Position numbers and translations under genes: made by a program. A stretch of 64,000 nt of DNA, from NCBI RefSeq assembly GCF_000024925.1, contig NC_013521.1, positions 3,720,001-3,784,000 on the forward strand, read 5' to 3'. Below, in pieces: positions 1 through 64,000 of this stretch. The notes beneath the pieces are model-generated. The model was not told the origin of the DNA. It did not search any database and worked only from the letters and a program-made list of their open reading frames with translations. The DNA comes from Sanguibacter keddieii DSM 10542. Its GTDB lineage: Bacteria > Actinomycetota > Actinomycetes > Actinomycetales > Cellulomonadaceae. How positions within the stretch are numbered: position 1 is the stretch's first letter; each line of letters starts with the position of its first letter.

Positions 1-36
1 ATACCGGTTATCTTGGACATCGGTAGCGACCTCTGA
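1..36 (+). CDS. Possible 3' end of an upstream gene
   Basis: The first frame reads IPVILDIGSDL and then TGA at 34-36. The stop is followed 24 bases later by a strong hairpin, as expected at the end of a transcription unit. Only twelve codons are visible and a second frame is also open here, so this is a weak call and no function can be given. Confidence 0.25.
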   Translation: MPVILDIGSDL

Positions 37-60
37 GACACGGGGCACGCGCCACTCCGG

Positions 61-86
61 AGAACCCACGCCCAGGCGTGGGTTCT
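61..86 (+). terminator. Perfect 11-bp hairpin, likely terminator
   Basis: The arms AGAACCCACGC (61-71) and GCGTGGGTTCT (76-86) are exact reverse complements with a four-base loop CCAG. No run of T follows, which is usual for terminators in this genome. It probably ends transcription from the left and separates it from the DUF3800 gene, whose ribosome binding site starts at about 93. A role in the leader of that gene is the alternative. Confidence 0.55.
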
Positions 87-104
87 TGCGTTGAGGGGAG
101 ATGG

Positions 105-947
105 ATGCTGATCGCGTATCTCGACGAGTTCGGCCACATCGGCCCGTACATCGAAGACGGCCACAAGAAGTTCGGGCACCATCCCGTCTTCGGCTACGCA
201 GGGTTCGTCCTCCCGGCGAACAACGCCAGGCGTCTGGGGTCAGCGTTCAAGAAGGTGAAGACCTCTCTGTTCCGCACTGAGATCGAGTCCTCAGCCACAC
301 CCGCTCAGTGGGAACGCAAGGGCTCGGAGTACTTCAGCACTGGGAGCATCCAGAAGTACCCGGGACAGGTCCGGGCGTTCACCGGGCTCGTCAGGCAGCT
401 GAAGGCCCTCGGCGGCCAGATCTTCTACTACGGAGACGAGAAGCAGAGAGGAACACTTGCTCAGACCGGTCGAGAAGCAAACGTGATCGCCCTCGACGCT
501 CTGAAACAGACGATCGACAGGCTCTGCACCCATGCCGACAGGTCGGACGACGACCTTCTGATCCTCATGGACGCGATCACCGACAAGACTCGCAGAGAGC
601 TCGTCGCGAAGATGTACGCACACATCTACGGACGCGACCGCCAGGAGATGCGTCGGATCGTCGAGGCGCCGCTGCACATCGAGAGCAACCTGAACTCAGG
701 GGTGCAGCTCGCCGACTGGATCTGCGCACTCATCACCAGGTCCTCGCACTACCAGCTCGTCGAGGACTCGCCCTTCGGATGGGCTCCTCGGTACTTTGCC
801 GACCATCTCCAGGGGATGTTCACCTACGAGTCGAAGCTTCATCTGCTCTCCGGCCCGCCAGTCCACCACAGCAGCATCCTCAGGATGGACCCGGTCAGCT
901 GCCGCCCAGAACTCGCGGGGAACCTCGACAGCCGGACCGTCCCCTGA
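105..947 (+). CDS. DUF3800 domain protein
   Basis: The 280-residue product opens with YLDEFGH, the acidic D-E motif at the start of DUF3800 proteins. It has a second acidic strand LILMDAITDK in the middle and the QLADWICALI motif near residue 205, the order of conserved acidic residues seen in that family. DUF3800 proteins have no settled biochemical role; their acidic residues suggest a metal-dependent RNase H-like fold, and they are often found in accessory regions. ATG 105 was preferred over the in-frame GTG at 78 because GAGGGGAG lies at 93-100 and the family normally starts just before the D-E motif; the 78 start would also lie inside the hairpin. Codon use includes AGA, AGG and TCA codons rare in the neighbours, which suggests horizontal transfer. 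Confidence 0.8.
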   Translation: MLIAYLDEFGHIGPYIEDGHKKFGHHPVFGYAGFVLPANNARRLGSAFKKVKTSLFRTEIESSATPAQWERKGSEYFSTGSIQKYPGQVRAFTGLVRQLKALGGQIFYYGDEKQRGTLAQTGREANVIALDALKQTIDRLCTHADRSDDDLLILMDAITDKTRRELVAKMYAHIYGRDRQEMRRIVEAPLHIESNLNSGVQLADWICALITRSSHYQLVEDSPFGWAPRYFADHLQGMFTYESKLHLLSGPPVHHSSILRMDPVSCRPELAGNLDSRTVP

Positions 948-1039
948 GCGCGCCCTCCCACCCCTCCGACCAATGGACGCCTCCGTCTCATCGCCGCTCC
1001 AGCGCGACATCCCGGACAGACTGTCACTAGGGTTGCCGG

Positions 1040-2461
<1,422 letters not shown>

Positions 2462-2471
2462 CAGCCTCTCG

Positions 2472-3551
2472 TCAGACCCACGCCCCCCGCACGTACTGCG
2501 GCTGCCACCGCGCGTCCTCGACGGGCACACCGAGCTCGTGCGCGGCGCGCAGCGGCCAGTGGGGGTCGCGCAGGGCCTCGCGGCCGAGCATCACGGCGTC
2601 GGCCGAGCCGTCTGCGAGGACCTGCTCGGCCTGGGCGGGCTCGGTGATGAGGCCGACGGCGCTCACCGGGATCCCGGCCACGCCCCGGACGTCGCGCGCG
2701 GCGGGCACCTGGTAGCCCGGGCCGACCGGGATCTGGGCGGGCGCGTTGCCACCGGTCGAGACGTCGACGAGGTCGACGCCGTGCTCGCCGAGCACCTTGG
2801 ACACCTGCGCGACGTCGTCGACCGAGAGGCCGTCGGGGAGCCAGTCAGTGGCGGAGACGCGGACGAACAGCGGCTTGTCGGCGGGCCACTCGGCCCGGAC
2901 GGCGTCCGTCACCTCGACGAGGAGCCGCGAGCGCGCCTCGAGGGACCCGCCGTAGCCGTCGGTGCGCCGGTTGGACAGCGGCGACAGGAACTGGTGCAGC
3001 AGGTACCCGTGCGCGGCGTGGATCTCCACCACGTCGAAGCCTGCCTCGTGGGCCCGCACCGCTGCGTCGGCGAAGGCACCCGGGACGGCCTGGATCTCGG
3101 CGACGGTCATCTCGCGCGGGGCGGAGTAGCCGGGGAACGCCTCGTCGGAGGGCCCGACGGTCTCCCAGCCGCCGTCGTCCGTGGGCACGGAGCCGCGCTG
3201 CTCGCTCCACGGGCGGAAGGTCGAGGCCTTGCGGCCGGCGTGCGCGAGCTGGATGCCGGCCCGCGCGCCCTGGGAGTGCACGAAGTCTACGACGCGTCCC
3301 CACGCCTCGGTCTGCTCCTGCGACCAGATCCCGGTGTCCTGCGGGGTGATGCGCCCCTCGGGGACGACTGCGCTGGCCTCGGCGACCACGAGCCCGAAGC
3401 CGCCCTGGGCGCGCGCCCCGAGGTTCACCAGGTGCCAGTCCCCCGGCACCCCGTCGACCGCGGAGTACTGGCACATGGGTGCGAGCCAGACCCGGTTGGG
3501 GAAGGTGACGGAGCGCAGCGTGAGGGGCTCGAAGAGCAGCGGTGAGGTCAT
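2472..3551 (-). CDS. Old Yellow Enzyme family NADH:flavin oxidoreductase, YqjM class
   Basis: The 359-residue TIM-barrel protein is an FMN-dependent ene-reductase that reduces activated C=C bonds of aldehydes, ketones or similar electrophiles. Cys27 and Tyr29 in APMCQYS mark the YqjM class, in which this Cys tunes the flavin. HAAHGYLL carries the two His residues that bind the substrate oxyanion, and RRTDGYGGS is the family loop. AVMLGREALRDP near the C-terminus is the usual FMN-phosphate region. ATG 3551 is chosen because homology starts at once with LFEPLTLRSVTFPNR; the frame is open upstream but shows no protein-like sequence. It is divergent from the channel gene that starts at 3678. Physiological substrate unknown; a role in electrophile detoxification is inferred. 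Confidence 0.92.
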   Translation of the reverse strand: MTSPLLFEPLTLRSVTFPNRVWLAPMCQYSAVDGVPGDWHLVNLGARAQGGFGLVVAEASAVVPEGRITPQDTGIWSQEQTEAWGRVVDFVHSQGARAGIQLAHAGRKASTFRPWSEQRGSVPTDDGGWETVGPSDEAFPGYSAPREMTVAEIQAVPGAFADAAVRAHEAGFDVVEIHAAHGYLLHQFLSPLSNRRTDGYGGSLEARSRLLVEVTDAVRAEWPADKPLFVRVSATDWLPDGLSVDDVAQVSKVLGEHGVDLVDVSTGGNAPAQIPVGPGYQVPAARDVRGVAGIPVSAVGLITEPAQAEQVLADGSADAVMLGREALRDPHWPLRAAHELGVPVEDARWQPQYVRGAWV

Positions 3552-3677
3552 GTGAGGTGGCAACGCGACGCCGCGACGTCGCATTCCTCGGCCGCGGCGG
3601 ACGACGGTGTCCCGTCCCGGCACCACCGAGGCCATTGGTCCCACGAATCCGCCGTCGTACGGGGAGACCCTTGTCGT

Positions 3678-4493
3678 GTGCTGACCATCCCGGAGACCCT
3701 CGCGTACCAGCGCGCTGTCGCGCAGACCAAGGTCGCGGCGACGCGACGCCCCCTCGCCTACACCGTCCAGGGGATGATGGGCGGCGCGTACATCGGCGTC
3801 GCCGTGGTCCTCATGGTCTCCGCGGCGGGGCCGTTCCTCGACCAGGGGTCCGCCGCGACCAAGCTGGTGTCCGGCCTGGTGTTCGGCATCGCGCTGACGC
3901 TCGTGGTGATCGCGGGGGGCGAGCTCGCCACGTCGAACATGATGACGCTGACCCAGGGGGCCGTCGGGCGCTCGATCCGGTGGGGTCAGGGCGCCGGCAC
4001 CCTGGCGTTCAGCTTCGCCGCGAACATCCTCGGTGCCTTCGCCTTCGCGTCCCTGGTGCACCTCTCCGGGGTCCTCGGCCCCGAGACCCCCGGCGGGAAG
4101 ATGATCGCGTCCATGCTCGCCGCCAAGGCCCACGAGACCAGCACCGAGCTGTTCTTCCGCGCCGTGCTCTGCAACGTCCTCGTGTGCCTGGCCATCTGGT
4201 CCTGCGCGAGGCTCACCTCCGAGGGCGCCAAGATGTTCGTCATCTTCTGGTGCCTGCTCGCCTTCATCACCTCGGGCTTCGAGCACGTGGTCGCCAACAT
4301 GACCACCTACGGCCTGGGCCTCCTGGGCGGCGACCCCGAGGCCACCTGGGGCCAGTTCGCCCGGAACATGACCGTGGTCGGTCTCGGCAACCTCGTCGGC
4401 GGCGCGGTGGTCGTCGGCCTCGGCTACGCCGTGGTCGCCGGCCCTCTCCGCGCGGTGACCGCCTCGGCGCCCACGACGCCGGCAGCACGGTGA
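3678..4493 (+). CDS. Formate/nitrite transporter (FNT) family channel
   Basis: The 272-residue inner-membrane protein has about six hydrophobic segments and the two FNT landmarks: GGELATSNMM, matching the constriction loop, and FEHVVANM, containing the conserved central His of FocA/NirC. Members form pentamers that pass formate, nitrite, hydrosulfide or related monovalent anions. GTG 3678 (VLTIPETLAYQ) is preferred: GGGGAG is at 3661-3666 and the length then fits the family. An upstream ATG at 3552 in the same frame would add 42 residues of unlikely sequence and would abut the divergent gene's start. No formate- or nitrite-metabolising gene lies next to it, so the substrate cannot be assigned. 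Confidence 0.9.
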   Translation: MLTIPETLAYQRAVAQTKVAATRRPLAYTVQGMMGGAYIGVAVVLMVSAAGPFLDQGSAATKLVSGLVFGIALTLVVIAGGELATSNMMTLTQGAVGRSIRWGQGAGTLAFSFAANILGAFAFASLVHLSGVLGPETPGGKMIASMLAAKAHETSTELFFRAVLCNVLVCLAIWSCARLTSEGAKMFVIFWCLLAFITSGFEHVVANMTTYGLGLLGGDPEATWGQFARNMTVVGLGNLVGGAVVVGLGYAVVAGPLRAVTASAPTTPAAR

Positions 4494-4504
4494 CCCGGTA
4501 GCAC

Positions 4505-4544
4505 GAGGACTGCCCCCGCACCGTCTGGTGCGAGGGCAGTCCTC
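4505..4544. terminator. Bidirectional hairpin terminator between convergent genes
   Basis: GAGGACTGCCCCCGCACC pairs with GGTGCGAGGGCAGTCCTC with one mismatch, giving an 18-position stem and a GTCT loop. It lies 11 bases after the stop of the FNT gene and between it and the stop of the convergent giant surface-protein gene, so it can serve both. No T-tract is present. Confidence 0.75.
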
Positions 4545-4614
4545 TCAGCGCGGAGCAGGAGCTCCGCCGACCGGTGCCGGGGTGCGGGCGGCGAGGGGGC
4601 GCGCCCGCTCCCGG

Positions 4615-7600
4615 TCAGGCGCCGGTACGACGGCGCCGCACCGCGAGCATCCCTCCGCCCACGAGGAGCAGGAGCGTCCCGGAGAGCAGGCCGACCGCGA
4701 GGTCGTCAGCACCGGTCCGGGCCAGCGGGCCCGACCCGCTCCCGTTGCCGCCCCAGGCGCCAGAGCCACCGGAACCACCAGGCATCCAGCCACCCGGCAG
4801 GGTGATGACCGACCCGTCAGGACCGACGATCACGCCGTCTGTCGCGTCGATGACCACGAAGCCCGTCGCGAGCTGGTCCGGTCCGAGCGGCCCGGACTCG
4901 CTGCCCGTGAGGAACACCTGGTGCGTCCCGACCTCGAAGTCCTCGTCGACGAGGAAGGTCAGCGTGACGTTCCCCTCGGCGTCGGCTACGGCCGGTGCCA
5001 GCGGCAGCGGGGTCGACCGGACCTCGCCGGAGACCGTCTCGCCCGGGACGAAGTCGGTGCCGTAGACCTCCTGCACCATCCCGGTGCCACGGACCAGCAG
5101 CGGGAACTTCACCGTCGCGAACGGTGCGCCGACGCCGCTGACCTCGGACTCGACGAGGACGTTCACCAGGTCGGTGCTCGTCTCGTCCCAGATGGTCTGG
5201 GTCGCCAGCACCGTGTACGCACCCGCCCCGATCTCGGGGAAGGTGACCGTCCACGAGCCGTCGTCGGAGACGACGGTGGGGACGGGCTCCTGACCCGGGA
5301 CGGTCACGACGACGTCCGCGGTGGGCTCCCCGGTGCCGACGACGACGAGCTGCGTCGTGCCGCCCTCGGGGGCTGCCAGCACGTCACCGTCGAGCGGCGA
5401 GGTGATGTCCACGTCCACGATCTCCGCGTCGTCGACCACCAGCACGATCGAGTCGTTCGTGACGGTGCCGTCGGCCATCTGCCACGCGGTGATCGCGTAG
5501 GTGCCCGTCGGGACGTCGGCGAAGGTAGCCGTCCACGTGCCGTCCTCGGCGACCGTCGTCGCCAGGTCCTCCTGGCCGGTCGCGGTGACCTCGATGTCGG
5601 CCCCCGCGAAGCCCTCGCCCTCGATGACGAGGTCGGTGACCTCGCCCGGCGGGACCCGCAGGACGGTGCCGTCAGCCGGCGAGGTGATGATCACCGGGCT
5701 GATCTCCTGGATCTCCAGGGCGACCTCGACCGCGACCTCGTCGGTGCTCGTGAGCTCGTCGACCGTCTGGGTGGCGGTCACGTCGTAGGTGCCGATGCCC
5801 AGACCGGGGAAGTCAGCCGTCCAGGTGCCGTCCGGCTGGACGGTCACCGTCTGGTCGTCCTGACCCTCGACGGACACGAGGACGTCTGCGCCGACCTCGC
5901 CGTCACCGACGACCGGCAGGTCGACGGTGTCCGAGCCGTCGGGGAGGTCGAAGACCTCACCGTCGGCCGGGCTGGTGATGACGACGTCGTCGACCGTGTC
6001 GACCTCGACCGTCACCGTGTCCGAGGTGCTCTGGTCACCGACGAGCTGGCTGGCGACCACCTCGTGCGTGCCCTCGGGGAGCCCGGGGAAGGTCACCGTC
6101 CAGGTGCCGTCCGGCCCGACCGTGCCGGTCTGGTCCTCAGCACCGGACAGCGAGGCCACGACGTCGGCACCGACGTCACCGGTGCCGGTGACGACCAGGT
6201 CGACCCCGTCGCTGGTGAGCGCCCGGAACACGTCGCCGTCGGCCGGCGTGACGATCGCGACCGGCGCGACCTCGTCGACGACCACGGTGATCGTGTCGGT
6301 CGTGGTCTGGCCGCCCACGGTCTGCGTGGCCGTGATCTCGTAGGTGCCCTCTCCGATACCGGGGAAGGTCGCCGTCCACGTGCCGTCCGGCTGGACGGTC
6401 ACCGTCTGGTCGCCCTGGCCCTCGACGGTCACCGCGACGTCGGCCCCGGGCTCACCCGAGCCGGTCACGTCGAGGTCGACGGTCTCGCCGGCCGGGACGA
6501 CGATGGTGTCGCCGTCTTCCGGCGTGAGGATCGCGACCGCCTCGAGGACGTCGACCTCCTCCGTGACGGTCACCGTCACCGTCTGGGTGCTGGTCTGCCC
6601 GTTCACGGTCTGCGTGGCCGTGATCTCGTAGGTGCCCTCTCCGATGCCGGGGAAGGTCGCCGTCCAGGTGCCGTCCGGCTGGACGGTCACCGTCTGGTCG
6701 GTCTGACCGTCGACGGACACGACGACCTCGGCCCCGATGTCACCGGAACCCGAGACCACGAGGTCCCGCGTGCCGTCCGCGACGACCGGGAGGTCGCTCC
6801 CGTCGGTCGGTGCCGTGACGGCCACCTGGACCACGCCGTCGATCTCGACGGTGATGGTCTCCGTGGTGGTCTGGTCGCCCACGGTCTGGGTGACCGTGAC
6901 CTCGTAGGTCTCCGCGGGCAGGCCCGGGAAGGTCACGGTCCAGGTGCCGTCGGGCTCGACGGTCGTCGTCTGGTCCGGCTGGCCCGGGATGCTCACGACG
7001 ATCTCGGCGCCGGGGTCACCGGTGCCGGTCACGTCGAGGTCGAGGGTCTCGCCCTCGGGGACACCGACGACGTCGCCGTCGGCCGGCGTGAGGACCACGA
7101 CGGCCTCGAACTCGTCGACCGTCACCGTGAGGGTCGCGGAGCTGTCCAGGCCGTTCACGGTCTGGGACGCCGTGATCTCGTAGGTGCCTGCCCCGATGCC
7201 GGGGAAGGTCGCCGTCCACGTGCCGTCCGGCTGGACGGTCACCGTCTGGTCGTCCTCGCCCTCGACGGACACCACGACCTCGGCCCCGGCGTCACCGGTG
7301 CCCGAGACCACGAGGTCCCGCGTCCCGCCCTCGACCACCGGGAGCGAGCTCCCGCCGGCCGGTGCCGTGACGGTCACCAGGTCGACGCCGTCGACCTCGA
7401 CCGTGACGGACTCCGAGGTGGTCTGGTCGCCGACGGTCTGCGAGACCGTCACCGTGTAGGTGCCCTCGCCGAGACCCGGGAAGGTCGCGGTCCAGGTGCC
7501 GTCGGGCTCGACGGTCACCGTCTGGGCCGGCTGGCCGGTCACGGTGACCTCGACCTCTGCGCCCGGGTCGCCCGTGCCGGAGGCCACCAGGTCTGTGGTC

Positions 7601-10600
7601 TCGCCGGCCGGGACCGCCAGGGTGTCGCCGTCGGCCGGCTCGTCGAGCGTGACCGCCTCGACGGCGTCGACCTCGACCGTGAGCTCCACGACGGTGGTCT
7701 GGTCGCCGACCGTCTGGGTCACCGTGATGTCGTAGCTGTCGGCCGGCAGACCTGGGAAGGTCGCCGTCCAGGTGCCGTCGGGTCCGACCTCGACCGTCTG
7801 GTCGGGCTGGCCCGAGACCTCGACGAGCACGTCGGCCCCCGGGTCGCCGGTGCCCGTGACCACGAGCGTCGTGGTCCCGCCGACCGGGACGGTCAGCACG
7901 TCGCCGTCAGCGGGGTCGGTGACCGTCACCGGCACCACCCCGTCGATCTCGACCGTGACGACCGCCGTGTTGGTCTGGCCCTCTGCGGTGTGGGTCGCGG
8001 TCGCCGTGTACGTGCCCTCTCCGAGACCGGGGAAGGTCACGGTCCACGTGCCGTCAGGCTCGACGGTCGCGACCTGGTCGTCCTGGCCAGGGATGCTCAC
8101 GACGACCTCGCCGCCGACCTCGCCGGTCCCGGAGACCACGAGATCAGTCGTGTCGCCCTCGGGGACGGTGATGACGTCGCCCGTGACGGGCGCGGTGATC
8201 GTCACCTGCTCGATGGTGCCCACCTCGACCTCGACCGAGACCTCGGCGGTGCTCAGCTGGCCGGCGACGAGCTGCGACGCGGTCACCTCGTAGGTGCCGA
8301 CCTCGAGGCCGGGGAAGGTGACCGTCCAGGTGCCGTCAGGTCCGACGGTCGTCTCCTGGTCCGGCTGGCCGGGGATCGACGCGATGATGTCCGCGCCGAC
8401 GTCTCCGGTGCCCTCGACCACCAGGTCGGTGCTGCCGTCGAGCGGGACGGAGTAGACCGTGCCGTCCGTCGGTGCCGTGATGGCGACCTGGTCGACGCCG
8501 TCGACCTCGACGGTCAGCTCGACCGTGCTCACGAGGCCCGCGACGGTCTGCGTCGCGGTGATGGCGTAGGTGCCCTCGCCGAGACCCGTGTAGCTCGCGG
8601 TCCACGTGCCGTCGGGGCCGACGGTCACGGTCTGGTCGTCCTGACCGGTGACGGTGACGACGACGTCCGCGCCGACGTCACCGGTGCCGGTGACCTCGAG
8701 GTCCGTCGTCCCGCCGACGGCGACGCCGATGACGTCACCGTCGACCGGCTCGACCACGGTGAGCTCGTCGACGTCCACGACCTCGACCGTCACGGTCTCG
8801 ACGCTCGTCACGCCGCCGACCGTCTGGGTCGCGGTCGCCTCGTAGGTCCCTGCCGCGAGACCGGGGAAGGTCACGGTCCAGGTGCCGTCGGGACCGACCG
8901 TGGCGGTCTGGTCGCCCTCGCCGTCGATGGTCACGACGACCTCAGCACCGATGTCACCGGTGCCGGTGACGTCGAGGTCGACGGTCTCGCCGGTCGGCAC
9001 GCCGACCAGGCTGCCGTCGACGGGCGCGGTCACGGTGACCGCGTCGACCCCGTCGAGCACGACGGTGACGGTCTCGGTGGTGGTCTGGTCGCCGACGGTC
9101 TGGGTGACCGTGACGTCGAACTCGCCCTCGCCGATCCCGGGGAAGGTCGCCGACCACGTGCCGTCGGGCTCGACGGTCACGGTCTGGTCCTCCTCGCCCG
9201 TGACCGAGACGACCACCTCGGCGCCGGGGTCACCGGTCCCGGTGACCTCCAGGTCCGTGGTCTCGCCTGCCGGTACGGAGACGACCTCGCCGTCCAGCGG
9301 CGCCGTGATCGTCGCGGACTCGACCCCGTCGACCTCGACGGTGACGGAGTCGGAGCTCGTCACGCCGCCGACGGTCTGCGTCACGTCGATCGTGTAGGCG
9401 CCCTCCGCGAGTCCGGGGAAGGTCGCCGTCCACGTGCCGTCAGGCTCGACGGTCACGGTCTGGTCGACCTCGCCCGTGACGGAGACGACCACCTCGGCGC
9501 CGGGGTCACCTGCACCGGTGACGGTCAGGTCGGCCGTCCCTCCGGCAGGTGCGGTGAGCACCGCACCGTCGACGGGTGCCGTGATGGTGGCGGCGTCGAC
9601 ACCGTCGACCACGACCGTGACGGCCGCGTCCGTGACGTCGTCGCCGACCGTCTGGGTCGCCCCGACCGTGTAGGTCCCCTCCCCGATACCGGGGAAGGTC
9701 GCCGTCCACGTGCCGTCAGCCTCGACGGTCACGGTCTGGTCGACCTCGCCCGTGACGGAGACGACCACCTCGGCGCCGACGTCGCCGGAGCCGGTGACCA
9801 CGAGGTCCGTGGTCTCGCCGGCGGCGACGTTCAGCACGGCCTCGTCGAGCGGTGCCGTGATGGTCACCGCGTCGACGGCCTCGGCCTCGACGGTGACGGT
9901 CACCAGGGCCACGGTCGGCAGGTCGCCGACGAGCTGGGCGGCTGCCACCTCGTAGGCGCCCTCGGGGAGCCCGAGGAAGGTCGCGGTCCAGGTGCCGTCC
10001 GGCCCGACCGTCACGGTCTGGTCGTCCTGCCCGGTGACCGAGACGACGACCTCTGCGCCGATCTCGCCGGTACCGGTCACCTCGAGGTCGGTGGAGCCGC
10101 CGGGCAGGACGGTGACGACGTCACCGTCGAGCGGGGCGGTGATGGCGACCGGGTCGACCTCGACGACGTCGACGTCCACGGTCTGCGAGCTCAGCTGGTC
10201 GCCGACCAGCTGGGTCGCCACGAAGCTGTACGCCCCGGCTCCGAGCGCGGAGTAGGTGACGCCCCACGTGCCGTCGGCGTCGACGGTCGTCACGCGGTCC
10301 GGCTGGCCGGACACCGAGACGGTGACGCTCGCACCGACCTCGCCGGTACCCTCGACGACCAGGCCGACCGGCTGACCGGTCGAGGTGTAGAGGACGGCGC
10401 CGTCAGCCGGGCTGGTGATGGTCAGGGCGTCGACCTCGGTGACCTCGACGGCCACGGTGACCGTAGTCGTCTGGGTCCCGACGGTCTGCGTCGCGGTCAC
10501 CGGGTAGCTGCCCTCGCCGAGGCCGGTGTAGCTCGCGGTCCACGTGCCGTCCGGGCCGACGGTGACGGTCTGGTCGGCCAGGCCGGGGACGGTGAGCAGG

Positions 10601-13600
10601 ACGCTCGCGTCCACGGCACCGGTACCGGTCACCAGCAGGTCGGTGGTCCCGTCGACGGGCACGGTGACGACCGTCCCGTCGGTCGGGGCGGTGATCGTGA
10701 CGGCCGGGACGGCGACGATGTCGACCGTGATCTCGTCGTCGGTGACCAGGTCACCGACGGTCTGGGTGGCGGTCACGGTGCGCGGACCGGCCCCGAGGAA
10801 GGGGAAGGTCACGGTCCAGGTGCCGTCGGGGCCGACGGTCGTGGTGAGCTGGCCGGCGGCCGACGCCGCGACGACCACCTGGGCGCCGATCTCGCCGGAG
10901 CCGGTGATCACGAGGTCGGTCGAGCCGCCGACCGGCACCGTGAGGACGTCGCCGTCCCCAGGCGCCGTGATCACGACGGGCTCGGCCTCGACGACCGAGA
11001 CGGTCGCGCTGCTCGTGGTGCTCTGGTCGCCGACGACCTGCGCCGCGGTGACGGTGTAGTCACCCGCACCGAGGCCCGGGAAGGTCGCGGTCCACGTGCC
11101 ACCGGGGCTGACCGGCACGGTCTGGTCGGTCTGACCGGTCACGGAGACGAGGACGTCGGCGCCGGCCTCGCCCGTGCCGGTGGTGACCAGGTCCGTCGTC
11201 TCGCCCGTGGGGACGGTGGTGGTGCTGCCGTCGACCGGTGCGGTGACCACCACGGGCGTCACGGCGTCGATCTCGACGGTGACCGTGGCGGTGCTGCCGT
11301 CACCGAGGTCCTGCGTCGCGGTGACGGTGTAGGTGCCCTCCGGGAGGGCGGGGAAGGTGGCGGTCCAGGTGCCGTCGGGTCCGACGGTCACGGTCTGGTC
11401 GGGCTGCCCCGTCACGGAGACCACGACGGAGGCACCGATCTGGCCGGCGCCGCTGGTGACGAGCGGGGACGTCGCCCCTGCGGGGACGGTGATCACCTGT
11501 CCGTCGGTCGGTGCCGTGATGGTCACGTCGTCGACGTCACCGACCTCGATCGTGATGTCGACGGCTGCGACCGACGTCGACGAGCCGAGGGTCTGGGTCG
11601 CGGTGATGGTGCGAGCCCCGAGCTCGACACCGGGGAACGTGACCGTCCAGGTCCCGTCTGCGCCGACCGTCGTGCTCTGGTCGGGCCAGCCGGGGAGGGT
11701 GACGAGCACGTCCGCGCCGACCTCGCCTGTTCCGGTGACCGCGACGTCGACGAGGCTGCCGGCGTCGGGCACCGTGAGCACGGCCCCGTCTGTCGGCAGG
11801 GTGATCGCCACGTCGGCCACCACGCCCACGACGACCGACACGTCGGTCGTCGCGTCGGTGGTCTGGTCGCCGACGGTCTGGGTCGCGGTGACCGTGTAGT
11901 CGCCGACGCCCACCCCGGTGAACGTAGCGCTCCAGGTGCCGCCGGGTCCGACAGGGACCGTCTGGTCGGCCTGCCCGGACACGGAGACGACGACGTCTGC
12001 GCCGGGGTCTCCCGTACCGGTCACGGTGAGCGTCGTGGTGTCGGCCACGTCGGGGACGGTGAGGACCGTCCCGGGTGCGGGCAGGGTGATCCCCACGGCC
12101 AGCACCTCGTCGACCACGACAGTCGTCTCGGCCGAGCTCGTCTGGTTCCCGACGGCCTGCGTCGCGGTGATGTCGTAGCTGCCGGCGCCGACGCCGACGA
12201 AGGTGGCGGTCCACGTGCCGTCGGGCTGGACCGTCACGGTCTGCGACGTCTGGCCCGGGAGGGCGACGACGACGCTCGCGCCGATCTGCCCGGAGCCGGT
12301 GACCAGGACGTCGGTCGTCCCGCCGACCGGTACGGTCACGACCGTCCCGTCCGTGGGTGCGGTGATGGTGACGTCGTCGATCTCGCCGACCTCGACGGAC
12401 ACGTTCACGACGGCCGTGCTGACCTCGCCGTCCGCGTCCTGCGTGGCGGTGATCGCGTAGGAACCCACCCCGGCAGCGGGGAAGGTCACGGTCCAGGTGC
12501 CGTCGGGGGCGACGGTGGTGGTCTGCGTCGTCAGCCCGGGGGCCGCGACGGAGACGTCGGCGCCGATCTCACCGGTGCCGGTGACGGCCAGGTCGACCGT
12601 CGCGCCCGAGCTCGGGACGGTGAGCACGTCACCGTCGGCCGGCGCGGTGATCGCGACCTCGACCGCAGGGATCACTGCGGAGCGGACGGTCGCCGACGCG
12701 AGGTCGACCTCGGCGAGCGGCGTACCCAGCAGGGGCAGCAGGTCGATGCTCACGGCACGCTGCGTGAAGGCGCCGTCGTCGAAGCCTCCGGGCGCCGTGA
12801 AGTCGCCGGCCTCCTGCACGTTCGCGGTGATCGAGAGGACCTGGTTGATGACGCCGACGACGGGAGCCAGAGCCGTCCCTGCCGTGGTGACGAGCGGACG
12901 GAAGGCGGTGTCGAGGATGCCGACGCCGGTGATCGCGTTGGCGAGCGGTGTGACGATGGCGGGGAGCAGCGTCCCGGTGACGACACCGAGGATCGGCGTC
13001 AGCAGGGTGCCGATCGGGACGAGCCCCAGCGCGGAGGTACGGCGGGCGTCGATGGTGGGGGCCCCGGCTCCGGGGAGCCCGAGGAACTGGCCGACGGTGC
13101 CGTTGACGGTGAGGTCGATGTTGACGAGCGGGACGGCCAGCACCCCGGAGCCGACGGCGGCGTTGGCCGTGAGGCGCAGGCTCATCGCGGTGCTGTTGAG
13201 CGTCCCGGTCGCGGTGTTGACGAGCAGAGCCGGGACCTGGTCGAGGATCGTGCCGACGGCACCGTCGAGCGCGGCCTGGATGAGGTCTGTCGAGAGGATC
13301 TCGGTGTTCGGGGCGAGGTTGTTGAGGGTGCCGTCGTACGGGCCGCCCTGCGAGTTCGCGATGAGCCGCGCGATGTCGGCGCGGACCTCGCCGGTGGCGA
13401 AGTTGATGCTCACCGCGCTGTCCGGGCTGGTCAGCGGCTGTGCGGTGATGGCCGAGAGCGCGGTGTTGAGGTTGACGTTCAGCCCGGCCGTGAGGTTCAC
13501 GTTCGTGACGTTGACGAGACCGGCCGTCAGCGGCCGCAGCGCGTTGGCGAGCGGCGTCACGAGACCGTTCGCGATGCCTGGCAGCAGGCTGCCGAGCGAA

Positions 13601-14307
13601 CCGGTCGGACCGGTGATCGCGTTGGTGGTCGTCGAGAGGTTGGTGAGCACGGTCCCGAGGTCGGTCGTGAGCGTCGAGACCACGGGGCTGGTGAAGATCA
13701 GGGTGCCGTCGGCGATCTGGTAGTCGCCGGTCGCCAGCGCGTCGCCGACGGACTCGGCGTTCGCGGAGAGGGCTCCGAGCTCGACGCGCAGCTGGGAGAT
13801 GAGTCCCTGCGTGATCGGCGCGACCCCGGCCCTGCCGAGCAGCTGGGTCACGTCGACGGAGGCGTTGTCCTGCGGTCCGCGACCACCTACGGCGATGGCC
13901 CCGTCCTGCGTGATGGCGCCGGACGCGGCGTACGACGCCTCGTCGCTCGTGGTGGCGTACTGCTCGAGGGCACCGACGGCGATCACGCCGTTGGGCCCGA
14001 ACAGCTGGACGCCGCCGCCGAGGTCGATGCCGAGGGTGTTGAGGACGGAGAGCTGGAGCGGGCTCGCGACGGTGCCCGGCGCGCTCGGGTCGGCGCTGTA
14101 GGCGGGGGCGAGGCTGGCGATGCCGTCGAGGTTGATGGTCCCGCCGCCGCTCACCACCCGCCCCTCGGCCTCGGCGCTGTCCGTCTCGAGCGCGGACGCG
14201 GGCGTGACGAGCGACCCGATCATCACCAGGCCGACCGTCGCGACCATGGCGGCGAGCCGCCGCCCGACCGTCCTCGTGCGCTGCCGCAGCGTGTTCTCGT
14301 GATGCAT
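4615..14307 (-). CDS. Giant LAxTG-anchored surface protein: choice-of-anchor-G-like head plus 27 Ig-like repeats
   Basis: This 3,230-residue protein has a signal peptide ending near PASA (residue 39). A unique head of about 500 residues begins AEAEGRVVSGGG and resembles the actinobacterial 'choice-of-anchor G' family. Twenty-seven tandem Ig-like repeats of about 93 residues follow (about 546-3059), each with the core PDGTWT-TFPG-GTY-ATQ. Then come a C-terminal domain (about 3060-3160), a Gly/Ser-rich spacer, LARTG at 3195-3199, a membrane helix and an RRRR tail. LAxTG is the motif used by class E sortases, so it should be covalently attached to peptidoglycan and project outward as a stalk; adhesion is inferred. 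ATG 14307 has GAGGGG upstream, and the frame continues to 14553 without likely coding sequence. It is divergent from the LuxR-type regulator at 14644. Confidence 0.93.
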   Translation of the reverse strand: MHHENTLRQRTRTVGRRLAAMVATVGLVMIGSLVTPASALETDSAEAEGRVVSGGGTINLDGIASLAPAYSADPSAPGTVASPLQLSVLNTLGIDLGGGVQLFGPNGVIAVGALEQYATTSDEASYAASGAITQDGAIAVGGRGPQDNASVDVTQLLGRAGVAPITQGLISQLRVELGALSANAESVGDALATGDYQIADGTLIFTSPVVSTLTTDLGTVLTNLSTTTNAITGPTGSLGSLLPGIANGLVTPLANALRPLTAGLVNVTNVNLTAGLNVNLNTALSAITAQPLTSPDSAVSINFATGEVRADIARLIANSQGGPYDGTLNNLAPNTEILSTDLIQAALDGAVGTILDQVPALLVNTATGTLNSTAMSLRLTANAAVGSGVLAVPLVNIDLTVNGTVGQFLGLPGAGAPTIDARRTSALGLVPIGTLLTPILGVVTGTLLPAIVTPLANAITGVGILDTAFRPLVTTAGTALAPVVGVINQVLSITANVQEAGDFTAPGGFDDGAFTQRAVSIDLLPLLGTPLAEVDLASATVRSAVIPAVEVAITAPADGDVLTVPSSGATVDLAVTGTGEIGADVSVAAPGLTTQTTTVAPDGTWTVTFPAAGVGSYAITATQDADGEVSTAVVNVSVEVGEIDDVTITAPTDGTVVTVPVGGTTDVLVTGSGQIGASVVVALPGQTSQTVTVQPDGTWTATFVGVGAGSYDITATQAVGNQTSSAETTVVVDEVLAVGITLPAPGTVLTVPDVADTTTLTVTGTGDPGADVVVSVSGQADQTVPVGPGGTWSATFTGVGVGDYTVTATQTVGDQTTDATTDVSVVVGVVADVAITLPTDGAVLTVPDAGSLVDVAVTGTGEVGADVLVTLPGWPDQSTTVGADGTWTVTFPGVELGARTITATQTLGSSTSVAAVDITIEVGDVDDVTITAPTDGQVITVPAGATSPLVTSGAGQIGASVVVSVTGQPDQTVTVGPDGTWTATFPALPEGTYTVTATQDLGDGSTATVTVEIDAVTPVVVTAPVDGSTTTVPTGETTDLVTTGTGEAGADVLVSVTGQTDQTVPVSPGGTWTATFPGLGAGDYTVTAAQVVGDQSTTSSATVSVVEAEPVVITAPGDGDVLTVPVGGSTDLVITGSGEIGAQVVVAASAAGQLTTTVGPDGTWTVTFPFLGAGPRTVTATQTVGDLVTDDEITVDIVAVPAVTITAPTDGTVVTVPVDGTTDLLVTGTGAVDASVLLTVPGLADQTVTVGPDGTWTASYTGLGEGSYPVTATQTVGTQTTTVTVAVEVTEVDALTITSPADGAVLYTSTGQPVGLVVEGTGEVGASVTVSVSGQPDRVTTVDADGTWGVTYSALGAGAYSFVATQLVGDQLSSQTVDVDVVEVDPVAITAPLDGDVVTVLPGGSTDLEVTGTGEIGAEVVVSVTGQDDQTVTVGPDGTWTATFLGLPEGAYEVAAAQLVGDLPTVALVTVTVEAEAVDAVTITAPLDEAVLNVAAGETTDLVVTGSGDVGAEVVVSVTGEVDQTVTVEADGTWTATFPGIGEGTYTVGATQTVGDDVTDAAVTVVVDGVDAATITAPVDGAVLTAPAGGTADLTVTGAGDPGAEVVVSVTGEVDQTVTVEPDGTWTATFPGLAEGAYTIDVTQTVGGVTSSDSVTVEVDGVESATITAPLDGEVVSVPAGETTDLEVTGTGDPGAEVVVSVTGEEDQTVTVEPDGTWSATFPGIGEGEFDVTVTQTVGDQTTTETVTVVLDGVDAVTVTAPVDGSLVGVPTGETVDLDVTGTGDIGAEVVVTIDGEGDQTATVGPDGTWTVTFPGLAAGTYEATATQTVGGVTSVETVTVEVVDVDELTVVEPVDGDVIGVAVGGTTDLEVTGTGDVGADVVVTVTGQDDQTVTVGPDGTWTASYTGLGEGTYAITATQTVAGLVSTVELTVEVDGVDQVAITAPTDGTVYSVPLDGSTDLVVEGTGDVGADIIASIPGQPDQETTVGPDGTWTVTFPGLEVGTYEVTASQLVAGQLSTAEVSVEVEVGTIEQVTITAPVTGDVITVPEGDTTDLVVSGTGEVGGEVVVSIPGQDDQVATVEPDGTWTVTFPGLGEGTYTATATHTAEGQTNTAVVTVEIDGVVPVTVTDPADGDVLTVPVGGTTTLVVTGTGDPGADVLVEVSGQPDQTVEVGPDGTWTATFPGLPADSYDITVTQTVGDQTTVVELTVEVDAVEAVTLDEPADGDTLAVPAGETTDLVASGTGDPGAEVEVTVTGQPAQTVTVEPDGTWTATFPGLGEGTYTVTVSQTVGDQTTSESVTVEVDGVDLVTVTAPAGGSSLPVVEGGTRDLVVSGTGDAGAEVVVSVEGEDDQTVTVQPDGTWTATFPGIGAGTYEITASQTVNGLDSSATLTVTVDEFEAVVVLTPADGDVVGVPEGETLDLDVTGTGDPGAEIVVSIPGQPDQTTTVEPDGTWTVTFPGLPAETYEVTVTQTVGDQTTTETITVEIDGVVQVAVTAPTDGSDLPVVADGTRDLVVSGSGDIGAEVVVSVDGQTDQTVTVQPDGTWTATFPGIGEGTYEITATQTVNGQTSTQTVTVTVTEEVDVLEAVAILTPEDGDTIVVPAGETVDLDVTGSGEPGADVAVTVEGQGDQTVTVQPDGTWTATFPGIGEGTYEITATQTVGGQTTTDTITVVVDEVAPVAIVTPADGDVFRALTSDGVDLVVTGTGDVGADVVASLSGAEDQTGTVGPDGTWTVTFPGLPEGTHEVVASQLVGDQSTSDTVTVEVDTVDDVVITSPADGEVFDLPDGSDTVDLPVVGDGEVGADVLVSVEGQDDQTVTVQPDGTWTADFPGLGIGTYDVTATQTVDELTSTDEVAVEVALEIQEISPVIITSPADGTVLRVPPGEVTDLVIEGEGFAGADIEVTATGQEDLATTVAEDGTWTATFADVPTGTYAITAWQMADGTVTNDSIVLVVDDAEIVDVDITSPLDGDVLAAPEGGTTQLVVVGTGEPTADVVVTVPGQEPVPTVVSDDGSWTVTFPEIGAGAYTVLATQTIWDETSTDLVNVLVESEVSGVGAPFATVKFPLLVRGTGMVQEVYGTDFVPGETVSGEVRSTPLPLAPAVADAEGNVTLTFLVDEDFEVGTHQVFLTGSESGPLGPDQLATGFVVIDATDGVIVGPDGSVITLPGGWMPGGSGGSGAWGGNGSGSGPLARTGADDLAVGLLSGTLLLLVGGGMLAVRRRRTGA
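5133..12672 (-). repeat. 27 tandem Ig-like coding repeats (about 276-290 bp each)
   Basis: Every unit codes for one Ig-like domain of 90-97 residues with shared blocks at the same places: ITAPxDGxV at the start, VTGTGExGADVVV in the middle, DGTWTATFPG, then YxVTATQTVGDQ and VTVEVDGV at the end. I counted 27 units by the DGTW/DGSW motif. The most central units (roughly 6.3-9.8 kb) are the most alike and share blocks of near-identical bases, while the first and last units are more diverged, a pattern typical of expansion by unequal recombination. The array is likely to vary in length between strains and to be misassembled by short reads. Confidence 0.93.
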
Positions 14308-14643
14308 GTCAGTGTCCCCTCGTGACCATTTCCGCCGAGCGCCGCACAGACCGTCGCTGGCGTACGTCCAGGTCGTCTCTGACCTGGTCGCACGCGCGCT
14401 CCGGGCGCGTCGCCTCCTCATGGTCGGGTCCTCGTGGCGCGGGATGCGCGGCCAGCGAGAGGGGCTGCGGTTAGCCCTGTGGATCCGTGCGGGAACCCGC
14501 ACGTTCTGCGGTGCTCTTGCGGTTTTCTCCCCGGGCCCCGCAGTATTGATCAACGACGGCGCGCACCGTCTTCACGGTCGACCGGCCCCGGATCGAGGAT
14601 GTCTGGGTGGCCTGCGCGCCCGTCGTCGTCGAAGGGGGGTTCG
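14308..14643. promoter_or_regulatory. Divergent intergenic region between giant surface protein and LuxR regulator
   Basis: The 336-bp gap contains the leader of the minus-strand gene, including GAGGGG just before ATG 14307, and the ribosome binding site GAAGGGGGG at 14629-14637 of the plus-strand gene. A weak plus-strand promoter candidate is TTGCGG (14517-14522) and CAGTAT (14541-14546) with 18 bases between. No convincing palindrome was found. Both genes probably start here, so shared control is possible but is not shown by the sequence. Confidence 0.4.
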
Positions 14644-17460
14644 ATGAACGACAACGGTGGACGCACGGCGTCCGAGGGACGCGACGGAGGGGGTTCGCGG
14701 CAGCTGGACGCCGCGGTCGAGGCGATCGTCAAGGCGGGGCCGCACTCCGGCCTGCTGGTGGTCGGTCCGAGAGGCATGGGCAAGTCGACGCTGGTCGACG
14801 CCCTCGAGCAGTCGCTCGACGGGGTCGTCATCCGGGTCCGCGGCCTGCGCAACGTTCCGACGGTCCCGTACGGTACGGCCGTCATGGCCCAGTCCGCCAT
14901 GGCGTCGGCGCTCGGGCTGCCGACCGTGGGAGCGGCAGACGACGTGGAGGCGGTCCGGCGCGCTCTGTCGCGCCGCGTCCCCTCAGGTGATGCCCTGGAC
15001 GAAGAAGTCTTCGAGGCCACGATGGCGAGCGCCTTCGAGCAGGCGCTGCGCCTCACGGCCGGTCAGGCGCCCGTCTACCTGCTGGTCGACGACGTCGACC
15101 ACGTCGACACGGCGAGCCGTGTGCTGTTCGCCCGCCTCGCCGCGCGCTCGAGCGCCCTTCCGGGCGGGGTGGTGTGCACGGCCACGCGCGAGCACGACGT
15201 ACCAGAGCTGCACGACTTCCGCCGTCTCGAGCTCAAGCCGCTGACGGTGCCCGAGGTCGTGGAGGTGGCAGAGACCACCCGCGCGCTCACGCCGCCCGCC
15301 TCGATCGCCCAGCGCCTGCTGGACCTCACCGACGGCCGCCCGGCGGTCGTCCAAGAGCTGGTCGACCAGCTCTCGGCGGCCCAGCTCCTCGGCTCCAGCC
15401 TCGTACCGACCACCGAGCCGCTCGGCGACGCCGCCCGAGCCGCGGTCTCCGACCTCCTCGGTGAGCTGCCACCGCCGACGCTCGAGGCCCTGCACCTCGT
15501 GGTCGCCTCGGGCACCCGCTCGACCGACCTCGTGTCACGGGTCCTCGTCAGCATCGGGGCCTCCCTCGAGGACCTCGTGGACGACGGTGCGCTCGTCGGC
15601 CGCGCCGGCGTGGTCCGTCCCGCGAGCGGCCTCCTCGAACGGCACCTGCGCGCGACCACGACGAGCAGGGTCCGACGACGCGCAGCCCAGGCCGTCCTGG
15701 ACTCGTGCGTCGGGCACCTCGACGCGACGCAGGAGGCCTTCAGCCGCGCCGTCGCGACCTCCGACACCCCGGGGGCCTCGACCTGCCTCGTGCCGGAGCT
15801 CGTCGGGCACGCGCTCCGCGTGGTGCGCTCGAGCAGCAGCCGCGAGGCCGGCGACCGGGCTCGCCGGCTGCTCGCCGCGGCGTGGCCGCACTGCACGCCC
15901 GAGGTCCGCGGGATCCTGTGCGCCGCAGAGGCCCAGGTGGCGCTCCACGACGGGTACCTGGACGATGCCCTGGCGATCGCGCGAGCCGCGATCGACGGCT
16001 TCCCCGGCGGCCCGGGGCGCGTCGCGCTGGCACGGGTGGTGCAGAACGCGAGCCTCGTGTCGGCCGAGGCCGTGTCCGCGAGCCTCGCCCTCGACACCCT
16101 CGACCAGGCCGACCCGTCGGAGCAGCACGAGGCCGAGGCCTTCACGGTCGAGACCTCGCTGATGCTGCTCGCGGTCGGGCGCCCGGTCTCCGCCCAGACG
16201 CTCGTCGAGCGCCTGGGCGACCGCCGCACGACCTTCTCGGACGAGCTGCGAGCCGAGCTCGACTACGTCCTCGCCCGCACCGGTGCCTCCGCCGACGGTG
16301 TGGGCGCGGCGGACGCCCTGCACCGCTGGGCCGAGGTCCGGGCTGCGGCCCCGACCGACCGGGTGGCGCCGGGCGAGATCACCTCGTGGGGGCGCTCCCC
16401 CTGGGAGGCGGTCGGCCTGTTCCTCTACGCCCTACGGCACGAGGGGGAGGTGCAGAGCGCCCGCGCCGTGCTGACCGACCTCCCGGGGACGGCCCGCTCG
16501 CGCTACGAGCGCCTGCTCTTCGACCTCAACCACGCGATGATCGAGTTCGCCCGGGGCAACTACCTGCTGGCCGTGCACCACGTCGAGAAGATGTCGCAGA
16601 TCTCGGACCTCGGGTCCTTCGCGACCTCGCTCCGGGTGGGCGTCCGGGTGGGCAGCGCGGTCGCGGGCGACGTGCGCGGGCCTGTCGACGCCTTCCTGCA
16701 GCCGTCGCTCCCCGGGCACACCGTCGCGGGCGGTCTCGGCCCGACCCTGCTCGACGTGCGTGCCGAGACGACGCGCGGGGTGTACTTCCTCGCGGCCGGC
16801 GAGAGCGACCAGGCGCTCGAGCACCTCGAGCAGGCGCACGCCTCGCTGTTCCTCGACGACGACGAGCGGTCCGCCCTGCCCGACGCGATGGCGGTGGTCG
16901 TCCTCCCGGTCGCCCTCGCCCGTGCCTACGTGGCCGAGGGCCGGACCGAGGACGCGCGCCGCGTCGCGCCCGGGTGCGACTCGCTCATGGGTCACGCGGC
17001 GTGGATGTCGGCGGCTGCGCAGGACCTGGTGGACGCGGTCCTGCGGACTCCTGCGGGCGAGGCGGTCCAGAGCACGGAGCGGGTCACGGCGTGGTCGACC
17101 GACGAGCGGCTCTCCCGCCCGGCGCGCGACCACCTCCGTCAGGTGCTCTCTGCCCCGAACGGCGCGCGGCCGGAGCCGCTCCCGCGGCGGCGCCCGGGCT
17201 GGCAGACAGAGCGTCCCGAGCGGGCTGCGGTGCCGCTCGAGGTGCGGTCCGTGCTGTCCGACCGGGAGCTCGAGGTCGCGCTGCTGGTGGCCCGGGGGAT
17301 GCGCAACAAGGAGATCAGCGCGCAGGTGTTCCTCTCGGTCCGCACGGTCGAGGCGACGCTGACCCGGGTGTTCCGCAAGGTCGACGTCCGCTCGCGCACC
17401 GAGCTGGTGTCGCGCCTCGGCGGCAGCACGGCTGTGCTCTCGGGGGACGTCGCACGCTGA
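14644..17460 (+). CDS. Large ATP-binding LuxR-family transcriptional regulator (LAL-like)
   Basis: The 938-residue protein has a Walker A motif GPRGMGKS at 41-48 and a Walker B-like segment YLLVDDVDHVD near 140-150. A long helical, TPR-like middle follows, and a C-terminal LuxR-type helix-turn-helix at about 868-930 (LSDRELEVALLVARGMRNKEI). This is the layout of STAND/LAL regulators such as MalT: ATP binding and an inducer are thought to drive oligomerisation and promoter activation. ATG 14644 was chosen for its GAAGGGGGG ribosome site. The divergent neighbour is the giant surface protein, a natural but unproven target. The inducer is unknown. Confidence 0.88.
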   Translation: MNDNGGRTASEGRDGGGSRQLDAAVEAIVKAGPHSGLLVVGPRGMGKSTLVDALEQSLDGVVIRVRGLRNVPTVPYGTAVMAQSAMASALGLPTVGAADDVEAVRRALSRRVPSGDALDEEVFEATMASAFEQALRLTAGQAPVYLLVDDVDHVDTASRVLFARLAARSSALPGGVVCTATREHDVPELHDFRRLELKPLTVPEVVEVAETTRALTPPASIAQRLLDLTDGRPAVVQELVDQLSAAQLLGSSLVPTTEPLGDAARAAVSDLLGELPPPTLEALHLVVASGTRSTDLVSRVLVSIGASLEDLVDDGALVGRAGVVRPASGLLERHLRATTTSRVRRRAAQAVLDSCVGHLDATQEAFSRAVATSDTPGASTCLVPELVGHALRVVRSSSSREAGDRARRLLAAAWPHCTPEVRGILCAAEAQVALHDGYLDDALAIARAAIDGFPGGPGRVALARVVQNASLVSAEAVSASLALDTLDQADPSEQHEAEAFTVETSLMLLAVGRPVSAQTLVERLGDRRTTFSDELRAELDYVLARTGASADGVGAADALHRWAEVRAAAPTDRVAPGEITSWGRSPWEAVGLFLYALRHEGEVQSARAVLTDLPGTARSRYERLLFDLNHAMIEFARGNYLLAVHHVEKMSQISDLGSFATSLRVGVRVGSAVAGDVRGPVDAFLQPSLPGHTVAGGLGPTLLDVRAETTRGVYFLAAGESDQALEHLEQAHASLFLDDDERSALPDAMAVVVLPVALARAYVAEGRTEDARRVAPGCDSLMGHAAWMSAAAQDLVDAVLRTPAGEAVQSTERVTAWSTDERLSRPARDHLRQVLSAPNGARPEPLPRRRPGWQTERPERAAVPLEVRSVLSDRELEVALLVARGMRNKEISAQVFLSVRTVEATLTRVFRKVDVRSRTELVSRLGGSTAVLSGDVAR

Positions 17461-17470
17461 CCCGAGCCGG

Positions 17471-17493
17471 TGTGGCCTGGGACACACTATGCT
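17471..17493 (+). promoter_or_regulatory. Crp/GlxR-like site and -10 element upstream of acsA
   Basis: TGTGGCCTGGGACACA (17471-17486) matches the outer TGTG-N8-CACA of Crp/GlxR operators of actinobacteria. It is followed at once by TATGCT (17488-17493), a fair -10 hexamer. No good -35 is visible. Control of acetate activation by cAMP-responsive regulators is known in related bacteria; here it is only inferred from this site. Confidence 0.4.
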
Positions 17494-17547
17494 CGACCTG
17501 GGACGAAGGTCCCTCGCACCAGCGTCGATGCACACCGGAGGTATGCC

Positions 17548-19536
<1,989 letters not shown>

Positions 19537-19557
19537 CCGCACCGCCCTCGTCCCCGG

Positions 19558-19590
19558 GGCCGCGTCTCCCGTTCGTCACGGGACGCGGCC
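19558..19590 (+). terminator. Hairpin after acsA
   Basis: GGCCGCGTC plus CCG pairs with CGGGACGCGGCC, with a two-base bulge in the left arm. It starts 21 bases after the acsA stop. The next gene's ribosome binding site (GGGGAGGA, 19593-19600) is immediately downstream, so the hairpin could either end the acsA transcript or reduce expression of the next gene. Confidence 0.5.
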
Positions 19591-19607
19591 TCGGGGAGGA
19601 TGGACTC

Positions 19608-20504
19608 ATGAAGCCTTCTGAGTCGTCCGCCACCATCGACACCCTCGTCGCCGCCGCCGTCGCCGCCGGTTCTGGCGACGGAGCGGGCTCCAAGGAGTCT
19701 GCGATCGCCTGGGGCGCGCTGTGGCGCACGGTCCTCGAGCTGCCGCGGTGGTTCTTCGTCAAGGACGCGTCGGGCACGATGCGCCCCGGCCTCGTGACCT
19801 TCAACGGCGAGTCGGCGGTCCCCGCCTTCACCGACATGGCGCGCGCGATCGCCTTCGCCGACGGCGGCCGCGGCGGCACCAACGCCGTCTTCGCCTCCCC
19901 GCCGCGGGACGTCCTCCAGGCGGCCGGAGCGATGGAGCAGAGCGGGGTCGGGCTCTTCGCCTTCGACGTGCAGGACACGCCCTTCGGTGCCAAGCCGTCG
20001 ATGCTCAGCACCCTGCTCGAGGACCTCGGCCGCCTCAAGGCCCGCACGGCCCAGACGCCCGCCGGCACGGACGACACGCAGGACTCGACCATCGTCGACG
20101 AGCTCGCCGCCAGCGCCCGCGCCACCCCGGGCGACGCCGCGGCCCAGTCGGCCCTGTGGGAGGCGGTGTTCGGCCTCCAGCACTGGTACTTCGTGCCCCG
20201 TGGACCCTCGCAGACGCCGCTCGCCGTCAAGCACGACGCCGGGCCGACGCTCGTGGCCTTCACCTCGGCGGCCCGGGCCTCGGCCTTCGCCGCACGGCTG
20301 CCCGAGGACGAGACGGTCCCGGCCGAGGAGCGCGCGGCTGCCCCGACCGTCGTCGCGGTGCCGACCGACGCCGTCGTGGGCTACGTCGAGGCGCTCGTCG
20401 AGGCCGGCGTCGCGGTGCTGCACGTGGACCCCTCGAACGGCGCGTTCTCGGTCGCCGCGTCGTCGCTGCGCGCCGTGCACGACCGGGTGGTCGGCGAGGG
20501 CTGA
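19608..20504 (+). CDS. Unknown protein with an internal duplication, weakly SseB-like
   Basis: The 298-residue soluble protein has two related halves. ALWRTVLELPRWFFV (from about residue 36) matches ALWEAVFGLQHWYFV (about 183), and each is followed by a segment like LVTFNGESAVPAFTD or LVAFTSAARASAF. That second segment recalls the N-terminal domain of SseB-family proteins, where a strand is followed by a 'vFTs' turn, but the match is weak. No signal peptide, membrane helix or catalytic motif is evident. ATG 19608 has GGGGAGGA eight bases upstream. It lies between acsA and putA, with no evidence that it acts with either. Function unknown. Confidence 0.8.
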   Translation: MKPSESSATIDTLVAAAVAAGSGDGAGSKESAIAWGALWRTVLELPRWFFVKDASGTMRPGLVTFNGESAVPAFTDMARAIAFADGGRGGTNAVFASPPRDVLQAAGAMEQSGVGLFAFDVQDTPFGAKPSMLSTLLEDLGRLKARTAQTPAGTDDTQDSTIVDELAASARATPGDAAAQSALWEAVFGLQHWYFVPRGPSQTPLAVKHDAGPTLVAFTSAARASAFAARLPEDETVPAEERAAAPTVVAVPTDAVVGYVEALVEAGVAVLHVDPSNGAFSVAASSLRAVHDRVVGEG

Positions 20505-20606
20505 GGGGCGCCGGGCGCCTCGAGCCCGAGGGTCCGAGGAGGCCGCGCAGGCAGCACCGCGCGTGCTGTGTTCCGCGCACCCCTGCGCGTCCTTCACACT
20601 GGTGCC

Positions 20607-23600
20607 ATGTCCCTCTCTCTCACTCAGCTCACGGACGACGCCGCCACCCTGGCGCGCACGTGGATGGCGGCCACAGCCGCTGGTCAGACAGCGGCAGAGC
20701 GCCGCACCACCCACCGCCTCGCGCAGCTGGTCTCCGACCCTGCCGGCCTCGAGTTCGCCGTCCGGTTCGTCGACCGGGTGGCCCGTCCCGACGACCTCCA
20801 GGTCGCCGCCCACGAGCTGGCCGAGCTCCGCTCCGTCGCCTCGGCACCGGGAGCGTTCCTCAACCCCGTCGACAGGCTGCTGGTCACCGCCGGCACCATC
20901 GCAGCACCGTTGCTGCCCGGTGTCGTCGTCCCCGCCGCGCGGACCCGGCTGCGCCAGCTCGTCGGGCACCTCGTGGTCGACGACGGACCACGCCTGGCCA
21001 AGCACATCGCCAAGGCCACGGCCGACGGCTTCCGCCTCAACATCAACCTGCTCGGCGAGGCCGTCCTCGGCCAGCAGGAGGCCGGCCACCGTGCCGAGCG
21101 CATCCTCGCGCTCATCGCCCGCCCCGACATCAGCTACGTGTCGGTCAAGACCTCGGCCGTCGTGTCGCAGCTGTCCACCTGGGACACCGCGGACAGCACG
21201 GAGCGCGTCCTCGAGACCGTCCGCCCGCTGTACCTCGCGGCCAAGGAGCGCGGCACCTTCATCAACCTCGACATGGAGGAGTACCACGACCTCGACCTCA
21301 CGGTCGCGGTGTTCCTGCGGCTCATGGAGGACCCGGAGCTGCTCGGCCTCGAGATGGGCATCGTGCTGCAGGCCTACCTGCCGGACTCGGGCGCGGCGCT
21401 CGACGTCCTCACCGAGGCCGCGACGGCCCGTCGCACCGCGGGCGGCGCACGCGTCAAGGTGCGTCTCGTCAAGGGCGCCAACCTCGCCATGGAGAAGGTC
21501 GACGCCGAGCTGCACGGCTGGGAGCAGGCGCCGTACGACACCAAGCCCGACGTCGACGCCAACTACGTGCGCGTCCTCGACCGCGCGCTCGACCCGGCGC
21601 GGACCGACGCGGTGCGCATCGGCGTCGCCAGCCACAACCTCTTCGACGTGGCGCTGGCGCACCTCATGGCCTCCGACCGCGGCGTGAGCGAGGCGCTCGA
21701 CGTCGAGATGCTCCAGGGCATGGCCCCGGCGCAGGCGCGTGCCGTGCGTGACGCCGTCGGCCAGGTGGTGCTCTACACGCCCGTCGTGGCCAAGAAGGAC
21801 TTCGACGTCGCGGTCTCGTACCTCGTGCGCCGCCTCGAGGAGAACTCGGCCTCGCAGAACTTCGTGCACGCCCTGTTCGCCGGTGACGAGACCTCGGGCG
21901 AGCACGCCGAGGGCGGCACGCCGATGGACCACCAGGAGCAGGCGTTCCGCGACTCGGTCGCCGCGAGCGAGACGGTCTCGACGACGCCTCGCCGTGCCGA
22001 GCGCCCTGCCCCCGCGACGCTCGTCGCGGGCCAGCCCTTCGTCAACGCGCCCGACACCGACCCCGCGGTCGAGTCGGCGCGTGCCTGGGCGCACGTCGTC
22101 GTGTCCCCCGAGACCGCCGCACGGCTCGCCGCGTCGGTCCCGGAGGCGACCGTGCTGGCCGTCCCCGCCGACGTCGACTCCGTCGTCGCCCGGGCCGCCG
22201 AGGTCGCGGGCACGTGGCGCGCCACGACCGGCGCCCAGCGCCGGGAGGTGCTCCTCACGGCAGCCCGCCTGCTCGAGGAGGCTCGGACGGACCTCGTCGG
22301 CACCATGGTCCACGAGGCCCGCAAGACCGTCGGCGAGGCCGACCCCGAGGTCAGCGAGGCCGTCGACTTCGCCGCGTTCTACGCGGAGTCTGCCGCGCAG
22401 CTCGACGAGGTGCCCGGCGCGACCTTCACGCCCGAGGGGCTCACCGTGGTCACACCGCCGTGGAACTTCCCGGTCGCGATCCCGCTCGGCTCGGTCCTCG
22501 GCCCGCTCGCCGCCGGCTCCCCCGTGATCATCAAGCCGTCGCACGTGACGCCGCGCTGCGCGGCCGTCGGTGTCGACGCGATCCGGCGCGCGCTCGTCGA
22601 GCACGGCTACGAGGCAGACCTCGTGCAGCTGGTCTCGGCCGACGAGGGCGAGGTCGGGCGTCGTCTCGTCACGCACCCGGAGGTGTCGCGCGTGGTGCTC
22701 ACCGGCTCGATCGAGACGGCCGAGCTCTTCGCGGGGTGGCGCCCCGACCTGCACGTCTTCGCGGAGACGTCGGGCAAGAACACGCTCGTCGTGACCGCGG
22801 CGGCCGACATCGACCTCGCGGTCAAGGACATCGTGCGCTCGGCCTTCGGCCACGCCGGGCAGAAGTGCTCGGCGGCGTCGCTCCTCGTCCTCGTCGGCGC
22901 CGTCGGGCGCTCCGCCCGTCTGCACCGCCAGCTGGTCGACGCCGTGCGGTCCCTGGCCGTCGGACCCGCGACCGAGCTCGCGACCACCACGGGTCCGCTC
23001 ACGGTCGAGCCGGGCGAGAAGCTGCACCGTGCGCTGACGACCCTCGACGAGGGCGAGCGCTGGGTGGTCGAGCCGCGCGAGGTCCCCGGGACCGACCACC
23101 TGTGGACGCCGGGCGTCAAGGCAGGCGTCCAGCCCGGCTCGTGGTTCCACCTCACCGAGGTGTTCGGCCCCGTGCTGGGTATCGTCCGTGTCGACACGCT
23201 CGACGAGGCGCTCGAGGTGCAGAACGCGGTGTCCTTCGGCCTCACCGGTGGGATCCACTCCCTCGACGAGGCGGAGATCGCGCACTGGCTCGAGAACGTC
23301 CAGGTGGGCAACGCGTACATCAACCGCCACATCACCGGGGCGATCGTGCAGCGCCAGCCCTTCGGCGGGTGGAAGGCGTCGGTCGTCGGACCGGGTGCCA
23401 AGGCCGGCGGCCCGAGCTACGTCGCGCAGTTCGGCGACTGGTCGGACGACGCCTCCGTCCCCGACCGCACGTCCGCACCGGAGGAGTGGCTCGCGTGGGC
23501 CGCGGCCGACGACGCGGCGTGGTGGGAGCGCGAGATGGGCGTCGAGCACGACCCGACAGGTCTCGACTCGGAGTCCAACGTGCTCCGCTACCGCCCCGTC

Positions 23601-23942
23601 CCGACCCTCACGGTGCGCGTCGCGGCCGACGCCGTCGACATCGAGGCCGACCGCGTGCTGCACGCGGCGTCCGTGGCGGGCGTGCCGGTCACGGTCAGCT
23701 CGGCCGAGGTCGAGGACGCCGCGGCCTTCGCCGCGCGCGTCGCCGCGGGCGAGGTCGAGGGGCGCATCCGCGTCGTCGGCTCCGAGCCTGGTCTCCGCGA
23801 GGCGGCCGCGTCGCACGTCGGGTCGGTCACCGTGCTCGACGCACCTGTCGTCGCGAGCGGTCGTCGCGAGCTCATGACGGTGGTCCGCGAGCAGGCAGTG
23901 TCCCAGACCCGCCACCGCTACGGGCACCTCGAGCGCGGCTGA
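20607..23942 (+). CDS. putA: Bifunctional proline dehydrogenase / pyrroline-5-carboxylate dehydrogenase
   Basis: The 1,111-residue protein converts proline to glutamate in two steps. The N-terminal half (to about 470) is the FAD-dependent proline dehydrogenase barrel, with motifs KTSAVVSQLS, VRLVKGANL and ASHNLFD. The second half (about 490-1000) is the aldehyde dehydrogenase, with TPPWNFP, the general base Glu720 in AETSGKN, and the nucleophile Cys754 in GHAGQKCSA. There is no DNA-binding ribbon-helix-helix at the N-terminus, so it is not the autoregulatory type known in enterics. About 110 extra C-terminal residues follow the dehydrogenase domain. ATG 20607 starts MSLSLTQL; no strong ribosome site is visible. 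It ends in a strong terminator. Confidence 0.94.
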   Translation: MSLSLTQLTDDAATLARTWMAATAAGQTAAERRTTHRLAQLVSDPAGLEFAVRFVDRVARPDDLQVAAHELAELRSVASAPGAFLNPVDRLLVTAGTIAAPLLPGVVVPAARTRLRQLVGHLVVDDGPRLAKHIAKATADGFRLNINLLGEAVLGQQEAGHRAERILALIARPDISYVSVKTSAVVSQLSTWDTADSTERVLETVRPLYLAAKERGTFINLDMEEYHDLDLTVAVFLRLMEDPELLGLEMGIVLQAYLPDSGAALDVLTEAATARRTAGGARVKVRLVKGANLAMEKVDAELHGWEQAPYDTKPDVDANYVRVLDRALDPARTDAVRIGVASHNLFDVALAHLMASDRGVSEALDVEMLQGMAPAQARAVRDAVGQVVLYTPVVAKKDFDVAVSYLVRRLEENSASQNFVHALFAGDETSGEHAEGGTPMDHQEQAFRDSVAASETVSTTPRRAERPAPATLVAGQPFVNAPDTDPAVESARAWAHVVVSPETAARLAASVPEATVLAVPADVDSVVARAAEVAGTWRATTGAQRREVLLTAARLLEEARTDLVGTMVHEARKTVGEADPEVSEAVDFAAFYAESAAQLDEVPGATFTPEGLTVVTPPWNFPVAIPLGSVLGPLAAGSPVIIKPSHVTPRCAAVGVDAIRRALVEHGYEADLVQLVSADEGEVGRRLVTHPEVSRVVLTGSIETAELFAGWRPDLHVFAETSGKNTLVVTAAADIDLAVKDIVRSAFGHAGQKCSAASLLVLVGAVGRSARLHRQLVDAVRSLAVGPATELATTTGPLTVEPGEKLHRALTTLDEGERWVVEPREVPGTDHLWTPGVKAGVQPGSWFHLTEVFGPVLGIVRVDTLDEALEVQNAVSFGLTGGIHSLDEAEIAHWLENVQVGNAYINRHITGAIVQRQPFGGWKASVVGPGAKAGGPSYVAQFGDWSDDASVPDRTSAPEEWLAWAAADDAAWWEREMGVEHDPTGLDSESNVLRYRPVPTLTVRVAADAVDIEADRVLHAASVAGVPVTVSSAEVEDAAAFAARVAAGEVEGRIRVVGSEPGLREAAASHVGSVTVLDAPVVASGRRELMTVVREQAVSQTRHRYGHLERG

Positions 23943-23948
23943 CGTACC

Positions 23949-23990
23949 CGACGCCCGGGCCCTGGGGACGCCCCCGGGGCCCGGGCGTCG
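23949..23990 (+). terminator. Strong GC hairpin after putA
   Basis: CGACGCCCGGGCCC (23949-23962) is exactly complementary to GGGCCCGGGCGTCG (23977-23990), six bases after the putA stop. The stem is extended by partly paired G and C runs. No T-tract follows. Confidence 0.75.
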
Positions 23991-23999
23991 TCGTCTCCT

Positions 24000-24137
24000 G
24001 GGTCGCCCTCTGCCTGGTCCTACGCGATCGGCGAGCAGCCACGGACGGTCTCGGTCTCCCGCGTCACCCGGGTCGACCGGCACGGCTACGACGTGGCGCC
24101 GGTGGTCCGGGTGCTGGCCATGCTCGTCGGCGGCTGA
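24000..24137 (+). pseudogene. Start-less coding remnant downstream of putA
   Basis: One frame from about 24000 to the TGA at 24135-24137 reads as protein. It includes SAWSYAIGEQPRTVSVSRV and ends VRVLAMLVGG. Almost every codon ends in G or C, the signature of real genes here. There is no ATG, GTG or TTG at its head, and it begins right behind the putA terminator. I read it as the 3' remnant of a decayed or rearranged gene. The family is not recognised. Confidence 0.4.
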
Positions 24138-24139
24138 CG

Positions 24140-25021
24140 CTAGCCCGCGCTCCCGTCGGTCGTCGCGTTCGGCTCGAGGGTGCCCTGCGGGCCTCCCCCT
24201 CCGCCACCGGCGCCTCCTGCACCGCCCGGGCCGCCGAAGGCACCGGGCCCACCGGTCACGGCCTCGCCCTCCGCGATGCTGGTCGCCGCGACGGAGCTGT
24301 CCGCGGCCGTCTCGCCCGTGACGGTCACCGTGTCGCCGACCGCGAGCGCCGAGACGTCCGCGACCTCGGTGGTCGTCACGGTGGTGCTGTCCGTGGTCGT
24401 CACCGTGATCTCGGTGCCGTCGGCGAGGGTCACCGTGAGCGTGCCGTCGGAGATGCCGGTGACCTCCCCGGAGGTGAGCCCGCCGGGCAGCATGCCGCCG
24501 TCGGGAGCAGCCCCACCGGAGGTGCCGTCGGGAGCGGTGCCGTCGGGAGCAGTGCCGTCTGGAGCCGTGCCGTCCGTCGCTGGGTCGGGGGCCGTGCCGC
24601 CCGCGGCCGACCCGGCCCCACCACCGGTCGCGGCTCCCGTGGCGGGTGCCGCGACGGCGCTGGTCCCGTCGTCTCCGGAGTCGTCGCCCGTCGCGGACCC
24701 GACCAGCAGCCCGCCGACGAACAGCGCACCCGCCGCGGCGACCCCGCCGATCGCGAGACCGGCACCGGCACGGCGCCGTCCGTCCGGGCGGGCACCGGCC
24801 GAGCTGTTGAGGTACGCCGCGTGCGTCGCCTGGTCGGTCGTCGGCTCCGTCGTCGGGACAGCCGCCTGAGCGGGGAGCGGGTCGGGGGCCTCGTGAGGGA
24901 GCTCCTGAGGAACCTGAGAGACGGGAGGGAGCGGCTGGGTCGTGTCGGGCGGCGCGGGCACCGGCGGGACTGCCGGTCCGGGGTAGCGGGGCTGGGGCTG
25001 GGTGGTGTCGTCTGTGCTCAT
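24140..25021 (-). CDS. Membrane-anchored protein with DUF5666-like exposed domain
   Basis: The 293-residue protein has a Pro/Gln/Thr-rich cytoplasmic head (1-90), a basic stop (GRRRAG), one membrane helix (about 95-115) and an Ala/Gly/Asp-rich linker with repeats of PDGTA. The exposed domain GEVTGISDGTLTVTLADG and following resembles DUF5666, a small beta-rich domain of unknown role. The tail is Gly-rich. ATG 25021 gives MSTDDTTQPQP, a common form of actinobacterial membrane-protein head. It is divergent from mshD, 137 bp away, and nothing regulatory stands out in that gap. Function unknown. Confidence 0.85.
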   Translation of the reverse strand: MSTDDTTQPQPRYPGPAVPPVPAPPDTTQPLPPVSQVPQELPHEAPDPLPAQAAVPTTEPTTDQATHAAYLNSSAGARPDGRRRAGAGLAIGGVAAAGALFVGGLLVGSATGDDSGDDGTSAVAAPATGAATGGGAGSAAGGTAPDPATDGTAPDGTAPDGTAPDGTSGGAAPDGGMLPGGLTSGEVTGISDGTLTVTLADGTEITVTTTDSTTVTTTEVADVSALAVGDTVTVTGETAADSSVAATSIAEGEAVTGGPGAFGGPGGAGGAGGGGGGPQGTLEPNATTDGSAG

Positions 25022-25158
25022 GCGACGAGGCTGGCCCCCGCTCCTGGGCGCGGGGCCTGGGCTCCCCGTGCGCCGGCTGTGAGTGTGCCCGCTGCGGGTG
25101 TGCCCCTCCGCGGGCGCGCGTCCGGCACCAGCCACCGTGCCCGTGATGGAATCAGGGG

Positions 25159-26106
25159 GTGGACCACAGCGAGATCGACGTCGAGACCAGCCCCCTGACC
25201 GCAGCCGACGCCCAGGCCGTCCACCGGCTGGCCCGCGCGGCCGAGCACGTCGACCAGGTAGCACCGCTCTCCGAGCAGCCGCTGCTGCGGCTCCTCGACG
25301 CCGAGGCCCCGACCACGCACCTCATGGTCCGCGCCGCCGACGACCTCGCCGGCTACGCCCAGGTCGACCGAGGTGCTCCCGGGACCGCGAGCGCCGAGCT
25401 CGTGGTGCACCCCTTCGCACGGCACCACGGCGTGGGGACCGCGCTGCTCGAGCACGCCCTCGAGCTCATGGACGCCGAGGGCCGCGTGCTGTCGGTCTGG
25501 GCGCACGGCGACCTCCCGGCCGCGCGGAGCCTCGCCGCACGCACGGGGCTCGTGGTGGTCCGTGAGCTGTGGAAGATGCACCTCCCGCTCGACGGCAGCA
25601 CCAGCACGCCCGAGTCCGCACCTGCCGCGCCGCTCGCACCGGGTGTGAGCCTGCGCGCGTTCCGGCCGGGCGAGGACGACGCGGCGTGGCTCGCGGTCAA
25701 CGCACGGGCCTTCGCGTCCCACCCGGAGCAGGGGCGCCTCACCCAGACGGACCTCGCGGCCCGCGTCGCCGAGCCCTGGTTCGACGCCGGGTCGTTCCTG
25801 CTGGCCGAGCGCGACGGGGACCTGGTCGGCTTCTGCTGGCTGAAGGTCCCGGCCGACCAGCCGCAGGACGCTCCTCGGGTCGGCGAGATCTACGCGCTGG
25901 GCGTCGACCCGTCGGCCCAGGGCCTGCGCCTCGGGACGGCGCTGACGGCAGCGGGCCTGGACCGGCTGCGAGAGGTGGGCGTGGAGGTGGTCGAGCTCTA
26001 CACGGAGGGCGACAACACCGTGGCGATCCGCACCTACACCGCGGCGGGCTTCACGCGCGCCACGGTCGACGTCCAGATGGCCCGGCCGTCGGACGCGACC
26101 GCCTAG
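25159..26106 (+). CDS. mshD: Mycothiol synthase
   Basis: The 315-residue enzyme has two GNAT acetyltransferase domains in tandem, the layout of MshD. It acetylates Cys-GlcN-Ins with acetyl-CoA to finish mycothiol, the thiol buffer of actinobacteria. Family segments seen are HPFARHHGVGTALL in the first domain, and NARAFASHPEQGRLT and GEIYALGVDPSAQGL with GLGTAL-like CoA contacts in the second. It ends in ELYTEGDNTVAIRTYTAAGF, the standard GNAT tail. GTG 25159 directly follows AGGGG. Presence of mshD supports the actinobacterial origin of the window. Confidence 0.93.
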   Translation: MDHSEIDVETSPLTAADAQAVHRLARAAEHVDQVAPLSEQPLLRLLDAEAPTTHLMVRAADDLAGYAQVDRGAPGTASAELVVHPFARHHGVGTALLEHALELMDAEGRVLSVWAHGDLPAARSLAARTGLVVVRELWKMHLPLDGSTSTPESAPAAPLAPGVSLRAFRPGEDDAAWLAVNARAFASHPEQGRLTQTDLAARVAEPWFDAGSFLLAERDGDLVGFCWLKVPADQPQDAPRVGEIYALGVDPSAQGLRLGTALTAAGLDRLREVGVEVVELYTEGDNTVAIRTYTAAGFTRATVDVQMARPSDATA

Positions 26107-26146
26107 CACCCCGCTCGACGTGCCGTGACTCACCGATCTGGCCTGT

Positions 26147-26168
26147 GAGCACCCAGAGTTCACCAACA
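26147..26168 (+). promoter_or_regulatory. PhoP-box-like direct repeat upstream of ppk
   Basis: Two adjoining 11-base units, GAGCACCCAGA and GTTCACCAACA, match the GTTCAC-C pattern and 11-base spacing of PhoP boxes described in Streptomyces. They end 17 bases before ATG 26186. Phosphate control of ppk is known in Streptomyces. The match here is by eye, the first unit is imperfect, and transfer of the consensus to this organism is an assumption. Confidence 0.45.
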
Positions 26169-26185
26169 GGTGCCACGATGATCCC

Positions 26186-28483
26186 ATGAGCGAATCGACC
26201 GCGACCTCTCGGCGCACCCCTGGGACCGGACCCGTCACGCCCTCGCCGGGCTCGGCACCGATCGACCCCGAGCTCGCGGCGCACATCGCCGAGCACATCG
26301 GCGAGCGCGAGACCGTCGCGTCCGGCGCCGAGCTCGAGCCGCTGCCCGACGACCGCTTCGGCGACCGCGAGCTGTCGTGGCTCGCCTTCAACGAGCGGGT
26401 CCTCGAGCTCGCCGAGGACGAGGCGCAGCCGCTGCTGGCCCGGGTGCGGTACCTGGCGATCTTCGCGTCGAACCTCGACGAGTTCTTCATGGTGCGCGTC
26501 GCCGGCCTCAAGCGCCGCATCGCGACCGGCCTCGCGGTCACGGCCGCGTCCGGCCTCACCCCGCGCCAGGTGCTCGACGCCATCGGCACGCGGGCGCACG
26601 ACCTCATGGCGCGCCACGCCAAGGCGTTCTCCGAGCACGTGCAGCCGGCGCTCGGCGCCGAGGGCATCACGCTGGTGCGCTGGGAGGACCTGTCGCAGCA
26701 GGAGCAGGACCGCCTGCACAAGTTCTTCCGCAAGCAGATCTTCCCGGTGCTCACGCCGCTGGCCGTGGACCCTGCGCACCCGTTCCCGTACATCTCGGGG
26801 CTCTCGCTCAACCTCTCGGTGGTCGTGCTCAACCCGACCACCAAGAAGGAGCACTTCGCGCGCGTGAAGGTCCCGCCGCTGCTCCCCCGGTTCATCGCCG
26901 TGGACGCCAAGGGCCGTCCGAGCGCGCCGAGCACGCAGGCCACACGGACCGGGCCGACGTCCTTCGTGCCGCTCGAGGACATCATCTCCCACCACCTCGA
27001 CCACCTGTTCCCGGGCATGGAGGTGCTCGAGCACCACACCTTCCGGGTGACGCGCAACGAGGACGTCGAGGTCGAGGAGGACGACGCCGAGAACCTCCTC
27101 AAGGCCATGGAGAAGGAGCTGCTGCGCCGCCGGTTCGGACCGCCGGTGCGCCTCGAGCTCGCCGAGGGCATCAGCCCGCGCATCCGCCAGCTGCTGATCC
27201 GCGAGCTCGGCGTCGTCGAGGACGAGGTCTACACGCTCCAGGCGCCCCTCGACCTCACCGGGCTCAACCTCATCGCGGACATCGACCGCGCGGACCTGCA
27301 GTACCCGCGGTTCGTGCCGACCACCCACCGGTTCCTCGCCGAGGTCGAGAGCGCGACGCCGTCGGACATCTTCGCGGCGATCCGCGAGCGCGACGTCCTG
27401 CTGCACCACCCGTACGACTCGTTCTCGACGTCGGTCCAGACCTTCCTCGAGCAGGCGGCGGCCGACCCCGACGTCCTGGCCATCAAGCAGACGCTCTACC
27501 GCACCTCGGGCGACTCCCCGATCGTCGACGCCCTCATCGAGGCCGCCGACGCCGGCAAGCAGGTGCTGGCGCTGGTCGAGATCAAGGCGCGCTTCGACGA
27601 GCAGAACAACATCTCGTGGGCCCGCAAGCTCGAGCAGGCCGGCGTGCACGTGGTCTACGGCATCGTGGGCCTCAAGACGCACTGCAAGCTGTCGCTCGTG
27701 GTGCGCCAGGAGCCGGACGGCCTGCGGCGCTACTGCCACGTCGGGACAGGCAACTACAACCCGAAGACGGCGCGCCTGTACACCGACCTCGGCCTGCTCA
27801 CCTGCGACCCCGACGTCGGCCAGGACCTCACCCGCCTGTTCAACCAGCTGAGCGGCTACGCGCCCCAGTCCCGGTTCCACCGGCTGCTCGTCGCCCCGCG
27901 CTCCGTGCGCTCGGGGCTCGTGGAGCGCATCGACCGCGAGGCCGCCGCCGCGCGCGAGGGCAAGCCGGCGTGGATCAAGATGAAGGTCAACTCCGTGGTC
28001 GACGAGGCCACCATCGACGCGCTCTACCGCGCGTCGCAGGCGGGCGTGCCGGTCGACCTCGTGGTGCGCGGCATCTGCGCCGTGCGCCCGGGTGTCCCGG
28101 GGCTCAGCGAGACCATCCGGGTGCGGTCGATCCTCGGTCGGTTCCTCGAGCACTCGCGGATCTTCGCCTTCGCCAACTCCTCCGGCCCGGCGATCGCCGA
28201 GGGGCCGGCGAGCGGCCCCGAGGTGTACATCGGGTCGGCCGACCTCATGCACCGCAACCTCGACCGACGGGTCGAGACCCTGGTGCGCCTGACGGACGAG
28301 ACGCAGATCAACGGGCTGGTCGACCTCATCGACGCCTCGATGTCTCCCGAGTCGGCCTCGTGGCACCTCGCGGCCGACGGGACGTGGACCCGGCACCACC
28401 TGGACGAGGACGGCCAGCCTCTCGGCGACGTCCAGCACGACCTCATCGTGCGTCAGCGTCGTCGGATGGTCCTCGGCCGATGA
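26186..28483 (+). CDS. ppk: Polyphosphate kinase 1
   Basis: The 765-residue enzyme reversibly makes inorganic polyphosphate from ATP. It has the N-terminal helical domain with [16 protein letters not shown], the head domain, and two phospholipase D-like catalytic domains. His499 in [13 protein letters not shown] corresponds to the His that is autophosphorylated in E. coli Ppk. His656 in [10 protein letters not shown] fits the second conserved His, and HVGTGNYN and [15 protein letters not shown] are further family motifs. Length is slightly above the usual 690-740 because of a Ser/Thr/Pro-rich N-terminal extension. ATG 26186 lies close to a possible PhoP box. The next gene overlaps it by four bases, so the pair is translationally coupled. 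Confidence 0.96.
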
Positions 28484-29511
28484 GGGTCGACGCCCCGACG
28501 ACCCCTCCGTTCCGGGTCCGTGGGGCCACCGGCGTGAGCGACACGGCGACGGACAAGACACCGGTCATCGAGTCGGCCGGGGCGCTCGTCTGGCGGGTCC
28601 GCGACGAGCGGCTCCAGGTGCTGCTGATCCACCGGCCGCGCTACGGCGACTGGTCGTGGCCCAAGGGCAAGCTCGACCCGGGCGAGACGCTGCCGACGGC
28701 CGCGGCCCGCGAGGTCGCCGAGGAGACCGGGCGCCCCGTGACCCTCGGCCTGCCGCTGCCCGGCCTGCAGTACCTGACCCCGGACGGCGCCGTGAAGCGC
28801 GTGCACTACTGGGCGGCGACGACGGGGGCGGTGGCCCCGGCCCTCGCGGCCCGCGCCCCGGTGCCCCCGGTCGACCCGGCTGAGATCGACGCCAAGAAGT
28901 GGATGGACGTCGACGCCGCCCGGGCGGCACTGACGCGCACCGCCGACCGCATCCCCCTCGCGGCGCTCGTCGCCGAGCACGAGAAGGGTCGGCTGGCGAC
29001 GACGGCGCTGGTCATCGCGCGGCACGGCAAGGCACAGGGCAGGTCCTCGTGGCACGGGACGGAGACGGACCGGCCGCTCACGCCCACCGGGCACGCGCAG
29101 TCCGCGGCGCTCGTCCCGGTGCTGGCCGCCTTCGGGATCAGCACGGTCGTCACCAGCCGGTGGCGACGCTGCTCGGAGACCATGGCGCCCTACGCACGGG
29201 CGGCGTGGCTCGACACCGAGTCGAACGAGCACCTCACGGAGAGCGACCACGAGCGCTCGCCGGGCCGCGTCGCGGCCGTGGTCCGGTCGCTGCTCGAGTC
29301 GGCCGAGCCGACGGTGCTGTGCACGCACCGCCCGGTGCTGCCCACGGTCCTCGACGTCCTCGGGCAGCACTCGCGCCGCTCGGTCGCCTCCGCGCTGCCC
29401 ACCAAGGACCCGTTCCTCGAGCCGGGCGAGATGCTCGTGACGCACGTGACCCAGACGGCCAAGGGCCCGCGCGTCGTCGGCGTGGAGCACGTCCGCCCGC
29501 CCCTGCACTAG
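28480..29511 (+). CDS. mutT1: MutT1-like NUDIX hydrolase fused to a histidine phosphatase domain
   Basis: The 343-residue protein joins an N-terminal NUDIX domain (about 28-165) with a C-terminal histidine phosphatase domain (about 175-335). The NUDIX box is complete: G63KLDPGE through REVAEETG84. The second domain carries RHG at 181-183 and ends with the CTHRPVLP segment. This is the architecture of mycobacterial MutT1, which cleans 8-oxo-dGTP and splits dinucleoside polyphosphates. The order ppk then mutT1 is also that of Mycobacterium tuberculosis. ATG 28480 overlaps the ppk stop (ATGA); GTG 28534 is an alternative start. Substrates are inferred from the family. Confidence 0.92.
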
Positions 29512-29531
29512 CGCCTCTCGTGCGGGCGGGG

Positions 29532-29549
29532 GCACCAGCACCCTGGTGC
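29532..29549 (+). terminator. Short hairpin after mutT1
   Basis: GCACCAG and CTGGTGC pair around a CACC loop, 20 bases after the mutT1 stop, flanked on both sides by the sequence TGCGGGCGGG. The stem is only 7 bp, so termination here may be partial. Confidence 0.35.
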
Positions 29550-29580
29550 GGGCGGGCGCGCCGTCCCCTATCGTCGTGGC

Positions 29581-30201
29581 ATGGCTCGATACGTCGACAT
29601 CCACCCGCAGGACCCGCAGCCGCGCCTCGTCGCGCAGGTCACGGAGATGCTCCGCGACGACGCGCTGGTCGTCTACCCGACGGACTCCTCGTACGCCTTC
29701 GGGTGCTCTCTCAACAGCCACACGGGCGCGGACCGCATCCGCCGGATCCGGCACCTGGACGCCAAGCACCACTTCACGCTGGTGTGCGCGGACTTCGCGC
29801 AGCTGGGGCAGTTCGTGCGGCTCGACAACTCGGCCTTCCGTGCCATCAAGTCGTCGACGCCGGGGGCCTACACGTTCATCCTCCCGGCGACCAAGGAGGT
29901 GCCGCGCCGGTTCGCCCACGAGAAGAAGAAGACCGTCGGCGTGCGCATCCCCGACAACCCCGTCGCCCTCGCGCTCGTGCGCGCGCTCGGTGCACCGCTG
30001 CTGTCGAGCACGCTCTTGCTCCCGGACAGCGAGACGCAGCCGACCGACGGGTGGCAGATCAAGGAAGAGCTCGACCACGTCGTCGACGTCGTGGTCGACG
30101 GCGGCGACTGCGGCACCGAGCCGACGACGGTCGTGGACTGGTCGAGCGGTGCCCCCGAGGTCGTCCGGGTGGGTCTGGGAGACCCCAGCCGGTTCGAGTA
30201 G
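29581..30201 (+). CDS. YciO-type Sua5/YrdC family protein
   Basis: The 206-residue protein belongs to the YrdC/Sua5 fold that makes threonylcarbamoyl-AMP for the t6A modification of tRNAs reading ANN codons. Motifs such as LVVYPTDSSYAFGC, HFTLVC, PGAYTFILPATKEVPRR and VGVRIPDN place it with the YciO subgroup. YciO proteins keep the fold but have little or no proven synthase activity in E. coli. A separate true Sua5/TsaC may therefore exist elsewhere in the genome. The start ATG 29581 fits the family length. It is likely a single-gene unit. Confidence 0.88.
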   Translation: MARYVDIHPQDPQPRLVAQVTEMLRDDALVVYPTDSSYAFGCSLNSHTGADRIRRIRHLDAKHHFTLVCADFAQLGQFVRLDNSAFRAIKSSTPGAYTFILPATKEVPRRFAHEKKKTVGVRIPDNPVALALVRALGAPLLSSTLLLPDSETQPTDGWQIKEELDHVVDVVVDGGDCGTEPTTVVDWSSGAPEVVRVGLGDPSRFE

Positions 30202-30545
30202 GCCACCTCCTCAGGACTCGTCAGCACCCGGTCGCGCCTCGGTGGGCCGGGTGGTCGTCGTGCCTGCGCACCCGTGCCGGACGCGTCGTCGCCGGACGTC
30301 GGACGCCCGCGCGCGTGATTAGCACACGGGTCTCAGAAGCACCATCTTCCGAATCTGGGAAAGTGCTGACAGGGTGAAACCCGTCCGACCGCGCGTCATG
30401 AACGGCTCGTTCGCGCCGATCAGGTCTGACCTGCGTCTCAGATCCCGGTATTCACCCGCTGGAAACCTCATGGTCACCAGCGAGAGATCCCGGTCTGGTC
30501 GCATGGACGCACCATCCAGGTCCCACGCGAAGAGAACGGCTCACC
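30202..30545 (+). promoter_or_regulatory. Leader of the nuclease/nucleotidase gene with PhoP-box-like repeats
   Basis: This 344-bp gap is less GC-rich than its surroundings. At 30450-30482 three 11-base units stand in a row: ATTCACCCGCT, GGAAACCTCAT and GGTCACCAGCG. The first and third fit the PhoP-box unit described in Streptomyces (G[G/T]TCAYYYRSG) at all but one or two positions, and the middle one is degenerate. The box lies 64 bp before ATG 30546. The gene encodes phosphate-releasing enzymes, which agrees with such control. No clear -10 was identified, and nothing else was recognised in the first 240 bp. Confidence 0.5.
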
Positions 30546-33500
30546 ATGAGATCACGATCACTGGCCGGGGGTGCGGCGATCGCCGTGGCCCTCGGTGCGA
30601 CACCACTCCTGGCGCTACCCAGCCAGGCAGCGGTGTCACCCTCCGCAGCGGTCATCATCGACGAGGTGTACGGCGGTGGCGGCAACAGCGGCGCCACCCT
30701 GAAGAACGACTTCGTCACGCTCCACAACACGACCGACCAGCCCGTCACCGTCGACGGCTGGAGCATCAGGTACGCGGCCGCGGGCAGCGGCTTCACCGCC
30801 GGCTCCCAGAGCGCCCCGCTCACCGGCGAGATCCCCGCCAAGGGCTCCTACCTCGTCCAGCTGGCCCCCGGGGCCGGCGGCACCCTCGACCTGCCCACGC
30901 CCGACGCCCAGGCGGACATCCCGGCCGGTGCCGCGAACGGCACCTTCGCGCTCGTGTCGAGCACCGACCCCCTGGTGTGCGCACCCACGGCGTGCGCGAC
31001 CGACCCCGCGGTCGTCGACCTCGTCGGCTACGGCACGGCGGCGACCTTCGCAGGCACGGCGCCCGCACCGGTCCTCAGCGCCACCACCTCGGCCTCACGG
31101 ACCGACTTCGCCAACACCGGCGACAACGCTGCCGACTTCGTCGCCGGCGCGCCGACCCCGGTGAACTCGAACGGCGACGGTCCTCCCGTACCGCCGCCGC
31201 CGGAGGACGCCGGTGACCTCACCATCGCCCAGATCCAGGGCACCGGTCCCGCGACGCCCTACCTCGACCAGCAGGTCTCGACCTCCGGGTACGTCACCGC
31301 GTCCTACCCGACCGGTGGCTACAACGGCTTCGTCATCCAGGAGGCCGGCACCGGTCTCACCTGCCCCGCCGAGGGCGAGGCGTCCTCCGCGCTGTTCGTC
31401 TACACCGCGAGCGCACCCACCGTCGCCGTCGGCGACTACGTCGACGTGACCGGTGTCGCCGGCGAGTACGACGGGCTCACCCAGATCGCCACACCGACCG
31501 TCGCACCGGGCACCGCCGAGGGCGCAGCCCCCGTCGCCGCCGAGTGCGCGTGGCCCGCGACCGACGCGGGGCGCGAGTCCCTCGAGTCGATGCTCGTGCT
31601 GCCGCAGGGTGGCTTCACGGTCACCAACACGTACACCACCCACCAGTACGGCGAGGTCGGCCTGGCCGTCGGTGACAGCCCGCTGCTGCAGCCGACCGAC
31701 GTCGCGCCCTACGGCACGCCTGCTCACGACGCCGTGGTCGCGGACAACGCAGCCCGCGGTGTCGTGCTCGACGACGGCGCGTCGTGGAACTACCTCAGCT
31801 CGCCGAACAACGCGAGCGTCCCGCCGTACGTCACCGCCGACGGCACCGTCCGCGTCGGGGCCTCGGTCGAGTTCACCGACCCGGTGGTCGTCGACTTCCG
31901 CAACGGGACCTGGAAGCTCAACCCGACCTCGCAGGTCACCCCGGCCGACGTCGACGCCTACCCGGTCGTCTTCTCGGGCGAGCGTCCTGCGGCGCCGGAC
32001 ACCGCCGCCATCGGTGACGCCGACGTGACCGTGGCCGCGTTCAACGTGCTCAACTACTTCACGACGACCGGCTCCACCGTCACCGGGTGCTCCTCGTACA
32101 CCGACCGCACCGGCGCGGGCATCACCACGAACACCTGCCCGGGCAACGGCCCGCGCGGTGCGTGGGACGCCGACAACCTCGAGCGTCAGCAGGACAAGAT
32201 CGTCGACGCCATCACCCGTCTCGACGCCGACGTCGTCGGTCTCATGGAGATCGAGAACTCGGCAGCGCTCGGCGAGGCTCCCGACGAGGCCGTCGGCACG
32301 CTCGTGGCCGCGCTCAACGCGGAGGCCGGCGAGGACCGCTGGGCCTTCGTCGAGTCCCCCGCCGACCTGCCGGCCGTCGCCGACCAGGACGTCATCTCCG
32401 GCGCGATCATCTACCAGACGGCAGCCGTGACCCCCGTCGGCGAGTCGCACGCGCTCGGGACCCTCAGCGGCGCCGGGCAGACCTTCGTCAACGCCCGCGA
32501 GCCCATCGGGCAGGCCTTCGAGCCTGCTGACGGCGGCAAGCCGTTCTTCGTCGTGGCGAACCACTTCAAGTCGAAGTCCGCGGGCGGTGCCTCGGGCGCC
32601 GAGCGCGACCTCGGCCAGGGTGCCTGGAACGCAGCGCGCACCGCTCAGGCGACCGCGCTGGCGACGTGGGTCGACGAGACCGCCCTCCCGGCCGTCTCCG
32701 CCGAGGCCGGCGTCCCGGTCGAGGACGTCCTGCTGCTGGGCGACTTCAACGCCTACACGCACGAGGACCCGCTGCTGCACCTCTACGGGGCGGGCTACCA
32801 GGACGCGACGACGCTCGAGGGCCGTGGTGAGCTCACCTACTCCTACCAGGGGCTCAACGGCTCGCTCGACCACGTGCTGCTCAACGAGTCGGCCGCCGAG
32901 CGCTTCACCGGCTCGGACGTCTGGGAGATCAACGCTCCCGAGTCGATCGCCCTCGAGTACTCGCGCTTCAACGTGACCGCCGGCGACTTCTACCGCGCTG
33001 ACGCGTTCCGGTCCTCCGACCACGACCCGGTGGTCGTGGGCCTCACCGCCGGCGAGCCCGCGGCCGAGGCGACGGAGACCACCCTCACCCTGCTCAACAT
33101 CAACGACTTCCACGGCCGGATCGGCCTGTCCGGCGAGGACGGCAGCGGTCCGTCCACGGTGGCCTTCGCCGGGACCGTCGAGGAGGAGCGCGCCGCAGCC
33201 GGCGAGGACAGCACCCTGTTCCTCTCCGCGGGCGACAACATCGGTGCGTCGCTGTTCACGTCGGCGATCCAGCAGGACCAGCCGACCATCGACGTCCTCA
33301 ACACCCTCGAGCTGGCGTCCAGCGCCGTGGGCAACCACGAGTTCGACAAGGGCTTCGACGACCTCACCGGTCGTGTGTCCACGGCCCTCGACGCCCCGTA
33401 CCTCGGTGCGAACGTCTACACCAAGGGCACCAGGGAGCCTGCTCTCGACGAGTACAGCATCCACGAGGTCGACGGGGTCCGCGTCGCCGTGATCGGCGTC

Positions 33501-35408
33501 GTCACGCAGGAGACGCCGTCGCTGGTGACGCCGGCCGGCATCGCCGACCTCGAGTTCGGCGACCCCGTCGACGCGGTCAACCGCGTCGCGGCCCAGCTGA
33601 CCGACGGCGACGAGAGCAACGGCGAGGCCGACGTCATCGTGGCCGAGTACCACGAGGGCGCCGGAGCGGGCACGCCCGACGGCGCGACCCTCGCGGAGGA
33701 GGTCGCCGGTGGCGGCGCCTTCGCGAAGATCGTCACGGGCACCTCGCCCGCGGTCGACGTCATCTTCACCGGGCACACCCACAAGCAGTACGCCTGGGAC
33801 GCTCCCGTCCCCGGGACCACCGACGGCTCGACCCGTCCGATCCTGCAGACCGGGTCGTACGGCGAGTTCCTCGGCAAGGTGACGCTCGACGTGGACCTCG
33901 AGTCCCGTGACGTGGTCGACTACACGGCCGTCAACGTGCCGCGCACCACGACGCCCGAGGAGACCCTGGTCGCCACGTACCCGCGTGTCGCCGAGGTCGA
34001 GCGGATCGTCGCCGACGCGGTCGCCTACGCCGACGAGATCGGCTCGCAGCCGGTCGGCTCGGTCACGGCCGACATCACGACCGCCTTCGCGGGCGGCTCC
34101 GTCGTCGACGGTGCCTACACCGGCGGCGAGCGCGACGACCGCGCCGAGGCCTCGACCCTCGGGACCCTGGTCGGCAACGCCCTGCGGGACAGCCTCTCCG
34201 CGCTCCCGGCCGCGCCGGACTTCGGCGTGGTGAACTCGGGCGGTCTCCGCGAGGAGCTCCTCTACGGCTCCGACGGTGTCGTGACCTTCGCCGAGGCCCT
34301 CGCGGTCCTGCCGTTCGCGAACGACCTGACCATCGTCACGCTCTCGGGCGAGCAGGTCGTCACGATGCTCGAGCAGCAGTGGCAGCGCACCGCCGACGGT
34401 GAGGTCCCCTCGCGGCCGTACCTGCAGCTCGGGCTGTCGGACAACGTCAGCTACACCTACGACGAGGTCCCCGACCCGGCCGACCCCACGCTCACCGTCG
34501 GGGTGGTCCGCTCCGTGACCATCGACGGCGAGCCGATCGACCTGGCTGCCGACTACCGCATCGGGACCTTCTCGTTCCTCGCCTCCGGCGGGGACAACTT
34601 CCGGGTCTTCGCGGACGCCTCCGAGACGGTCAACACCGGTCTGCTCGACTGGGAGGGCTGGGTCCAGTACCTGCAGGACAACTCCCCCGTCGCGCCGAGC
34701 TACGCGCGCTCCGGCGTGCAGGTCTCGGGTGCCGAGGTCGTCGCGGGAGAGGGCCTGGCCCTCACCCCGGGGCTGACCACCACCGTCACCCTCGACCGTC
34801 TGGACCTGCGAAGCCTCGGGTCCCCGGCGAACACCACGGTCACCGCCACCCTCGGCGAGACCGAGGTCGGCACGGCCACGGTCACCGACGGCTCGGCCAC
34901 GGTCGAGCTCACGGTCCCGGAGGGCGTCGTCGCCTCCGAGCTCACCTTCACGGCGGCACCCAGCGGGACCGTCGCGGTCCTGCCGGTCGCCCTCGGCGCA
35001 CAGGGCTCCGAGCCGACCGTGACGCTCTCGTCGACCGAGGTCGTCGCGGGCGGGACCCTCGACGTCCGCGTCGAGGGTGGCACGCCGGGACTCGCGACCG
35101 AGGTGTGGCTCAACTCCGAGCCCGTCCTCCTCGGCTCGCTCGTGCTCGACGCCGACGGCGCCGGGACGCTCACGGTGACGATCCCCCTCGCCACCGCGGT
35201 CGGGGACCACACGATCCGTGTCCTCGGTGACGGCATCGACGTGAGCGCAGCGCTCACTGTCCTCGCCGCCGACGGCTCGGGCGCGGGTGCCGGGTCGGGC
35301 GACGGTCTCGCCTCGACCGGTGGCGACGTCCTGAGCCTCGCGGTCCTCGCGGCTCTCGCCCTGGTCGGTGGTGGGCTGCTCGTGGCCCGCAGGCGCCAGC
35401 AGGCCTGA
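30546..35408 (+). CDS. Wall-anchored extracellular nuclease fused to 5'-nucleotidase
   Basis: The 1,620-residue secreted protein has a signal peptide (cut near SQAA, residue 29), a lamin-tail domain (about 35-170), an OB-fold-like ExeM/NucH segment (about 228-330) and an endonuclease/exonuclease/phosphatase domain (about 490-830). The last has AFNVLNYFTT, MEIENS, LLGDFNAY and SDHDPVV. A metallophosphatase domain follows (about 843-1130; NINDFHGR, GNHEFDKG, TGHTHK), then a 5'-nucleotidase C-terminal domain (VNSGGLREELLYG), Ig-like segments, LASTG at 1588-1592, a membrane helix and a basic tail. It should cut extracellular DNA or RNA and then remove phosphate from the nucleotides, all at the cell wall. 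Whether the two activities pass substrate between them is unknown. A strong terminator follows. Confidence 0.93.
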   Translation: MRSRSLAGGAAIAVALGATPLLALPSQAAVSPSAAVIIDEVYGGGGNSGATLKNDFVTLHNTTDQPVTVDGWSIRYAAAGSGFTAGSQSAPLTGEIPAKGSYLVQLAPGAGGTLDLPTPDAQADIPAGAANGTFALVSSTDPLVCAPTACATDPAVVDLVGYGTAATFAGTAPAPVLSATTSASRTDFANTGDNAADFVAGAPTPVNSNGDGPPVPPPPEDAGDLTIAQIQGTGPATPYLDQQVSTSGYVTASYPTGGYNGFVIQEAGTGLTCPAEGEASSALFVYTASAPTVAVGDYVDVTGVAGEYDGLTQIATPTVAPGTAEGAAPVAAECAWPATDAGRESLESMLVLPQGGFTVTNTYTTHQYGEVGLAVGDSPLLQPTDVAPYGTPAHDAVVADNAARGVVLDDGASWNYLSSPNNASVPPYVTADGTVRVGASVEFTDPVVVDFRNGTWKLNPTSQVTPADVDAYPVVFSGERPAAPDTAAIGDADVTVAAFNVLNYFTTTGSTVTGCSSYTDRTGAGITTNTCPGNGPRGAWDADNLERQQDKIVDAITRLDADVVGLMEIENSAALGEAPDEAVGTLVAALNAEAGEDRWAFVESPADLPAVADQDVISGAIIYQTAAVTPVGESHALGTLSGAGQTFVNAREPIGQAFEPADGGKPFFVVANHFKSKSAGGASGAERDLGQGAWNAARTAQATALATWVDETALPAVSAEAGVPVEDVLLLGDFNAYTHEDPLLHLYGAGYQDATTLEGRGELTYSYQGLNGSLDHVLLNESAAERFTGSDVWEINAPESIALEYSRFNVTAGDFYRADAFRSSDHDPVVVGLTAGEPAAEATETTLTLLNINDFHGRIGLSGEDGSGPSTVAFAGTVEEERAAAGEDSTLFLSAGDNIGASLFTSAIQQDQPTIDVLNTLELASSAVGNHEFDKGFDDLTGRVSTALDAPYLGANVYTKGTREPALDEYSIHEVDGVRVAVIGVVTQETPSLVTPAGIADLEFGDPVDAVNRVAAQLTDGDESNGEADVIVAEYHEGAGAGTPDGATLAEEVAGGGAFAKIVTGTSPAVDVIFTGHTHKQYAWDAPVPGTTDGSTRPILQTGSYGEFLGKVTLDVDLESRDVVDYTAVNVPRTTTPEETLVATYPRVAEVERIVADAVAYADEIGSQPVGSVTADITTAFAGGSVVDGAYTGGERDDRAEASTLGTLVGNALRDSLSALPAAPDFGVVNSGGLREELLYGSDGVVTFAEALAVLPFANDLTIVTLSGEQVVTMLEQQWQRTADGEVPSRPYLQLGLSDNVSYTYDEVPDPADPTLTVGVVRSVTIDGEPIDLAADYRIGTFSFLASGGDNFRVFADASETVNTGLLDWEGWVQYLQDNSPVAPSYARSGVQVSGAEVVAGEGLALTPGLTTTVTLDRLDLRSLGSPANTTVTATLGETEVGTATVTDGSATVELTVPEGVVASELTFTAAPSGTVAVLPVALGAQGSEPTVTLSSTEVVAGGTLDVRVEGGTPGLATEVWLNSEPVLLGSLVLDADGAGTLTVTIPLATAVGDHTIRVLGDGIDVSAALTVLAADGSGAGAGSGDGLASTGGDVLSLAVLAALALVGGGLLVARRRQQA

Positions 35409-35464
35409 CCCGGAGCGGGCGACCGCACCAGCAGGACCCGCACCACCAGCACCACCAGCACGGA

Positions 35465-35500
35465 AGAAGAGGCCCGTCGCGAGAGCGACGGGCCTCTTCT
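35465..35500. terminator. Perfect 16-bp hairpin between convergent genes
   Basis: AGAAGAGGCCCGTCGC and GCGACGGGCCTCTTCT are exact complements around a GAGA loop. It separates the nuclease/nucleotidase gene from the convergent pit gene and probably ends both transcripts. No T-tract follows on either side. Confidence 0.85.
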
Positions 35501-35521
35501 GCACTGCCAGGTCGGACCGTG

Positions 35522-36526
35522 TCAGCCGAGGATCGGGTGCAGGATCCAGTACATGATCGCGGCCACGAGCGCGGCGGCCGGGATGGTGAGGACCCACGCG
35601 ATGCCGATGTTCTTGGCGACGCCCCAGCGCACGGCCGAGAGGCGCTTGGTCGCGCCGACACCCATGATCGCCGAGGTGATCGTGTGGGTGGTGGACACCG
35701 GTGCGTGCAGCACGAAGGCGTTGACGTAGAGCACCACGGCCGACACCGACTCGGCGACAAAACCGCGGGCGGGGTCGAGCTCGATGATCTTGCGGCCGAG
35801 GGTCCGCATGATGCGCCACCCGCCCGAGTAGGTGCCGAGCGAGATCGCCGCGGCGGCGGCGAGCTTGACCCACAGGGGGATGCCGTCCTCCGCGTTCGCG
35901 AAGCCGACGGTCAGCAGCGCCATGTAGATGACACCCATGGTCTTCTGCGCGTCCTGGAGGCCGTGGCCGAGCGCCATCGCTGCTGCGGAAGCGGTCTGCG
36001 CGATCCGGAAGCGGCGGTTCGTCTTGCTCGGCGACGCCCGGCGGAAGATCCACAGCACCGCGACCATCACGAAGAACGCGAGGCCGAAGCCGATGAGCGG
36101 CGAGAAGATCATCGGGAGGACGACCTTGTCGACGATCGCCGACCCGTAGATCCCCAGGCCACCGGCCAGGCCGGCACCGACCAGGCCGCCGATGAGCGCG
36201 TGCGTCGAGGACGACGGCAGCCCGAACCACCACGTGATGAGGTTCCACGTGATCGCGCCGACGAGGGCGCACAAGATGACGACGAGGGCCGTGTGGTCTG
36301 GCGCCCCGTCGAGGTTGACGATCGACTTCGCGATGGTCTCGGCGACCTCGGTCCCGAGCAGCGCTCCCGCGAAGTTCATCACAGCCGCCATGATGAGCGC
36401 GGCGCGCGGGGTCAGCGCACGGGTCGAGACCGAGGTCGCGATCGCGTTGGCGGCGTCGTGGAATCCATTGGTGTAGTCGAAGCTGAGTGCGAGCGCGACG
36501 ACGACAACTACGAGCGCGACCTCCAC
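35522..36526 (-). CDS. pit: Low-affinity inorganic phosphate transporter, Pit family
   Basis: The 334-residue integral membrane protein has two inverted Pit signature halves: FDYTNGFHDAANAIAT at the start and VSTTHTITSAIMGVGA near the end, with SSSTHALIGG between. Pit proteins carry metal-phosphate with protons. GTG 36526 starts just five bases after the stop of the DUF47 gene. Its ribosome binding site (AAGGAG) lies inside the end of that gene, so the two are co-translated. The DUF47-Pit pairing is a conserved phosphate uptake unit. Confidence 0.95.
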   Translation of the reverse strand: MEVALVVVVVALALSFDYTNGFHDAANAIATSVSTRALTPRAALIMAAVMNFAGALLGTEVAETIAKSIVNLDGAPDHTALVVILCALVGAITWNLITWWFGLPSSSTHALIGGLVGAGLAGGLGIYGSAIVDKVVLPMIFSPLIGFGLAFFVMVAVLWIFRRASPSKTNRRFRIAQTASAAAMALGHGLQDAQKTMGVIYMALLTVGFANAEDGIPLWVKLAAAAAISLGTYSGGWRIMRTLGRKIIELDPARGFVAESVSAVVLYVNAFVLHAPVSTTHTITSAIMGVGATKRLSAVRWGVAKNIGIAWVLTIPAAALVAAIMYWILHPILG

Positions 36527-36531
36527 CGGAG

Positions 36532-37152
36532 TCAGGACTCCTTGAGGGCGATGGTCTCGACCATGTTCGCCACGGTCTCGAACGCATCGGCGGCGAGCTC
36601 GAGGGTCTCGACGACCTCCTTGAGCTTCATCAGCTGGATGGGGTCGGCGATCTCGTCGAACATCTGCGCGAGGAGCTTGCGGTGGATCTTGTCGGCCTGG
36701 TTCTCGAGGCTGTTGACCTCGACCCAGTAGTCGGTGAGGTCACCCATCGACCGCAGGTGCGGCATGGCGTCGGCGGTGAGCTCGGCGCAGCGCTGCAGCA
36801 CCTGGATCTGGTCCGAGACGCGGGCGGGCAGCTCGTCGAGCTTGTAGAGCACGATGAGGTCGCCGGCCTCCTCCATGAAGTCCATGCAGTCGTCGAGCGC
36901 CGACGCCAGGCCCGAGATGTCGTCCCGGTCGAAGGGCGTGACGAAGGTCGAGTTGAGGCGGCGCATGATCGAGTGCGTCGCCTCGTCTGCGGCGTGCTCG
37001 ACGTCGGCCAGCTTCTTGGCGATCGCCTTGCGGCCCGCCCGGTCGGCACCGAGCAGCTCGCTCAGGAGGTTCGCACCGACGACGAGGTGGCTCGCCGAGT
37101 CGGCGAGGAGATCGAAGAACGAGGTATCGCGCGGGGTGAGGCGCAGGCGCAC
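36532..37152 (-). CDS. DUF47 family PhoU-like accessory protein of Pit
   Basis: The 206-residue, all-helical cytoplasmic protein starts RLRLTPRDTSFFDLLADSA, typical of DUF47 proteins, and has PhoU-like acidic helices such as DVEHAADEATHSIMRRLNS and DDISGLASALDDCMDFMEEA. Family members modulate the paired Pit transporter and may bind metal clusters as PhoU does. GTG 37152 with GGAG upstream gives the usual length; an in-frame ATG at 37185 would add 11 unconserved residues. It is the first gene of the operon with pit. GTTCACC cores upstream might be PhoP half-sites. Confidence 0.92.
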   Translation of the reverse strand: MRLRLTPRDTSFFDLLADSASHLVVGANLLSELLGADRAGRKAIAKKLADVEHAADEATHSIMRRLNSTFVTPFDRDDISGLASALDDCMDFMEEAGDLIVLYKLDELPARVSDQIQVLQRCAELTADAMPHLRSMGDLTDYWVEVNSLENQADKIHRKLLAQMFDEIADPIQLMKLKEVVETLELAADAFETVANMVETIALKES

Positions 37153-37575
37153 AGCAGGCTCCGTTGGGGGGAAAGAGACGTTCACCGACAGTGAGTGACG
37201 ACCGTGAAGCGACGTCGAGAGATCGACTGATCGTCCCCAGCGTAGGGCAGCGAAAAGGTGAACTCACAACTTCTCGGGTGTCCGGGGCGCAGACTCACGG
37301 TGAACACACAGGAGACCGACCGGCCGGTGAGACGAAGGTCCCACTTCTGCCCGGCGCGCAGAGGGGCCGTCGGTGGCCGCAGGTGGTGCTGCCTCGACCC
37401 GGCGACGGTGCTGGGGAGGTGCCTGGAGGGAGCCGGGGAGCTCCGTCCGGACGTGCTTCGAGGACGCCGGACCACGTAGCGCCTGACGGCGCGAAGGCCG
37501 CTCGTAGCGGCTTGTGTTGGAGCCCGGGGCCACAGTGGCCCGGCGTCGAGAACAACCCTACGCGCCCTCGCTCGA
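37153..37575. promoter_or_regulatory. Intergenic region upstream of DUF47-pit with two GTTCACC cores
   Basis: On the minus strand GTTCACC occurs twice upstream of the DUF47 gene, at 37305-37299 and 37263-37257. These are possible PhoP-box half-sites, but they are 42 bases apart and not in an 11-base array. The rest (about 37310-37575) shows two small inverted repeats near the end of the next minus-strand gene: GCGCC/GGCGC at 37480-37493 and GCCGCT/AGCGGC at 37497-37511. Several frames are open here but none looks like protein. Confidence 0.35.
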
Positions 37576-38229
37576 TCATTCGAGTCGGTCGGCCCGCCAC
37601 ATGGTCGCGGCCTGCTCGAGCTCTTCGGCGGTGCGGGTCAGCGAGGCCGCGCCGCGCGTCAGGCGGGTCCCGCGGTCGCTGTCGACGAGGTCGACCGAGT
37701 CCGCGTCGAAGGCCGCCCCGACCGCCAGGATCCGGCAGAACGCCGCGGCTCGCTCGAGCGCGACCGCGAGGTCGCCGGCGAACACGCCCGAGAGGACCGC
37801 GTCGGCAACGGTCCGCACGTCCGAGGGCCCGGGCGGGCTGACCACCCCGGCGACGACCTCGTGCACGGGCGCAGCGTCAACCCCGAGCCGGAACCGCTCG
37901 GCCACGGTCGTCGGGTCACGGCGCACCCACTCGCGCAGGACGTAGAGCCGCCAGAGCGCTCCGGGCAACGTCTCGGCCGGGCTGTCGGCCCAGAGACCGG
38001 CCACCACGTCGAGCCCTTCGTGCTCGACGAGCCGGACCAGGCGGTCGACCACCTCGGGGTCCTCCTTGGCGCGCGCCCGGTGCACGATCGCGGCGGCGGT
38101 CGTGTGCGCGATCTCCCCCCGGAGCGTCGGGTCGAGGGACCCCGGGATCTCCTCGGCCGCGCGCGGGTCGAGCATCGCCGGACGGCGGGGCTGCGGGCGC
38201 CCGCCCACGGGACCAGGTGAGTCAGTCAT
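37576..38229 (-). CDS. Conserved-looking hypothetical actinobacterial protein
   Basis: The 217-residue protein is soluble and mostly helical, with no signal peptide or membrane helix. It begins with a Pro/Arg-rich stretch, and its core includes EEIPGSLDPTLRGEIAHTTA, a segment DVVAGLWADSPAETLPGALW, and WVRRDPTTVAERF. I do not recognise a family or catalytic motif. ATG 38229 was chosen because in-frame sequence upstream is unlike protein; a promoter candidate lies 65-90 bp upstream. No operon partner. Confidence 0.75.
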   Translation of the reverse strand: MTDSPGPVGGRPQPRRPAMLDPRAAEEIPGSLDPTLRGEIAHTTAAAIVHRARAKEDPEVVDRLVRLVEHEGLDVVAGLWADSPAETLPGALWRLYVLREWVRRDPTTVAERFRLGVDAAPVHEVVAGVVSPPGPSDVRTVADAVLSGVFAGDLAVALERAAAFCRILAVGAAFDADSVDLVDSDRGTRLTRGAASLTRTAEELEQAATMWRADRLE

Positions 38230-38293
38230 GCAGACCAGTCTCGCCCCGGGACGGTCGGGTGCCAACCGTGAGCACACCCAAACGTACGAAGAG

Positions 38294-38321
38294 TCACTAT
38301 CCTCGTAAAGCTGCTTGACAA
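38294..38321 (-). promoter_or_regulatory. Candidate promoter of the 37576-38229 gene
   Basis: On the minus strand TTGTCA (38321-38316) and TAGTGA (38299-38294) are spaced by 16 bases, a fair -35/-10 pair about 65 bp before ATG 38229. This stretch is distinctly less GC-rich than its surroundings. The -35 overlaps TTGACA on the other strand (38315-38320), but no matching plus-strand -10 was found. Confidence 0.4.
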
Positions 38322-38603
38322 CCCAAATTGTTGATAACCACCTTATGGGACAAGGCGTCGAAGCCGACGCCTCGGCACAGAGGCCCTCGGGCCCCTGCAC
38401 GGACCACGAGCACAGGCGCTCCAGCTGGTCCACCGGCACTCACAGCAGCGTCCGACAGGCCGACTGCCCGAGAGCCTCCCAGGTGATGGTTGTCCGTGGT
38501 GGACGCAGGTCGAGACCGGGCGCACAGATGCTCCCGACCAGACCTGCTCCGCCCCGCCCCCGCGCTCTCACCCCACCCTCCAGCTCCAAGGGAGAGACCA
38601 GAG
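38322..38603 (+). other. Leader region of the secreted-peptide gene
   Basis: About 280 bp separate the divergent promoter from the peptide gene. The left end is A/T-rich for this genome, with an imperfect dyad TTGACAA/TTGTTGA around 38315-38334. The rest is GC-rich with no reliable frame. The ribosome binding site of the peptide gene (GGGAGAG) is at about 38590. No convincing plus-strand promoter could be chosen. Confidence 0.35.
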
Positions 38604-38954
38604 ATGAAGCACCGGAAGACGATCACACTCGCGTTGGCAGCCGCACTGATGGCTGCAGGCATGACGAGCGCACAGGCCGGCACGGGATCGATGAACTGCA
38701 ACGTCAACTCGTCGTTCGCAGGACAGACACAGACGAGCTCCGCCAGGACATGGCAGTCGGCAGACCATGCGTGCGGTTCCGTCCAGGTCAACGCGAACTT
38801 CAGACGCCCTGGAGATCCCGTGACCATCCACCAGACAGGAGTGCGGAGCCATCACCGCTCTGTCGCGGTCTCACCCGGGGGTGTCCTCTCGGCCGTGCAC
38901 TCCGTGACAAGGGCGCACTGGCCCTACGGTCACTCGTTTACGACGCGGGTTTGA
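38604..38954 (+). CDS. Small secreted two-cysteine peptide precursor
   Basis: The 116-residue precursor has a clear signal peptide (basic MKHRK, hydrophobic core, cut after TSAQA at about 24). The mature part of about 92 residues has exactly two cysteines (in MNC and HAC), many Ser/Thr/His/Arg and little acidic charge. Two free Cys suggest one disulfide. The layout recalls lactococcin 972-like bacteriocin precursors, whose genes also sit by an ABC exporter, but the conserved C-terminal pattern of that family is not obvious. ATG 38604 has GGGAGAG upstream. Less biased codons than the neighbours suggest acquisition. It is followed by a strong hairpin and then the lipoprotein, adaptor and ABC genes. 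Function is inferred only from context. Confidence 0.8.
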   Translation: MKHRKTITLALAAALMAAGMTSAQAGTGSMNCNVNSSFAGQTQTSSARTWQSADHACGSVQVNANFRRPGDPVTIHQTGVRSHHRSVAVSPGGVLSAVHSVTRAHWPYGHSFTTRV

Positions 38955-38973
38955 ACCCGACCCGTCGATCTCC

Positions 38974-39007
38974 GGCGGGCACCCCGTCCACAGACGGGGT
39001 GCCCGCC
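38974..39007 (+). terminator. Perfect 15-bp hairpin after the peptide gene
   Basis: GGCGGGCACCCCGTC and GACGGGGTGCCCGCC pair exactly around a CACA loop, 20 bases after the peptide stop. It lies between the peptide and lipoprotein genes, so it could make the peptide mRNA more abundant than the downstream transporter mRNA by partial termination or protection of the 3' end. Confidence 0.75.
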
Positions 39008-39057
39008 CCCCCTCGCCCGCACTGAGCTCTCTCCCTTCCCTTCTGCCGGAGACCCAC

Positions 39058-39525
39058 ATGAAAACCTGCCTCCTCATCGCCCTGCTGCTGCTCACGACGT
39101 CCTGCTCGTCGACGTCGCCGGACACCGGGCCGGACGGACGAACTGCCGAGCCTGAACGGTCTGCCGCGCAGACCCGCGCCGTGGAGACCGGCGAGGTCAC
39201 CGCCGACGACTACGAGCAGGCCTTCCGCGAGTTCCAGGCCTGCATGGCCGACGGCGGCTACGAGGTCTCCGACAGCGGGATGACCGGCAACGTCTACGAC
39301 TACTCCTTCCCGCAGGCAGCCACAGGCGCCGGAGTGTACGAGCCCTGCTACGAGTACCACTTCTCCGAGATCGACCTTGTGTGGCAGCTCGCCAACGAGG
39401 ACTTCTCATACACCACGCAGCTCATCAAGAAGTGCCTCCTCGAACGCGGGATCGAACCGCAGGACACCTCACGAGAGGTCAATGCCCAGCTCGACGAGCA
39501 CGGCATCTCCTTCGGTGACTGCTGA
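39058..39525 (+). CDS. Small lipoprotein of the peptide-ABC locus
   Basis: The 155-residue protein has a lipoprotein signal peptide with lipobox LTTSC, so Cys16 should be lipidated and the protein held on the outer face of the membrane. The mature part is acidic and contains EQAFREFQACMADGGY, a patterned helix with a Cys, and further Cys residues in EPCYEYHF, LIKKCLLERG and at the C-terminus, which suggests disulfides. The gene stands 31 bp before the adaptor gene and is likely in its operon. A role as immunity or receptor component is possible but unproven. No known domain. Confidence 0.82.
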   Translation: MKTCLLIALLLLTTSCSSTSPDTGPDGRTAEPERSAAQTRAVETGEVTADDYEQAFREFQACMADGGYEVSDSGMTGNVYDYSFPQAATGAGVYEPCYEYHFSEIDLVWQLANEDFSYTTQLIKKCLLERGIEPQDTSREVNAQLDEHGISFGDC

Positions 39526-39556
39526 CCTGGCCTCTAGACACCCACGAAGGACACTC

Positions 39557-40711
39557 ATGCGATCTCGCACCGAGAGGCCGCCGCCACCAGCGCCACGGAC
39601 CCGACTCTTCCGCGCTCTGGCCTTCACCGCGCCGCTCGTCGCGCTCTGGCTCGTGCCTGTGCTCGCACTGGCCGTCGTGGTGCCGCTCGCCACGTCACGG
39701 GAGGCCTCGTCGGTCGAGTCAGAGCTGCCGGTCACGGCGACGGTCGGGTCGCGGGAGGACGACTACCGCCAGACCGTCACCGCCACGTTCCAGGTCACGG
39801 CCCCCCACGACGTCGTCGTCCCGGCGGCCGGGCTCGTCACCGCGGTGCACGCGTCGCCCGGGCAGGTGCTGGCCCCGACCGACGCGGTGGTCTCCGTCGA
39901 CGGCGCGGTGCTGCGCGCTCACGTGGCCGAGGCGCCGCTCTACCGCGAGATCGGCCCGGGCACGTCCGGCGCCGACGTCGAAGGGCTGCGTGACTACCTG
40001 GCAGCCGCAGGGTCGGAGACCACGCTCGGGCGAGGCGCGTCGTACAGCCCGAGCCTGCGGCGCGCGATCACCGCGTACCAGCGCGCCAACGGGTTCCCCG
40101 CGGACGGGGTCTTCCAGCCGTCGTCCGTGGTGTTCGTCCCTGCCGGGTCGCCGTCCGTGCAGTCGGTGCTGACGTCGGTCGGGGAGATGGTGGCCCTCGG
40201 TGACCCGGTGATCGCCGGGCCGGTGCTGCCGCTCTCGCTCACCCTCAGCGCCGAGTCGACGCTCCGGCTCGCCGGCAAGGACGGACCGTTCGCCCTCCTG
40301 CTCTCCGACGAGGAGGTCCCCGTAACCTCCCTGGCGCCGGCCCCCGAGGAGGTCCACGCGCTCCATGCCGCCCTCGTCTCTGCGGCGGAGCGCGGCACGG
40401 TCGACCTGACCACCGACGACACCACGCAGTCCTTCACCGGCCTCGTGCTCCACCTGCCCGACGCACCCGTGCGCGGCACCGTGCCCACCACCGCCGTCTA
40501 CACCACGGCAGCCGGCACGCGGTGCGTGTTCAGCACGGACGAGACGCGCAGCACCGGCGTCGTCACCTCCGCCGATGCGATCCCGCTGACCGACGCGACC
40601 ACGGTCGACGGCGAGATCGGCCTCGCCTCCGTCCCCGCGGACCTGGTCGGCCAGACCGTCGTCCGCAACCCCCGGTCGCTCCCCGGCTCCGTGCTGGACG
40701 ACTGCGCATGA
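39557..40711 (+). CDS. Membrane adaptor with peptidoglycan-binding domain (MacA/HlyD-like)
   Basis: The 384-residue protein has a basic Pro-rich head, one membrane helix (about 20-45) and an exposed part. That part begins with a lipoyl/barrel-like segment (VVVPAAGLVTAVHASPGQVL), as in efflux adaptors. A PG_binding_1-type domain interrupts it (about 135-195; GADVEGLRDYLAA, AITAYQRANGFPADGVF), and then come beta-rich segments. Such fusions accompany MacB-like ABC permeases in Gram-positive bacteria and may fix the transporter to the wall. ATG 39557 has GAAGG upstream. The stop overlaps the start of the ABC ATPase gene (ATGA), so the products are coupled. Confidence 0.87.
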   Translation: MRSRTERPPPPAPRTRLFRALAFTAPLVALWLVPVLALAVVVPLATSREASSVESELPVTATVGSREDDYRQTVTATFQVTAPHDVVVPAAGLVTAVHASPGQVLAPTDAVVSVDGAVLRAHVAEAPLYREIGPGTSGADVEGLRDYLAAAGSETTLGRGASYSPSLRRAITAYQRANGFPADGVFQPSSVVFVPAGSPSVQSVLTSVGEMVALGDPVIAGPVLPLSLTLSAESTLRLAGKDGPFALLLSDEEVPVTSLAPAPEEVHALHAALVSAAERGTVDLTTDDTTQSFTGLVLHLPDAPVRGTVPTTAVYTTAAGTRCVFSTDETRSTGVVTSADAIPLTDATTVDGEIGLASVPADLVGQTVVRNPRSLPGSVLDDCA

Positions 40712-41352
40712 GACAGCTGGAGGTGCGTTTCGACTCGGTGTCCTTCGCCTTCGGGGACCGCGTGGTCCTCGACGGCTTCTCGGCGGTCCTGCACCCCGGT
40801 CAGGTCGGCGCGCTCGTCGGCCCGTCGGGCAGCGGCAAGTCCACCCTGCTCAACGCCGTCAGCGGGTTCGTCGCCCCGAGCGCAGGGGCCGTCTCGCTGC
40901 GCCGGGTCGACGACGGGACCGTCACCGGTCCCAGCCCAGAGCTCGTCGCGTGGGTCCCTCAGGGGGCGAACTGCCTCGGTGCGCGCAGCGCGCTCGACAA
41001 CGTCATGCTCGGACCGCTGGGCGACGGGCAGCCTCTCCCCGCGGCTCGCCGCACCGCGCACGACGCCCTCGACCGGGTCGGCCTCGCCGACCGTGCGTCG
41101 TCGCTGGCGCGCACGCTCTCCGGCGGGGAGCTGCAGCGCGTGAGCCTCGCACGGGCCCTCGCGTCGTCGAAGCCGATCATCCTCGCGGACGAGCCCACCT
41201 CGAGCCTCGACGCGGCCAGCACCGAGGTCGTCGCCGCACTCCTCCACTCGCTGAGCGTCGACGCGACCGTGGTGGTCGCCACGCACGACCCGCTCCTCAT
41301 CGCTGCCGCGAGCTACGCCGTCGACATCCGGAGGCGCAGCCGTGCAGCATGA
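40708..41352 (+). CDS. ABC transporter ATP-binding protein (MacB/LolD-like)
   Basis: The 214-residue ATPase has Walker A GPSGSGKST (38-46), a Q-loop in VPQGAN (about 83), signature LSGGE (137-141), Walker B IILADE (157-162), the D-loop SSLD and switch His193 in ATHD. Length and sequence fit the MacB/LolD subfamily, which works mechanically with FtsX-like permeases and not as a conventional channel. It overlaps the adaptor gene by four bases and the permease gene by 11 bases. All catalytic motifs are intact. Confidence 0.94.
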   Translation: MRQLEVRFDSVSFAFGDRVVLDGFSAVLHPGQVGALVGPSGSGKSTLLNAVSGFVAPSAGAVSLRRVDDGTVTGPSPELVAWVPQGANCLGARSALDNVMLGPLGDGQPLPAARRTAHDALDRVGLADRASSLARTLSGGELQRVSLARALASSKPIILADEPTSSLDAASTEVVAALLHSLSVDATVVVATHDPLLIAAASYAVDIRRRSRAA

Positions 41353-42388
41353 CCGGTGGTCGCTGACCATGCTGGTCCGCGAGGCGGTGAAGAACGTCCT
41401 CTCTCCGGCCGCCAGGATGTTCCCGGTGCTCGCGGTGGCGGTCCTCCTCGGCGCCGGGCAGACCGCCCTCGTAGTGCACCAGGCTGACGCGCTCGGTTCC
41501 ACCCTCGACGACCTCGGCCTCGCCGGACGCAACGTCGTGGTGCTCACGCCGCCCGCGTCGGATGCCGTCAGCACCGTGAGCCGCACCTCCTGCGACGGGC
41601 TGACCCGGTACGACCAGGTGCAGGCCGCAGGTCTGGTCGGACGCGCCGAGCGGACCGACCTTGTCGAGCTCGGCTCGTTCGTACCGCTCCAGCCGGTCAG
41701 CGACACGCTCCTGCCTCTGCTCACCACGCACGACGCCGTGGTCGGCGCGGCGCTCTGGCCCGACGCCGACGCCGACGAGTCGATCGTGCTCGTCACCGCG
41801 AGCGGGCAGGTGCTCCAGGCGGCGCTAGGTCCACCGGTACCCGCAGGGATCTCCACTGGGGCCGCACTCGGCGTCCCACTCGACCCCACGACGACCACGG
41901 GCGACCACTGCGTCGTGGTGCTCGACCCCTACCTGCCGGTCCAGGAGTCCCGGCAGGTAGTGCTGTCCGAGCTGCAGCTCGTCGGCGAGCCCTTGGTCGC
42001 GACGTCGCCGTACAGCGAGACCGTCGACGTCGTCGCACGACACCTGGCCCGCACCGAGAGGTTCCTCCCCGGTGCGGTCGCCGTCCTCGCAGGTTTCACC
42101 GCACTGGCCCTGAGCAGGCTCCGGTCGAGCGAGCTCGCGGCGTACCGGCTCTCCGGGACGTCTCGGCGGTCCCTCGCGACGATGCTGCTGCTGGAGCAGA
42201 TGATCGTCGCAGGCTTCTTCGTCACGTCGGGCACCACCGCAGCACTCGTCCTCGGGACGCACCTGCGCGACCCCGCCGTCCCGGTCCTCTGGGCGGTCGT
42301 CGGCGGTCTGGCCTGGGTGGTCTGCGCCGGGACCGCTGCCTCCGCAGCCGTGCTCCGCCGGGCCTCGGACCTCGCCAAAGACCGGTGA
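41342..42388 (+). CDS. FtsX/MacB-like ABC permease
   Basis: The 348-residue protein has one membrane helix near the N-terminus (about 26-44), an exposed domain of about 190 residues with two Cys, and three helices at the C-terminus (about 240-345). This is the MacB/FtsX topology. GTG 41342 overlaps the ATPase gene by 11 bases and has GGAGG upstream. Together with the adaptor and ATPase it should form a transporter that uses ATP for periplasm-side or wall-side work, such as release of the nearby secreted peptide or removal of a toxic one. Direction and substrate are inferred. Confidence 0.88.
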   Translation: MQHDRWSLTMLVREAVKNVLSPAARMFPVLAVAVLLGAGQTALVVHQADALGSTLDDLGLAGRNVVVLTPPASDAVSTVSRTSCDGLTRYDQVQAAGLVGRAERTDLVELGSFVPLQPVSDTLLPLLTTHDAVVGAALWPDADADESIVLVTASGQVLQAALGPPVPAGISTGAALGVPLDPTTTTGDHCVVVLDPYLPVQESRQVVLSELQLVGEPLVATSPYSETVDVVARHLARTERFLPGAVAVLAGFTALALSRLRSSELAAYRLSGTSRRSLATMLLLEQMIVAGFFVTSGTTAALVLGTHLRDPAVPVLWAVVGGLAWVVCAGTAASAAVLRRASDLAKDR

Positions 42389-42619
42389 GGCCCACCCCAG
42401 GCGCAGCGGCGGTGCCGCGCCCGGTGTCCACGAGGCCACCCGCGTCGAGATCCCGCCACCCGGGCCGACGTGACGATCGCCTCACCCGTCCGGTGCACGG
42501 TTCTGCTCCTCGCGCCGATATCGTCTCGCGTCGTTACAGTGAAGATCACCCAGAGGTCCTGTGGCCGCGACGCCTGCGCCGCCGACCGCCGTGACCACGA
42601 ACGCACAGCGGAGGCAGCG

Positions 42620-44113
42620 ATGACCACGTCGTCGGCAGGACAGTCAGGCAAGGCGGGTGACGGGGGCCAGGCTCCTCCGGACAGCCCAGAGACGAAGGCC
42701 GCGCACCGCAAGGCGATCACCCTCGCCGTGTCGGCGGCGGTCGGCGGGTTCCTCTTCGGCTTCGACAGCTCGGTGATCAACGGCGCCGTCGACGCCATCG
42801 AGAAGGACTTCGAGCTCAGCTCGACGCTCGTCGGCTTCTCCGTGGCGGTGGCCCTCCTCGGCTGTGCGCTCGGCGCCTGGTACGCCGGTCGTCTGGCGGA
42901 CCGTTGGGGACGGCCGCGCGTCATGCTCGTCGGCGCGATCATGTTCCTCGTGTCGGCGGTGGGCTGCGGCTTCGCCTTCGCCGTGTGGGACCTCATCCTC
43001 TGGCGTGTGGTCGGCGGCATCGGCATCGGCATCGCGTCGGTGGTGACACCGGCGTACATCGCGGAGATCTCCCCGACCGCGATCCGCGGCCGTCTCGCGT
43101 CGCTCCAGCAGCTCGCCATCACCATCGGCATCTTCGCCGCGCTGCTCTCGGACCAGCTGTTCGCCGAGACGGCCGGCCCGGTCGCAGACGGCGCCCCGAT
43201 CGCCATGGGCGCGAGCCTCTTCGGCCTCGACGCGTGGCGCTGGATGTTCCTCATCGCGGTGGTCCCCGCCGGCATCTACGCGTGGGTGGCGCTGACCGTC
43301 CCCGAGTCGCCGCGCTACCTCGTGGGCAAGGGCAAGATCGACGAGGCCCGCGCCGTGCTGCGCTCGGTCCTCGGGCCGGTCGACCTCGACGCGAAGGTCG
43401 ACGCCATCGAGGCGTCGGTCACCCGGGACGCCAAGCTGGAGAAGCAGGCGTCGCTCAAGGGCCCACGCTTCGGCCTGCTGCCGATCGTGTGGGTCGGCAT
43501 CCTGCTGTCGGTGTTCCAGCAGCTGGTCGGCATCAACGTGATCTTCTACTACTCCACGACGCTGTGGCGCTCGGTCGGCTTCGACGACTCGCAGTCCTTC
43601 ACCGTCTCGACCATCACCGCCGTGACGAACGTGGTGGTGACCTTCGTCGCCATCGCGCTCGTCGACAAGATCGGCCGCAAGCCGCTGCTGCTCGCCGGGT
43701 CTGCCGGGATGACGGTGTCGCTGGTGATGATGGCGATCGCCTTCACGCAGTCGACCGGTTCCGGTGACGACGTCACGCTCGCCGGCTCCTGGGGCACCAT
43801 CGCCCTCGTCGCGGCGAACGTGTTCGTCGTGTCCTTCGGGGCGTCGTGGGGCCCCGTGGTGTGGGTGCTGCTCGGCGAGATGTTCCCCAACCGCATCCGC
43901 GCCTCGGCCCTCGCGATCGCCGCGGCAGCCCAGTGGCTCGCGAACTTCGCGATCACCGTGAGCTTCCCGCCGCTGTCCGAGAACCTCGGCCTGCCCTTCA
44001 CCTACGGCATGTACGGCACCTTCGCCCTGCTGTCCTTCGTGTTCGTGCTCGCCAAGGTCAAGGAGACCCGCAACCGCGACCTCGAGGACATGGAGGACGA
44101 CGTCAAGGTCTGA
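42620..44113 (+). CDS. Sugar porter family MFS transporter
   Basis: The 497-residue protein has about twelve membrane helices and the sugar-porter motifs: GGFLFGFDSSVING in helix 1, GRLADRWGRPR, PESPRYLVGKGK before the central loop, QQLVGINVIFYYS in helix 7, DKIGRKPLL, and the end motif KETRNRDLEDME. It should import a hexose, pentose or polyol with protons. ATG 42620 is preceded by GGAGG. No sugar-metabolism gene is adjacent, so the substrate is open. A perfect-stem terminator follows. Confidence 0.93.
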   Translation: MTTSSAGQSGKAGDGGQAPPDSPETKAAHRKAITLAVSAAVGGFLFGFDSSVINGAVDAIEKDFELSSTLVGFSVAVALLGCALGAWYAGRLADRWGRPRVMLVGAIMFLVSAVGCGFAFAVWDLILWRVVGGIGIGIASVVTPAYIAEISPTAIRGRLASLQQLAITIGIFAALLSDQLFAETAGPVADGAPIAMGASLFGLDAWRWMFLIAVVPAGIYAWVALTVPESPRYLVGKGKIDEARAVLRSVLGPVDLDAKVDAIEASVTRDAKLEKQASLKGPRFGLLPIVWVGILLSVFQQLVGINVIFYYSTTLWRSVGFDDSQSFTVSTITAVTNVVVTFVAIALVDKIGRKPLLLAGSAGMTVSLVMMAIAFTQSTGSGDDVTLAGSWGTIALVAANVFVVSFGASWGPVVWVLLGEMFPNRIRASALAIAAAAQWLANFAITVSFPPLSENLGLPFTYGMYGTFALLSFVFVLAKVKETRNRDLEDMEDDVKV

Positions 44114-44130
44114 CGCCTCCGGCACCGCTG

Positions 44131-44175
44131 ACGACGCGAGGCCCGCCCCCTCACCGGGGACGGGCCTCGCGTCGT
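44131..44175. terminator. 20-position hairpin between convergent genes
   Basis: ACGACGCGAGGCCCGCCCCC pairs with GGGGACGGGCCTCGCGTCGT with one mismatch around a five-base loop, 17 bases after the sugar-porter stop. It also lies downstream of the convergent 44235-45515 gene. No T-tract. Confidence 0.8.
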
Positions 44176-44234
44176 CTGCTGTACGGGCTCCCGGCAGGCC
44201 CCGGGTCAGGGGCGGTGTCGTGGTGCCGGTCTCG

Positions 44235-45515
44235 TCAACGGACCACGGCCAGGGGGTTCGCGCCGAGCGCGGCGATGATCGCCCACGCGGTGCTCCCGGT
44301 GTGCAGCGACGAGTACACGAGGTCGCCGAACCCGGAGTCGAGGTTGTCCGACGACGCCGACGGGACGCCCATGCCGTCGGCGTACGGACCCGAGGCCTGC
44401 GCGAGCCACACGGAGTCGAGGAGCGCCGCGGCCTGCGCGGCCTCGCCGTGGGCGTCACCGGTCTCGGTCGAGCGGACGGTGAGCGCCGCGGCGAGGTGCG
44501 CCGTGCCCTCGAGCCACACCTTGTCGGTGCTCGCCACGTGGCAGACCGTCACGCCGTGCACGTCGCCGTCGTGCGCGGCGAGGTGCTCGGCGGCCCAGTC
44601 GAGGGACCCGGCGTAGGCGGGGTCGCGCAGCGCGAGGTACGTCCAGCTCTGCGCGTCCTCGGCGATGGGGTGCACGTTGGGGGTCACGCCGTCGTCGACC
44701 GTGCCGACGAGGAAGTACCCGCCCTCGGGCACCCACAGCGACTCGACGAAGGCGCGCGCGTCGGCGGCACGGTCGGCCCACTCCGCGTCGGCGGTGACCC
44801 GTGCGAGCTCGCTGAAGAACGTGTAGCAGTCGGTGTTGTGCTCGGTCGAGCGCCAGGTGAGCACGCGGCCGTCCTCGCCGCGCCCGCCGGAGAAGGCGGG
44901 CAGGCCGCGGTCGTCGTAGGTGGTCGACACGACGGTCCGGGCGAGCCGGAGGGCTGCCACGAGGAACCTGTCGTCGTCGACGGCGGAGTGCAGCGCGAGC
45001 AGCGCGATGCCGACCCAGGCCTGGTTCCCGGTGGTCGCGGCGTGCGAGGCGATCCGGGGCAGCCCGGCGTCGTCGACGGACAGGCTCGCCATGTAGGAGT
45101 TGCGGAACAGCCCGTCGAGCTCGGCGTCACCCTCCTGGAGCGTCACGAGGACGTCGCCGACGGTCGTGGCGCGCTCGACGTCTGCCGCGGAGCCGCGGGC
45201 GAGGTAGGCCAGGACCACCAGGGCGCAGTCGTAGGAGAACGCGACGTCGAAGCCGATGGATCCGAGGTACCCGCGGGAGTAGCTGCGCGGCAGCGCGCGG
45301 CTCGCCGGCGGTGCGGGCGTGCCGGGCAGGACGGGCTCGGCGAGCGGGACGAGGGCGTCGAGGAACGCGAAGGCCGCGTCGACGCCCGGGGCGGACGGCG
45401 CGACGAGCGGGGCGTCAGCCACGGCGGACTCGGTCCTCAACCCGTGGGCGACGAAGGGTGCTGCGGCGGCGAGCGCAGCGAACTGGAGCACCGTCCGTCG
45501 TTCGATCCGTGCCAT
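44235..45515 (-). CDS. Exported alpha-helical barrel protein, glycosidase-like
   Basis: The 426-residue protein starts with a twin-arginine-like signal (RR at 6-7 in ERRTVLQF, then an Ala-rich core), so export by Tat is likely. The body reads as repeated helical hairpins: YDCALVVLAYLARG, GNQAWVGIALLALHSA, WSTEHN-like NTDCYTFFSELARV and SWTYLALRDP. These resemble the (alpha/alpha)6 barrels of glycoside hydrolases and polysaccharide-acting enzymes. Asp and Glu residues in such helices could be catalytic, but no family-specific site was identified. It converges on the sugar porter, and a link through a shared carbohydrate is possible. Function uncertain. Confidence 0.82.
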   Translation of the reverse strand: MARIERRTVLQFAALAAAAPFVAHGLRTESAVADAPLVAPSAPGVDAAFAFLDALVPLAEPVLPGTPAPPASRALPRSYSRGYLGSIGFDVAFSYDCALVVLAYLARGSAADVERATTVGDVLVTLQEGDAELDGLFRNSYMASLSVDDAGLPRIASHAATTGNQAWVGIALLALHSAVDDDRFLVAALRLARTVVSTTYDDRGLPAFSGGRGEDGRVLTWRSTEHNTDCYTFFSELARVTADAEWADRAADARAFVESLWVPEGGYFLVGTVDDGVTPNVHPIAEDAQSWTYLALRDPAYAGSLDWAAEHLAAHDGDVHGVTVCHVASTDKVWLEGTAHLAAALTVRSTETGDAHGEAAQAAALLDSVWLAQASGPYADGMGVPSASSDNLDSGFGDLVYSSLHTGSTAWAIIAALGANPLAVVR

Positions 45516-45797
45516 GTGCGTCTCCTGTGGTGCGCGGGCGGCGAGGTCGTCGTCCGCCCGCTCCTGCGGCTGTGGTGTGCATCAGTGACCTATCGGCCGA
45601 CGTGGGCGTGGCATGAGCGCCGCGGGCCTGTCGGAGCGGGTGGAAACCTGCGTCGCCGTGCCGGGGCTGCCGACGACCTCGCAGGTCAGGGGCGAGCAGA
45701 AAGGTACCCCGGGCGGGCGCACGACGCGCGTCGAGATGCTGCCTCCCCGGGTGTCGGCATCGGTGCGCGAGGTCACAGCAAGACCTCGCGGAAACTA
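45516..45797. other. Intergenic region between the Tat-exported protein and the marR operon
   Basis: An 8-bp inverted repeat, GCGGGCGG (45534-45541) and CCGCCCGC (45554-45561), sits in the leader of the minus-strand gene about 20-45 bases upstream of its start and could affect its mRNA. No promoter was identified with confidence. A plus-strand frame from 45613 joins the marR frame but does not look like protein. Confidence 0.35.
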
Positions 45798-45826
45798 CTT
45801 GCATTCTGCAAGCAACAACTTAGGAT
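45798..45826 (+). promoter_or_regulatory. marR operon promoter with palindromic operator
   Basis: CTTGCATTCTGCAAG (45798-45812) is a perfect inverted repeat (6-bp arms, TTC centre). It overlaps a -35-like TTGCAT (45799-45804), and TAGGAT (45821-45826) is a good -10 after 16 bases. The MarR start is at 45850 behind GGAGAAG. This is the expected place for autorepression by the MarR protein. Confidence 0.65.
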
Positions 45827-45849
45827 GGAGGAGTTGCAGAGGAGAAGAC

Positions 45850-46344
45850 ATGATCGACAGCCACGCGGTGCAGGACATGCTCCGTGCGCTCGACGAGTTC
45901 GGACGGGCCCAGCGTGAGATCGGCGCCCGCCTCGCCCGCTCGATGGACCTGCCCCGGGCAGGCATCGGCATCCTGCGCTACCTGTACGCGACGGCCGAGC
46001 CGGTCTCCGTCGGCTGCGCCGCGCAGCACCTGCGGGTCGACCTCTCGGTCGCCAGCCGTCAGGTCAGCGCGCTGGTCGACGCGGGCCTCGTGCGCCGCAC
46101 GGTCGACGACGGCGACCGCCGCTCGCGCTCGATCGAGCTGACCGAGACCGGCCACGCGCGCGTCGACGAGCTCAAGGACCACGTCACCGCGCTCATGACC
46201 GACATGTTCTCCGACTGGGACCCCCACGAGCTGTCCGCCGCGACGGACCACATGGCGGCGCTCGCCCGCACGATCGCCGACCACCAGGACGAGACGCCTG
46301 CCCCGACGCAGGGCGGCTCGCCGCACGACCTACAGACTGTTTGA
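45850..46344 (+). CDS. MarR family transcriptional regulator
   Basis: The 164-residue protein has a helical dimerisation head and a winged helix-turn-helix (about 35-105; PVSVGCAAQHLRVDLSVASR, then RRTVDDGDRRSRSIELTETG as the wing). MarR proteins bind palindromes and release them when a drug or phenolic ligand binds. ATG 45850 follows GAGGAGAAG; in-frame codons upstream to 45613 would run through the promoter and are rejected. The exporter gene starts 15 bp after its stop, so it is likely the local repressor of that operon. Confidence 0.92.
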   Translation: MIDSHAVQDMLRALDEFGRAQREIGARLARSMDLPRAGIGILRYLYATAEPVSVGCAAQHLRVDLSVASRQVSALVDAGLVRRTVDDGDRRSRSIELTETGHARVDELKDHVTALMTDMFSDWDPHELSAATDHMAALARTIADHQDETPAPTQGGSPHDLQTV

Positions 46345-46359
46345 CGTAAAGGAACCCTC

Positions 46360-48087
46360 ATGAGCAAGACCACCGAGACCGGCAGCGCGCCGGTCACCAC
46401 CGGGGACGAGCACGTCCCTGGTGAACCCCAGCAGATGTCGCACCGCCAGGTGCTCGAGGCCCTCTCCGGGATCCTCCTCGGCATGTTCGTGTCGATCCTC
46501 GCCACCTCCGTGGTGTCGTCGTCGCTGCCCGTCATCCTCGCGGACCTCCAGGGCACGCAGACCGCCTTCACCTGGGTGGTCACCGCGACGCTGCTCACCA
46601 CCACCATCAGCACCCCGATCTGGGGCAAGCTCGCCGACCTGGTGAACCGCAAGACGCTCATCCAGATCGCCCTCGTCATCACCGTGATCTCGGCCGCCCT
46701 CGCCGGCGCCTCGCAGAGCTCGGGCACGCTCATCCTCTTCCGCGCCTTCCAGGGCATCGGCGCCGGTGGCCTCACCGCCCTCGCCACCGTGCTCATCGCC
46801 GACATCATCTCCCCGCGCGAGCGCGGCAAGTACATGGGCCTCATGGGCGCCATCATGGCCGTCGGCATGGTCGGCGGACCGCTCCTCGGCGGTGCGCTCA
46901 CGGACAGCGTCGGGTGGCGCTGGAACTTCTTCGTCGGGATCCCCTTCGCGATCGCCGCGATCATCACGCTGCAGCGCACCCTCAAGCTCCCGCCGATGCC
47001 CAAGGTCCGCGTCCGCCTCGACTACTGGGGCGCGTTCCTGCTCTCCGTCGGCATCTCTGGGCTGCTGCTCTGGGTGACCTTCGCGGGCGACCAGTTCGCG
47101 TGGGGTTCCTGGCAGTCGGTCGCGATGGCCCTCGGCTCGGTCCTCGTGCTCGTCCTCGCCGTCTGGGTCGAGAGCCGCGTCGAGGCCCCGATCATCCCGC
47201 TCAGCCTCTTCCGCAACCGCACGGTCGTGCTCGCCGTCATCGGCAGCGCCGCGGTCGGCATCGCGCTCTTCGGCACCTCGGTGTTCCTCAGCCAGTACAT
47301 GCAGGTGGCCCGCGGCAAGTCCGCGACCGTCTCCGGCCTGCTGACCATCCCGATGATCGCCGGGCAGTTCATCGCCTCGACCGGCATCGGGACGCTCATC
47401 ACCCGCACCGGGCGCTACAAGCGCTTCATGCTGGTCGGCGCGGTCTCGCTCACGGTGGGTCTCGCTCTGATGGGCACCATCGACTACCACACCAACATGG
47501 CGCTCATCGGGGTCTACCTGTTCGTCGTCGGTGTCGGTATGGGCATGCTCATGCAGAACCTCGTGCTCGCCGCGCAGAACACCCTCTCCCCGCAGGAGAT
47601 GGGCACCGGGACCGCGACCATCGCGTTCTTCCGGACGCTCGGCGGTGCCATGGGTGTCGCGGTGCTCGGCGCCATCCTCGGCTCGCGCATCACGACCGAC
47701 GTCACCGCCGGCCTCAAGAGCCTGGGCGTCGAGGGCGGTGGGCTGAGCGGAGGGACCATCCCCGACGTGAGCACCCTGCCGGCACCGGTCCGTGACGTCG
47801 TCGAGAAGGCCTACGGCGCCGGAGTCGCCGAGATCTTCCTCATCGCCGCCCCGCTCGCGCTCATCGCGCTCATCGCGGTGATCCTGCTCAAGGAGATCCC
47901 GCTCGGCACCAAGTCCGGTGTCCAGCAGCGCCTCGAGGAGATGGGCCACGACGCCGCCGACACGGCAGGTGCCGTGCGCAGCGACGAGGACATCACGGCC
48001 GACGAGGCCGAGGTGCGCTCCGGTGAGACCGCCGCTGACGAGGCCGCCCGCGAGGACGCCACGGCGAGCCGAGGCCCGAAGGGCTGA
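46360..48087 (+). CDS. DHA2-family MFS drug exporter (EmrB/QacA type)
   Basis: The 575-residue protein has about fourteen membrane helices with the DHA2 motifs: ATSVVSSSLPVI in helix 1, GKLADLVNRKTL in the first loop, and the motif C-like GMVGGPLLGG in helix 5. The C-terminal tail of about 70 residues is highly acidic and Ala-rich, perhaps disordered. It should export drugs or toxic compounds against protons. It is the second gene of the marR operon, so it is probably induced by the ligand of that regulator. A 19-bp perfect hairpin ends the unit. Confidence 0.93.
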   Translation: MSKTTETGSAPVTTGDEHVPGEPQQMSHRQVLEALSGILLGMFVSILATSVVSSSLPVILADLQGTQTAFTWVVTATLLTTTISTPIWGKLADLVNRKTLIQIALVITVISAALAGASQSSGTLILFRAFQGIGAGGLTALATVLIADIISPRERGKYMGLMGAIMAVGMVGGPLLGGALTDSVGWRWNFFVGIPFAIAAIITLQRTLKLPPMPKVRVRLDYWGAFLLSVGISGLLLWVTFAGDQFAWGSWQSVAMALGSVLVLVLAVWVESRVEAPIIPLSLFRNRTVVLAVIGSAAVGIALFGTSVFLSQYMQVARGKSATVSGLLTIPMIAGQFIASTGIGTLITRTGRYKRFMLVGAVSLTVGLALMGTIDYHTNMALIGVYLFVVGVGMGMLMQNLVLAAQNTLSPQEMGTGTATIAFFRTLGGAMGVAVLGAILGSRITTDVTAGLKSLGVEGGGLSGGTIPDVSTLPAPVRDVVEKAYGAGVAEIFLIAAPLALIALIAVILLKEIPLGTKSGVQQRLEEMGHDAADTAGAVRSDEDITADEAEVRSGETAADEAAREDATASRGPKG

Positions 48088-48133
48088 CGCACCGCAGCAG
48101 AGCACCACACAGCTCAGCACAGCAGCACCTCGA

Positions 48134-48176
48134 GCAGACGAGGCCCGGACCGACACACGGTCCGGGCCTCGTCTGC
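48134..48176 (+). terminator. Perfect 19-bp hairpin after the DHA2 exporter
   Basis: GCAGACGAGGCCCGGACCG is exactly complementary to CGGTCCGGGCCTCGTCTGC with an ACACA loop. It is the longest perfect stem seen in the window. No T-tract follows. Confidence 0.88.
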
Positions 48177-48306
48177 GTCGCGGCGGCCCACTCGGCGGCA
48201 CTCTGCGGACGCGGAGGCGACCGGGCGCCAGGGTCGTTCGTGAGAGGCTCCTGAAAGAAGTCTGGACGTCCGTGTCACACCGGCGCGGGTCCGGACACTG
48301 ACCGGG

Positions 48307-49014
48307 GTGAGCGACGCACCCGGCGTCGCCCAGGACGAGAGGAGCGGGTTCGCCCGTCCCGATGACCACACTCCCCACCTCCTCGGTCACGGACCCGTCA
48401 CCGTGACGGCCCGCCACCAGCCCGAGGCGCACGCCCGCCTCGAGGCCCTCTACGACGAGCACGCGCGGTCCGTGCTGCGCTACGCGCGTCGGCGCCTGCC
48501 CCGCGAGGACGCCGAGGACGTCGTGTGCGACGTGTTCCTCGTCGCCTGGCGACGGCTCGACGACATCCCGGAGCTCGAGCTCGCGTGGCTGCTCGGCGTC
48601 GCCCGGCGGACCGTCGCGAACCGGCTGCGGTCCGAGCGCCGCTCCGGCGACCTCCTCTCACGGGTCCGGCTGCACGCCCGCCGGTCCGTCCCCGACCACG
48701 CACCGTCCGTCGACACGGGCGACCAGATCAGCCGGGCGTTCCAGCAGCTCTCGACGACCGACCAGGACGTGCTGCGCCTCGTCGTCACCGAGGGGCTGAC
48801 CTCCGCAGAGCTGGGCGTCGCCCTCGGCTGCTCGACCAACACCGCCTCGACGCGCGCACGGCGCGCACGCGAACGCCTCGCGGCCCTCCTCGGGCCCGAC
48901 GCCGACGAGGTCGCCGAGGACGACGACCGGCCAGGCACAGCCGACCCGGCAGGCCCGCGGACGACGCGCGACCGCACCCACGACGAGAGGATCCCCCATG
49001 GACAGCAGGCCTGA
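48307..49014 (+). CDS. ECF-type RNA polymerase sigma factor
   Basis: The 235-residue protein has sigma region 2 (about 44-110; LYDEHARSVLRYARRRLP, EDVVCDVFLVAWRR, TVANRLRSERR) and region 4 (about 140-195; STTDQDVLRLVVTEGLTSAE, then STNTASTRARRARERL as the recognition helices). Regions 1 and 3 are missing, as in ECF factors. The GTG 48307 start is tentative; the conserved part begins only at about residue 40. The C-terminal 40 residues are Asp/Arg-rich and overlap the next gene by 17 bases, which suggests co-expression with a membrane partner. Confidence 0.9.
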   Translation: MSDAPGVAQDERSGFARPDDHTPHLLGHGPVTVTARHQPEAHARLEALYDEHARSVLRYARRRLPREDAEDVVCDVFLVAWRRLDDIPELELAWLLGVARRTVANRLRSERRSGDLLSRVRLHARRSVPDHAPSVDTGDQISRAFQQLSTTDQDVLRLVVTEGLTSAELGVALGCSTNTASTRARRARERLAALLGPDADEVAEDDDRPGTADPAGPRTTRDRTHDERIPHGQQA

Positions 49015-50257
49015 CCCCCGTCTCGACCCGGCGACCCCCGTCGCCGACGACTCCGACCTGGACGCCGTGAAGCGCCGGCTCCTCACCAGCATCGGCACGT
49101 CCGCCCCGAACGGCGCACGCCGGCAGCGCCGCGCCCTGGCCGGCGGAGGCGCCCTGCTCGGGATCGGGGCGCTCGGCGTCGCCCTCGCCGTCGGGCTGCC
49201 GGGCAGCAGCGACCCTGCCCCGCTGGCCGACGACGGCGTGGTCCGCCCGACCGGCGACGCCTCCCCCACCTCGCCCGAGAGCCCGGCACCGAGCGGCGGC
49301 GAGGCCGAGATCGTCTCGACCACCCTGCTGCTCGAGCAGAGCCTCGTCGCCCTGGCCGCGCAGGACGAGCTGAACGTGGTCATGACGACCCGGGACCAGA
49401 CGATCACCGAGGGAGAGGTCGTCAGAGAGTCGTACCAGCGCACCGTGACCTCACCCAGCGGCTCGCCGCACGTCATCACGGTGCTGCCCGAGAGGCGCGT
49501 GCCCTCTGCTCTCGACGACTACGCACCGGAGGAGGTGTACGCGTTCTCGGAGGAGCAGAACGTCGCGCTCATGCGCGAGGTCGTCGCCGGCTATGCGGGG
49601 AACGGCCTCCAGGACGAGCCTGTCGACCTGGACGGGTGGGTCGCGTCCTTCGGGACGCTGCACGAACCAGACGGGATGTGGGGCAGCTACTCGGTCGACC
49701 GCGACCTCGGGATCTGGGCCGCGAGCTACTCGGCAGAGCCGGCAGAGTCGCTGACCGGCACCGGCGAGGTCGACGAGGACGGCAACGTGGAGTGGGGACC
49801 GCTCACCAACGTCCTGACCGCACGCATCGACGGTGTGCGGGCGCTGGCGGCCGAGATCGTGTCCGGGGAGGGCACCAGCTGGGTGCTGGTCGAGGGCAGC
49901 CAGCGGTCCGAGACGATCGACGGCCACGCCGCCACCTGCTTCGCCTACGAGGACGCTGACGCGGCGGGCCCCGACACCCGGGAGCCGATCGTGTTCCTCG
50001 GCGACTCCCAGGAGATCTGCGTGGACGACGAGTCAAAGCTCCCCCTGCGCAGCAGCACCGTGACACGCATGCACCCCTACGCGGGCATCTCGCCCCAGCT
50101 CGCCGACGTCGACGGAGGCACCACCTACTCGACCACCTTCGAGTGGTTCCCCGTCACCGCCGACGACTCGTGGCTGTTCCAGGTGGACACGGAAGGCCTG
50201 GAGGAGGTGACGATCAACGACTTCTACACGACGTCGCAGTACTTCGCGACGTACTGA
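48998..50257 (+). CDS. Single-pass membrane protein, probable partner of the ECF sigma factor
   Basis: The 419-residue protein has a short cytoplasmic head (1-45) with DSDLDAVKRRLLTSI, one membrane helix (about 46-68), a Pro/Ser linker and a large exposed domain of about 330 residues rich in Asp and Glu with two Cys. Position and 17-base overlap with the sigma gene suggest an anti-sigma or sensor role. The head lacks the zinc-binding HxxxCxxC of ZAS anti-sigma factors, so this would be a different type. The exposed domain is not recognised. ATG 48998 lies inside the sigma gene with GAGAGGA upstream. Confidence 0.82.
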   Translation: MDSRPDPRLDPATPVADDSDLDAVKRRLLTSIGTSAPNGARRQRRALAGGGALLGIGALGVALAVGLPGSSDPAPLADDGVVRPTGDASPTSPESPAPSGGEAEIVSTTLLLEQSLVALAAQDELNVVMTTRDQTITEGEVVRESYQRTVTSPSGSPHVITVLPERRVPSALDDYAPEEVYAFSEEQNVALMREVVAGYAGNGLQDEPVDLDGWVASFGTLHEPDGMWGSYSVDRDLGIWAASYSAEPAESLTGTGEVDEDGNVEWGPLTNVLTARIDGVRALAAEIVSGEGTSWVLVEGSQRSETIDGHAATCFAYEDADAAGPDTREPIVFLGDSQEICVDDESKLPLRSSTVTRMHPYAGISPQLADVDGGTTYSTTFEWFPVTADDSWLFQVDTEGLEEVTINDFYTTSQYFATY

Positions 50258-50261
50258 CACG

Positions 50262-50298
50262 GCTGGCACAGCCCTGCTGGCACAGCCCTGCTGGCACG
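50262..50298 (+). repeat. Short tandem repeat, 14-base unit
   Basis: GCTGGCACAGCCCT occurs twice in direct succession (50262-50275 and 50276-50289) and is followed by GCTGGCAC, about 2.6 copies in all. It starts right after the stop of the sigma-partner gene and runs into the terminator stem. Confidence 0.7.
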
Positions 50299-50349
50299 AC
50301 AGAGCCCACCGGCCCTCGAGGTATCTCCCTCGGGCCCGGTGGGCTCTGT
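50299..50349. terminator. Hairpin between the sigma-partner gene and msrB
   Basis: ACAGAGCCCACCGG (50299-50312) is exactly complementary to CCGGTGGGCTCTGT (50336-50349), with a G/C-rich partly paired loop. It stands between convergent genes and is followed by CTGTCTT on the plus strand, a weak T-rich tail. Confidence 0.75.
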
Positions 50350-50374
50350 CTGTCTTACGTCTGTCGCGCTGCGC

Positions 50375-50782
50375 TCAGGCGGTCTTGCCGTCCTCGAAGG
50401 TCAGCGAGATCGAGTTCATGCAGAACCGCTCGCCCGTGGGGGTCTGCGGCGCGTCGTCGAACACGTGCCCCAGGTGCGAGCCGCAGCGGGCGCAGCGCAC
50501 CTCGGTGCGGACCATCCCGAGGGTGCGGTCCTCGATGAGCTCGACGGCGTCGGAGTCCTGCGGCGCGAAGAAGCTCGGCCACCCGCAGTGGGCGTCGAAC
50601 TTGGTGTCTGAGCGGAACAGCTCGGCGCTGCACGCACGACAGCGGAACACACCCTCGCGGTTCTCGTGCAGCAGCTCACCGGTCCCGGGGCGCTCGGTGC
50701 CGGCCTGGCGCAGCACCTGGTACTCCTCGGGGCTCAGCTCGTCACGCCACTGCTCGTCGGTCTTGGTCACTTCATAGGACAT
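50375..50782 (-). CDS. msrB: Peptide methionine-(R)-S-oxide reductase
   Basis: The 135-residue enzyme reduces methionine-R-sulfoxide in proteins in the cytoplasm. Catalytic Cys121 is in the GERFCMNS motif. Two CxxC pairs (Cys48/51 and Cys97/100) form the structural zinc site, and HCGWPSF and GHVFDD are the other family motifs. Length is normal. Its gene converges on the sigma-partner gene and is about 100 bp downstream of the tetR gene on the same strand, with no clear operon link. Confidence 0.96.
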   Translation of the reverse strand: MSYEVTKTDEQWRDELSPEEYQVLRQAGTERPGTGELLHENREGVFRCRACSAELFRSDTKFDAHCGWPSFFAPQDSDAVELIEDRTLGMVRTEVRCARCGSHLGHVFDDAPQTPTGERFCMNSISLTFEDGKTA

Positions 50783-50881
50783 GGGTCCACCTCCGCACGG
50801 ATCAACTGCTCACCAGCCTGCGGCATTCCCGCGGGCGCCGCGACCTGGTCCGGGAACCGGGCCAAGACTCGTGGGTCAGAG

Positions 50882-51484
50882 TCAGGTGCGACGGAGACCG
50901 TCGAGCAGGAGGTCGGCTGCGGCGTGGAGTGCCGCGGGCGGCACTCCGTCGAGCAGCTGTGTGGAGACCCCCAGCACGAAGGAGTGCACGAGGACCGCTG
51001 ACACCTCCACGTCGATGTCGGCGCGGACGCTGCCACCGTCGCGACCTCGACGCAGGCACGCCTCGACACCAGCCCGGTCCTGCGCTCGTCGAGCCGCGAC
51101 GGCGCGGCGCGCGGCGACGTCGTCGTCTCCGCCTGCTCCGACGGTCGCCGAGAGCGTGACGAGGCACCCGCCCGGGTGCGCCGGGTCGGACTGCATCTCG
51201 ACCGTCCCGTGGAGCATCTGGCCGAGGGCGTCGAGCGGGTCGAGGGTCGGGTCGCCGACGAGGTCGCTGACCCGCCCCGGTCCGGCGACGTAGTGCTGGA
51301 CCGCGCGTTCGAACAGCCCCTCCTTCGACCCGAAGGCGCCGTAGAGGCTCGCGGCGGACAGACCCGTCGCCGCCCGCAGCTGGGCGATCGAGGACGCCTC
51401 GTACCCGTGGCGCCAGAACACCTGCATCGCAGCGTCGAGCACGTCGTGCTCGTCGAAGGTCCTCGGTCGTCCCTGCCGTGCCAT
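50882..51484 (-). CDS. TetR family transcriptional regulator
   Basis: The 200-residue protein has the TetR helix-turn-helix (about 10-60; AMQVFWRHGYEASSIAQLR, then LSAASLYGAFGSKEGLFERAV) and a helical ligand domain. ATG 51484 starts MARQGRPRTFD, a standard TetR head; the frame continues upstream through the promoter without real sequence. It is divergent from an MFS exporter gene with a palindrome between them, the classic layout of a TetR repressor and its exporter target. Confidence 0.92.
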   Translation of the reverse strand: MARQGRPRTFDEHDVLDAAMQVFWRHGYEASSIAQLRAATGLSAASLYGAFGSKEGLFERAVQHYVAGPGRVSDLVGDPTLDPLDALGQMLHGTVEMQSDPAHPGGCLVTLSATVGAGGDDDVAARRAVAARRAQDRAGVEACLRRGRDGGSVRADIDVEVSAVLVHSFVLGVSTQLLDGVPPAALHAAADLLLDGLRRT

Positions 51485-51494
51485 CTCAGTCCTC

Positions 51495-51524
51495 TCGGAT
51501 CGCTGCGCGTTCTTTCGGATCGCT
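51495..51524 (-). repeat. Direct repeat in the tetR leader
   Basis: TCGGATCGCT occurs at 51495-51504 and again at 51515-51524, exactly 20 bases apart (two helical turns), just upstream of the tetR start. It may be a second binding site or part of the tetR promoter region. Confidence 0.45.
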
Positions 51525-51533
51525 CGTTCCAGT

Positions 51534-51579
51534 TTGACACACCAGAGTCGTCTCCTCACTATGGGAACGTTCATTCCAT
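51534..51579 (+). promoter_or_regulatory. Promoter and operator of the TetR-controlled MFS gene
   Basis: A consensus -35 TTGACA (51534-51539) is followed after 17 bases by CACTAT (51557-51562). An imperfect palindrome overlaps the end of the -10: ATGGGAA, CG, TTCATTCCAT (51561-51579), centred on the exact palindrome GAACGTTC (51565-51572). A repressor bound there would block the start site. The MFS gene starts at 51598. Confidence 0.65.
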
Positions 51580-51597
51580 AAATCGAGAAGAGTCGAC

Positions 51598-52797
51598 GTG
51601 ACCGCCCCTGCACCTGAGCCCGCAACCTACCGACAGCCGGAGGTCGAGCACCGCCTCCCGGTCCTCGCCCTCGCCCTGATGGCCCTCAGCGGGTTCATCA
51701 TCATTGTGACCGAGACCCTCCCGGCAGGCCTCCTCCCCCAGCTCGCAGAAGACTTCGAGGTCAGCGACGGCACCGCCGGCCAGCTCATCACCACGTACGC
51801 GCTCGGCACAGTGGTCGCCGCGATCCCGACGATCGCGATGACGCGCGGAGCGCCCCGCAAGCCTCTGCTCGTCGTGGGGATGCTCGGCTTCCTCGTGTCC
51901 AACACGCTCACAGCCCTCGCCCCGACGCTCGCGCTCGCCCTCGCCGTGCGCTTCGTCGCCGGGGCGTTCTCCGGCCTGGTCTGGGGCATGCTCGCCGGCT
52001 ACGCACGCCGCGTCGCCGCCCCCGAGCACGCGGGCCGCGCCGTCGCGATCGCGATGGCGGGCACCCCGGTCGCCCTCTCGGTCGGGACACCGCTCGGCGC
52101 GTGGCTCGGCTCTGCCGTCGGCTGGCGGTGGTCCTTCGCCGCCGTGTCGGCGCTCACCGTGGTCGTCGTCCTGCTGGTGCTCGCGCACGTCCCGGACGCC
52201 CCGGGACAGCGGGCAGGGTCTCGGCTCCCGCTCGGCCGTGTGCTCGTGATCCCCGGTGTGGCCGTGGTCCTCGGCGTGGTGTTCACCTGGATGCTCGCGC
52301 ACAACCTGCTCTACTCGTACATCGCCCCGTACCTCGAGGGAGCGGGCGTCGGGCTCCGCCCCGACCTCGTCCTGCTCGTCTTCGGCGTCTCCGCGCTCGT
52401 CGGCATCGGGGTCACGGGGAGCCTCGTCGACCGGGCGCTCCGTGGGCTCGCCCTCGCGAGCACCGCGACCTTCGTCGTCGCCGGTGCGCTGCTGCTCGCC
52501 CTCCCCGGCTCGCCGCTGGCGACGGTCGTCGCCGTCGTCCTGTGGGGTGTCGCGTTCGGCGGGTCCGCGACCCAGCTGCAGACCGCCGTGGGGGACGCAG
52601 CCGGTGAGAGCGTCGACGTGGCCAACGCGATGCTCACGACCGCCTTCAACCTGGCGATCTTCGGTGGCGGAGCGCTCGGTGCGCTCCTCGTCGACGGCAG
52701 GGGACCCGCGGCGCTGCCCGTCGCGATGGTCGGGTTGTCCGCGGTCGCCCTGCTCGTCGTCGCCCTCGGCAGGACGCACGCCTTCCCGCGACGCTAG
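51598..52797 (+). CDS. MFS exporter, DHA1/AraJ-like
   Basis: The 399-residue protein has about twelve membrane helices. Helix 1 reads IIIVTETLPAGLLPQLAEDF, a form typical of AraJ/YdhP-like efflux proteins of the DHA1 group. GTPLGAWLGSAVGWRWSF fits motif C in helix 5. It should export small molecules such as sugars' derivatives or drugs. GTG 51598 follows GAGAAGAG. It is probably repressed by the divergent TetR protein. The convergent helicase gene is separated by a strong terminator. Confidence 0.92.
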   Translation: MTAPAPEPATYRQPEVEHRLPVLALALMALSGFIIIVTETLPAGLLPQLAEDFEVSDGTAGQLITTYALGTVVAAIPTIAMTRGAPRKPLLVVGMLGFLVSNTLTALAPTLALALAVRFVAGAFSGLVWGMLAGYARRVAAPEHAGRAVAIAMAGTPVALSVGTPLGAWLGSAVGWRWSFAAVSALTVVVVLLVLAHVPDAPGQRAGSRLPLGRVLVIPGVAVVLGVVFTWMLAHNLLYSYIAPYLEGAGVGLRPDLVLLVFGVSALVGIGVTGSLVDRALRGLALASTATFVVAGALLLALPGSPLATVVAVVLWGVAFGGSATQLQTAVGDAAGESVDVANAMLTTAFNLAIFGGGALGALLVDGRGPAALPVAMVGLSAVALLVVALGRTHAFPRR

Positions 52798-52817
52798 AGC
52801 ACCCTGCCCCCAGACAG

Positions 52818-52855
52818 GCACGAGGCCCGTCGGTCGTGACCGACGGGCCTCGTGC
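52818..52855. terminator. 18-bp hairpin between convergent MFS and helicase genes
   Basis: GCACGAGGCCCGTCGGTC and GACCGACGGGCCTCGTGC are exact complements with only two bases between, so a few central bases must open to form the loop. It can serve both converging genes. Confidence 0.85.
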
Positions 52856-52910
52856 TGCGCAGCCTCAGGCCGCGTCGTGCTGTGGTGGGACGCGTCCGCT
52901 CGCGCTGGGC

Positions 52911-54560
52911 TCAGCCCTGCGCGCGACGGCGTCCGCGGGAAGCGCCGGAGCGGCCGCCACCGGTCGACGCGCCGCTGCCGGCTGCCGCCTGCTGGCCACC
53001 ACCGGAGGAGCGACGCCCGGACCCGCTGCCGCCACCGGCGGAGGGGGTGCTCGTGGAGTAGGTGGTCACGCCACGGCTCGAGCCGCCGCGTCCGCCGCCT
53101 GCCGACGCACCGCCGCGGGAGGACCCGCCGCGCGCGCCGCCACGGGCCTCGCCCGAGCCGCCGGCCGAGGAGCCGCCGCGACCGGAGCGGCCACGGCCTC
53201 CGCCGCCACCACCCTGGCGCTGCTGCGGCTGCTCCTGCACGGGAGCCGGGGTCACGTAGTCGGCGACCTCGCCGATCAGGTCGGTCACGAGCGCGTCGCC
53301 CGGGACGACCTTGCGGGGCTGGGCGTTGATCTTCGCCTGGCGGGTGAGGTCGCGGACGTCCCCACGCTGCTCGGGGAGCATGATCGTCACGACGTCGCCG
53401 CCGGAGCCCGCACGGGCGGTACGGCCCGAGCGGTGCGTGTACGCCTTGTGCTCGGCGGGCGGGTCCACGTGCACCACGAGGCTGACCTCGTCGACGTGGA
53501 TGCCGCGGGCCGCGATGTCCGTCGCGACGAGCACCTTGACGGCGCCGCTCGAGAACGCCTCGAGGTTGCGCTCGCGCGCACCCTGGCCGAGGTTGCCGTG
53601 CAGGTCGACGGCGGGGATGCCGTCGGCCGTGAGCTGCTTGGCCAGCTTCTTGGCCTGGTGCTTGGTGCGCGTGAAGAGGACGCGCTTGTCCACACCGGAG
53701 GCGAGCTCACGGATGACGTCGCGCTTCGCGGCGGCGTCGGCCACCTCGAAGATGTGGTGGCTCATGGTCGAGACGTGCGAGTCCGCGCTGTCGACCGAGT
53801 GGCTCGTCGGGGCGTCCATGTAGCGCTTGACCAGCTGGTCCACACCGTTGTCGAGCGTCGCCGAGAACAGCAGGCGCTGCCCCTTGGAGGGGGTGCGGTC
53901 CATGATGCGCTTGACGCCGGGGAGGAACCCGAGGTCGGCCATGTGGTCGGCCTCGTCGAGGACGGTGATCTCGACGTCGTCGAGGGACAGCAGGCCCTGG
54001 CCGAGGAGGTCCTCGAGGCGGCCCGGGCAGGCGATGACGATGTCGACGCCCCCCTGGAGCGCGGTGACCTGACGGCTCTGCGCGACGCCACCGAAGATGG
54101 TGGTCGTCTTGAGGCCGAGGAGCTTGGCGAGCGGCTCCATGGTCGCGTTGATCTGGTTGGCGAGCTCACGCGTCGGGCACATTACGAGGCCGCGCGGGCG
54201 GGCCGGCCGACGACGTCCGCCGTCGGCCGCGAGGCGCGTGACGGTCGGGAGCGAGAACGCGAGGGTCTTGCCGGAGCCGGTGCGGCCGCGGCCGAGGACG
54301 TCGCGGCCCTCGAGGGTGTCGCCGAGCGTCGCCGACTGGATCGGGAACGGGGCGGCGATGCCGTTGTCGGCGAGGTAGCTGATGATCGGGGCCGGCAGCG
54401 CGAAGTCGTCGAACGACGTCGCGAGCGGGGCCGCCGGGGCCGCGGCCACGGGGGCTGCTGCGGCGGGAGTGCTGCTGGCCGGTGCGCCGGCAGGCCGCTG
54501 GCCTGAACGGTTCCGGGTACGGGAGGATGCGGGCGCGCCGGAGCGCTGGGAGTTCGTCAA
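52911..54560 (-). CDS. DEAD-box RNA helicase with Gly/Arg/Ser-rich tail (RhlE-like)
   Basis: The 549-residue protein has the Q-motif (FPIQSATL), Walker A GRGRTGSGKT (90-99), PTRELANQI, GGVAQSRQ, CPGRL, the DEAD box in VLDEADHMAD, SAT in LLFSATL, and HRSGRTAR in the second RecA domain. The last about 110 residues are rich in Gly, Arg and Ser, a typical RNA-binding tail. It should unwind short RNA duplexes in mRNA decay or ribosome assembly. TTG 54560 (TNSQRSGAP) is the likely start, since related proteins begin this way. The open frame runs on to 54947 but would overlap the divergent gene. Confidence 0.92.
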   Translation of the reverse strand: MTNSQRSGAPASSRTRNRSGQRPAGAPASSTPAAAAPVAAAPAAPLATSFDDFALPAPIISYLADNGIAAPFPIQSATLGDTLEGRDVLGRGRTGSGKTLAFSLPTVTRLAADGGRRRPARPRGLVMCPTRELANQINATMEPLAKLLGLKTTTIFGGVAQSRQVTALQGGVDIVIACPGRLEDLLGQGLLSLDDVEITVLDEADHMADLGFLPGVKRIMDRTPSKGQRLLFSATLDNGVDQLVKRYMDAPTSHSVDSADSHVSTMSHHIFEVADAAAKRDVIRELASGVDKRVLFTRTKHQAKKLAKQLTADGIPAVDLHGNLGQGARERNLEAFSSGAVKVLVATDIAARGIHVDEVSLVVHVDPPAEHKAYTHRSGRTARAGSGGDVVTIMLPEQRGDVRDLTRQAKINAQPRKVVPGDALVTDLIGEVADYVTPAPVQEQPQQRQGGGGGGRGRSGRGGSSAGGSGEARGGARGGSSRGGASAGGGRGGSSRGVTTYSTSTPSAGGGSGSGRRSSGGGQQAAAGSGASTGGGRSGASRGRRRAQG

Positions 54561-54731
54561 GGGTTGCCTTATCTCTTGGCGCCGTCGGGCTGTTCCCTCG
54601 ACGCTCGGTGCGCGTGATGTCGCGCTGCCTCCTCCCAGTCTCTCACGAGAGGGGCGTGGACTGTCTGGAGATCGTGTGATGTGACGAGCGACTCGCCTGG
54701 TCGGCCGGTACCCGTGTGGTCCAATGCTCGG

Positions 54732-55463
54732 GTGTCGATCCTCTCCGAGATCTGGTCCCGAGCGACCGAGCAGCTGCCCGCCCCCGACCAGAGCGTCGTG
54801 TGGGTCACCGCCGCCGTCGCCCTCGCGATCGTCTGCTTCCGCCCCACCTGGCGGCTGTCGCGGCACGTCGTGACCATCGCCCACGAGGGCGCGCACGCCG
54901 TGGCCGCGCTCGTCACCGGGCGCCGCCTCAGTGGCATCCGGCTGCACTCCGACACCTCGGGCCTCACCCTGTCATATGGCAAGCCACGTGGCTTCGGCAT
55001 GATCCTCACGGCCCTCGCCGGCTACGTCGGGCCGGGTCTCGTCGGGCTCGGGGCGGCGTTCATGCTGCGCCAGGGCTACGGGGTCGGGCTGCTGTGGCTG
55101 CTGATCCTCGTGCTCGCCCTCATGCTGCTGCAGATCCGCAACTGGTTCGGGCTGCTGTCGATCCTGGTGAGCGCCGTCGTGCTCGTGGGTGTCTCCTGGT
55201 ACGCCAGCACCGAGTGGCAGCTGGCCGTCGCCTACCTGGTCACCTGGTTCCTGCTCATCGGGGCACCGCGACCGGTGCTCGAGCTCCAGGCCCAGCGCCG
55301 ACGCGGCAAGGCACGGACCTCCGACGCCGACATGCTCGCCGGACTCACGCCCTTCCCCGGTCTGTTCTGGGTCGGGGTGTTCCTCGTGGTGACCGTCGGC
55401 GCGCTGGTGCTCGGGTCCTGGTGGATCGGCCTCTGGTCCATCGAGACGCTGCCGCGGCTCTGA
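54732..55463 (+). CDS. M50-like membrane metallopeptidase
   Basis: The 243-residue integral membrane protein has the zinc motif HEGAH at residues 51-55 within a membrane helix (VVTIAHEGAHAVAALVTG), as in site-2 protease relatives, and then four or five more helices. Such 'M50 family' proteins of actinobacteria may cleave membrane substrates, but no substrate is known. GTG 54732 (SILSEIWSRATE) is preferred to ATG 54681, because the first 17 codons of the longer frame look non-coding. The start lies just behind a CCAATGC that could be a -10 of a leaderless transcript. It is divergent from the helicase. Confidence 0.85.
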   Translation: MSILSEIWSRATEQLPAPDQSVVWVTAAVALAIVCFRPTWRLSRHVVTIAHEGAHAVAALVTGRRLSGIRLHSDTSGLTLSYGKPRGFGMILTALAGYVGPGLVGLGAAFMLRQGYGVGLLWLLILVLALMLLQIRNWFGLLSILVSAVVLVGVSWYASTEWQLAVAYLVTWFLLIGAPRPVLELQAQRRRGKARTSDADMLAGLTPFPGLFWVGVFLVVTVGALVLGSWWIGLWSIETLPRL

Positions 55464-55516
55464 GGGCGGCGGTCCCGCCGACGATGCTCACGACCGAGCC
55501 GGGGCGGGCATGAAGA

Positions 55517-55560
55517 TGCCCCGGTCACCGTCCCAGGGGGGTGGTGAGGCGACCGGGGCA
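55517..55560. terminator. Hairpin between convergent M50-like and HesB-like genes
   Basis: TGCCCCGGTC (55517-55526) and GACCGGGGCA (55551-55560) are exact complements, with further partial pairing (ACC with GGT) inside. It lies 53 bases after the M50-like stop. Confidence 0.55.
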
Positions 55561-55608
55561 CCTAGCGCCGTGCGGGCGGACCCGCCCGGCGCAGCTCAGG
55601 ATGTCAGG

Positions 55609-55893
55609 TCACGCCTGCTGCGGCGTGAGGCTGAAAGCAGTCGACGCGCCGTTGGGCTCGGCGTCGAGGCTGAGGTCGGAGAGGACCGTCGAGGTCACCT
55701 TCTCCACGAACACGTGCGTCGAGCCGAGGTCGATGACCTCGTCCTCGGTCTTGGCCTCGGTCACGAGGGCCAGGTCGAAGTCACCGGGCGTCCCCTCGGC
55801 AGCGGCGATCCGCAGCCCGCCGTCAGCGGGCAGCTCGGCCTGCGTGGCGAGGTCGACGACGGCCTGTCGGGCATTGTCAGTCAGAGTCAGCAT
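55609..55893 (-). CDS. Cysteine-free HesB/IscA-like protein
   Basis: The 94-residue protein has the size and strand order of the HesB/IscA fold (MLTLTDNARQAVVDLATQ, GGLRIAAAE, HVFVEKVTSTVLSD, ending in AFSLTPQQA). It has no cysteine at all, whereas A-type iron-sulfur carriers need three. It is therefore unlikely to carry a cluster; similar Cys-less forms occur in actinobacteria and their role is unknown. ATG 55893 has AGGAGA upstream on the minus strand. No iron-sulfur genes are adjacent. Confidence 0.85.
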   Translation of the reverse strand: MLTLTDNARQAVVDLATQAELPADGGLRIAAAEGTPGDFDLALVTEAKTEDEVIDLGSTHVFVEKVTSTVLSDLSLDAEPNGASTAFSLTPQQA

Positions 55894-56251
55894 GCTGGTC
55901 TCCTGGGTGTTGCCGGGCACTCCCGGACCGTCGAGACGCATGGGTGTCGCGTCGTTCGACGACCCGTCGTGGAGTCATTCGGACCACTCCACCGAATCAA
56001 GTCCCCGGGGGCCACGCAACCCAGGAGGACGCCACGGTCTGCCATGACGGCGGTGTGGACGCGCTCTCAGCCCCGGCATCGTGGGGCTGACGAGCAGTTG
56101 TGAAACTTCTGCGCCGAGACCACCCCTCAGGACCCGGTTCGCACCCAGACCACCCGACCGCGTAACCTGTCGCTGGCGCGTCGCAACGGTCGACGTCGGC
56201 CAGCGCTGCCCGCACGAGCACGCAGGACGACCCGACAGCCAGGCACGCCAG
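55894..56251. other. Intergenic region upstream of tRNA-Lys
   Basis: The 358-bp gap holds the leader of the minus-strand HesB-like gene and the promoter area of the tRNA. A possible tRNA promoter is TAACCT (56165-56170) as -10 with TTCGCA (56140-56145) as a poor -35 (19-base gap). No protein-like frame was found. Confidence 0.35.
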
Positions 56252-56327
56252 GGGCCTCTAGCTCAGTTGGCAGAGCATCGGACTTTTAATCCGCGGGTCG
56301 TGGGTTCGAGCCCCACGGGGCCCACCA
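56252..56327 (+). tRNA. tRNA-Lys (anticodon TTT)
   Basis: The cloverleaf is complete. Acceptor GGGCCTC pairs with GGGGCCC (one G-T pair), D-arm GCTC/GAGC is present, and the anticodon loop CTTTTAA has TTT at 56285-56287. The T-arm is GTGGG/CCCAC with TTCGAGC. The discriminator is A, and CCA is encoded at 56325-56327. It decodes AAA and AAG lysine codons. It stands alone, with no adjacent tRNA or integrase, so there is no sign of use as an attachment site in this window. Confidence 0.97.
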
Positions 56328-56426
56328 CGCACCACCCGCCAGGATCGTTGCGATACCAACGACTTCCACCGGCTCAGCGAGGCGCGAGGACCGCCACTGG
56401 GCACAGATGTGGCGCAACCTCAGGTC

Positions 56427-56651
56427 ATGGCCGCTTTTCTGATCGAGTACAACCGTCGCACCAGCGACTGGTCGGTGACCCAGTTCCTCTCCGACACAGG
56501 TCACCGCGACGCGATCAAGCTGCGTTTCGAGCGGGAGCGCGTGCGGACCGACGCCGACATCGAGATCGTCTCGCTGGTGAGCGACTCCCTCGAGACGATC
56601 AAGAAGACGCACTCACGCTACTTCGCCGGTCGCGAGCTCGTCGCCTCCTGA
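56427..56651 (+). CDS. Small hypothetical protein
   Basis: The 74-residue protein AAFLIEYNRRTSDWSVTQF to RELVAS has good codon bias and an alpha/beta look (a strand, then RDAIKLRFERERVR, DIEIVSLVSDSLETIKKTHSRYF). It is soluble and lacks known motifs. Related short proteins with the LIEYNRRT head seem common in actinobacteria, but I cannot name the family. ATG 56427 has only a close-set AGG upstream; GTG 56409 is an alternative start. It lies about 100 bp behind the tRNA-Lys. Confidence 0.65.
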   Translation: MAAFLIEYNRRTSDWSVTQFLSDTGHRDAIKLRFERERVRTDADIEIVSLVSDSLETIKKTHSRYFAGRELVAS

Positions 56652-56712
56652 CACGCGGTGCACGACCGGCCCCGCGCTGTACCGGGACGATGCGGCGTCA
56701 CCTGCGCTCGCG

Positions 56713-57501
56713 TCAGTACCCGACCGCTGCGACGCCGAACTCTGCCTCGGTGACGCTGAACCCCTCGAAGACGAGCTGGTCGATCAGCCCTTGGCGGGAG
56801 AACGCGCTGTAGTCGAGGTAGCTCTGCGCCGACTCGGCGGCCTGCGCGTTCCAGTCCGGGGCGATGTGGTCGACCGCGAAGGTGGCGTCGTCGGTCGAGA
56901 AACCCTCGAACTCGAGCTGTCCGATGAGGCCGGTCCGTGAGAACGCGCTGTAGTCGAGATAGCTCTGCGCCGACCCGACGGCGTTCTGCTGGGAGAGCGA
57001 GAGGTCCGGCGCTGGGGCCTCAGCGGGAGGGGCGGCCTCGACGGGCTCCTCCGTCACGGTCGCGACCGGCTCCTCGGGGACCGCTGCCTTCGCCTCCTCT
57101 ACCTCGGTCTCGAGCTCACCGACACGAGCCTCCGCGGCCTCGAGCGACGCCTTGAGGTCGTCGACCTCGGAGGTGTCGGCCGGTGTCGTCGAGGCTGCAG
57201 CGGTCGGCTCGTCGGCCGGTTCTGACGAGCCGCTGCCTCCGATACCCACCCCGACGAGCAGCGCGACGACGCCGACGACGGTCGGGAGGACCCAGCGTCG
57301 GGACTTCTTCACCGGCGCACCGCCCGGTCCGGTGCCGCCCGGCCCGAAGGCCGCTCCGGGATCGCCAGGTCCTACCGGTCCCACAGGACCCGGCCCGGCG
57401 AAGCCAGGAACTCCGGCAGAGGTGGGGACGGGCGCGGTCGCCGGCGCCCAGGGAGCCGGGGGCACGGGCGGTGGTGGGACGTGTCGGTCGTCGGCGCTCA
57501 T
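56713..57501 (-). CDS. Membrane protein with two Ltp-type repeats (host cell surface-exposed lipoprotein domain)
   Basis: The 262-residue protein has a Pro/Gly-rich cytoplasmic head, a KKSRRW stop, one membrane helix (about 70-88) and a coiled coil (DDLKASLEAAEARVGELETE). The end carries two tandem repeats with the core SAQSYLDYSAFSR-GLI-QL-FEGFS. This core is the Ltp repeat (PF07553-like), known from the superinfection-exclusion lipoprotein of Streptococcus thermophilus prophage TP-J34, which blocks phage DNA entry. Here the anchor is a membrane helix and not a lipid. ATG 57501 starts MSADDRHVPPPP. Divergent from the winged-helix/nucleotidyltransferase gene. Anti-phage activity is an inference. 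Confidence 0.88.
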   Translation of the reverse strand: MSADDRHVPPPPVPPAPWAPATAPVPTSAGVPGFAGPGPVGPVGPGDPGAAFGPGGTGPGGAPVKKSRRWVLPTVVGVVALLVGVGIGGSGSSEPADEPTAAASTTPADTSEVDDLKASLEAAEARVGELETEVEEAKAAVPEEPVATVTEEPVEAAPPAEAPAPDLSLSQQNAVGSAQSYLDYSAFSRTGLIGQLEFEGFSTDDATFAVDHIAPDWNAQAAESAQSYLDYSAFSRQGLIDQLVFEGFSVTEAEFGVAAVGY

Positions 57502-57635
57502 GTGGTTCTTCCCCCTGCGTGCTGTGGATGTCTCTCGGAGCGTAGCGGCGCCGCGATGCTGCGAGGCCAGGACGAGCGCACTGGCCGCGACGAGCCCGTC
57601 GCCTCGACGCCCGGGGGCTTGGCCTAGGGCTGGGG

Positions 57636-57677
57636 TTGGGTACGACGCACCACCTGCTACCGTGCAGTATCTGCACG
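57636..57677 (+). promoter_or_regulatory. Promoter with 17-nt perfect palindrome before the HTH-nucleotidyltransferase gene
   Basis: TTGGGT (57636-57641) and TACCGT (57658-57663) form a -35/-10 pair with 16 bases between. The perfect palindrome CGTGCAG-TAT-CTGCACG (57661-57677) overlaps the end of the -10 and the start site. The winged-helix protein encoded from 57723 is the obvious candidate to bind it and repress itself. Confidence 0.65.
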
Positions 57678-57722
57678 TGTCTTCCGACGGCGTGGACTCG
57701 ACCACCAGAAGGGAGCCCTCCG

Positions 57723-58376
57723 ATGCGCGCACCGACCACCTTCTCGATGTTCCGGTCTGCGCACTCCGCGGCACTCGCGTGGGAGATCCTGACCGCGAGC
57801 ACCCCGCAGACCATCACCGAGCTCGCCGCGAAGGTGGGCGTGGACCGGACGACCGCGTCGCGCGCGTGCGACGAGCTCGAGGTGGACGGCCTCGTGTCCA
57901 GCACGCGCCTCGGACGCGCGCGGCTCGTCCGAGGGCGGCCCGACACGCCTGCGGTGCGTCCCCTCGTGGAGCTGCTCGAGGCGACGATGGAGGTCCCGGC
58001 GATCATCTCCTCGGCCTTCACCGACGTCCGAGGGATCACAGAGATGCGAGTCTTCGGATCCTGGGCAGCGCGCGTCAGCGGAATCCCAGGGCCGCCCCCG
58101 CACGACATCGACCTGCTGGTCCGTGTCGCCAACGCGGCGCCCAGGGAGATCGACGCCGCAGTGCGCACAGCGACGCAGCGTCTCGGGACACCGGTGAGCC
58201 CCACCCTCGTCGATGCTCACGAACCGAGCGAGGGCGGACGAGCGCTCCTCCAGGCGCTGAGCTCCAAGCCCTCCGTCCGCGTCGTGCACGCCCCGCAGGA
58301 CGCGCTCGCCGGCCCACCCGCCGACCTGAGCAGCCTCGACGACTTCATCGCACGCATCCCTCCGCCGCGAGACTGA
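57723..58376 (+). CDS. Winged-helix regulator fused to an MNT-like nucleotidyltransferase domain
   Basis: The 217-residue protein has an N-terminal winged helix (about 15-72; AWEILTASTPQTITELAAKV, DRTTASRACDELEVDGLV). A domain with the minimal nucleotidyltransferase signature follows: GS at 112-113 (VFGSWAARVSG) and DID at 128-130 (HDIDLLVRV). Stand-alone MNT proteins are antitoxins that can AMPylate HEPN toxins, and HTH-NTase fusions are often autoregulators in such loci. No HEPN gene is present; a short unusual frame follows. ATG 57723 has GGGAG upstream, and the palindrome at 57661 suggests autoregulation. Frames open upstream to 57636 are rejected because they cross the operator. Confidence 0.87.
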   Translation: MRAPTTFSMFRSAHSAALAWEILTASTPQTITELAAKVGVDRTTASRACDELEVDGLVSSTRLGRARLVRGRPDTPAVRPLVELLEATMEVPAIISSAFTDVRGITEMRVFGSWAARVSGIPGPPPHDIDLLVRVANAAPREIDAAVRTATQRLGTPVSPTLVDAHEPSEGGRALLQALSSKPSVRVVHAPQDALAGPPADLSSLDDFIARIPPPRD

Positions 58377-58494
58377 TATCCAGCAGAACCCAGAGCTCCC
58401 GACGGCCCCCGGACGTCGAGTCGCACCATCTGACGCCGCTCTTGCTCAGCTGCAGCGGATCATCACGACCGAGGTCGCCAATGCGATTCACGAT

Positions 58495-58656
58495 ATGCGA
58501 GCCGGTCGGAACGACAGCCAGTACGGGTACACCGCCCCGGACAAGACGTCCGACCAGGCGCAGCAGGCGATCGACATCGCGTCGAAGGTGCACCAGCTCG
58601 TCTCTCGAGCGACCCAGGCTGGTGTCGTGCCGCAGTGGGATGCTCACGACCGATGA
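58495..58656 (+). CDS. Possible short or truncated ORF after the HTH-nucleotidyltransferase gene
   Basis: From 58378, two bases after the preceding stop, to TGA 58654-58656 a frame reads like protein (QQNPELPTAPGRR, then LAQLQRIITTEVANAIHDM, then QAQQAIDIASKVHQLVSRA). It has no ATG, GTG or TTG until ATG 58495, which would give only 53 residues. The stretch has more A/T-ending codons than its neighbours. It may be the damaged second gene of a two-gene module, or be joined by a non-standard ATC start at 58378. Hydrophilic and helical; no known toxin motif seen. Confidence 0.35.
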   Translation: MRAGRNDSQYGYTAPDKTSDQAQQAIDIASKVHQLVSRATQAGVVPQWDAHDR

Positions 58657-58707
58657 CGAGCCTCAGCTGACCGTGGACGGCACACCGTCTACCCGAAGGC
58701 TGCCGGA

Positions 58708-59145
58708 TCAGCCCTTGCCCAGCTCCTCCGCGAGCATCACGATAATCCCGCTCGGACCGCGCACGTACGTGAGCCGGTAGACGTCCTCGTAGGTCGCGAC
58801 CCCGCGCAGCGGTACGTAGCCGTGCCGGGCCACCACCTCGAGGGCGGCGTCGAGGTCGTCGACGGAGAAGGCGACGCGGTGCATCCCGATCTCGTTCGGG
58901 CGGGTCGGCTCCGTCTCGATCGCGTCCGGGTGGATGTACTCGAACAGCTCGATGCTCCCCTGCCCGTCGGGCGTCTGGAGCACGGCGATGTTGGCATGGT
59001 TGCCGTCGAGGTCGACGGCGGTGTCAGCCCACTCCCCGCTGACCGTGTCGCGTCCCACGAGCGTCAGCCCGAGGTCGGTGAAGAAGGCGATCGTCGCGTC
59101 GAGGTCGCGCACGGCGATGCCGACGTTCTCCAGCTTGATGCTCAT
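58708..59145 (-). CDS. VOC superfamily protein, methylmalonyl-CoA epimerase/glyoxalase-like
   Basis: The 145-residue protein has the two beta-alpha-beta-beta-beta modules of the vicinal oxygen chelate fold: LENVGIAVRDLDATIAFFTD in the first, GMHRVAFSVDDLDAALEVVA in the second, and ELFEY and RGPSGIIVMLAEEL with likely metal ligands. The pattern is close to methylmalonyl-CoA epimerases and lactoylglutathione lyase-like proteins, but the set of metal ligands does not fix a reaction. ATG 59145 gives the usual length. A cytoplasmic enzyme; no pathway neighbour is present. Confidence 0.88.
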   Translation of the reverse strand: MSIKLENVGIAVRDLDATIAFFTDLGLTLVGRDTVSGEWADTAVDLDGNHANIAVLQTPDGQGSIELFEYIHPDAIETEPTRPNEIGMHRVAFSVDDLDAALEVVARHGYVPLRGVATYEDVYRLTYVRGPSGIIVMLAEELGKG

Positions 59146-59233
59146 GCGTCTGACACTAGCGAGTCCCGGAGGTCCCGCCCGGTGTGCGCGTCCGCGCAGC
59201 CGCAGTCGTGCACACACCACCGGGGCGTGCGGC

Positions 59234-59899
59234 TCAGGCGCAGGAGCTCTCGTCGACCATGGTGAGGGTGTCGGCGGTCTGGCGTCCCTCCGTCGGCGCG
59301 CCGTCGTCGACCGTGAAGGTCGCCTCGGCGAGGATGCTCTCCTCCGGCGACGGCGCCATCTCGCACCGCACCACGACGGAGTAGGTGCCGGCCGGCCGGT
59401 CGGGCTCGACGACGTCCAGGTGGTACGGCGTGCGGTCAGGGTTCATGAGGTCCGTGACGATCCACCCCACCTGACGCTCGTCGACCCCCGCGCCGACCAG
59501 CACCTCGTACGCCTGACCGGTCTGCCGGACCAGGATCTCCGGGACCGCCGGGACGTCGAGCACGAGGACGACCTCGTCCCCCGACAGGAGCGTCTCGCCA
59601 GCGCGCGGCTCCTGCGTGAAGACGTCGAGCTCGCCGTCTGGAGCCACCTCGACGTTCTGCCAGGACGCCGCAGCCCCCAGGCCGACCTTCTCGAGCTCCG
59701 CGAGAGCCGACGCCCCGTCCATGCCGATGACGTCAGGGACCTCGACGGACGCCCGCTCGGTCTCCGTCTCCTCGGGAGGCTCGGTCGGCGTAACCGACGG
59801 CGACACCGACGCGGTCCCGCTCTCGGGCCCCTCCTCGGACGAGCACCCGGCGAGGAGCAGCCCGGCGGCGACGAGCACTGCGGCAGCGCGAAGAGTCAT
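59234..59899 (-). CDS. Lipoprotein with a PASTA-like domain
   Basis: The 221-residue protein has a lipobox LLAGC, so Cys19 should be lipidated. A Ser/Thr/Pro/Glu linker follows, and then a PASTA-like module (VEVPDVIGMDGASALAELEK, then SGDEVVLVL), which in other proteins binds muropeptides or beta-lactams. The rest is a beta-rich domain (YSVVVRCEMAP and following) of unknown type. ATG 59899 is taken; GTG 59905 in frame is an alternative. It is divergent from the PadR gene. A role at the cell wall is inferred from the PASTA-like part. Confidence 0.85.
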   Translation of the reverse strand: MTLRAAAVLVAAGLLLAGCSSEEGPESGTASVSPSVTPTEPPEETETERASVEVPDVIGMDGASALAELEKVGLGAAASWQNVEVAPDGELDVFTQEPRAGETLLSGDEVVLVLDVPAVPEILVRQTGQAYEVLVGAGVDERQVGWIVTDLMNPDRTPYHLDVVEPDRPAGTYSVVVRCEMAPSPEESILAEATFTVDDGAPTEGRQTADTLTMVDESSCA

Positions 59900-60047
59900 G
59901 CGGACGAGGGTACCGACGGGACGGTGCGCGCAGCCAGGACAGACACGACGAATGGTCCCGACAGCGCCCTTTCTCCACGCCAGCGTGGGCACGTGGGCAG
60001 ATTTCTTCACCCTCGGACGACCGTCCCCGTCCAGTAGAGTGCGTCGC

Positions 60048-60428
60048 ATGGTACCTGGCCAGTCGCAGGCTCTCGCGAACCTCCGTCGAGGGGTCGTCGA
60101 GCACTGCATCCTCGCGTCGTTGCGCTCCGGAGAGCGCTACGGCTTCGACATCGCGCGCGACCTCGAGGGCACCCTCCTGGCGAGCGCCGGCACGCTCTAC
60201 CCGCTGCTGTCACGGCTGCGCAAGACCGGCCTGGTCGCGTCGTCGTGGCAGGAGTCCACCGAGGGCCCGCCCCGCCGCTACTACCGGCTCACCGACGACG
60301 GCGAGGCCGCGCTGCAGGCCTTCGAGTCGGCCTGGGTGCCGTTCCGCGACGCCGTCGACGCGGCCCTGTCCGACCACCCGACCCCCATCGACCACAGCAC
60401 CGTCGACCACCAGGAGGAACCGTCATGA
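60048..60428 (+). CDS. PadR family transcriptional regulator
   Basis: The 126-residue protein has the PadR winged helix: LRRGVVEHCILASLRSGERYGFDI, then TLYPLLSRLRKTGLVAS and RYYRLTDDGEAAL as the wing. ATG 60048 stands seven bases behind TAGAGT (60035-60040), a -10-like hexamer, so the transcript may be leaderless. The stop overlaps the start of the HAAS-domain gene (ATGA). PadR-HAAS pairs are common in Firmicutes and actinobacteria, the regulator controlling its own membrane partner. Confidence 0.92.
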   Translation: MVPGQSQALANLRRGVVEHCILASLRSGERYGFDIARDLEGTLLASAGTLYPLLSRLRKTGLVASSWQESTEGPPRRYYRLTDDGEAALQAFESAWVPFRDAVDAALSDHPTPIDHSTVDHQEEPS

Positions 60429-61147
60429 CCTCGATGAGCACCGCAGGTCCTGGCAGCCGCCCCGACGGCACCGCGCCCGACCCCGTCGAGCGGTACCTCG
60501 CGGAGGTCGACGCCGCCCTCGCGGCGCGCGGCGTCGAGGACCGCACCGAGATCGTGGGCGGTCTGCGCGAGCACATCCTCGACGCGACGCAGCACGCCGA
60601 CCCCGTCGACGGTCCGGCTGACGGCGCGACGGTCGACGCCGTCCTCCGCGACCTCGGCGACCCACAGCTCATCGCCGCCGAGGCCGCGTCCGAGCAGGGC
60701 GCGCAGACCCTCCAGACCAGCCTGCTCCCGCGGCTCGAGCACACGCTGCCGCGCCCCAGCCGCTGGCGCGAGCCCTGGGTCCCGGTCCTCGCGCTCGGCC
60801 TGCTCTTCGTCGGGACGGCGCTCTTCCCCTTCGTGCTCCCGATCGCGCTGGCCGTCGCCGGACTCGTGCTGGTGTGGGGGACGTCGCTGTGGACCGTGCC
60901 CGAGAAGATGCTCGCGACGGTGTCGGCGATCGTCCCCGGGCTGGCCGTCTGGGTCACCTACTCCGTCGCCGTCGGCGTCGAGACCTGCTCGACCACCGCC
61001 ACCGGCCAGGACGTCCAGACCGTGTGCACCACCGGTCCGGTCGACGGTGCCCTCGCCGCGACCGTCGTCATCGCGGCCCTCGCCGTCGCAGGACTCGTCG
61101 GCATGGTCGTCACCACCCGACGAGCCCTCCGCCGCGCGACGCGCTGA
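60425..61147 (+). CDS. HAAS-domain membrane protein paired with PadR
   Basis: The 240-residue protein begins with a HAAS/DUF1700-like helical domain (about 20-95; PVERYLAEVDAALAARGVED, EIVGGLREHILDA, DLGDPQLIAAEAA). About five membrane helices follow, with two Cys in an exposed loop (ETCSTTATG, QTVCTTG). The start overlaps the padR stop, so the two are translationally coupled. HAAS proteins are thought to act with the paired PadR regulator in envelope stress or transport control, but the function is not established. Confidence 0.88.
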   Translation: MTSMSTAGPGSRPDGTAPDPVERYLAEVDAALAARGVEDRTEIVGGLREHILDATQHADPVDGPADGATVDAVLRDLGDPQLIAAEAASEQGAQTLQTSLLPRLEHTLPRPSRWREPWVPVLALGLLFVGTALFPFVLPIALAVAGLVLVWGTSLWTVPEKMLATVSAIVPGLAVWVTYSVAVGVETCSTTATGQDVQTVCTTGPVDGALAATVVIAALAVAGLVGMVVTTRRALRRATR

Positions 61148-61249
61148 ACCGGCTCGACGTCGGGGAGGGTCCGACGCAGCAGCCTCTCTCGTGCGGGCAC
61201 GCTTGTTGACAGCAGGTGCCGTCCACAGGTGTGACCTCTTCGGACGACG

Positions 61250-61278
61250 TTGACATCTAGGTGGGCTAGACCCATAGT
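61250..61278 (+). promoter_or_regulatory. Promoter of the HicB-like gene
   Basis: A consensus -35 TTGACA (61250-61255) and -10 CATAGT (61273-61278) have the ideal 17-base gap. The ribosome binding site GGAG (with GGAGG at 61297-61301) and ATG 61309 follow. A second TTGACA lies at 61206-61211 without a matching -10. Confidence 0.65.
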
Positions 61279-61308
61279 CATGGGAACACCGGAGCTGGAG
61301 GCCTGCAC

Positions 61309-61680
61309 ATGACGCTCTACACGGCGACAGCGGTCCGAGACGGACGGTGGTGGCTGCTGACCGTCGACGGCCTCGGCGCGACGCAGTCACGCACTCTCAA
61401 GGACGCACCTCAGGCGGTCCGGGGTCTGGTGTCCTCGATGCTCGACATCGACGCCGGCTCCTTCGAGGTCGCGGTCGCGCCCGCGATCGACCGGACAGTT
61501 CTCGACCACGTCGCCTCAGCGCGGCGCGCCGTGTCTGAGGCCGCTCGGATGCAGGGGGACGCGGCGGCCGAGTCACGAGCAGCCGCGCGCGAGCTCGAGG
61601 GGCTGGGGCTCACCGGGACCGACATCGCGTCGATCCTCGAGGTCAGTCCTCAACGGGTGAGCCAGCTCCTCGCGCGCTGA
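61309..61680 (+). CDS. HicB-like protein with C-terminal helix-turn-helix
   Basis: The 123-residue protein begins with a HicB-like partial RNase H fold (LYTATAVRDGRWWLLTVDGL, then AVRGLVSSMLDID). It ends in a helix-turn-helix of the kind LTGTDIASILEVSPQRVSQL. HicB antitoxins neutralise HicA mRNA nucleases and repress their operon. No HicA-like small protein is visible upstream (61148-61308) or downstream, so this copy is an orphan or a plain regulator. A strong promoter precedes it. Confidence 0.85.
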   Translation: MTLYTATAVRDGRWWLLTVDGLGATQSRTLKDAPQAVRGLVSSMLDIDAGSFEVAVAPAIDRTVLDHVASARRAVSEAARMQGDAAAESRAAARELEGLGLTGTDIASILEVSPQRVSQLLAR

Positions 61681-61825
61681 CACGCCAGCGCAAGCTCGAC
61701 ACGGCACGCGGGCTTCGTCCCTGCCTCACACCCACCTGCACCGCTCACACGACGCCCTGACCTGCCGATAGGTCAGGCGAGCGCGACGGGGCTGCCGCCT
61801 GCGCACCGAGCAGATGGAGCGTGGG

Positions 61826-62098
61826 ATGGGAACCCTCAGGTACGGAGCGGACTCGTACGTGGTCGCCGACAAGGACCTCGTCGGGCTGCAGCTCGCGACG
61901 GTCGGTGCCTTCCAGCACCGCCAGGGGTTCTTCGTCGAGCTCCAGGGACCGCAGAGCACCGTGGCGCTGTCCTTCAGCCCCGGGGTACCCATCGCCTTCA
62001 AGATCGACACGACCGACCCGATCCACAGCGGCGCCGACGTCGTGGCCGGTTGGGTCCGTCAGGCCGAGAAGGGCGGGACGGTCGAGATCCCGGTCTGA
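61826..62098 (+). CDS. Small DUF7882-like protein
   Basis: The 90-residue protein begins MGTLRYGADSYVVADKDL, the MG-L-YG head of a family of short actinobacterial proteins (DUF7882-like) with unknown function. It continues LATVGAFQHRQGFFVELQ and ends near EKGGTVEIPV. ATG 61826 is chosen over ATG 61814 because it gives the family head and has GGAG six bases upstream. It ends just before a strong hairpin shared with the convergent surface-protein gene. Confidence 0.78.
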   Translation: MGTLRYGADSYVVADKDLVGLQLATVGAFQHRQGFFVELQGPQSTVALSFSPGVPIAFKIDTTDPIHSGADVVAGWVRQAEKGGTVEIPV

Positions 62099-62168
62099 CC
62101 GGACCGCTCGACCCCGCGAGGCGACCCCCAGGACGGCGGCCGCCCTCCTCGCGTCCTGCCCTCCGCGA

Positions 62169-62197
62169 CCGTCGGCGGGCACTCTGCCCGCCGACGG
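62169..62197. terminator. Perfect 13-bp hairpin between convergent genes
   Basis: CCGTCGGCGGGCA and TGCCCGCCGACGG are exact complements with a CTC loop, placed just before the end of the minus-strand surface-protein gene and 71 bases after the DUF7882-like stop. No T-tract. Confidence 0.82.
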
Positions 62198-62204
62198 CTC
62201 GCGA

Positions 62205-64000
62205 CTACTGCCGGGACGTCCCGGCGTCGGTGAGCACCCGGACCCGCGACCGGCGCACGGCCACGGCCGTGCCACCCGCCAGGAGCAGCAGCACCGTGAG
62301 GGCCACCATTTCGGCGACGTCACCACCGGTCGAGGCCAACCCGTCACCCGCACCGCCGGCAGCGGGCCCGGAGACCGCGCCTCCCCCGGCACCGGCACCG
62401 TCGCCCCCGGGGCCACCTGCACCGGGCGCAGACGACTCACCGGGCACGCCCGACTCAGCAGGCGTCTCCGTCCCGGGCGGCGGCGTGACGGTCCCGTCGT
62501 CCGGGGCGGCCGCGAGGACCGTGACGGGCAGCCGTGCCTCGCCGCTCGCGGCGGAGATCACGAGGGTGTGCTCGCCGGCCGGGACGTCGACCGGGACCAC
62601 GGCGGTGGCGCTCAGCCGTCCGGCCGCGTCCGCCGAGGTGCTCAGCAGCGTCACGGGGGCCGACTGCAGCACCACGTCGACGGCCTCGCCTGCGGCGTAG
62701 CCGGAGGCGAGCAGCTCGAAGGGCTCCCCCGCGCGCAGCGTCGTGCCGGCGGCCAGGGTCACCGACTTGGGGGTGAAGAGCGCCCCGAAGGAGAGGTCGA
62801 CGTCGTGCCCGACGAACTTCTTGAGCTCGGTGCTGGGCAGGTCCTGCGCGACGGTCCCGGTGCCGTAGATGTCGACGGTCCCCGAGTCCTTGAGCAGGCG
62901 GACCACGGTGCCGTCCACCAGGGACGGTGCGCTGACGATGGCCTCGTAGGACCCGTCCCACCCGGCCAGGACCGGGTCTGCGGCGGACCGCACCGGTGCG
63001 TCGGCGGGGTCGCCGCTCCACCCGAACACCGCGAAGCCGCCCTCCTCGTCCGAGCCTCCGGCGAGGATGAGGTACTGCCCGTCGTCGGTGCGCTCCATGT
63101 CGCGGTACGCGAGGCCGTCGAGGTCGAGCAGCACCGGGTCGCCGATCACGACGGGCGCGTCGCCCGTGACGACGTCCGCGATGTCGCGCACCCCGACGAT
63201 CGTGGCGCGGTCGGCCCCGTCGGCGCCGGTGATGATGGGCGAGCGGAAGGCGAGCCAGAGCGTCGTGCCGTCGGGCGCGATCGCCGCACCCTCCACGTTG
63301 AGCGAGTGCGGGCCGCGTGCGGACCACCCGGGCTGCGTGGCGACGTCGAAGCCGAAGGTGTCGGCTCCGAGGCCGTGCGCGTCGGAGACGTCCCAGTCGA
63401 CGAGCGCCTGGCGGATGCCGTGCGTCGAGCCGACGAGCTCGAGGGTCGTCCCGGCGCCCGAGCCCACAACGCGGGTCGCGACGACCACGTCGCGGGCCAG
63501 CCGGACGTTGCCGCTGTTCGTGTTGCCGAGGGACCCCACCCAGTAGATGACGTCGTCGATGCGGGCGGCCGCCTCGAGGTCCCACGCGTCGGCGGGACGG
63601 GACGGGTCGCCGGCCGGCACCTGGTCGTGGAAGTCGAACTCGGCGACGGGCTCTCCGCCCTCGGGGGCGTAGAGGCGGATCTGGTTGGAGTCGTCGTCGC
63701 CCGCCACGAAGTAGCCGTCGCCGACGTCGTACGCAGCCGACGCGTCAGACATGCCGACGTGCGTGGTGGCGGTCGGGTCGGACAGCGCGGTCGAGACCCA
63801 GTAGTCGAGGACCGAGGTGCTGGTGCGTCCGTCGGTGGTCGTCGCGGTCAGGGTGAGGGGCGCGCGGCCGGCGGCTGCAGGCACGGCCGCGACGGTGAAG
63901 GTCCCGTCCGGCGCGACCGTCACCGTGATGCCCTCGTCGGGCACCACTGCGGCGTCGCCCGAGGTCGCCGTGAGCGTGACGTCCTCGCCGAGCGGGTCGG
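62205..64000 (-). CDS. LAxTG-anchored exported protein with DUF3616-like propeller (5' end outside the window)
   Basis: At least 598 C-terminal codons are present, and the frame is open to the window edge with protein-like sequence (DPLGEDVTLTATSGD), so the start lies to the right. Order seen: an Ig-like segment, then a DUF3616-like beta-propeller (about 63780-62950; GMSDASAAYDVGDGYFVAGD, then SNQIRLYAPEGGEPVAEFD). An Ig-like domain (TLRAGEPFELLASGYAAGEA), a Gly/Ala/Pro-rich spacer, LASTGGD, a membrane helix and an Arg-rich tail follow. The sorting signal should fix it to peptidoglycan through a class E sortase. Function of the propeller is unknown. Confidence 0.88.
   Translation of the reverse strand, partial: DPLGEDVTLTATSGDAAVVPDEGITVTVAPDGTFTVAAVPAAAGRAPLTLTATTTDGRTSTSVLDYWVSTALSDPTATTHVGMSDASAAYDVGDGYFVAGDDDSNQIRLYAPEGGEPVAEFDFHDQVPAGDPSRPADAWDLEAAARIDDVIYWVGSLGNTNSGNVRLARDVVVATRVVGSGAGTTLELVGSTHGIRQALVDWDVSDAHGLGADTFGFDVATQPGWSARGPHSLNVEGAAIAPDGTTLWLAFRSPIITGADGADRATIVGVRDIADVVTGDAPVVIGDPVLLDLDGLAYRDMERTDDGQYLILAGGSDEEGGFAVFGWSGDPADAPVRSAADPVLAGWDGSYEAIVSAPSLVDGTVVRLLKDSGTVDIYGTGTVAQDLPSTELKKFVGHDVDLSFGALFTPKSVTLAAGTTLRAGEPFELLASGYAAGEAVDVVLQSAPVTLLSTSADAAGRLSATAVVPVDVPAGEHTLVISAASGEARLPVTVLAAAPDDGTVTPPPGTETPAESGVPGESSAPGAGGPGGDGAGAGGGAVSGPAAGGAGDGLASTGGDVAEMVALTVLLLLAGGTAVAVRRSRVRVLTDAGTSRQ

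Follow-up and report, generated by a model that had tools for sequence, protein, structure and literature searches.

The closest described systems to the locus reported here are the lactococcin 972-type bacteriocins, for which one report (PMC12345188) describes a seven-helix DUF1430 protein as a frequent locus partner and a relative, mediterrocin, whose predicted structure stays similar although identity falls to 18%. Partner genes in any lactococcin 972-type locus were called experimentally unverified in 2024, and the lactococcin 972-like streptococcin B is described as secreted without ComAB or BlpAB (both PMC11796350). Also comparable are TMcin, small secreted peptides with two conserved Cys residues and homologues in Bacillota and Actinomycetota, whose mature form is described as carrying an N-terminal transmembrane helix (PMC12328743), and the MacAB-like pump Spr0693-0694-0695 of Streptococcus pneumoniae, linked to antimicrobial-peptide resistance (PMC5768738).

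Here we describe a block of five plus-strand genes from Sanguibacter keddieii DSM 10542 (GCF_000024925.1, NC_013521.1) that, judging from sequence comparison, probably encodes an undescribed antibacterial peptide together with protection against it. The stretch analysed (the window) spans positions 3,720,001-3,784,000 of the forward strand (64,000 nt), and all coordinates are window positions, position 1 being the first letter of the 64-kb stretch. As in the lactococcin 972 family (TIGR01653), the precursor falls in the range of ~90-120 aa, has a Sec-like signal and a short mature part, and is encoded beside an ABC set; unlike in that family, the peptide has two invariant Cys residues and differs by every sequence test made. 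The explanation that we favour, and think fairly probable, is that the product is a Sec-secreted bacteriocin-like peptide, that the lipoprotein and a wall-anchored MacAB-like pump provide self-protection, and that the whole was acquired horizontally.

Gene content and insertion site of the block

The features of the block are as follows.

38206..42453, + strand: inserted block, missing from other genomes of the genus (homology breaks against G019)
38604..38954, + strand: 116-aa precursor of the secreted peptide with two cysteines (ORF; mature-only leave-one-out profile, E 1.4e-6)
38604..38678, + strand: Sec-type signal sequence of 25 aa with AQA at its end (cleavage site assigned by inspection of the sequence)
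38679..38951, + strand: mature peptide, 91 aa, with Cys7 and Cys32, net charge +5 (sequence, alignment)
38974..39007, + strand: perfect 15-bp stem-loop directly after the peptide gene, without a T run (stem 38974-38988/38993-39007; folding)
39058..39525, + strand: acidic lipoprotein, 155 aa, with four conserved Cys; candidate for immunity or for binding the peptide (lipobox-like LTTSC, alignment)
39557..40711, + strand: adaptor with membrane helix, weak lipoyl-like segment and peptidoglycan-binding domain (hydropathy, profiles)
39965..40114, + strand: PG_binding_1 domain within the adaptor at aa 137-186 (score 29.6 bits, cut-off 23)
40708..41352, + strand: ABC ATPase with the motif WVPQGxN (profiles, motif)
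41342..42388, + strand: permease, 348 aa, GTG start, MacB/FtsX-like 1+3 topology (hydropathy)

All five open reading frames of the initial annotation, the ABC ATPase among them, were found at these positions, and the two overlaps it gave for the last three genes were confirmed, one of 4 bases (ATGA) and one of 11. Homology to the same-genus genome G019 ends at 38205 and restarts at 42454, with ~89 bp lying between these points in that genome. The flanking genes are 4.4 kb apart here and are neighbours, 161-231 bp apart, in 5/5 other genomes of the genus. By this comparison the five-gene block is a clean, horizontally acquired insertion, and the acquisition suggested earlier is borne out by the empty site in all five. 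The spread of the block is patchy, a single-sequence search among 200 genomes returning its own genome and one other.

Acquisition had originally been suggested from less biased codons in the peptide and lipoprotein genes, which holds for the former, whose codon bias fell below all 2000 same-length chunks from 24 reference genes, and only weakly for the latter, with 12.75% of reference chunks as low. Adaptor and permease are low too (0.1% of 953 and 0 of 1096 reference chunks as low, respectively), and the test is tilted, since the 24 reference genes were chosen for GC3 over 0.88.

These data also bear on a reading in which the peptide gene is a chance neighbour of the transporter and encodes a housekeeping or structural protein of the wall, or else a protease inhibitor. 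Such a protein could well be small, secreted, equipped with two Cys residues and all-beta, as in our low-confidence models, but we regard this as very improbable given an inserted gene whose site is empty in 5/5 other same-genus genomes, its absence from two close loci, and a linkage to lipoprotein and pump that recurs.

The secreted peptide and its stem-loop

The 116-aa precursor proposed initially is present with its signal-like N-terminus and its two mature Cys residues, which together with Gly15 are invariant in 16 aligned rows. Homology within the family rests on the mature parts, as mature-only leave-one-out profiles recovered 15/16 members at E<1e-4. Pfam and NCBIfam models gave no significant match to any of 13 mature peptides, and this result, together with the linkage and the insertion, supports the overall reading of the locus as an undescribed peptide system. 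Members have mature lengths of 71-101 residues and net charges from -3 to +7, arguing against a uniform cationic action, and the 20 mature members are hydrophilic (GRAVY -0.08 to -0.67). Like TMcin, the window product is small, secreted and equipped with a conserved pair of Cys residues; unlike TMcin as described, its precursor contains no segment over the hydropathy threshold used for transmembrane helices. Structure models are all-beta at low confidence (pLDDT 52 and 55), too weak for judging the fold against 2LGN. For the closest pair compared, identity was 76% for the peptide, 88% for the lipoprotein and 93-97% for the pump parts, the peptide diverging most; beyond this pair there is no clear sign that it evolves faster than the lipoprotein or the adaptor.

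We propose that the peptide is made with its Sec signal, leaves by the general secretory route and is cut to ~91 residues, with one disulfide probably joining the two invariant cysteines, and that the mature form would attack the envelope of related competing actinobacteria.

The perfect hairpin noted between the peptide and lipoprotein genes was recovered as a 15-bp stem, with z-scores of -4.3, -4.9 and -6.0 in three foldings. Strong stem-loops follow 7/21 peptides and 0/62 other gene ends of the set, the six besides that of the window standing in the same place with a different sequence. The stem-loop would be expected to end or stabilise most transcripts at this point, such that peptide mRNA would exceed transporter mRNA.

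The lipoprotein, the putative pump and their recurrence

Searching by the ABC motif alone, and not by the peptide, we collected 16 loci, of which 12 hold a related peptide and all except one, a cut contig, the four genes for lipoprotein, adaptor, ATPase and permease (15 loci). The five genes are a conserved system. The co-occurrence of peptide and adaptor-ABC set that the initial annotation proposed to look for was found: rather than being absent or unrelated beside the same ABC set in relatives, the small gene has a related counterpart in 12/16 loci. Two Cellulosimicrobium-type loci (L036, L040) keep lipoprotein and pump where the peptide gene is missing and resemble immunity-only loci, while three of the 16 (L105, L110, L112) have no recognised peptide besides a cut one, and consist of pump and lipoprotein or of a cut contig.

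The Cys-rich lipoprotein is as first annotated, an open reading frame with LTTSC and four Cys residues beyond the lipobox that are kept in 14/14 aligned rows, that of the window included (several rows are near-identical). In L155 the gene order is peptide-lipoprotein-peptide-lipoprotein followed by one pump, so that each peptide has its own lipoprotein behind it, a one-to-one pairing that is expected of toxin-immunity pairs. According to our proposal the acidic four-Cys lipoprotein binds peptide arriving from outside at the external surface of the membrane.

The adaptor architecture proposed earlier holds for the single strong N-terminal hydrophobic helix (aa 27-45 by hydropathy) and for the PG_binding_1 domain; the lipoyl-like segment is weak (biotin-carrier model, E 0.086). 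The ATPase scored 140 bits with CydD, 119 with FtsE, 106 with LolD and 105 with MacB, all under the NCBIfam equivalog cut-offs, and its matches among solved chains were mixed in type. For the permease, hydropathy is compatible with the suggested FtsX/MacB likeness, since hydrophobic segments at ~aa 19-47 and 242-330 would give one helix, then a large outer domain, then ~three helices. The FtsX model scored 12.7 bits, below the 25.5 cut-off, and NCBIfam models and solved chains gave no match by sequence. The three proteins would form a MacAB-like pump, tethered to the wall via the adaptor's peptidoglycan-binding domain, that moves the peptide off the membrane and outward through the wall. Like Spr0693-0694-0695, this would be a three-gene MacAB-type ABC pump in a host without an outer membrane; unlike there, the adaptor has a peptidoglycan-binding domain and the block also holds a peptide and a lipoprotein.

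Two other roles for these genes deserve weighing. A lipoprotein adjoining an ABC set is a frequent receptor layout, and the peptide might accordingly be a pheromone or envelope-stress signal, with the lipoprotein as receptor and the ABC set as sensor-transducer or importer. The co-divergence of peptide and lipoprotein, and their pairing, also fit pheromone specificity. Lipoprotein paralogues, two at L043 and three at L044, speak for signalling as well. We nevertheless consider signalling quite improbable: the block leaves little room for a regulator besides its five genes and none was seen in the part covered, these five genes, the same core is also used with lactococcin 972-like peptides, which are of a bacteriocin type, and a mature length of 71-101 residues would be unusually large for a pheromone.

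Alternatively, the adaptor-ABC set could export or release the peptide across the wall, toxin or not, rather than confer immunity. The peptidoglycan-binding domain suits wall passage, transporter clade and peptide type go together (see below), and NCBIfam labels the ABC protein at lactococcin 972 loci as a putative exporter of bacteriocin (TIGR03608), a model to which our ATPase is a distant match, scoring 113 bits where the cut-off is 254.85. On the other hand, the precursor has a Sec-like signal, and pump and lipoprotein are retained where the peptide gene is missing. The pump is also not always near the peptide: G912 (L152) holds a clear family member with no part of the set within ~6 kb, and beside that of G347 only a lipoprotein of weak likeness was seen (E 0.0027), which also counts against our preferred explanation. 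An export role, somewhat unlikely in our view, is compatible with our preferred explanation as regards the peptide.

Comparison with lactococcin 972 loci

The likeness to lactococcin 972 loci seen at the outset holds for the lipoprotein, the adaptor and the ATPase, a core that stands beside lactococcin 972-like peptides at 7/19 examined loci of the host's bacterial family. A mature-only lipoprotein profile matched the lipoproteins at these seven loci with E from 4.6e-9 to 1.2e-3; at the 12 others it gave no match under E 10. As a connection to an established family of bacteriocins this is less solid than 7/19 might imply, as the seven peptides score 24.1-34.3 bits and 1/7 exceeds the 32.1-bit cut-off. 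By these searches the permease is the weakest link in this connection, being seen at six of the seven loci with E between 7e-15 and 1.8e-4, L094 being the exception. Differences from the known loci lie in the four-Cys lipoprotein and peptidoglycan-binding adaptor found here, as against the seven-helix DUF1430 protein reported there; the permease hydropathy, fitting ~four helices, does not correspond to a seven-helix partner.

That the peptide lacks the lactococcin 972 family pattern was confirmed. TIGR01653 and its Pfam counterpart matched neither the window precursor nor any of 13 mature members, TIGR01653 found nothing in the source genome at E 0.001, and profile-profile comparison (hhalign) of mature peptides with lactococcin 972 gave E 0.86 and 0.49; with full precursors the alignment was confined to the signal regions. 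The peptide could nonetheless be a lactococcin 972 homologue diverged past recognition, with the same fold and lipid II target and two added Cys residues, which is a special case of our preferred explanation. Core genes in common, similar precursor size, the Sec-like signal, the all-beta low-confidence models and the precedent of mediterrocin speak for it; we consider it unlikely, as the mature parts have no profile-profile match, the family model matches 0/13 members, and the structure models are too weak to judge.

Two trees indicate that peptide type follows transporter clade, the lactococcin 972-like loci forming a separate transporter clade. Although speculative, and in our estimate somewhat short of an even chance, these loci might all belong to a modular actinobacterial platform for peptide warfare, in which a conserved core, built from the four-Cys lipoprotein, the ABC ATPase and an adaptor anchored in peptidoglycan, plus a permease that changes faster, has split into clades and serves a different secreted peptide in each, including an undescribed family of disulfide-closed bacteriocins, and the lipoprotein is the cognate immunity protein. 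If our preferred explanation is right, the peptide family would be a new one, outside all Pfam and NCBIfam models searched, testable candidate immunity genes could be named for systems related to lactococcin 972, and the peptidoglycan-tethered adaptor would suggest a route by which bacteria lacking an outer membrane could pump a peptide through the wall. The WVPQG[SA]N motif of the ATPase and the four-Cys lipoprotein would then offer a handle for mining genomes for further systems. Peptide profiles run over 396 genomes of the order and 394 of the class identified six places outside the profile rows at E<=2e-6, four of which hold the full gene set, and a weaker seventh match (G256, E 6.7e-4) lies in a locus with two peptides and the full set.

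The inserted gene block

Five plus-strand genes had been described in the initial annotation, and all are present as described:

38604-38954, plus: peptide precursor, with a signal-like N-terminus followed by a 91-residue mature part containing two cysteines
39058-39525, plus: lipoprotein, with four cysteines in addition to the lipid-bearing one
39557-40711, plus: adaptor, with a single membrane helix and a peptidoglycan-binding domain
40708-41352, plus: ABC ATPase
41342-42388, plus: permease

Adaptor and ATPase genes share 4 bases, ATPase and permease genes 11. Below, the adaptor, ATPase and permease are termed the pump, and the pump plus lipoprotein the set. G+C content is mostly 61-71% per 200 bases across 38200-39600 (the upstream region and the peptide and lipoprotein genes), and mostly 70-78% in the flanking and pump genes.

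By comparison with its relatives the block is an insertion. Its left neighbour (37576-38229, minus) adjoins its right neighbour, a sugar transporter (42620-44113), in all five other genomes of the genus examined, where the gap between matched flanking parts is 161-231 bp versus 4390 bp in the window, and homology to the closest of these genomes (flanking proteins 92% and 96% identical) ends at 38205 and restarts at 42454. The codon usage of the peptide and lipoprotein genes had also been called unusual. This holds for the peptide gene, the most deviant of the block, which scored below every one of 2000 chunks of equal length taken from 24 reference genes, while the lipoprotein gene is only weakly low and the adaptor and permease genes are likewise low; the reference genes were picked at GC3 > 0.88, a choice that favours low scores for block genes.

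The left neighbour encodes a 217-aa protein that all 6 genomes of the genus examined have kept. Pfam gave no match at E 0.001 for this protein, nor for a 426-aa ORF whose N-terminus is signal-like and twin-arginine-like (44235-45515, minus). The start of the peptide gene (38594-38645) shares 81% identity across 52 bases (E 2e-7) with the start region of the neighbouring sugar-transporter gene in another genome of the genus (G019), which could be chance or perhaps a trace of block placement.

Recurrence of the set and the peptide family

An adaptor search across 200 genomes of the bacterial family, including the window's own, gave matches in 80; twenty regions were examined, of which L034-L045 are the best 12 by score. 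A second route used the ATPase motif WVPQG[SA]N alone with one genome per species, and confirmed 16 loci from 20 pattern matches, eight of which coincide with loci already numbered and keep those numbers here. The complete set is present in 15 of these 16, the sixteenth (L109) lying on a cut contig that begins inside the adaptor gene, and hosts include Agromyces, Cellulosimicrobium, Oerskovia, Rarobacter, Motilibacter, Terrabacter, Leucobacter, Demequina and Microbacterium. The lipoprotein gene is on the opposite strand in two Rarobacter-type loci, as is the peptide gene in L108.

The co-occurrence of peptide and set that the initial annotation had proposed to look for was found, with a related peptide in 12 of the 16 motif loci and none detected by profile in L105, L110, L112 and the cut-contig L109. 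Ten of the 12 were recognised by visual inspection or closely duplicate rows in the profile used, so the independent evidence is a leave-one-out test. Profiles were built from mature parts only, because signal peptides can mislead, omitting each member plus close kin, and were searched against 10,660 reading frames. They recovered 15 of 16 members at E < 1e-4 (window peptide, E 1.4e-6); the KH10 member was missed (E 6.6) and its close relative L043 recovered (3.6e-5). Both cysteines and one glycine are common to all rows of the mature-part alignment. Judged from sequence, the two-cysteine peptides are one family.

In the reverse test, peptide profiles were run against two possibly overlapping draws of genomes, 396 from the order and 394 from the class, yielding six places outside the profile's own rows at E <= 2e-6. 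Four of them have a full set beside the peptide: two in genome G436, one in G466 and one in G321. In G347 (L090:6358-7445, the same place as L154) the peptide gene precedes one for a weakly similar lipoprotein (E 0.0027), and the 13-kb stretch contains neither adaptor nor ABC of the set; this is possibly a minimal peptide-lipoprotein pair. A clear family peptide in G912:C6 (L152:5945-6400) has no lipoprotein, adaptor or matching ABC in its 13-kb stretch and is an orphan. Since G347 has only a weak lipoprotein and G912 neither, the linkage of peptide and set is strong but not absolute. By our reading, a resolvase-like recombinase gene lies ~3 kb upstream of the L152 peptide.

The perfect 15-bp hairpin reported directly after the peptide gene (38974-38988/38993-39007) is indeed there. 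The 70 bases past the peptide stop codon gave z < -3 for 7 of 21 peptides (window, L034b, L042, L043, L044, L111, L117), versus 0 of 62 in a control past the four genes of the set at such loci. Such a stem is usually missing where the lipoprotein starts within a few bases of the peptide gene, L117, in which it overlaps the lipoprotein gene, being an exception. The stem-loops differ in sequence and agree in position; the hairpin is not peculiar to the window, and its recurrence fits the surplus of peptide mRNA suggested previously.

Relation to lactococcin 972 loci

The model of the bacteriocin family lactococcin 972 (TIGR01653) matched 21 places in 14 of the 200 genomes of the bacterial family, and none in the window's own. 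Among the 19 places examined, 12 contain an ABC ATPase at some point in the region but yielded no window-type adaptor or lipoprotein at E 0.01. At the other seven (L050, L092, L093, L094, L127, L130, L132) a window-type ATPase and a window-type adaptor, the latter at E 1e-21 to 1e-33, adjoin the peptide, the lipoprotein is matched by a mature-only profile (E 4.6e-9 to 1.2e-3) and a permease is recognised in six (E 7e-15 to 1.8e-4); only one of these seven peptides passes the curated cut-off, the other six scoring 24.1-29.8 bits.

Both ATPase and adaptor trees contain three groups: lactococcin 972-type (9 rows; support 100/100), one that we label Cellulomonas-like (10 rows; at least 99/97) and the window's (22 rows; 94/96 and 96/93). 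The Cellulomonas-like group has a recognised permease in only 3 of 10 loci and a family peptide in 6 of 10, four of them weak at first and one without cysteines. Compared with lactococcin 972, as had been proposed, the mature two-cysteine peptides show no profile match. At the level of sequence similarity, the core genes are common to lactococcin 972-type loci, and a relationship between the peptides is not demonstrable.

L099, from the same-genus genome G040, and L046, from G189, belong to the lactococcin 972-type clade by their lipoprotein, adaptor and ATPase, and neither peptide profile detects a peptide there. One report describes lactococcin 972-like operons in Brevibacterium that encode an ATPase and two membrane proteins and lie on an island next to a tRNA gene (PMC5719810). 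Among the open-licence matches listed, no title for lactococcin 972 with peptidoglycan-binding concerned such loci, and none for Actinobacteria, lipoprotein, immunity and Sanguibacter named the set, which is weak evidence; nothing was found there on Cellulosimicrobium with bacteriocin and lactococcin, or related to such an adaptor, again weak evidence of absence.

Possible conflict evolution and a proposed immunity role

A locus that was originally a weak match in the order-wide peptide search (L155:5289-11252, G256:C5) reads, on one strand, peptide-lipoprotein-peptide-lipoprotein-adaptor-ATPase-permease, the first peptide matching weakly (E 1.8e-4) and the second at E 2.3e-8 with the earlier profile. 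With each peptide followed by its own lipoprotein these look like toxin-immunity pairs; receptor pairs would look the same. In Oerskovia rustica (L106:3180-3929) two different family peptides stand in tandem ahead of one lipoprotein. The Cellulosimicrobium-type loci L036 and L040 keep the set with no recognised peptide gene upstream of the lipoprotein gene, the L036 ATPase and adaptor being almost identical to those of the peptide-bearing L037, and they resemble immunity-only loci. In the closest pair compared, L037 and L038, identity is 97% for the adaptor, 93% for the ATPase, 94% for the permease, 88% for the lipoprotein and 76% for the mature peptide; among the six pairs that lie further apart, the peptide does not clearly change fastest. 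The peptide-less loci, the L037/L038 peptide divergence and the Oerskovia tandem may be read as signs of conflict evolution.

The peptide would cross the membrane by its Sec signal, so that the pump would not be required for this step, and streptococcin B is reported to appear in the medium when both known peptide exporters are absent (PMC11796350). For these reasons we favour an immunity role for the lipoprotein and pump, export of the peptide by the pump being a live alternative. An immunity role would have a precedent in a pneumococcal MacAB-like pump, which is reported to be linked to antimicrobial-peptide resistance (PMC5768738).

AlphaFold2 models of two members (pLDDT 52 and 55) support no more than a predicted all-beta pattern for the peptide. 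A Rarobacter copy (L044:5549-5930, also L107) looks broken or misassembled, because its signal peptide and mature part lie in different frames.
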